Source: a virus
DNA: 23,012 bases
Virus record (IMG/VR): IMGVR_UViG_3300046804_003221
Coordinates: 1-23,012 of that record
Strand: one strand, 5' to 3'
Every line of letters begins with the position of its first letter. The stretch's first letter is position 1. The notes beneath the pieces are model-generated. The model worked only from the letters and a program-made list of their open reading frames with translations, had not been told where the DNA came from and did no database searches. The position numbers were made by a program, and so were the translations under genes. Of the stretch, positions 1 to 23,012 are shown piece by piece.

Positions 1-1350
1 CATTGGCAACAAGAAACTGTTATGAACAGGATCTTTAAACGTTGGCCAGGACAAAGTGCTAGAGTCAGCAACTATGTTACCTACAAAGAAAAGTCAGCTG
101 TACGGGAAGCGGCCAAGCGTTATGGGGCCAAGGGGCGTCTACCGCGTAACATAGATCTCGACAAACTGGTACCGGAATACGCAGACGAAGCCAAACGTCT
201 AGCTACTAAACTCTTAGGTAAGAAACGCTGTATATCAAAACATTGCGGAGGCATCTTGATCTTTGATCGAGCTGTGCCTAAGAGTCTTATCAACGCAGAG
301 AATCAAATTCTACTAGACAAGTATGAGATAGAAGACCTTGAACATTTCAAGATAGACATTTTGGCCAATAGGGGACTTAGTCAGCTATGGGAAATAGAAC
401 AGAAAGATTTGTTAGACTATCCGGAAGAAGACGAAAAGACAGCGGCTCTGTTAAGCAGAGGTGATGTCCTAGGAGTTACACAAGCAGAATCGCCTGCTAT
501 GAAGCGACTGTTCCGTGCTATCCGTCCTAAGAATAGAAATGACTGTGTGCTAGGTACAGCTCTAATTCGCCCTGTGGCCACACAAGGGCGCCGCAAAGCC
601 AGCTTCTTTCAGGACTGGAGTCAAGACAAGTTTGAAGACACTATTGTATTTGAAGATGATGCTATAGAACTAATATCAGAAATATTAGACTGTGATCAAT
701 ACGAAGCAGATATGTGGCGTAGAGCCTTTGCTAAGAAGAACGAAGAGAAAATGTTTGAGTTTATGGAACGTGTTGGCAATCATCCACGCAAGGACGACGT
801 GTTCGCGGCTCTAAAGGAACTTAGTCATTTTGGACTGTGTCGTGCTCATGCTATCAATCTAGGAAGATTGATCTGGGCCTTGGCCTATCAAAAGGCACAC
901 AATCCTGTTGCCTTTTGGAAAGCGGCACTTAAACATTGTCAAGGCTCATACGCTCGCTGGGTCTATTGGCAGGAAGCTAAACTAGCAGGTGCCGTTCCTG
1001 CCCTGACTGAAGGTGGAGAGATACAGGATCTCAAACGCAACGGACGTTGGCAATCACAGCGTTTTATACCAGTATGTCAAGAAGTGCGACGTCCAGGACA
1101 AGTTGAGTTCTGCGGATTAGTAGCTAACTATCGTGTGTTTAAATCTAAGCCCAAAGAGTATATTACTTTCGTTACACTGGGCACAGGTAATGGACGTTAT
1201 TTGGATGTGATTCTACCACACGCTATAAGCCTACACGATCATCCAATCATATGGGGAGTGGGCAAGTTGGGGTACAAAAATAATACAGAATATGTTACAG
1301 TACATAAACACAAACGTATGAAATTAGAAGAATTGGAACATCTAACATGA
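1..1350 (+). CDS. dnaE: DNA polymerase III alpha subunit (DnaE-type), 5' end outside window
   Basis: This is the C-terminal part of a family C replicative polymerase. The frame is open to base 1, so the ATG at 22 is probably internal. Counting from that Met, the family landmarks appear in order: CGGILIF (75-81, E. coli HAGGVVI), KIDIL with the third catalytic aspartate at D112, LGVTQAESPAMKRL (149-162, fingers/palm), a DMWRRAFAKKNEEKM segment, and FGLCRAHAINLG, equivalent to the FNKSHAAAYA helix. After these comes an OB-fold-like stretch (VEFCGLVANY, then YITFVTLGTG). The PHP domain and first two catalytic aspartates would lie upstream. There is no tau-binding C-terminal domain, so the protein is shorter than E. 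coli DnaE and more like compact DnaE2-type enzymes. The end overlaps the next gene by 4 nt (ATGA). A DnaE-type polymerase is unusual next to T4-like features, since T4 uses a family B enzyme. The family is fairly sure; whether it is replicative or accessory is not. Confidence 0.85.
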   Translation, partial: HWQQETVMNRIFKRWPGQSARVSNYVTYKEKSAVREAAKRYGAKGRLPRNIDLDKLVPEYADEAKRLATKLLGKKRCISKHCGGILIFDRAVPKSLINAENQILLDKYEIEDLEHFKIDILANRGLSQLWEIEQKDLLDYPEEDEKTAALLSRGDVLGVTQAESPAMKRLFRAIRPKNRNDCVLGTALIRPVATQGRRKASFFQDWSQDKFEDTIVFEDDAIELISEILDCDQYEADMWRRAFAKKNEEKMFEFMERVGNHPRKDDVFAALKELSHFGLCRAHAINLGRLIWALAYQKAHNPVAFWKAALKHCQGSYARWVYWQEAKLAGAVPALTEGGEIQDLKRNGRWQSQRFIPVCQEVRRPGQVEFCGLVANYRVFKSKPKEYITFVTLGTGNGRYLDVILPHAISLHDHPIIWGVGKLGYKNNTEYVTVHKHKRMKLEELEHLT

Positions 1351-1664
1351 TAGTAAAATCAAGAGTACACCTATACCCTAGTCGAGATGTTAAAGAACGT
1401 GCCTATATAATTGGAGATCGTGCTGCCTTGTTGGCTCTAAGCGAGGCACTTAAAAAGGCAGCAAGAGGATCTCTAGGCACGGAAGTTCTTACAGTATATG
1501 CGGACAATGGTCACGACTATGACATACACATAACCAAGGACGTTCAGGAATCAGAATGGCAGGCACTACCAGCTAATCCTGCTGAACTAGAATCGATTAA
1601 GATGTATGACGAGATTAGGCGAGAACTAAAGGCTGCTAGAGAATTAGTAAATACCAACAGCTAG
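1347..1664 (+). CDS. Conserved hypothetical protein, coupled to dnaE
   Basis: A 105-residue protein of unknown function. The start overlaps the polymerase stop as ATGA, which implies translational coupling, so it probably acts in the same early/replication programme. The N-terminal half alternates short strands (MIVKSRVHLY, RAYIIGDRAALLALSEAL) and contains a D-rich stretch with DNGHDYDIHI; the C-terminus is a charged helix (YDEIRRELKAAREL). No catalytic motif is recognised. Its last 21 bases (1644-1664) overlap the end of the tail-fibre gene read from the other strand, so the two units converge tail to tail with no room for a separate terminator. It could be a small polymerase accessory protein, but only its position suggests that. 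Confidence 0.7.
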   Translation: MIVKSRVHLYPSRDVKERAYIIGDRAALLALSEALKKAARGSLGTEVLTVYADNGHDYDIHITKDVQESEWQALPANPAELESIKMYDEIRRELKAARELVNTNS

Positions 1665-2228
1665 GGCAAATAGAGCCTTAGTGTCAACATAGGCCTTAGT
1701 AGCCGCTTCTAGATCCTGTGTTGGATTACCTTTGAGTAAGAGACTACCTGTTAGCGTGCCACCTGCAGGCCCAATTGGTGTATAACCCAGTGCGTTGCTA
1801 ACATCTGTGCCAGTAAGACTTCCGGCACTAGTAACACGACCTTTAGAGTCAACGGTTACCTTAGTATAACTACCTGCTACCACACCTGTGTTAGATAATG
1901 TAGTTACTAGGCTTCCGTTTACACTGACTCCAGTAACTTCTCCACTTAGAGTTAAACTTTGTGCAGATGTTACACGACCTTTACTATCTACAGTTACAGC
2001 GGCATAAGTTCCAGGAGTTACACCTGTGTTAGCTAAAGTTACATTAATAGTACTGGTACCAGTGCCAGTTGCATCTCCTGCTAGGGTAAGTGACTTAGCA
2101 GCCACTGCAGTTGCAATAGCAGAGTCTGCATAGTTTTTGTTTACAGCCTGATAGCTTTCTGTAGGTGCCGACGCAACATTTAGGCTGTCGAGATTAGGTG
2201 TTTGTCGTAGTTTATAATAGAATGTCAT
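1644..2228 (-). CDS. Short tail-fibre protein with repeated VDSKGRVTSA motif
   Basis: A 194-residue fibrous, low-complexity virion protein rich in Thr, Ser, Gly and Val. Two near-identical units, at about residues 67-90 and 113-136, share NTGV..G.Y..VTVDSKGRVTSA, a repeat found in environmental phage tail fibres. The C-terminal part (147-185) has LGYTPIGPAGGTLTG followed by NPTQDLEAATKAYVD, another typical fibre segment that recurs weakly near the N-terminus (YQAVNKNYADS). No chaperone or lectin domain is visible. The start at 2228 has a good ribosome site (AGGAG) and a TAAATA box 17 nt upstream, so it can be transcribed separately from the two larger fibre genes behind it. It probably forms or extends a fibre made with its neighbours. 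The repeats make it a likely spot for recombination between fibre genes. Confidence 0.8.
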   Translation of the reverse strand: MTFYYKLRQTPNLDSLNVASAPTESYQAVNKNYADSAIATAVAAKSLTLAGDATGTGTSTINVTLANTGVTPGTYAAVTVDSKGRVTSAQSLTLSGEVTGVSVNGSLVTTLSNTGVVAGSYTKVTVDSKGRVTSAGSLTGTDVSNALGYTPIGPAGGTLTGSLLLKGNPTQDLEAATKAYVDTKALFALAVGIY

Positions 2229-2245
2229 GTTGCGCTCCTATATTG

Positions 2246-2251
2246 TATTTA
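2246..2251 (-). promoter_or_regulatory. Late-type promoter core TAAATA for the short tail-fibre gene
   Basis: On the minus strand TAAATA lies 17 nt before the start at 2228, followed by an AGGAG ribosome site. It sits directly beside the stop codon of the upstream fibre gene. T4 late promoters consist of a TATAAATA -10 box only, and the same core recurs before most units in this window. Confidence 0.5.
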
Positions 2252-3541
2252 TTAAGGGTTTAGTGTGATACTAAATGTCCTATCGGCTATCCTATTAACA
2301 TCATTATTAGCTGTTGCACGAACTACAAATACAAACGCTGTTATTTCAGTCACTAAAGGACATAGACCAAATATACTACCCGTCGTAGAATTTAATGCTA
2401 CCCCAGAGGGTAAGTTACCTTTAACTATAGAATAAACAATAGGGTCGCTACCAGAGGCGAGAGTAGTTGATAATGTTACATTTATATTCCTATTTGGCAT
2501 AGTTAGGACAGCAATACTACCTTCAGGAGTTATCCAAACAGGATGGTTATTAGCAAAAAATGCTTGATTATATCGAACGATTTCGTAGGTTAGGCTGTGT
2601 TCTATTTCAATATCAACAAACACAGCATCCGGAAATGGATATGTTGATGTTTCTGTCAGGGCTGTTATCTCTTGAGAATTAATAAATCCAACAGAGCTAC
2701 TTGTACTAATCAACGTGTTGGTTACATTATTATAAAACCGTACGGTAGACCAATAGGGTGTAAAATCAAAACCTAGTATACTAATCTGAGAATTAGTTCT
2801 ACTGTTAAATGAACCTTTAAATGATCTAATAGTAGGAGTTTTAGCATCTAAAACTCTTAATGGTAGTGTAGGAATAGTATAAGGATCGCTATAACGTACA
2901 ACTTTGCTTAGTCTTACGTCGTCAATATACCCGTCAATCCCTCCAATATTATTAATACCGTTGAGGAAATTTCCAATAGTTAATTTACTTGCTGGATAAG
3001 GAAATGTTGTATTAGGATAATACGCATACATATTTCCATCCATCATAAATCTCATATTAGTGCCATCACATACTAGGGCATAATGTCGCCATACATTTTT
3101 TTGGATGGCAAATACTGCTGTGATAATATTAAAAACATCTACACCATTTTGTACTATTCTAGTTCGTATCCGTTGCCCGTCTGTGGCAAATTCTAGACAA
3201 TTATCTTCATCAATACCTAGACTCATTATAGGTGCGTAGGTAGTAAAGTTTCTATAATTAACCCACGCTTCTAATGTGAAAGCACTAAAAGTTCTTTCAG
3301 TTAAAAGTACCTCAACTCTATCCTGTCCAGCGTTAAGACTAAGAGAAGTAGATCCAAATTTACTGTTTGTATCTAAACTAGCCGATCCATAAAATGTCAC
3401 ATATTTCTTTGGTAATACGATATCTAAAGTTGTGGTGTCCCCATAATTACCATCAAAAGGTAATAGGACTAGTGTATTAGACTGAGGCGTAGTCCTTGCA
3501 CCAAAAACAAAGGTTGAACTGGTTGAACCTTGAATCGGCAT
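2252..3541 (-). CDS. Tail adhesin with LamG/concanavalin-like domain and C-terminal Ig-like domain
   Basis: A 429-residue virion adhesin. Residues of about 23-225 look like a laminin-G/concanavalin A-like jelly roll: LLPFDGNYGD at the front, FGSTSLSLNAG, FTLEAWVNYRN, WRHYALVCDGTNMRFMMDGN in the middle, and GYIDDVRLSKVVRY at the end, which is the usual last strand of LamG_3 domains. A TIG-like segment follows (ISILGFDFTPYWSTVRFYN), and about the last 95 residues resemble a putative Ig fold (YSIVKGNLPSGVALNSTTG, then IFG). Such domains bind carbohydrate or protein on cell surfaces, so this is a candidate receptor-binding part of the tail. The start is 3 nt from the stop of the larger fibre gene, so it is probably translated from the same mRNA. 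A distal-fibre position is inferred. Confidence 0.8.
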   Translation of the reverse strand: MPIQGSTSSTFVFGARTTPQSNTLVLLPFDGNYGDTTTLDIVLPKKYVTFYGSASLDTNSKFGSTSLSLNAGQDRVEVLLTERTFSAFTLEAWVNYRNFTTYAPIMSLGIDEDNCLEFATDGQRIRTRIVQNGVDVFNIITAVFAIQKNVWRHYALVCDGTNMRFMMDGNMYAYYPNTTFPYPASKLTIGNFLNGINNIGGIDGYIDDVRLSKVVRYSDPYTIPTLPLRVLDAKTPTIRSFKGSFNSRTNSQISILGFDFTPYWSTVRFYNNVTNTLISTSSSVGFINSQEITALTETSTYPFPDAVFVDIEIEHSLTYEIVRYNQAFFANNHPVWITPEGSIAVLTMPNRNINVTLSTTLASGSDPIVYSIVKGNLPSGVALNSTTGSIFGLCPLVTEITAFVFVVRATANNDVNRIADRTFSITLNP

Positions 3542-3544
3542 GAA

Positions 3545-5758
3545 TTATCCAAACGAAACTAATTGGCCGAGCACGTTCCAAGCTGCCCCGACCCTGAACA
3601 TACTAAAGGTAATTACATCTACGCCATTAGTAGTGCCAATTGGCGCTGTACCTGTTTGCCACTTCAATGTTTGCGTAACAGAATTTATCTTAACTCCTGT
3701 AGGAACATATGGTGTAGTGCCTTGTTCTATGATTAAAATAGCAGATATTGTTCTATTATTAGTCAACGGAACATTGATGAAGTCGGGGGTAAAATTACCT
3801 GCCGGACTGGTATGATAAAATATTGTATATTGGCTCCAATCGTGTGTAACAGAAAATATAGCACCTGTAATGGAAAATAACTTTTCACTTACAGGACCAA
3901 TAGTGAAAATATTAGAGCTCAGGTCTATCGGACCATTTACGGTAACGCCACCTCCAATATTAAGTAATCCGCCAACATAAAGCGCACCACCAACACCAAC
4001 ACCACCGCTTACTACAAGAGCACCGTTGTTTATAGCTGTGCTAGCCGTACCGTTGTTTACATTAACTATACCCGAACTAGTTAATCCTGTTAGGGTTCCT
4101 ACGCTAGTAAGACTACTATTAACTACACTTGCACCTAATGTAGTCGAACTTAATACACTTTGATTATTGATGTAAAATTGTTTACCGGTAGGAATATTTA
4201 AATGTTCTGATAAATTCCATGCGCTGTTACTAGCTGTCCATGTTATTGTTTTATCTGACAATCCTCTAAGAGTTATACCACCACCATCCGCTGTAACATC
4301 TGTTGGTGTAAGTGTTGTTCCTAGTTCGATATTCTTGTCAGTAACAGTTATAGTAGATGAATTTACTGTAGTAGTTGTACCGTTAACAGTTAAATTACCA
4401 GTAAAGTAGGCGTTACCTGTAACACGTATATCAGTACCAATGTATACCGATCCACCGACTCCGACGCCGCCTGTTACTTTAAGAGCACCTGTGGTTGTAC
4501 TTGTAGCTGCTGTACCATCCGCTATAGTAATTGGATATGTAGTTGTACTTCCTCGGCTAGCAACACTCTGTAGGTCGGCTACCTGTACAGCAGATATCGT
4601 TAATTCTTTTGGACTTGATCTTGATAGAGCAATACCCGTGCCAGGTGTAAATTTAATTGAGTCAGTAACAGCATCGCTACCTACCAAATTAAAATCAACA
4701 GCAGAACCATTTGGTGTTAGTGTTGCTGTGTAGGTTGTATTAGTATCTACAACTACTGTACTAAATGTTAACTTCTTCAAACTATTACTTGCTGTAATAG
4801 TAATACCACTACCTGCTTCAATAGTCAAAGTATCATTAAATGATGTTGACTGTATAAGATTTCCGCCAAGTACTTGTACATTTGAAATAGCCAGCGTACT
4901 TACATTTGCCGCAGACCAAGCATTACCTGCTGTACTCCAAAGGAGAGCCTGATTGTTGGACGGCGCCGATTCGGTGACGTCAAGAAGATCGTGTATATTT
5001 TTTGGAATTAGATATGTATCTACGCCGTCATTAATACTTAATCTATTGGATAAGCTATTATAAGCTACCGTTAGGTTTCCTACTTTAAGATTATCAACAA
5101 AGATATTACTCCAATTTTTCGTAGCACTACCAAGGTTAAATGTATCATTAGTATTAGGTAATATATCACCGTCTACTATTACGCTACCTGACGGATTTAA
5201 TGTAATATTAACACCGTATATAGTGTGATTATTAACATTAAGATTACCTCCAAGTCCGGGATCAGCGTCATCGATTAATCGTAACATCGGTGTTGAACCA
5301 GGACCGGCCTGGCCGGACCCTTCTTGACTATAGGTACCGTCTGCTAGCATACTAGCCAGAGTTACGGGAGTTACAGTATCTGATTTAATTGGTGTACGAC
5401 TATATCGAATAACGTGTCTGTTGTGGTTTCCCTGAAATAACAACTGCATGTGCCCACGCACAAGACGTCCTGTAAATGTTCCAATGTAACCCTGAGTCAA
5501 ATTGTTTACTGTGCTAATATTCGTAAGATTGATATTAACAGAATCGTGCATCATTAGCCATTCGCTAACTTCAACATTATTCTGTTCATCCACAACCGTG
5601 ATATAGTATTTGGCGCCTCGGTAATAGTAAGCGGGCATTTCGTCTAAAGTAACCTGCCCTGTGCCTACCGTAATTGGTTCGGATGAAAAGCTAAACGAAC
5701 CACCTTTAATTTCTGGGTCGTGCGCGGCATTTACTTCAATTTTTGTATTCTGATCCAT
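3545..5758 (-). CDS. Large tail-fibre protein
   Basis: A 737-residue fibre protein. The N-terminal part (about 1-130) is non-repetitive and probably attaches to the virion. Then come segments common in marine and freshwater T4-like fibres: DPGLGGNLNVNNHTIYG (167-183), LGSATKNWSNIFVDNL (209-224), and two copies of a trimeric-fibre unit at about 416-460 and 570-609 sharing GAL.V.GGVGVGG..Y.G. Between them is LTVNGTTTTVNSSTITVTD with KNIELG (456-480), seen in many cyanophage fibres. The C-terminal 130 residues are non-repetitive (FTPDFINVPLTNNRTISAIL) and may be the receptor-binding end. A TAAATA box and an AGGA ribosome site precede the start. It heads a three-gene minus-strand fibre operon running down to 1644. 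Confidence 0.85.
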   Translation of the reverse strand: MDQNTKIEVNAAHDPEIKGGSFSFSSEPITVGTGQVTLDEMPAYYYRGAKYYITVVDEQNNVEVSEWLMMHDSVNINLTNISTVNNLTQGYIGTFTGRLVRGHMQLLFQGNHNRHVIRYSRTPIKSDTVTPVTLASMLADGTYSQEGSGQAGPGSTPMLRLIDDADPGLGGNLNVNNHTIYGVNITLNPSGSVIVDGDILPNTNDTFNLGSATKNWSNIFVDNLKVGNLTVAYNSLSNRLSINDGVDTYLIPKNIHDLLDVTESAPSNNQALLWSTAGNAWSAANVSTLAISNVQVLGGNLIQSTSFNDTLTIEAGSGITITASNSLKKLTFSTVVVDTNTTYTATLTPNGSAVDFNLVGSDAVTDSIKFTPGTGIALSRSSPKELTISAVQVADLQSVASRGSTTTYPITIADGTAATSTTTGALKVTGGVGVGGSVYIGTDIRVTGNAYFTGNLTVNGTTTTVNSSTITVTDKNIELGTTLTPTDVTADGGGITLRGLSDKTITWTASNSAWNLSEHLNIPTGKQFYINNQSVLSSTTLGASVVNSSLTSVGTLTGLTSSGIVNVNNGTASTAINNGALVVSGGVGVGGALYVGGLLNIGGGVTVNGPIDLSSNIFTIGPVSEKLFSITGAIFSVTHDWSQYTIFYHTSPAGNFTPDFINVPLTNNRTISAILIIEQGTTPYVPTGVKINSVTQTLKWQTGTAPIGTTNGVDVITFSMFRVGAAWNVLGQLVSFG

Positions 5759-5777
5759 GTTAGCGTCCTAGATAGTA

Positions 5778-5783
5778 TATTTA
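5778..5783 (-). promoter_or_regulatory. Late-type promoter core TAAATA for the tail-fibre operon
   Basis: Minus-strand TAAATA (context GGTAAATATA) lies 19 nt before the start at 5758. The leader that follows, with TAT, AGGA and GC..AACATG at the same spacing, resembles the leader of the small fibre gene at 2228, as if one control unit had been copied. Confidence 0.55.
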
Positions 5784-5800
5784 CCTTAGCCTAGAATCAT

Positions 5801-5828
5801 AAGAAAGGGCTCCGAAGAGCCCTTTCTT
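5801..5828 (-). terminator. Strong intrinsic terminator with cUUCGg loop
   Basis: A perfect 12-bp stem, AAGAAAGGGCTC with GAGCCCTTTCTT. Read on the minus strand the loop is TTCG closed by a C-G pair, the extra-stable cUUCGg tetraloop, and the 3' arm ends in TTTCTT. It ends transcription of the small minus-strand genes above it, 18 nt before the fibre-operon promoter, so it insulates the two units. The plus-strand reading gives the same stem with a CGAA loop. Confidence 0.8.
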
Positions 5829-5885
5829 GATCGTAACTTATAATGTATTACACGCTATGCGATATAAACTCTATAAAATATAATA

Positions 5886-6179
5886 TTACTTAGTTGTAGA
5901 TTTAGCACCTGCGTTAACAAATGCATACATCTTTTCGGCTGCTTCTAACACTTTGTCTAAACCAGGAAATTCTGGCATACCAACGGTAGTAACGATTTGA
6001 CCAGTTTTGTCATCACGTTTCGCTGTCATTTCCCAGCCCTGATACTTATAAGTGTATTCTTGGGCAACAATATCTTTAGCCATTGCTAGAATATCTGTGC
6101 GAATTTCATAGCCGTTTTTGCTGAATTTAACTTCTGGAACTTTTACCATATCTTTGATTCCATTTAGCATATCTGACAT
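5886..6179 (-). CDS. Conserved phage hypothetical protein, co-transcribed with the phasin-like gene
   Basis: A 97-residue soluble protein of unknown function. It has an amphipathic N-terminus (MSDMLNGIKDMVKVPEV), a central YEIRTDILAMAKDIV helix, a YKYQGWEMTAKRDDKTGQIV strand region and a C-terminal helix after MPEFPGLDKVLEAA. The helix-strand-helix pattern with the FPG turn looks like a family shared by T4-like phages, but I cannot name it. The start has a strong ribosome site (AAGGAG, 7 nt before ATG). Its 17-nt leader is identical to that of the phasin-like gene just upstream (6434-6450 versus 6186-6202), so the two genes share their translation signal and probably their expression level. 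The transcript ends at the cUUCGg terminator about 60 nt downstream. No clear sequence similarity to the neighbour was seen. Confidence 0.75.
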   Translation of the reverse strand: MSDMLNGIKDMVKVPEVKFSKNGYEIRTDILAMAKDIVAQEYTYKYQGWEMTAKRDDKTGQIVTTVGMPEFPGLDKVLEAAEKMYAFVNAGAKSTTK

Positions 6180-6185
6180 AATTTT

Positions 6186-6202
6186 TCTCCTTGTGTGTAT
6201 GT
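6186..6202 (-). repeat. 17-nt direct repeat: duplicated ribosome-site leader, copy 1
   Basis: ACATACACACAAGGAGA on the minus strand, identical to 6434-6450. It holds the Shine-Dalgarno for the start at 6179. Confidence 0.8.
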
Positions 6203-6213
6203 CTGTTTTTCAA

Positions 6214-6429
6214 TTAAGCTGTCTTTTTAGGGTAGGCAATGTCAGAAAGACTCTTCCAATAAATTTGCGCTACTGATAAAGAAGATGCAATTGATCCCTT
6301 GGCAAAACTAGTTTGAGCATCAATTAACTTAACTAGTTCTTTCTTGAAAGATTCGTTTTTGACGTAAGTCTCGACGAAAATCTTTTTTGCGTTTTGAACG
6401 TTGTCGATAAAAAAATCGGTTGTAAACAT
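6214..6429 (-). CDS. Phasin-like small protein
   Basis: A 71-residue helical protein starting MFTTDFFIDNVQNAKKIF. The segments VKNESFKKELVKLIDAQ and TSFAKGSIASSLSVA resemble the phasin pattern in which a long amphipathic helix carries LIDAQTAFAK-like residues. Phasins coat polyhydroxyalkanoate granules in bacteria. In a phage such a protein might bind granules, act as a chaperone or serve another amphipathic role; this is not shown here. I chose the ATG at 6429 because it has AAGGAG 7 nt upstream. A longer reading from a GTG at 6477 would put the ribosome site inside the gene. A TAAATA box at 6478-6483 and a small hairpin (6458-6473) lie in the 5' region. It is the first gene of a two-gene unit. 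The phasin call is moderate and rests on motif resemblance only. Confidence 0.65.
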   Translation of the reverse strand: MFTTDFFIDNVQNAKKIFVETYVKNESFKKELVKLIDAQTSFAKGSIASSLSVAQIYWKSLSDIAYPKKTA

Positions 6430-6433
6430 AATA

Positions 6434-6450
6434 TCTCCTTGTGTGTATGT
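6434..6450 (-). repeat. 17-nt direct repeat: duplicated ribosome-site leader, copy 2
   Basis: Identical to 6186-6202 and holds the Shine-Dalgarno for the start at 6429. Matching continues a few bases further with one mismatch. Confidence 0.8.
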
Positions 6451-6457
6451 TTGTGTA

Positions 6458-6473
6458 GCAGATTTTATTCTGC
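6458..6473 (-). other. 5'-leader hairpin of the phasin-like transcript
   Basis: GCAGA / TCTGC perfect 5-bp stem with a 6-base loop, just downstream of the TAAATA box, so near the 5' end of the predicted mRNA. It has no T-run. It may stabilise the transcript; function not shown. Confidence 0.35.
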
Positions 6474-6477
6474 ACAA

Positions 6478-6483
6478 TATTTA
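6478..6483 (-). promoter_or_regulatory. Late-type promoter core TAAATA for the phasin-like unit
   Basis: Minus-strand ACTAAATATT lies 48 nt before the start at 6429, in the gap behind the hydrolase gene. It gives a leader that contains the 6458-6473 hairpin and the AAGGAG site. Confidence 0.45.
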
Positions 6484-6525
6484 GTATATTGTAAAAAAAT
6501 ATCTATGTAAAGTGATTTGAAGGAT

Positions 6526-7098
6526 CTATTTTAACTTTTTCAACCTTTCTTTAATAATCTTAATTACTGGTTCTGCTAGTACTACTTCGTAATGATTAAA
6601 GTCTACTTCAACTAATTCCATATCCTTAAACGCTTTTTGGCTTTCTATAGTAACAACGCCGTCATTCGGTGCCATCATAAACGGACTTTGCCCTTTTATA
6701 GTTACTATATTCGTCCAAGGATGTTGTATCTTAATTTCCCCAGCTTTACTCATGGCCCAACTCCTCGGGCCTATATCGCGCATAAGTCTGCTGAACGGTA
6801 GAAAATACTTAGCCACGTCTGCAACTTCGGCACCCCCATAGGGTGTGCTTAAGGTAACTGCACCTAAAACCTGCTTAGGTAATGCATTAGCGATATGTAG
6901 GCTGTAGATGCCACCCAAGCTATGTGCTATGAACACAACGTTATCTACAGTTGAAAGTGATAATATCATGTCGTTTAGATTGTTTTCAAATCCGTTGCGA
7001 CTATCGTAGTTTATATCAATACCTACGCCTAGCTTGCTTCTAATATAGTTAAAACTTTCACTGGTGGCACTGGCACCATGAATATATACTAAATTCAT
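6526..7098 (-). CDS. Alpha/beta hydrolase (lipase/esterase-like)
   Basis: A 190-residue compact alpha/beta hydrolase. It begins directly with the first core strand, NLVYIHGAS, which holds the oxyanion-type HG (H7, G8). The nucleophile elbow is AHSLGG with Ser60. Candidate acid and base are D146 in PNDGVVT and H169 in FNHYEVV, at the expected order and spacing for the fold, so the triad looks complete. There is no signal peptide, so it should act in the cytoplasm or be carried in the virion. The substrate is unknown; a lipid or ester is likely. A TATAAATA box ends only 4 nt before the ATG and there is no Shine-Dalgarno, so the message may be leaderless unless the gene is read from the 41-residue gene upstream. 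The catalytic family is fairly sure; the role is open (membrane lipid attack, host metabolism or receptor processing). Confidence 0.85.
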   Translation of the reverse strand: MNLVYIHGASATSESFNYIRSKLGVGIDINYDSRNGFENNLNDMILSLSTVDNVVFIAHSLGGIYSLHIANALPKQVLGAVTLSTPYGGAEVADVAKYFLPFSRLMRDIGPRSWAMSKAGEIKIQHPWTNIVTIKGQSPFMMAPNDGVVTIESQKAFKDMELVEVDFNHYEVVLAEPVIKIIKERLKKLK

Positions 7099-7102
7099 GA
7101 GA

Positions 7103-7110
7103 TATTTATA
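7103..7110 (-). promoter_or_regulatory. Late promoter TATAAATA immediately before the hydrolase start
   Basis: A full T4 late box on the minus strand, followed by TCTC and then the ATG at 7098. In T4 the box spans about -13 to -6, so the predicted transcript starts within a base or so of the ATG. Confidence 0.55.
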
Positions 7111-7128
7111 GGCTAAGTTGTTAGTTAA

Positions 7129-7254
7129 TTAACGTTTATTTGCAGTCATTAACTGACGAGCTTCTTCGTACTTCCCCATTCTTGATAGAGTAGCAGCCGC
7201 TCTTGCCCTGCCAAATGATTCGGCCAAGGCTACTAGGTAATTCCAAATTTTCAT
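7129..7254 (-). CDS. 41-residue conserved small protein
   Basis: A very short, basic, helical protein (MKIWNYLVALAESFGRARAA, then a TLSRMGKYEEARQLM helix). The start at 7254 was chosen because AGAGGA lies about 7 nt upstream. Earlier in-frame starts (up to 7347, or 7290) lack a ribosome site, and the longest would begin upstream of the promoter. A TATAAATA box at 7305-7312 precedes it, giving a leader of about 45 nt. The pattern, an amphipathic helix with clustered Arg and Ala followed by a second helix, resembles very small conserved proteins of environmental T4-like phages, whose function is unknown to me. It lies just upstream of the hydrolase on the same strand and may be co-transcribed with it. 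Confidence 0.65.
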   Translation of the reverse strand: MKIWNYLVALAESFGRARAAATLSRMGKYEEARQLMTANKR

Positions 7255-7304
7255 GTTATAATCCTCTGTAAATGTGTGGGTAGAACTCATGGTTTCTACG
7301 TATG

Positions 7305-7312
7305 TATTTATA
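7305..7312 (-). promoter_or_regulatory. Late promoter TATAAATA, leftward arm of a divergent pair
   Basis: A full T4-type late box reading leftward to the 41-residue gene. The interval 7255-7396 holds this promoter and the rightward TAAATA at 7370-7375, so it is a divergent control region. Nothing else is recognised in it. Confidence 0.55.
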
Positions 7313-7369
7313 ATTACAATATGGCATAGCAACAAATTTAAAAACATTATTTTAAGGACGCAAAAAGGT

Positions 7370-7375
7370 TAAATA
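7370..7375 (+). promoter_or_regulatory. Late-type promoter core TAAATA, rightward arm of a divergent pair
   Basis: GGTTAAATATAA lies 21 nt before the start at 7397, followed by a purine-rich ribosome site (GGAAAAGGG). Confidence 0.5.
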
Positions 7376-7396
7376 TAAAAAAGGAAAAGGGTTACA

Positions 7397-7657
7397 ATGC
7401 GTAAAAGTACCAGATCAATCTTACAAGAACTATCAGATCTTGGCATAAATCGCGACAAAGATCACGTAATTGAAAGTAGAGGAGCCAATCTAATTGAATC
7501 CGCTATTAACCTATTGACCCTTATTAGAGAACACTACGACGTTGAAACAGCCGCCGAATTAGAGCGACGTTTTATCAATGCCATTCGTGCTGGTGAACCT
7601 GCTAAGTTTAAACGAGGCATGAAAAAGATACAGGAATCAAAAAATGATACTCAATGA
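7397..7657 (+). CDS. Conserved phage hypothetical protein
   Basis: An 86-residue helical protein of unknown function. Two amphipathic helices are evident: ANLIESAINLLTLIREHYD and VETAAELERRFINAIRAGEP, followed by a basic tail (KFKRGMKKIQES). No enzyme motif is seen. The N-terminus reads MRKSTRSILQE with an L-x-E at residues 9-11, one of several such early L-x-E sites in this cluster. It overlaps the nucleotidyltransferase gene by 14 nt, so the two are translationally coupled, and it is the first gene after the rightward late-type promoter. It is probably a partner or small virion component of the two enzyme-like proteins encoded behind it; this is inferred from order only. Confidence 0.75.
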   Translation: MRKSTRSILQELSDLGINRDKDHVIESRGANLIESAINLLTLIREHYDVETAAELERRFINAIRAGEPAKFKRGMKKIQESKNDTQ

Positions 7658-8414
7658 AGGCGGTAATGTTTGGGATGATGTAGATCCCTTTACCAAAGAC
7701 GAAGCACCTATAATATTAAAACGTGCCCAACAGGTTATGCCGCCGGGAATAGAACTTATACCAGTAGGATCAGCAGGACACAAGGCGAGTAGCGGTGACA
7801 TGGATCTCATGGTCGATGCTGATCAAGTGCTACAGGCATTTGGCGTAAAGGACGAAAAGTCTGCAAGAGCCTCTTTAAAAATGAGCATGATTGACCGCGG
7901 TATAGAGGCAGCACAAACGGGCATTAACGTGCACCTTAAAATACCTAACGGCGATAAGTTTGCACAAGTAGACATTATGTTAGTTAAGAATGCCGGGCAA
8001 GTCAGTAAGTTTCATCAACATGATTACTCTGTAGAAAAGACTCCATTTAAGGGTGTACACAAACATATTCTATTAAGTTCGATGGCTAAAGAAACACGCG
8101 GCGCAGACTTTCCTTATGGACTTATGTGGAGCGGATTTCAAGGATTATTTGCCCGCACTCCGGACGGAAAGAAAGGCGATCTAATCAGCCAAGATATCGA
8201 CGAAGTTGCAACAATACTATTAGGGCCCGGTGCCAGCGGAGCAGATCTAGGTAGTGTAGAAAAGATACTTAACAGACTACCTCTAGGTGTTAAGGATCCT
8301 AGAGTACAACATGCTCTAGCAGATGAAAACTGGCCTAAGCAAGATGAAACGGTAGTACGCGAAGGTACAGGTACTTGGTTCCGTCATATGATGAACATAA
8401 TGAGTGTTAAATGA
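7644..8414 (+). CDS. Nucleotidyltransferase of the DNA polymerase beta superfamily
   Basis: A 256-residue protein with the minimal pol-beta-type nucleotidyltransferase signature: VGSAGHKASSGDMDLMVD, with GS at 42-43 and the metal-binding D52 and D54, then a third acidic strand FAQVDIMLV with D110. This fold transfers a nucleotide to nucleic acid, protein or small molecule. The rest (from KFHQHDYSVE onward) has no domain I recognise, so the substrate is unknown. It overlaps the gene before by 14 nt and the gene after by 4 nt (ATGA), so it belongs to a tightly coupled trio. The first residues, MILNEGG, contain L-x-E followed by G. A second protein of the same superfamily lies at 11008. Alternatives are an inactive binding version or a toxin-like nucleotidyltransferase, but all three acidic residues are present. 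Confidence 0.75.
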   Translation: MILNEGGNVWDDVDPFTKDEAPIILKRAQQVMPPGIELIPVGSAGHKASSGDMDLMVDADQVLQAFGVKDEKSARASLKMSMIDRGIEAAQTGINVHLKIPNGDKFAQVDIMLVKNAGQVSKFHQHDYSVEKTPFKGVHKHILLSSMAKETRGADFPYGLMWSGFQGLFARTPDGKKGDLISQDIDEVATILLGPGASGADLGSVEKILNRLPLGVKDPRVQHALADENWPKQDETVVREGTGTWFRHMMNIMSVK

Positions 8415-9559
8415 GAGCTAGAGAATTCTTATTTGAAGCTGAAGCAACCGTTCAAAAAAAACTTGGACGAGCATTTAATCACCTCGAAGATCTGGTGTTC
8501 TTTCACGGAACCTCGGGCACTATGGAGGCTCTTGAACACCTAAAAGAAATTACTACAGAAGCTGGCAGTAAAAGTATTCGCATGAAGTGGGACGGTAATC
8601 CTCAGATATACTGGGGTAGAGAAACCAAAGGTGGCCCATTAATTCTTGCAGGACACAATGGATGGAGCCGCGGCGCCAAGACTAACAATCCAGAAGATCT
8701 AGAACGTTTCATTGCCGACCTTAGCGGCAAGCCCAAATCACCAGAAGAGAAACAAGAAAGAGATGCATTTGCTAAAAAGTTTGCGAGCCTGTATCCGCTG
8801 TTTGACAAAGCAACTCCACGTAACTTTGTAGGATTTGTCTATGCGGATGGGCTCTTTTTACAACAGCCTCAATTAGGAGCAGATGGTGTTTATACATTCT
8901 GTCCTAATCCTAAGAGCAAAACCTGCTACCATGTTAAAGGTGATAGTCCCTTAGGACAACAAATAAGCCAAGCACAGGTTATGGTAGTAGGACATGCTTA
9001 CTTTCCTGAGTTTGGAATGGATGACTCTGCTCAAGAGCCCTTAGATGACTTTAGCATGTTTAACACTAATCCTGCTCTAATAGTTCAAGGGCCTGTTTAC
9101 AATAGTAATCCCGTTTCACTAGATACCAAGGCCATTGATCAAGTAGAAACATACCTAAGTCAGAATGCACAAGCCATTGACAGTTTCCTACAAGGAACAG
9201 CCGGTCTAGGAGATCTTAAAGATATCTTATATCGTTATGTAAATCAAACAGCCAAAGGACATCAGCTCGATAGTTTAGGTACACAACATTTCTTTAACTG
9301 GCTAAAGACTAGCAAGGTTAGTAGTCCTAAGCAAACTAAGATTGAACAATTAGCACTACAGCATAAAAATAGTCTAGACGCTATATTTGGTCTGGTTACA
9401 CGTATTATGAATCTTAAAGATCAGGTTATTGATCAAGTAGAACAGGGTCGCGGAGAAATATGGGATACACACGGGGAAGGTCGAGTTCGTTATGCTGATA
9501 AAAACAAACGTTTTGGTAATGTTAAACTAGTGCCCCGTAGACGCTGGACTCCTACTTAA
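8411..9559 (+). CDS. Ligase/nucleotidyltransferase-like phage protein with KWDG motif and capsid-targeting-like N-terminus
   Basis: A 382-residue protein resembling a family conserved in T4-like cyanophages and lacking a settled function. Motifs typical of covalent nucleotidyltransferases (DNA/RNA ligases, capping enzymes) can be placed in order: SIRMKWDGNPQIYWGR with K59-x-D-G62 (motif I, KxDG), NFVGFVYADGLF (138-149, motif III-like), GEGRVRY at 355-361 (motif IV EGxV-like) and NVKLVPR at 370-376 (motif V-like). The N-terminus MRAREFLFEAEA closely matches the T4 internal-protein targeting peptide, with an L-F-E/A cleavage-type site after E9. It is the last gene of the coupled 7397-9559 unit and is followed by an intrinsic terminator. 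A role as a packaged, injected nucleic-acid end-modifying enzyme is inferred. It may equally be a structural protein with a degenerate fold. Confidence 0.7.
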   Translation: MRAREFLFEAEATVQKKLGRAFNHLEDLVFFHGTSGTMEALEHLKEITTEAGSKSIRMKWDGNPQIYWGRETKGGPLILAGHNGWSRGAKTNNPEDLERFIADLSGKPKSPEEKQERDAFAKKFASLYPLFDKATPRNFVGFVYADGLFLQQPQLGADGVYTFCPNPKSKTCYHVKGDSPLGQQISQAQVMVVGHAYFPEFGMDDSAQEPLDDFSMFNTNPALIVQGPVYNSNPVSLDTKAIDQVETYLSQNAQAIDSFLQGTAGLGDLKDILYRYVNQTAKGHQLDSLGTQHFFNWLKTSKVSSPKQTKIEQLALQHKNSLDAIFGLVTRIMNLKDQVIDQVEQGRGEIWDTHGEGRVRYADKNKRFGNVKLVPRRRWTPT

Positions 9560-9574
9560 ATTCTTAATTCAGCC

Positions 9575-9601
9575 AAAAATGCCCTATCTAGGGCATTTTT
9601 T
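9575..9601 (+). terminator. Intrinsic terminator after the nucleotidyltransferase unit
   Basis: AAAAATGCCC / GGGCATTTTT stem around TATCTA, ending in six T. The flanking A-run would give a T-run on the other strand too, but no minus-strand gene needs it. Confidence 0.85.
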
Positions 9602-9612
9602 ATGAACTTTGG

Positions 9613-9618
9613 TAAATA
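9613..9618 (+). promoter_or_regulatory. Late-type promoter core TAAATA for the monocistronic gene
   Basis: GGTAAATAAT sits 12 nt after the upstream terminator and 67 nt before the start at 9686. The resulting leader contains a hairpin (9648-9662) and an AGGAG ribosome site. Confidence 0.5.
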
Positions 9619-9647
9619 ATATTACAATGGCTCACATAGGGTGGGTC

Positions 9648-9662
9648 CCCGTAGAGAACGGG
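9648..9662 (+). other. 5'-leader hairpin CCCGT/ACGGG
   Basis: A perfect 5-bp GC-rich stem with an AGAGA loop, about 10 nt upstream of the AGGAG site. It leaves the ribosome site free, so a transcript-stabilising role is more likely than repression. This is inferred. Confidence 0.4.
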
Positions 9663-9685
9663 AAAAGCCAACGAGGAGAAACATC

Positions 9686-10057
9686 ATGGCATCAGTAACA
9701 AGAGTAAATCCAACCGCAGTTGCGCTTGGTACACTTCAGTCTACACTACAACTGAAGATTTTTAAAGTAGTTTTAAGTAACAGTGGCGATGCAACAGATC
9801 GCACAGCAGCACAAATGGCATCATTGACCGACGAAATCGGTACTACAGGCGCTTTAATGCAAGGTAAAGCAAATGGTCGTGAACTTGCATTCATTGGTGA
9901 TGGTCACGCACTTGACGTTGACACCGTAGCAATTAGACTAGGCCGTATTTTGGATTCAACAACAGGATCTTTAACAGCTTCTGGTGTTTATACTTGCGGT
10001 GGTGGTGGTACTGTAACAGTAACTAACCCAACAACATTTGTAGGTTTACAGACCTAA
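9686..10057 (+). CDS. Probable abundant virion or head-associated protein, unidentified
   Basis: A 123-residue protein with small-residue-rich, strand-forming composition. It has a hydrophobic core stretch (TLQLKIFKVVLSNSGDATD) and a Gly/Thr/Val-rich C-terminus ending GGGGTVTVTNPTTFVGLQT. No signal peptide or catalytic motif is seen. The ATG at 9686 follows GAGGAGAA with good spacing. A longer reading from a GTG at 9641 was rejected because it would run through the leader hairpin and ribosome site. The gene stands alone: terminator, TAAATA promoter, leader hairpin, gene, terminator. Such an isolated cassette with a strong ribosome site is typical of highly expressed structural proteins. The composition would suit a capsid decoration or small tail protein, but I do not recognise the family. 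Confidence 0.75.
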   Translation: MASVTRVNPTAVALGTLQSTLQLKIFKVVLSNSGDATDRTAAQMASLTDEIGTTGALMQGKANGRELAFIGDGHALDVDTVAIRLGRILDSTTGSLTASGVYTCGGGGTVTVTNPTTFVGLQT

Positions 10058-10080
10058 TCAAATTCCTAGGGATGGGAAGG

Positions 10081-10111
10081 AAAAAGGCCTAGTTTATCTA
10101 GGCCTTTTTTT
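10081..10111 (+). terminator. Intrinsic terminator after the monocistronic gene
   Basis: AAAAAGGCCTAG / CTAGGCCTTTTT perfect 12-bp stem with a TTTAT loop, ending in a run of seven T. It lies 8 nt before the next TAAATA promoter. Confidence 0.9.
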
Positions 10112-10119
10112 GTGGCTGT

Positions 10120-10125
10120 TAAATA
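10120..10125 (+). promoter_or_regulatory. Late-type promoter core TAAATA immediately before the start at 10132
   Basis: GTTAAATAAC ends 6 nt before the ATG. With T4 geometry (box ending at -6) transcription would begin at 10131-10132, giving a leaderless message. No Shine-Dalgarno is present between the terminator and the ATG. Confidence 0.5.
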
Positions 10126-10131
10126 ACAGCA

Positions 10132-10506
10132 ATGAAATATTGTTTGTATACCCTAGTAGATATAACAGCCACAGGACAGTATAGATCTAGAAACGATCTA
10201 GAAAGACTCCAACAGCAAAACTTTGATACAGTAATCCAGACTATTGGATTAGCTGGCAACGTCTATTATTCTACAGGTCCAGAAATTGTACCGGCGGATG
10301 TTTTCGGTAATGCCGAAGAAAAGTGCTGGCGATTTGAGTGGGAAATGGAAATAGACCATCTGTTTGAAGTAGGAGGGGATGAATTGTATAGACTTAAAGA
10401 GCTATTTCAATATGTGCCAGTTATTACCGGTCTTACAGAAACAGCCCTGTTTGAAAAGCCTATTTTTAAACTTGGCACTAATATAATATTTGACTTTAAA
10501 CAATAA
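10132..10506 (+). CDS. Conserved T4-like phage hypothetical protein
   Basis: A 124-residue protein beginning MKYCLYTLVDITATGQYRS and continuing LQQQNFDTVIQTIGLAGNVY. This N-terminal pattern is, from memory, shared by conserved hypotheticals of T4-like environmental phages, which supports the Met at 10132 as the true start. The C-terminal half has a W-rich acidic stretch (CWRFEWEMEIDHLFEVG) and ends in FDFKQ. No enzyme motif or membrane segment is seen, and the function is unknown. It is separated from the previous gene by a strong terminator and preceded within 6 nt by a TAAATA box with no ribosome site, so it is a leaderless-mRNA candidate. The next gene starts 78 nt downstream behind its own TAAATA box. 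Confidence 0.75.
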   Translation: MKYCLYTLVDITATGQYRSRNDLERLQQQNFDTVIQTIGLAGNVYYSTGPEIVPADVFGNAEEKCWRFEWEMEIDHLFEVGGDELYRLKELFQYVPVITGLTETALFEKPIFKLGTNIIFDFKQ

Positions 10507-10509
10507 ATA
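10504..10509 (+). promoter_or_regulatory. Late-type promoter core TAAATA before the coiled-coil membrane protein
   Basis: CAATAAATATAATG overlaps the stop codon of the previous gene and lies 75 nt before the start at 10585, which has its own GGAGAG site. An overlapping TATAAT lacks a well-spaced -35. Confidence 0.45.
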
Positions 10510-10584
10510 TAATGTAAAGGCACACTAGGCAATTTAATATAGGCACATGTTCGCAAGAACCTTGACTTATTTTGGAGAGCCTAA

Positions 10585-10998
10585 ATGGCCAGAACAATAA
10601 CAAAAACCGAAGCACTACCACAACTTGCGACATTACCTGAACGTGTAGGCGTTCTCGAAGCCAAAGTTGAAATAATTGATGAAAAATTAGGTGATCTAAA
10701 AGCAGATGTCAAAGACGTCCACGACTGTCTAGATCGTACACGAGATCTTTTAGATGAAAAGTTAGACAAAATGATGGAAGAGTATCAAAAGGGCAGAGAA
10801 AGTTACTATGCCTATACCGATCGATTACATCAAGAAGATCAAGACGCCCATATAAAACTATCCGAAAAAATTAATGATCTAGAAAAACAAAAGCATAAAT
10901 TTGTATTATATGCTATGATGGCCATGGCGTTTGCCGCAGGTGCTGGATGGATTGGTCATGTAGATCTAGCTAGGATTATTAAATTTGTTGGCCTATAA
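10585..10998 (+). CDS. Coiled-coil protein with C-terminal membrane anchor
   Basis: A 137-residue protein. Residues of about 14-104 are strongly heptad-like and charged (RVGVLEAKVEIIDEKLGDLK, DRTRDLLDEKLDKMMEE, LSEKINDLEKQKHK), indicating a long coiled coil. Residues of about 106-122 (FVLYAMMAMAFAAGAGW) form one hydrophobic segment, followed by a short tail. The layout, a cytoplasmic coiled coil plus a C-terminal transmembrane helix, resembles XhlA-type holin-associated proteins and some membrane-anchored phage proteins, but no specific signature is visible. It has a good ribosome site (GGAG) and its own TAAATA box. The next gene starts 9 nt after its stop. A role in lysis or membrane remodelling is a guess from architecture. 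Confidence 0.75.
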   Translation: MARTITKTEALPQLATLPERVGVLEAKVEIIDEKLGDLKADVKDVHDCLDRTRDLLDEKLDKMMEEYQKGRESYYAYTDRLHQEDQDAHIKLSEKINDLEKQKHKFVLYAMMAMAFAAGAGWIGHVDLARIIKFVGL

Positions 10999-11001
10999 AG
11001 A
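10994..11001 (+). promoter_or_regulatory. Possible degenerate late box TATAAAGA before the start at 11008
   Basis: One mismatch to TATAAATA, overlapping the previous stop codon and ending 6 nt before the ATG, the same geometry as at 10120-10132. There is no Shine-Dalgarno. Re-initiation from the previous gene is an equal alternative. Confidence 0.25.
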
Positions 11002-11007
11002 TGTCAT

Positions 11008-11730
11008 ATGCAACTAAGAGAATTTCAAGAAGGTATTGTAGACTCAGCTATTCAGTTTCATAGTGAACTTAATCCTAAGCTATGGCAAGGTAATCGCTTA
11101 GAGCCCATGGTGCGCTACAAACTCTTAATGATAGCGCAAAACTTTGCTAAATTCATAGACATCCCAAATCTAAGACTAAGAGACATCACAATCAGCGGAT
11201 CAAACGCGGCCTATACCTATACAGAAAATTCAGACATTGATTTACATCTAATTGTAGACATTCCAAAAGCTGCTGAATTTCACCTCCGTCCTCTCTTTGA
11301 CGCTAAGAAAAATCAATACAACTTTACTCATGATATTAAAATACATGGTATAGACGTAGAACTATACGTTCAACCCAGCACCGATACTCATCACAGTTTG
11401 GGCATCTATTCAGTAATGGATGATACGTGGTTATCAAAACCTGTAGCACAACAGGTACAGATCAATGACGATGATGTTAAAATTAAAGTAGACAGCTACA
11501 AAGCTAAGATCAAACAAGCCTTAAAAAGTAAAAATCTAGCCACAGCGAACCGAGTCAAAGATGAGTTAAATAAACTTAGAAAGACTGGATTAGAACGAGA
11601 GGGTGAATTTAGCGTAGAAAACTTAGCATTTAAAGTACTACGTGTAAAAGGATTTATTAATCAACTACGCCAGCACATATACGATTTAGAGGATGAAAGG
11701 CTAAGCCTGGAGAACGCACATGAAAATTAA
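11008..11730 (+). CDS. Nucleotidyltransferase of the DNA polymerase beta superfamily (second copy)
   Basis: A 240-residue protein. The active-site signature is ITISGSNAAYTYTENSDIDL followed by HLIVD, with GS at 64-65, metal-binding D76 and D78, and a third acidic strand IDVELYVQ (D116/E118). This is a clear minimal nucleotidyltransferase core. A helical C-terminal part follows (KIKVDSYKAKIKQALKS, LATANRVKDELNKLRK and FINQLRQHIYDLEDERL), which may bind substrate or partners. The N-terminus MQLREFQEGI resembles that of the KWDG protein (MRAREFLFEA) and T4 capsid-targeting peptides. It leads a coupled operon, with 11-nt, 4-nt and 23-nt overlaps down to 13192. The nucleotide and acceptor cannot be told from sequence. 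It shares only the superfamily core with the protein at 7644. Confidence 0.8.
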   Translation: MQLREFQEGIVDSAIQFHSELNPKLWQGNRLEPMVRYKLLMIAQNFAKFIDIPNLRLRDITISGSNAAYTYTENSDIDLHLIVDIPKAAEFHLRPLFDAKKNQYNFTHDIKIHGIDVELYVQPSTDTHHSLGIYSVMDDTWLSKPVAQQVQINDDDVKIKVDSYKAKIKQALKSKNLATANRVKDELNKLRKTGLEREGEFSVENLAFKVLRVKGFINQLRQHIYDLEDERLSLENAHEN

Positions 11731-12571
11731 ACAAGTTGTAAGCGAGCACAAAAAAGGTCGCAAGGCTGTAAAGCATAATAAAAAACCACAAGATCCTGCT
11801 GCCGCACATCTCAAGGCTAAAGAAAAGTTAGAACCAGTTAAGCCTATGCAAGAGGAACGGAGAACAGTCGACGACGAAGCTAATTTAATGTATCGTTATA
11901 ATCCTGAAAGAGGTAAACTTGTACAGAAAATGGTAGACGTTCGTGACGAGTACCAGGCAAAATCTATAGGATGGCGATATGAGTGGAAAGATGCCCTACG
12001 TGTAGCACACATTATTCAAAGTAAGTATGATCCTAATAAGTTTGTGCAAAAAATGGGCAACAAATGGGTAACTGTAAATCCATTTAAGGATAAAGAAGAA
12101 CCCAAACAAGATGATGTATCAGAAGGCGAAGGTAAAGTAACAGCCGTTGATCCTACTAAGGGCGTAGAAATTACTAATCCAGAGACAGGAGTAAAGACTA
12201 CTCTACCTCCTAAAATGAGTTCAGCCCTAGCACCCGATTCGGCTAATCCTAATAGATATACATTAAATCCTCAGGCCGTATCTGGTAGTGACGAAAAAGA
12301 TTCTGCCTCAGGCCCTAAAGTAGGTAGTCAAGTAGCTATCCCCGATCAGGCTACGGAAGAAGATATGATGGTACCTCCAACAGACAGTATGAGTCCTATA
12401 CACGGTGGTACAGCAGATGGGGATAACAGTGACAATCGAGAACATGAAGTTATTATTAAGCTTCTTAAGAAACTTTCGGGTGTAAAAGAAATTGATAATG
12501 GTCCTGTAAGTGTCCAAGTAGGCAGCAAAGGCGATATGCTAGGACATATGAAAAAGATGGCTGGGCTATGA
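11720..12571 (+). CDS. Hypothetical protein, charged and partly disordered
   Basis: A 283-residue protein of unknown function. The first 50 residues are Lys/Glu-rich (HKKGRKAVKHNKKPQDPAAA). A folded-looking stretch, with LMYRYNPERGKLVQKMVDVR and GWRYEWKDALRVAHIIQSKY, occupies about 55-125. The next 120 residues are rich in Pro, Ser, Thr, Asp and Gly and look disordered. The C-terminus has a compact helix-strand element (EVIIKLLKKLSGV, then VSVQVGSKGDMLGHMKKM). No catalytic motif is visible. It overlaps the nucleotidyltransferase by 11 nt and the next gene by 4 nt. Its disorder and early VxE site (MKIKQVVSEH) would suit a head-core or packaged protein, but that is speculation. Confidence 0.7.
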   Translation: MKIKQVVSEHKKGRKAVKHNKKPQDPAAAHLKAKEKLEPVKPMQEERRTVDDEANLMYRYNPERGKLVQKMVDVRDEYQAKSIGWRYEWKDALRVAHIIQSKYDPNKFVQKMGNKWVTVNPFKDKEEPKQDDVSEGEGKVTAVDPTKGVEITNPETGVKTTLPPKMSSALAPDSANPNRYTLNPQAVSGSDEKDSASGPKVGSQVAIPDQATEEDMMVPPTDSMSPIHGGTADGDNSDNREHEVIIKLLKKLSGVKEIDNGPVSVQVGSKGDMLGHMKKMAGL

Positions 12572-12780
12572 AAGTTAACGACGTTATTGGGCAATTTGAA
12601 ATTTATACTTCTAATAAAGAACGTGAAGTACTAGAACGCCTAAAATTGGCTCGCCCATTAAGTAGTTTCAGCGAGCAGGATCAATTCACGATCGAAGGGC
12701 TGATACGCAAGAGTTTGGTAATTAAGATAGGAGATCATAATCCTAGAGTAATAGCAAATGAACATAGCATATCAAGCTGA
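12568..12780 (+). CDS. Small hypothetical protein
   Basis: A 70-residue protein of unknown function. It reads as a small three-helix or winged-helix-sized domain: KEREVLERLKLARPLSSFSE followed by DQFTIEGLIRKSLVIKIGD. The helix, helix, then beta-turn with GLIRKSLVIKI is loosely like a winged-helix recognition part, but there is no supporting motif. The start overlaps the upstream stop as ATGA and its end overlaps the next gene by 23 nt, so its translation is tied to both neighbours. Confidence 0.65.
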   Translation: MKVNDVIGQFEIYTSNKEREVLERLKLARPLSSFSEQDQFTIEGLIRKSLVIKIGDHNPRVIANEHSISS

Positions 12781-13192
12781 AAGACTAGAAAGATTTTTAG
12801 AAGAAGAGTTTACTAAAAAGTTACCTATACTAGTCTTACCAGATAAAAGCATAATCTATAAGCAATTTAAGATTAAAGAAAACAAGCATAAAATTTGGGA
12901 TCTACGTTGGGCTAAGACGGGCGATAAATTAGACAGCTTTTACACTAAGACTAGTGCTCTTCTGGCTGCTAAGTTTTACTTAACTAGCAATCACACACGT
13001 TATAATGAAGTAAAACACCTAGATCTTACCTACTGGAACAACTCAGTAGACGCATCATTCTTTAAATATAGGTTAAATACAGCTAGAGACTTTAATCAAA
13101 AGGATCTTTTCTTTTGTAGGTATGATCTTGCTAAAGAAAGATCAAAGGTAGCTCAGGGTAAGATAACACAAATGTTTAAGTATAACTTTTGA
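12758..13192 (+). CDS. Conserved hypothetical protein, last gene of the nucleotidyltransferase operon
   Basis: A 144-residue basic protein, rich in Lys, Tyr and Phe, of unknown function. It begins with an acidic helix (AYQAERLERFLEEEFTKK), then a strand region (LPILVLPDKSIIYKQFKI, KIWDLRWAKTGDKLDSFYTK), an alanine-rich helix (SALLAAKFYLTSNH) and a C-terminal half with YWNNSVDASFFKYRLNTARD. The mixed fold and WDLRWA segment look conserved but match no family I can name. It starts inside the end of the previous gene (23-nt overlap), so coupled translation is expected. The next promoter begins right after its stop codon. Confidence 0.7.
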   Translation: MNIAYQAERLERFLEEEFTKKLPILVLPDKSIIYKQFKIKENKHKIWDLRWAKTGDKLDSFYTKTSALLAAKFYLTSNHTRYNEVKHLDLTYWNNSVDASFFKYRLNTARDFNQKDLFFCRYDLAKERSKVAQGKITQMFKYNF

Positions 13193-13198
13193 TAAATA
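13193..13198 (+). promoter_or_regulatory. Late-type promoter core TAAATA before the frameshifted gene
   Basis: GATAAATAAT overlaps the previous stop codon and lies 27 nt before the start at 13226. The ribosome site is weak (CGGGAA). Confidence 0.5.
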
Positions 13199-13225
13199 AT
13201 ATGAAATAATCGGGAATTCTAACAA

Positions 13226-14451
13226 ATGCAAGTTAAAGAACTCAACCACCCAAAATCAAGCAAAGCTCTCAATGAGAGCGTGGCTAGAAAATTCGGATAC
13301 AAGCTAAACTTAGATAGTTTTAGCTTAGAACAACTGCAGACTTCTAGAGATAAACTAGCTAGTCAGCTTGCTGCTTTTGAAACTAGCCGCACATATGATG
13401 CTGTTTATGAAAGCAATGATTACCAAAAGAATCGTGCATTGTTAGATGTTATTACACAGGCAATTGCAGAGCGTAAACTAAGCCCAGGCGAAGAAAAAAA
13501 GAAAGAAAAGTTTGTAAAAGGCATGAAGAAAGTCAAAGGCGACTTTAGCAAGCGTTATGGCGAAAAAGGCGAACAAGTAATGCATGCCACAGCCACTAAG
13601 ATGGCTAAGGCAAAGGATGTAAAAGAGGCAATGTCAATCCTGCGCTCTGCTCTAAATGAGAGAACACTTACAGAAGGCGAAGAAGAAAAGGCAGCTCTAA
13701 TCATGAGTGCCCGTGATATGGTTGATAAGATCACTGGCTGGTTAGAAGACACAGCTTCTCTAAAATCAGAGACGTTGTTAGAACTCGTAGACTCTATAAG
13801 AGATGAGCTAGGCTCACAAGTATCAGCACAATTTAGCGGCAAAGTAAAACCAGCACTAGAAGAATTATATACAAGTTTAGAAACACAACGTACAGCCCTT
13901 GCACAAGCCGTTGCTGTACTAACAGGCGAAGAAGCTCCAGGCATGGGAGGCGAATCAGCAGGCGAAGCACCACCAGAACTGGGTGCAGACCAAATGCCCA
14001 CAGGCGATCAATTCGCGGCAGCTGAAGCTGGCGCCGGCGGAACAGAAGAAGCTGGCCGTGCTAAACGTGAAAGCGTAGAGTATAGCCGCAAGCTAGGCCA
14101 AATTTTAAGTTCAAAAAAAAAGTAACTGAAGATGCGGATACACTAATCCGCATCCTTCTACAACTGCAATCAAGAGCAAACTCACGTGGCGTGCCAGCGC
14201 AATTTAGCTGGGACGCCATTTCTAATATGTTACAGAACGTTTCTGGAGTTCAAATGGACTACGAAACATTCAAAGCAGAATTTGATGCTATTCCCCAACT
14301 AAAGAATATTGTACAGCAATTTGATGGTCGCGGCGTCACTCTAAAGACCAAAGAAAAACCAGAAGCTACTCAAGGCGAACCAAAAGACAAAGGCGGCATC
14401 GATGCCGCAGCCAAAAGAGCCGCTGGCAAAACTCTTCAACAACCAGGTTGA
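13226..14451 (+). CDS. Conserved phage protein made in short (299 aa) and -1 frameshifted long (408 aa) forms
   Basis: Frame zero encodes 299 residues and stops at 14125 right after three lysines (SSKKK). Frame -1 is open at that point and runs to 14451, adding 109 residues (VTEDADTLIRILLQLQSR, then FSWDAISNMLQNVSG, then MDYETFKAEFD with PQLKNIVQQFDGRGV). The join lies at A-AAA-AAG (14116-14122), with 14122 read twice. The added part has no Shine-Dalgarno or ATG of its own; only a GTG at 14191 exists. The frame-zero part is helical and charged, with KGDFSKRYGEKGEQVMHATA and ITGWLEDTASLKSETLLEL, and several L-x-E/(S/G/R) sites including LNE/S at 15-18. These would suit a head-core or packaged protein cleaved by a gp21-type protease. 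Function is unknown. A sequencing error in the A9 run would also join the frames but would not explain the hairpin. Confidence 0.75.
14113..14154 (+). promoter_or_regulatory. Programmed -1 ribosomal frameshift signal
   Basis: Nine A then G (14113-14122) give the heptamer A AAA AAG in the correct zero-frame phase, the same slippery site as E. coli dnaX. A stop codon follows at once. After an 8-nt spacer (14123-14130) comes a perfect 9-bp hairpin: GATGCGGAT (14131-14139), loop ACACTA, ATCCGCATC (14146-14154). There is no T-run, so it is not a terminator. No well-placed upstream Shine-Dalgarno stimulator was seen. Confidence 0.75.
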
Positions 14452-14476
14452 CATAGGGGTCTAGATACTATATAAT
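14448..14476 (+). promoter_or_regulatory. Consensus sigma70 promoter TTGACA-N17-TATAAT
   Basis: The -35 TTGACA is at 14448-14453 and the -10 TATAAT at 14471-14476, with the optimal 17-nt spacer: a perfect consensus on all counts. The -35 overlaps the stop of the frameshifted gene. The -10 ends 5 nt before the next ATG, so the transcript should start at or within a base or two of that ATG. Confidence 0.85.
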
Positions 14477-14481
14477 GTATC

Positions 14482-15168
14482 ATGACCCTTTTAATCAACA
14501 AATATCAATACAAACCACTTTCAAGAGACGAGTCAACAGGTAAACGCTTATACGCTACGCCGGATGGCAATAAAGTTCCGTCAGTAACTACCATTCTAGA
14601 TAAAACAAAACCAGCAGAGGCCCGTGAAGCACTAGCTAATTGGAAAAAAGCTGTTGGCGAAAAGAAAGCACAAGAGATTGTAACTGAGGCTGCAGGCCGA
14701 GGTACTAGGATGCACAAGTTCCTAGAAGACTATATCAAAGGTGAAGAGCTCAAAGAAACAGTAACTAATCCTTACGCACAACAAAGTCTAGATATGGCTA
14801 AGTTAGTGATTTCAAAGGGTTTTCCTAAGATACAAGAAGTGTGGGGTAGCGAAGTTCCCTTGTACTTTCCAGAACTATATGCGGGAACTACTGACTGTTG
14901 TGGTATACACGATGGCGATGAAAGCATCCTGGATTTTAAGCAGACAAACAAGCCTAAAAAACGCGAGTGGATCGGAGACTATTTCCTACAGCTAACAGCC
15001 TATGCTTTGGCACATAACGAAGTACACGGAACTAACATACGCAAGGGCGTTATTCTAATGTGCTCAAAAGACTACGAGTACCAGGAGTTCATCCTAGAAC
15101 CTAAGGATTTTGACTACTGGACAGAAGAGTGGTGTAAACGGGTGGAACAGTACTATAAACAGAACTGA
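14482..15168 (+). CDS. PD-(D/E)XK superfamily exonuclease
   Basis: A 228-residue nuclease of the PD-(D/E)XK fold. Motifs in order: PSVTTIL (33-39), GRGTRMHKFLEDYI (72-85) with H78 and E82, SEVPLY (123-128), AGTTD with D138, ILDFKQ with D151 and K153 (the D-x-K core), and YFLQLTAYALAH (167-178) with Q170 and Y174. This arrangement resembles RecB-like/MGME1-like exonucleases found in T4-like environmental phages, which act on DNA ends in recombination or host-DNA breakdown. It is single-domain with no helicase part. The first Met fits the family's usual N-terminus, yet there is no ribosome site and a consensus sigma70 -10 box ends 5 nt upstream, so an early, leaderless message is predicted. The exact substrate polarity cannot be told. 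Confidence 0.85.
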   Translation: MTLLINKYQYKPLSRDESTGKRLYATPDGNKVPSVTTILDKTKPAEAREALANWKKAVGEKKAQEIVTEAAGRGTRMHKFLEDYIKGEELKETVTNPYAQQSLDMAKLVISKGFPKIQEVWGSEVPLYFPELYAGTTDCCGIHDGDESILDFKQTNKPKKREWIGDYFLQLTAYALAHNEVHGTNIRKGVILMCSKDYEYQEFILEPKDFDYWTEEWCKRVEQYYKQN

Positions 15169-15174
15169 TAAATA
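15169..15174 (+). promoter_or_regulatory. Late-type promoter core TAAATA before the tailspike gene
   Basis: GATAAATATC follows the nuclease stop codon directly and lies 19 nt before the start at 15194. The ribosome site is modest (AGGATA). Confidence 0.5.
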
Positions 15175-15193
15175 TCTAAAATAGGATATTTTC

Positions 15194-17050
15194 ATGGCTG
15201 TCGTTCAGATTAGTAAAATCCAGATCCGTAGAGGACAAAAAAACACTAGCTCGGGCTTGCCTCAATTAGCCAGCGGCGAACTAGCTTGGGCTATTGATAC
15301 CCAAGAACTATACATTGGTAGCGGCGCTGTCAGCGAAGGGGCACCATATGTTGATAATATTAAAATCCTTACAGAACAAGATAACCTACTAGAACTAGTA
15401 GGAACCTATCAATTTGCAAAAAATAATGCATCTATACAGACTGGACCTAGTGCGAACCAACCAGTCGTACAAACTTTACAGAATGTAATCGATCAATTTG
15501 TTACTGCTTCAAACTTTGGTGTAGTAGGTGATGGTGTAGTGGACGATACGGCTGCAATTCAGAGGGCTATCGATCAGTTATATCTAAACCCCGCTTTCCA
15601 GGGCATTCCGTCAAACCCGGGGGCAAGAGAAGAAGCACGAACTGAAATATTGTTCGGACCTGGAAATTTTAGAATAACTTCTACTATCTACCTTCCTAGC
15701 TATTGTTTTATTACAGGTAGCGGAGCTCAGCATACATTTTTTAAATATGAGGGAGACGACGTAGCTTTTAAGTTTGTTAATACTAATTCAACTATTGGTG
15801 AATATACAACAGCAGATGTTACGCCAACAAATCAGCCTAAATATATTATACTTAGAGATTTTACAATTAGTTGTTCGAGTGGACTTGCCTCTGGACTGGA
15901 ACTGAATTGTGTAGCTAATTCTAAGTTTGAAAATATTAGTATCAGAGGATCTTACTTATGGGATGCTGATAACTATACTGTTACGGGAACAATAGGAGAG
16001 ACAGGATTAATCCTTAAAGGCGGAAATTATCCTAATGCTGATACAAAGGTTACAGCTCTAAGATCAAGTGGTGGTGCTAACGGACAATTATCAATGATAA
16101 TGAGCACAGTTAGTGGCATTAAGTCTGGTGCAAGAGTAGAAGGTACGGGTATAGCAGCCGGTACTATCGTTACCAATGTCAACGTCGTTACAAAAGAGAT
16201 AACTTTGAGCCTAGCTCTTACAGCACAGTCTGCCGGAACATATACTTTTATTGTACCAGCAGACACCTATCCAACAACATTACTTAACTTGTTTAACAAA
16301 GTCGCTATTTCTGGATTTGCTGTTTGTGTTCGCGGAGAATCTAATATTGCCTATAATAATTTTACTAATTGCGATTTTTCAGAATCATTTTATGGTGTCT
16401 ATCTAGGATATGGGTCAACGGCTCCGGTTAATAATACAATTTCCTACTCGTCGTTTAGGCACATCAATAAAGAAGGTCTTTATATTGCCAGCGGTAGTGC
16501 TTATGGAAATATAAGTTTGAATAATAAATTTGTTGATGTTGGTACAGACGGCGGAAATTTTAATGTAAATGCCTACCCAATAATTTATTTTGGTGCTAAA
16601 GGAAATCAAACAATAGGTGATATTTTTGATAGGCAAAGTCTAGCCACACAATTCCTCAATAATACCTATAAACCAGAGGTCGATGGAATAACTTATTTTG
16701 TTAACAGCGGTCCTCAACAGACAACAGTAAGTCAAGTACTAAGTCAGCCTGTGTCCTTAATAAGGATTCCTGTAACATCTTCTGGATGTTATGAAGTATC
16801 TTATAAGTATTTTTCTGGTGTTGCTGACCAATTTAGGAAAGGTAAGATGAGCATAGCAGTCAATATTGCAACTTCAAAATTTGAATTTGTTGATGAATAT
16901 GATATACTTTCTGATCTTAACAACGCTGTAGAAATCGATGAGTCACTTGTATTCAGCGGTGCAATAGTCGGTAATTCTATTGTTATCAGCTATGTAAACT
17001 CTCAACCCGGAGAAGGTACTGTTAGATTCGTTGTTTCAGCACTAACCTAA
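15194..17050 (+). CDS. Tailspike/tail-fibre protein with Mtd-like N-terminus and pectate-lyase-like beta-helix
   Basis: A 618-residue virion protein. Residues 6-45 (ISKIQIRRGQ, LPQLASGELAWAIDTQELYI) match the N-terminal attachment domain seen in major-tropism-determinant-like and many other tail proteins. Residues of about 107-127 (NFGVVGDGVVDDTAAIQRAI) are the classic opening of a pectate-lyase-3 type beta-helix, followed by helix rungs (LRDFTISCSSGLASGLEL, FENISIRG, NFTNCDFSESFYGVYLG, SYSSFRHINKEGLYIASGSA). A ConA/Ig-like C-terminus follows from about 510. Such spikes bind or cut surface polysaccharide. No catalytic residues can be picked by eye, so enzyme activity is unproven. A shorter inserted strand region around residues 280-350 (IMSTVSGIKSGARVEGTGI) looks like a carbohydrate-binding or Ig-like insert. 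It is coupled to the next gene by a 1-nt overlap (TAATG). Confidence 0.85.
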   Translation: MAVVQISKIQIRRGQKNTSSGLPQLASGELAWAIDTQELYIGSGAVSEGAPYVDNIKILTEQDNLLELVGTYQFAKNNASIQTGPSANQPVVQTLQNVIDQFVTASNFGVVGDGVVDDTAAIQRAIDQLYLNPAFQGIPSNPGAREEARTEILFGPGNFRITSTIYLPSYCFITGSGAQHTFFKYEGDDVAFKFVNTNSTIGEYTTADVTPTNQPKYIILRDFTISCSSGLASGLELNCVANSKFENISIRGSYLWDADNYTVTGTIGETGLILKGGNYPNADTKVTALRSSGGANGQLSMIMSTVSGIKSGARVEGTGIAAGTIVTNVNVVTKEITLSLALTAQSAGTYTFIVPADTYPTTLLNLFNKVAISGFAVCVRGESNIAYNNFTNCDFSESFYGVYLGYGSTAPVNNTISYSSFRHINKEGLYIASGSAYGNISLNNKFVDVGTDGGNFNVNAYPIIYFGAKGNQTIGDIFDRQSLATQFLNNTYKPEVDGITYFVNSGPQQTTVSQVLSQPVSLIRIPVTSSGCYEVSYKYFSGVADQFRKGKMSIAVNIATSKFEFVDEYDILSDLNNAVEIDESLVFSGAIVGNSIVISYVNSQPGEGTVRFVVSALT

Positions 17051-17481
17051 TGATTCGGTTAGACTGTCTTACCAATATTAAATTTAAGACGTGGCTGCAA
17101 CTGCGACTAGAGATTGAAACAGCCCAAGATCCTTTTTATATAACCTCAAAATTTTTCACTCGCTTGCCTAGAGTTAAGCGATACACAGATCCCTATGATC
17201 AATCATCTTGGCCGACCCCCTGGGAACTGATTGAAGAAAATGAGTACTGCGAATTCAATATTATTTTAGGAATATGTTATACTCTACAATTAACTGAGCG
17301 TTTTAAAAGCTCAAATCCTAAAATTTGTTTGGCTATTGACAAAATCAATAAAACATCTTATTATTTGTTGTTATTTGATGATAAGGTCTATGGATATGAT
17401 GAGGAGGAATGGATTTCTATGCGAGCGTTGCCAAAAACGCTGAGTATACAAAAGATATATCCGATGAACCCCTTGCACTAA
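17050..17481 (+). CDS. Conserved phage hypothetical protein
   Basis: A 143-residue soluble protein of unknown function. Its most characteristic part is DPYDQSSWPTPWELIEENEY followed by CEFNIILGICYTLQLTERF, with clustered Trp, Pro and Cys, which looks like a conserved core shared with T4-like environmental phages. Later it has alternating strands (PKICLAIDKINKTSYYLLLF, KVYGYDEEEWISM). The Cys-in-helix after a W-P-x-P-W turn is reminiscent of papain/transglutaminase-like folds, but no His-Asp partner can be assigned, so this is not claimed. The start overlaps the tailspike stop by 1 nt, so it is translated with it and might be a spike chaperone or attachment partner. Its stop codon forms part of the next TAAATA box. 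Confidence 0.75.
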   Translation: MIRLDCLTNIKFKTWLQLRLEIETAQDPFYITSKFFTRLPRVKRYTDPYDQSSWPTPWELIEENEYCEFNIILGICYTLQLTERFKSSNPKICLAIDKINKTSYYLLLFDDKVYGYDEEEWISMRALPKTLSIQKIYPMNPLH

Positions 17482-17484
17482 ATA
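17479..17484 (+). promoter_or_regulatory. Late-type promoter core TAAATA before the RNR operon
   Basis: ACTAAATAAG overlaps the preceding stop codon, 30 nt before the nrdA ATG. No good Shine-Dalgarno precedes nrdA, only a purine stretch (AAAAAGA). For a nucleotide-metabolism gene an early promoter would be expected, so this box may be coincidental or the operon may be read through from upstream. Confidence 0.35.
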
Positions 17485-17514
17485 AGTTTTCGAAAGCTAA
17501 AAAGATCTACTACT

Positions 17515-19866
17515 ATGCAAAATATCACAGTCATTAAGAGAAACGGACACAAAGAAACACTAACTATTGAAAAATGGCAAGCCCAAGTGGCTAAAGTTTG
17601 TAAGGGCATAGCAGATGTAAGTCAATCGATGATTGAAATAAAGAGCCAACCGCATTTCTATGACGGTATTACAACTAAAGAAATTGATGGAATTACTCTT
17701 CGTGCTATTGTTGATCTAATTGACGTGGAGTCTAATCCAGATATAGGGCACACAAACTATCAATATGTAGCAGGTAAGCAACGATTAAGTATGCTACGTA
17801 AAGATGTGTATGGCACCTACGATCCTCCTAGTCTTTTAGATATTGTTAAGAAAAATATTTCAGTTGGGCTTTATACTCCCGAGCTACTTGAGTGGTATAC
17901 TGAAGATGACTGGAATAAGATGAATGACATTATCGATCATTCAAAAGATGAAGAATACAGTTATGCGGCTATTGAGCAATTGATTGAAAAATATCTTGTA
18001 AAAAATAGAAGTACAGGTGAAATATATGAGACTCCACAAGTACGTTATTTGGTGGCAGCTGCCACGGTGTTTCATAAAGAAGAGCCTAACACAACTCGTA
18101 TGCGCTACATAAAGGAATATTATAATGCAGCTTCTGACGGTCTATTTACTCTCGCTACTCCTGTTCTTGCTGGGCTTGGGACTCCCACTAAGCAGTTCAG
18201 TAGTTGTGTACTCATTCGCAGTGATGATGATCTTGACTCCATTTTTGCTTCTGGAGAAATGATGGCCAAGTATGCCAGCAAACGTGCCGGCATTGGTTTA
18301 GAAATAGGACGTCTACGTCCATTAGGATCTCCCATTCGTGGCGGCGAAATCATGCATACTGGCATGATTCCTTTTTTAAAGAAGTGGTTCGGTGACCTAC
18401 GCTCATGCTCACAAGGTGGTATTAGAAACGCTAGTGCTACAGTCTTTTATCCTATTTGGCATTATCAGTTTGACGATCTTATTGTCCTTAAGAACAATCA
18501 AGGAACTGAAGAAACTCGCGTTAGACACATGGACTACGGAGTGGTACTATCAGCATTCTTTTGGCGTCGTTTCAAAAATAAAGAAAACATTACGTTTTTT
18601 GATCCTAATCAAGTGCCTGATCTCTACGAAGCTTTCTACAAAGACACCGACCTATTTGAACAACTATATGTCAAATATGAGAAGCAGGCCGGCATTCGTA
18701 AGAAGTCAATGAGTGCTGAAGAAGTATTCAAAGGTGGAATACTAAAGGAAAGAACCGATACAGGACGTATATACCTTGTGTTCATCGATAATGTTATGGA
18801 CCAAGGGCCATTTGACCCTGAATGGCATACAATTTATCAAAGTAATTTATGCTGTGAAATACTATTACCTACTCGATCATTTAAGCGTCTTGATGACGAT
18901 GCTGGCAGGATTGCTCTATGTACGTTGGGCAGTATTAACTGGGGAGCATTCCGTAATCCAGAAGATATGCGCCGGGCTTGCCGCATTCTACAGCGTAGTC
19001 TATGTAACATTCTTGATTACCAAGACTTTCTAAGTATACAAAGTAAACTTAGTAACGATGAAATACAACCACTAGGAATTGGTGTAACTAATCTTGCCTA
19101 TTGGCACGCCAAGCGTGGACACAAGTATGGCGAGAAAGATGCACTACAAGAAGTTAAACAATGGATGGAACACCAAGCCTACTATCTCACAGAAGCTACA
19201 GTAGAACTTGCCAAGGAAAGAGGCAAGTGTCTAGACAGCGATAAAACATGGTACGGTCGGGGGATTTTTCCCTGGGAACGTCGCGCCAAAGGGGTCAACG
19301 AACTCGCCGATTTTACACCAGAACTTGATTGGGAACCTTTAAGAAAGGAAATGAAAGAATATGGAGTTAGAAATGCTACCCTTATGGCTATTGCTCCTGT
19401 GGAGTCAAGCTCTGTGGTTATTAATAGTACCAATGGAATTGAACTTCCAATGTCGCTTATATCAACAAAGGAATCAAAGGCTGGAAGTTTTACACAAGTA
19501 GTTCCTGAATATCATAAGTTAAAAAACAAATATCAATTGATGTGGGAGCAAAGAGACTGCGATGGTTATCTTAGAACAGCTGCTATTTTGGCTGCTTACG
19601 TTGATCAAAGTATTAGTACTAATACTTTTTATAATCCTGCTCATTTCGCAGACAGGAAGGTACCTACTACACTAATAGCAAAAAATCTAATGCAGGCGCA
19701 TTCTTGGGGTATTAAGACCTTTTACTACAGTTTAATTAATAAACAAGGTAGTAAAGTTATTGACGAACCAAAGCTGGAACTTAACGGACATAATGGCCAT
19801 AACGGCTATAACGGTTTTCACTTTGAAGAGCTTGATCAAGACGATTGTGAGGCCTGTAAGCTATGA
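17515..19866 (+). CDS. nrdA: Class Ia ribonucleoside-diphosphate reductase, alpha (catalytic) subunit
   Basis: A 783-residue NrdA that reduces ribonucleoside diphosphates to deoxy forms for phage DNA synthesis. An N-terminal ATP-cone is present (VIKRNGHKETLTIEKW, from residue 6). Active-site residues align with E. coli at a constant offset of about 6-7: C231 (SSC), N444, C446 and E448 (SNLCCEI), C469 (ALCTL), and the radical-transfer tyrosines Y737-Y738 (TFYY). All catalytic residues are intact, so allosteric and catalytic function is expected. Two odd points are that the C-terminal redox tail is C-E-A-C (C778, C781), a CxxC rather than the E. coli CxxxxC, and that it is joined by a linker of repeated N-G-(H/Y) units at 757-767. 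The stop overlaps the superoxide dismutase start by 4 nt (ATGA). Confidence 0.97.
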   Translation: MQNITVIKRNGHKETLTIEKWQAQVAKVCKGIADVSQSMIEIKSQPHFYDGITTKEIDGITLRAIVDLIDVESNPDIGHTNYQYVAGKQRLSMLRKDVYGTYDPPSLLDIVKKNISVGLYTPELLEWYTEDDWNKMNDIIDHSKDEEYSYAAIEQLIEKYLVKNRSTGEIYETPQVRYLVAAATVFHKEEPNTTRMRYIKEYYNAASDGLFTLATPVLAGLGTPTKQFSSCVLIRSDDDLDSIFASGEMMAKYASKRAGIGLEIGRLRPLGSPIRGGEIMHTGMIPFLKKWFGDLRSCSQGGIRNASATVFYPIWHYQFDDLIVLKNNQGTEETRVRHMDYGVVLSAFFWRRFKNKENITFFDPNQVPDLYEAFYKDTDLFEQLYVKYEKQAGIRKKSMSAEEVFKGGILKERTDTGRIYLVFIDNVMDQGPFDPEWHTIYQSNLCCEILLPTRSFKRLDDDAGRIALCTLGSINWGAFRNPEDMRRACRILQRSLCNILDYQDFLSIQSKLSNDEIQPLGIGVTNLAYWHAKRGHKYGEKDALQEVKQWMEHQAYYLTEATVELAKERGKCLDSDKTWYGRGIFPWERRAKGVNELADFTPELDWEPLRKEMKEYGVRNATLMAIAPVESSSVVINSTNGIELPMSLISTKESKAGSFTQVVPEYHKLKNKYQLMWEQRDCDGYLRTAAILAAYVDQSISTNTFYNPAHFADRKVPTTLIAKNLMQAHSWGIKTFYYSLINKQGSKVIDEPKLELNGHNGHNGYNGFHFEELDQDDCEACKL
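19783..19815 (+). repeat. N-G-H/Y tandem repeat in the NrdA C-terminal linker
   Basis: Encodes NGHNGHNGYNG as 9-nt units (AAC GGN CAT type), just before the acidic stretch and the redox CxxC tail. It is a flexible swinging linker by position. Confidence 0.7.
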
Positions 19867-20417
19867 CGTTTGGTTTTATCAAGTATGTATTGGCAGAAGA
19901 GATTAGGCCGATCAAATTAAAGATTGATGCACTTCCATATAGCACTACAGCCCTGGCTCCTGTTATTTCGAAACAGACTATTGACTATCACTATGAACAT
20001 CTTGCTAAAACATACGCAAAACGTTATAATGCCGGAGAAGGTGATCCAGACTTTAATCAAGCAGGCGTATTCCTACACAATATATTGTTTGCTCAGTATC
20101 GATCACCCAAGGATGCTAATAATCCAACGGGCAAGATAAAAGATTTTATTGAAAAGCATTTTGATACATTTGCTAAATTTAAAGATGAATTCACCAAAGA
20201 AGCAATGGCTATACAAGGTAGTGGTTGGGTGTATTTGAGTAAGAGTGGCAAGATTAAAACCATAAAGAATCACGAAATTAAAAGAGACATAGTATTATTA
20301 ATAGACTGGTGGGAACACGCTTGGGCGTTAGACTACCAATGGGACAAAAAAGAATACCTAAACAATCAATGGCGTATAATAAATTGGGATCATATAAATG
20401 AGTCGAGCACAATATAA
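19863..20417 (+). CDS. sod: Fe/Mn-family superoxide dismutase embedded in the RNR operon
   Basis: A 184-residue protein aligning along its length with Fe/Mn superoxide dismutases, which turn superoxide into O2 and H2O2. N-terminal part: LPYSTTALAPVISKQTIDYH, with metal ligand H43 and gateway Y51. The second ligand is H72 (VFLHNILF). C-terminal part: GSGWVYLSKSGKIKTIKNHE, then LLIDWWEHAWALDY with ligands D148 and H152, and YLNNQWRIINWDHINE. All four metal ligands are kept. The Fe-type active-site Gln is Gly here (G68) and the Mn-type Gln position is probably His137, as in some Fe or cambialistic enzymes. About 15 extra N-terminal residues precede the fold; no signal peptide is evident. It overlaps nrdA by 4 nt and nrdB by 20 nt, so all three are coupled. 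Active enzyme is likely; metal choice is uncertain. Confidence 0.9.
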   Translation: MTFGFIKYVLAEEIRPIKLKIDALPYSTTALAPVISKQTIDYHYEHLAKTYAKRYNAGEGDPDFNQAGVFLHNILFAQYRSPKDANNPTGKIKDFIEKHFDTFAKFKDEFTKEAMAIQGSGWVYLSKSGKIKTIKNHEIKRDIVLLIDWWEHAWALDYQWDKKEYLNNQWRIINWDHINESSTI

Positions 20418-21498
20418 TCTAAACACAAAGACAGACTACCTACATCGTAAGATGTTTCTGGATCCGGCCGGCCCTGTTACTATTCAACGTTTTGAAGAAG
20501 TTAAATATCAAAAGATAGTTGATTTTGAAAAGACAGCCCGTGGTTTCTTCTGGGTGCCAGAAGAAGTTAGTTTAACTAAAGATGCTAATGACTTTAAGAA
20601 TGCTAGCGATGCTGTTAAACATATTTTTACAAGTAATCTACTACGTCAAACAGCCTTAGACAGTCTACAAGGACGTGGTCCAAGTCAGATCTTTACGCCT
20701 GTAATTAGTTTACCAGAGCTCGAAGCTCTAGTCTACAACTGGACATTCTTTGAAACAAACATCCATAGTCGTTCGTATAGTCATATCATTCGTAATGTTT
20801 ATAATGTTCCTAAAGAAGTGTTTAACACCATCCATGACACCAAAGAAATTGTTGACATGGCTAGTAGTGTAGGCAAGTATTACGACCAGCTACACGAAAT
20901 TAATTGCCATAAAGAAATTGGATCACAATATAGCGAAGAAGCACATATACGTGCTATTTGGTTAGCACTACACGCATCGTATGCCTTAGAAGCATTCCGC
21001 TTTATGGTATCATTTGCTACAAGCCTAGCAATGGTAGAGAACAAGATCTTTATTGGTAATGGCAACATTATCAGCTTAATCCTACAAGACGAACTACTGC
21101 ACAAAGGTTGGACAGCTTATCTGATTAATCAAGTGGTCAAAGAAGATCCTAGGTTTGCCAAAGTGAAAGCAGAATGCGAGACAGAAGTGTATAATATATA
21201 CATGGATGTTATCCGTGAAGAAAAAGAATGGGCAGATTATTTGTTTAAGAAAGGCCCAGTGATTGGGTTGAATGCTAACATTCTAAAAGACTTTGTTGAT
21301 TATACAGCCGCAACAGGTCTAAAAGAAATTGGTATTAAGTATCATTCACCTGCACCAAAGACAACACCCATTCCTTGGTTTAACAAGCACAGCGATACAA
21401 GTAAGAAACAAAGTGCTCTACAAGAAACCGAGTCAACAAGTTATGTTATCGGAGTCATGAGTGATGTTATCGATTATGACTCATTACCGAGTATATGA
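20398..21498 (+). CDS. nrdB: Class Ia ribonucleoside-diphosphate reductase, beta (radical) subunit
   Basis: A 366-residue NrdB that houses the di-metal centre and tyrosyl radical for NrdA. It carries W52 (FFWVPEE), D88 (ALDSLQGR), E119 and H123, radical Y127 (IHSRSYSHIIRN), E198 (ALEAFRF), E232 and H235 (DELLH), and C-terminal Y349 (STSYVIG) in the tail that binds NrdA. Compared with E. coli the offset is +4 up to E119 but +5 from H123 onward: the first helix reads E-T-N-I-H, where the family normally has E-x-x-H. This one-residue insertion lies between two metal ligands (N121). The other ligands are intact, so it is probably active with a bulged helix or altered site. The start lies inside the superoxide dismutase gene (20-nt overlap). 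Ten bases after its stop the glutaredoxin gene begins. Confidence 0.96.
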   Translation: MSRAQYNLNTKTDYLHRKMFLDPAGPVTIQRFEEVKYQKIVDFEKTARGFFWVPEEVSLTKDANDFKNASDAVKHIFTSNLLRQTALDSLQGRGPSQIFTPVISLPELEALVYNWTFFETNIHSRSYSHIIRNVYNVPKEVFNTIHDTKEIVDMASSVGKYYDQLHEINCHKEIGSQYSEEAHIRAIWLALHASYALEAFRFMVSFATSLAMVENKIFIGNGNIISLILQDELLHKGWTAYLINQVVKEDPRFAKVKAECETEVYNIYMDVIREEKEWADYLFKKGPVIGLNANILKDFVDYTAATGLKEIGIKYHSPAPKTTPIPWFNKHSDTSKKQSALQETESTSYVIGVMSDVIDYDSLPSI

Positions 21499-21507
21499 GG
21501 ATTTAAA

Positions 21508-21735
21508 ATGAAAGCAGTGGTATGGAGTAAAGATCATTGCCCCTATTGTGTACAAGCTAAGAAATTGTTAGAAATGAAGGGCATTGACTATGAAGAAAGA
21601 AATATTAATAATGGCTGGGACAGAGAAGATTTACTTGCCGCTGTTCCGGGCGCCAGGACCGTTCCTCAGATATTTTTAGATGGACAGTTAATTGGTGGAT
21701 TCACAGAATTACGTAAACACTTTGAGGAACAATAA
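21508..21735 (+). CDS. grx: Glutaredoxin
   Basis: A 75-residue dithiol glutaredoxin, full length for a phage form. The redox site is CPYC (C11, C14); the cis-proline loop is TVPQIF (T51-V52-P53); and GG at 63-64 forms the glutathione-binding turn. It would reduce the NrdA C-terminal cysteines using host glutathione, as T4 NrdC-type proteins do. The ribosome site is GAGGA about 7 nt before the ATG. It lies 9 nt behind nrdB and overlaps the next gene by 1 nt, so it is the fourth member of the nrdA-sod-nrdB-grx unit. Confidence 0.95.
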   Translation: MKAVVWSKDHCPYCVQAKKLLEMKGIDYEERNINNGWDREDLLAAVPGARTVPQIFLDGQLIGGFTELRKHFEEQ

Positions 21736-22040
21736 TGTTATTTGAAAAGAAATATGGTGACGGTGATGTGGTCACACTAAAACTATCATCCGGTGAGGAA
21801 GTATTAGGGAAATTTGTAGCTGAAGACATGATGAGCATAACTCTAAGCAAATGTCTTATGATTGCTATGACAGCCAAGGGCCCGGCCATGGCACCAATTT
21901 TAATGACTGTTGATCCTGATAAAGACCTTACTTTTAATAAAAATAATATAACTGTGATTTCTATATCAGATAAAGAAATTGCCGCACAGTATACAACTCA
22001 AACAACTGGAATCGCTATTCCTAAGGGAAGTATGGTATAA
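21735..22040 (+). CDS. Sm-like small conserved phage protein
   Basis: A 101-residue protein. The first half reads VVTLKLSSGEEVLGKFVAED, then MMSITLSKCLMIAM: a strand-turn-strand pattern resembling the opening of Sm/LSm barrels (an L-x-G-E-x-V-x-G-K element), followed by further strands (PILMTVDPDKDLTF, NNITVISISD) and QTTGI. LSm-like small barrels in phages are often RNA-binding or oligomeric, but no RNA-binding residues can be identified. The TAATG overlap with the glutaredoxin stop and with the following PAAR start means it is translated from the same mRNA. The fold call is by eye and moderate; the function is unknown. Confidence 0.7.
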   Translation: MLFEKKYGDGDVVTLKLSSGEEVLGKFVAEDMMSITLSKCLMIAMTAKGPAMAPILMTVDPDKDLTFNKNNITVISISDKEIAAQYTTQTTGIAIPKGSMV

Positions 22041-22345
22041 TGCCTGCAGTAGCTAGACAAGGTGATCCAACATCAACAGGACACGGCTGTGATGGTACAA
22101 CGACCATCACAGGTCCTACCGGTGCCAGCGCCAAAGTTTATGCTAATAATATACCTGTAGAGTGTCAAGGTAACCCTACAGTAGTTCACAGATACGGCGG
22201 AAAGAACTGTTCCGCCCAACATGCCGCTTCAATTAATGTAGGATCGGGCAATGTATTTGTAGCCAATACTCCTTTAGCCAGAGTTGGCGATTCAACCGAC
22301 GGCGGCGCAATTACGGGCGGTAGTCCAAACGTCTTTGCCAATTAA
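22040..22345 (+). CDS. PAAR-domain spike-tip protein
   Basis: A 101-residue PAAR protein, the pointed tip that caps the central tail spike (T4 gp5.4 type) and helps pierce the outer membrane. It starts MPAVARQGDPTSTGHG and ends with PLARVGDSTDGGAITGGSPN, the two halves of the PAAR repeat, with many Gly and small residues forming short strands. Candidate zinc ligands are H15, H50, C57 and H61, three His and one Cys, as is typical of the family. It has no extension or toxin domain. It is unusual in lying with RNR/redox genes rather than in the baseplate cluster in this window, and overlaps the Sm-like gene by 1 nt. Confidence 0.93.
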   Translation: MPAVARQGDPTSTGHGCDGTTTITGPTGASAKVYANNIPVECQGNPTVVHRYGGKNCSAQHAASINVGSGNVFVANTPLARVGDSTDGGAITGGSPNVFAN

Positions 22346-22346
22346 A

Positions 22347-22375
22347 TTGACATTTATTTTCTAAGGCCTTACACT
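22347..22375 (+). promoter_or_regulatory. sigma70-type promoter TTGACA-N17-TACACT
   Basis: Consensus -35 (22347-22352) and a 4/6 -10 (22370-22375) with an ideal 17-nt spacer, starting right after the PAAR stop. Transcription would start near 22382, at the beginning of a small palindrome, giving a leader of about 33 nt with AAAGGAG. Confidence 0.6.
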
Positions 22376-22382
22376 AGGTCAT

Positions 22383-22397
22383 AAGTACTCTGTACTT
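22383..22397 (+). promoter_or_regulatory. Perfect inverted repeat at predicted mRNA 5' end
   Basis: AAGTAC-TCT-GTACTT, a perfect 6-bp palindrome with a 3-base loop right at the predicted start site of the H1-like gene. It could be an operator for a dimeric repressor or a 5' stabilising hairpin. There is no T-run. Confidence 0.4.
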
Positions 22398-22414
22398 AGA
22401 CAAAGGAGAAATAT

Positions 22415-22612
22415 ATGTCACAAAATAGATTTAGCGATTTTCAAGCTCTTGTAGAAACAATGGAAGGGGACTTCGAAAAGTTCTACGACAAGGGCGTCGG
22501 CGCCGCAGGCACTCGTGTACGTAAGCACCTACAAGAACTAGCCAAACTTTGTAAAGAAGTTCGGAACGATGTTACAGCCGTAAAAAATGCTCGTAAAGAA
22601 ACAGGTAAGTAA
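22415..22612 (+). CDS. Histone H1-like (Hc1-like) DNA-binding protein
   Basis: A 65-residue basic helical protein. The segment FEKFYDKGVGAAGTRVRKHL followed by QELAKLCKEVR matches the KGN-AA-RVRK-LQEL core of chlamydial histone H1-like Hc1 and related small bacterial and phage proteins that bind and compact DNA. It ends with a Lys/Arg-rich tail (KNARKETGK). It lacks the long Lys-rich C-terminal tail of full-size bacterial H1-like proteins. A nucleoid or virion-DNA role is likely but not shown. It has its own sigma70-type promoter, a 5' palindrome and a strong AAAGGAG ribosome site, so it is probably expressed early and well. Confidence 0.8.
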   Translation: MSQNRFSDFQALVETMEGDFEKFYDKGVGAAGTRVRKHLQELAKLCKEVRNDVTAVKNARKETGK

Positions 22613-22631
22613 TTGTAAACGAAACCCAAGC

Positions 22632-22637
22632 TAAATA
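22632..22637 (+). promoter_or_regulatory. Late-type promoter core TAAATA before the secreted protein
   Basis: GCTAAATACG lies 30 nt before the start at 22668, which has CAGGAGT as ribosome site. Confidence 0.45.
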
Positions 22638-22667
22638 CGTTATAGTAGTACAACCCAGGAGTTTACT

Positions 22668-22976
22668 ATGAAAAAACTATTTACAATCCTGTTATTGACA
22701 ACAAGTTCTCTAGCATTTGCTGGACCTGCCCACCATACCCATGGACACTGGCATAGAGGACATAATGGACATTGGCAATGGGCACCCTTTATTATCGGAG
22801 CAGCGACTGGTGCTGTGATCTACGATATCTATAACAGACCGGTAGTTGTACAACAACCTCCTGTAGTTGTACAACAACCTTCTATTGTCGTACAGCAGCC
22901 GCAAACTTGTAGTGTTTGGACTGAGACGCAACACCCCGACGGCACAATTACTAGAACAAGAACATGTTCACAATAA
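22668..22976 (+). CDS. Secreted His-rich small protein with VVVQQP repeats
   Basis: A 102-residue exported protein. It has a clear signal peptide: MKKLFTILLLTTSSLAFA with an A-F-A type cleavage site at about 18. The mature start is very rich in His, Trp and Gly (HHTHGHWHRGHNGHWQW), followed by a hydrophobic helix (WAPFIIGAATGAVIYDIY), then three units P-x-(V/I)-V-V-Q-Q, and a C-terminal domain with two cysteines (CSVWTETQHPDG, then RTRTC). It would be in the periplasm or outer membrane surface of the host. The His cluster could bind metal, but this is inference. The pattern resembles small host secreted proteins, so it may have been acquired from a bacterium. A TAAATA box and good ribosome site precede it. 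Confidence 0.8.
   Translation: MKKLFTILLLTTSSLAFAGPAHHTHGHWHRGHNGHWQWAPFIIGAATGAVIYDIYNRPVVVQQPPVVVQQPSIVVQQPQTCSVWTETQHPDGTITRTRTCSQ
22839..22901 (+). repeat. Tandem repeat encoding P-VVVQQ-P units
   Basis: Three copies of a unit with core GTAGTTGTACAACAA, each 21 nt apart. The first two are identical in the core and the third differs by silent and conservative changes. Confidence 0.8.
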
Positions 22977-23012
22977 TTTCTAATTTAACATTATTAGTAT
23001 TAATTGTTTTAT

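Follow-up and report, generated by a model that had tools for sequence, protein, structure and literature searches.

How does a gene that stops directly behind a run of nine adenines come to be followed, one base back in frame, by a further 109 open codons? The gene begins at position 13226 of the window, which is the 23,012-base stretch of IMG/VR virus record IMGVR_UViG_3300046804_003221 analysed here and belongs to a large uncultured water phage. The reading that we favour, at a probability of roughly 85%, is that the gene would be decoded in two ways by ribosomal −1 slippage aided by a hairpin, giving products of 299 and 408 amino acids. The features concerned are the following.

13226–14125, plus strand: 0-frame gene for a 299-residue protein
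14113–14121, plus strand: A9 slippery run, with overlapping heptamers A_AAA_AAA (14113–14119) and A_AAA_AAG (14116–14122)
14122–14451, plus strand: −1-frame extension, 109 codons and a TGA stop, residues Val300 to Gly408 of the long form
14123–14125, plus strand: 0-frame stop TAA, end of the 299-residue form
14123–14130, plus strand: 8 nt spacer TAACTGAA from the slippery site to the stem (5 nt to the extended stem)
14131–14154, plus strand: putative stimulatory hairpin, a perfect 9 bp stem with a 6 nt loop
14482–15168, plus strand: phage exonuclease gene, given for context

Two reading frames at one junction

The 0-frame codons at 14111–14125 read TCA AAA AAA AAG TAA, and both heptamers have the X_XXY_YYZ form of −1 ribosomal frameshift sites in the 0 frame. 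In E. coli, A_AAA_AAG ranks among the −1 motifs with the highest efficiency (PMC4066793). The preliminary description had proposed a −1 frameshift cassette at 14113–14154, and it is correct in every detail: the A9 run, the stop, the 8 nt spacer, the hairpin of 9 bp with a 6 nt loop and the 109-codon −1 frame. The A9 run by itself is unremarkable, with 0.7–0.9 expected per strand of the window at its composition. Chance is excluded instead by the exact conservation of the run together with the covariation in the hairpin and the coding character of the −1 frame.

The 299-residue protein is predicted by AlphaFold2 to be all-helical, with a pLDDT of 70 and a pTM of 0.35, which makes the model too uncertain for fold searching. 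Its residues 116–237 match the virion structural protein family phrog_14154 (E = 1.1e-08, partial coverage only), as do 23 of 28 family members, and its profile matches EST35_0237 of Pseudomonas phage PA5oct (hhalign E = 1.8e-08). On these sequence matches the helical protein is probably a virion component. Pfam matches (NIBRIN_BRCT_II and others) were rejected as they fell under the curated cut-offs.

The −1 frame runs from GTA (14122–14124) through TGA at 14449–14451 and adds 109 residues after the Ser-Lys-Lys-Lys of the first protein. The extension can be aligned across all members of the family. Most of its variation falls at third positions, and stops are frequent in the other two frames, with a mean of 6 to 12. 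Median dN/dS, taken over all within-clade and hence non-independent pairs, is 0.48 for the freshwater and 0.15 for the marine clade; the upstream gene has 0.20 and 0.24, respectively. Judged by this pattern of substitution, the −1 frame is coding and under purifying selection. In one relative (L045, at about 6379) it ends at 68 codons inside a short A run where sister sequences go on, which is probably a local indel or assembly error.

AlphaFold2 predicts a compact extension (core pLDDT of about 90, pTM of 0.58). Its fold matches in the PDB are mostly winged helices, the best with an E-value of only 0.06, and the extension is modelled as a small domain, possibly a winged helix. Together, these matches and folds suggest what the gene products and the added domain might do: act in the virion or in contact with DNA.

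Conservation of the slip site

A search of viral contigs with the 299-residue protein gave 80 loci, to which further searches with other members added. The first set comprised 61 distinct junctions and the later one 98; the tree has 98 rows, 97 contigs and PA5oct. Of these rows 64 are of the frameshift type, the window included, and 34 are of a split type (33 contigs and PA5oct). Every locus with an A run that reaches the junction has a run of A8–A10 with a 0-frame stop no more than 4 nt away; its −1 frame is open, and its +1 frame closes within 4–20 codons. At all 61 distinct junctions A8–A10 is in slip phase and the −1 frame is 68–158 codons long.

Of the 64 frameshift rows, 58 have a run of A9, five of A10 and one of A8, and the stop, 0–4 nt past the run, is TAA in 52, TAG in six and TGA in six. 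In-frame A_AAA_AAA is present in all 64 and is the constant heptamer. A_AAA_AAG, named by the preliminary description as the slip site, is there in the window and in 53 rows altogether; four members end in AAC and the others in AAA or AGA. In 63 of the 64 the run begins within a TCA, GGA or CCA codon, although across these loci TCA accounts for only 51% and GGA for 29% of the codons in their respective families. With the run, the stop and the −1 frame in all 64 members, and a hairpin that covaries in the clade of the window, the comparison of sequences bears out a programmed −1 change joining two frames: the recoding event is real and conserved. Standard gene callers would cut such proteins short and overlook the tail domain.

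Sequencing and assembly errors typically fall in homopolymers, and a tenth A would here put both halves in one frame, so that the junction could in principle be an artefact or a broken gene. The comparative data already contradict this: the 61 distinct junctions come from many samples and agree with one another, selection acts on the −1 frame and the two arms of the stem covary. The earlier concern that the true run is A8 or A10 is answered in the same way. A9 is found consistently in independent contigs, and in the few A10 and A8 variants the stop lies in the matching phase, which still demands a −1 shift. An error is therefore the least credible of the explanations weighed here, and we give it next to no weight.

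In a collection of 50,697 phage records no close relative was found by DNA or by tblastn with the two halves from the window, nor with two marine queries. A query from clade 3 picked up PA5oct and cyanophage proteins, through short domains only. The frameshift gene is also found in L131 (PBPT01000016.1, 335 kb) and L132 (PALK01000009.1), the bins of the two being Neomarinimicrobiota and Rickettsiales MAGs. Both are probably phage contigs, and the bins are possibly a hint of their hosts.

The hairpin and the agent of slippage

The arms of the stem, GATGCGGAT (14131–14139) and ATCCGCATC (14146–14154), enclose the loop ACACTA, and folding lengthens the stem to 12 bp with one bulged base (14128–14158). 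The fold energy of the region is −17.4 kcal/mol compared with −4.7 ± 2.2 kcal/mol for shuffled sequences (z = −5.8; none of 200 shuffles is as low). In 31 distinct sequences of the freshwater clade 95.3% of the stem cells are paired, as against 32–46% when one side is slid, a comparison that is somewhat favourable to the unslid pairing since the stem was defined from the window. This bias does not explain the double-sided, compensatory changes seen at six of the nine pairs, for example GATGTCGAC with GTCGACAT (L034), GTGAGGACC with GGTTCTCAC (L040) and GCACGGAT with ATCCGTGC (L005). None of 500 shuffles reaches the covariation score of the stem.

The hairpin is weak or absent in L001/L002, L014, L029 and L030. 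More generally, structure 5–9 nt downstream is shared by the window and the greater part of its clade and is absent in the marine members, where a search for a conserved stimulator with RNAalifold gave just a 4 bp helix with no double changes, which was not accepted. An Rfam search returned chance-level matches only and no frameshift element. The alignment of homologs thus upholds the A run and the stop as conserved parts of the cassette, whereas the hairpin is lacking in the marine and a few freshwater relatives.

In the mechanism that we propose for the window, most ribosomes would terminate at the TAA at 14123 and release the 299-residue helical protein. The hairpin at 14128–14158 would slow the ribosomes, and a fraction of them would slip one base back on A_AAA_AAA/A_AAA_AAG and translate 109 more codons, giving the 408-residue form with its extra small domain. 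Tethered in this way to the first protein, the tail domain would enter the virion, or take part in its assembly, in smaller amounts than that protein. Ribosomal slippage is favoured here because a covarying hairpin 5–8 nt downstream acts on ribosomes but is not yet transcribed when the polymerase is at the run.

Two observations do not sit well with a purely ribosomal reading. A9 is kept although a ribosomal heptamer needs only A6–A7, and the marine members and L001/L002 keep the run without a conserved hairpin. The alternative is transcriptional slippage, in which the polymerase inserts an extra A at the A9 run and the resulting A10 mRNAs are read through, either as the sole process or alongside slippage by the ribosome. 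Across 0.8 Mb of non-redundant loci there are 63 runs of at least nine A at the junction and three elsewhere, where 60 would be expected under independence. Outside the junction, runs up to A7 are not depleted, A8 is at 0.38 of expectation and A9 is at 0 compared with about 30 expected. Avoidance of A7 in these genomes is indifferent to reading phase, and that of long A runs tracks their length. We had considered a phase-specific avoidance of heptamers as support for ribosomal slippage and dropped it, as the A7 data do not discriminate. The retention of A9 (also in L029, despite a changed codon phase), its absence elsewhere and the phase-independent avoidance of A7 fit slippage by a polymerase or during replication.

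On the other hand, transcriptional slippage leaves a covarying hairpin at ribosomal spacing unexplained, and the six A10 and A8 members still have A_AAA_AAA in frame. We regard it as a minority explanation for the window, although it is the chief rival or partner of ribosomal slippage. Both slippage processes may occur at one site (PMC5009743), and both may operate here. For the marine members neither mechanism is preferred, and transcriptional slippage could be the main route in this clade devoid of the hairpin.

Two-gene relatives and the gene neighbourhood

In 33 contigs (L070, L071, L073–L075 and 28 more) the extension is encoded downstream as a gene in its own right. The start codon of this gene lies at most about 12 nt from where the first gene stops, and its product begins MKLLE, MRVSD, MRLFE or similar. 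The separate gene, as found in relatives of clade 3, is homologous to the −1-frame extension by hmmsearch (E-values down to 4.5e-18, Z = 1000) and by hhalign (98.9%, E = 1.5e-17). The same outcome would be reached in these relatives with two separate, closely spaced genes. The preliminary description had expected the two halves to be fused in other phages. None of the 98 junctions is a single-frame fusion, so that a continuous frame that dispenses with the A run, which would speak against programmed slippage, is not found either; the alternative arrangement is two adjacent genes.

The slip site occupies the position of the downstream start codon in the split relatives (MK[LI]xE compared with KK[VLI]xE). 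In the marine L242 the S-K-K-K ending is retained but spelled TCA AAG AAG AAG, which is non-slippery, and is followed by TAA GGATTAGAC ATG. The split junctions are tightly coupled (TAATATG, TAATG, ATGA), and overlaps are also found among frameshift members, TAATG in seven and GTGA in six. In L198, L205, L206, L209, L247 and L250 (marine; AAAAAAAAAGTGA) the stop TGA overlaps a −1-frame GTG (AAG TGA). From its sequence, this overlap is a possible bridge between coupled genes and slip site.

These overlaps and the tight coupling in the split relatives are what a plain two-gene overlap would predict, with the extension translated on its own by termination–reinitiation. This arrangement gives the hairpin and the A9 run no role, and neither the window nor 40 further members offer a start codon within the opening ∼20 codons of the −1 frame. 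The earliest possible start in the window is the GTG at 14191, which falls inside the conserved domain, in agreement with the earlier remark that the −1 frame lacks start signals of its own. An independent start was rejected since none is conserved among the frameshift members, and we consider a two-gene overlap in the window very unlikely.

The tree of the first gene requires three changes between the arrangements, and well supported branches make two of these unavoidable; a marine split group (L200, L237, L240, L242 and L244) is nested among frameshift members. This is a quick tree with long branches and an uncertain root, and the direction of change can accordingly be put forward only tentatively. 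We give even odds to a broader reading, in which the frameshift and two-gene forms would be interchangeable ways to make one pair of virion proteins. The site would have been gained or lost at least two times, in-frame fusion would never be tolerated as the free short protein is required, both kinds of slippage would possibly be used and the hairpin would be an addition of the freshwater clade.

The exonuclease gene follows the junction in both types, in 61 of 61 frameshift loci and in 31 of the 32 split loci whose sequence extends far enough. In the window the neighbours of the frameshift gene are this exonuclease, a tail spike gene and nrdA; no adjoining tape measure gene was recognized. Gene order is the same in the jumbo phage PA5oct (Arenbergviridae), namely the counterpart of the first gene, a tail-domain gene, exonuclease, a tail gene, a small gene and nrdA. 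The exonuclease is 42% identical to EST35_0240 and nrdA is 43% identical to that of PA5oct. EST35_0238, of 104 amino acids, has the right place and size for the counterpart of the extension and ranks top among 43 ORFs by profile, with a weak E-value of 0.009 that is not significant alone. Both EST35_0237 and EST35_0238 are annotated as 'structural protein, ESI-MS/MS' in the PA5oct record. Unlike in the window, they are two separate genes (TAA/GTG) without an A run.

Elsewhere in the window, positions 1–1350 hold a partial gene that matches phage DNA polymerase families (phrog_405 and others) and looks like a bacterial-type replicative α subunit. By sequence alone, 19863–20417 is a superoxide dismutase-like auxiliary gene between nrdA and nrdB. 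A PAAR-repeat protein (phrog_281), of the kind found on contractile tail tips, is encoded at 22040–22345.

Comparison with known recoding systems

What is new here is the gene family, for a known kind of recoding. Family-wide recoding is seen in large freshwater and marine phages, apart from the usual tail chaperone or capsid cases, and the alternation between a frameshift-joined and a two-gene form is an unusual natural one. With L242 encoding the same peptide in different codons, this contrast offers a way to ask why a phage would tether one virion protein to another at a fixed ratio, and by what route coupled genes give rise to frameshift sites.

In dnaX, an A_AAA_AAG site is followed by a hairpin 5–8 nt downstream, an upstream Shine–Dalgarno-like stimulator assists and the −1 shift gives the shorter product (tau/gamma). 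The likeness to E. coli dnaX drawn in the preliminary description is apt for the slip site and the downstream hairpin, both of which are present in the window. It does not extend to the outcome, as the shift here would lengthen the product from 299 to 408 residues, and the gene encodes a phage structural-type protein and not a clamp-loader subunit. By eye, no Shine–Dalgarno-like stimulator is seen at the right distance upstream of the slip site in the window.

The outcome resembles that of gag-pol, IS3-type orfAB and λ G–GT, where a −1 shift likewise leads to the longer product. The G/GT genes are located before the tape measure gene, whereas the gene in the window precedes an exonuclease and a tail gene. 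In the frameshifts of T3/T7 gene 10, Lactobacillus phage A2 and Listeria phage PSA, the protein concerned is a subunit of the capsid or the tail, and its extension is often Ig-like. In λ G/GT, as would be the case in the window, a −1 shift in a tailed-phage gene adds a C-terminal domain, there to an abundant protein (PMC5009743). G/GT is absent from virions (PMC5009743), in contrast to the PA5oct counterparts of the two halves, which are annotated as virion proteins by mass spectrometry. Frameshifted virion proteins with a C-terminal extension are made by T3/T7 gene 10, A2 and PSA (PMC5009743), and the gene in the window differs from these in belonging to another protein family, in adding another domain and in having relatives that encode the same pair as two genes.
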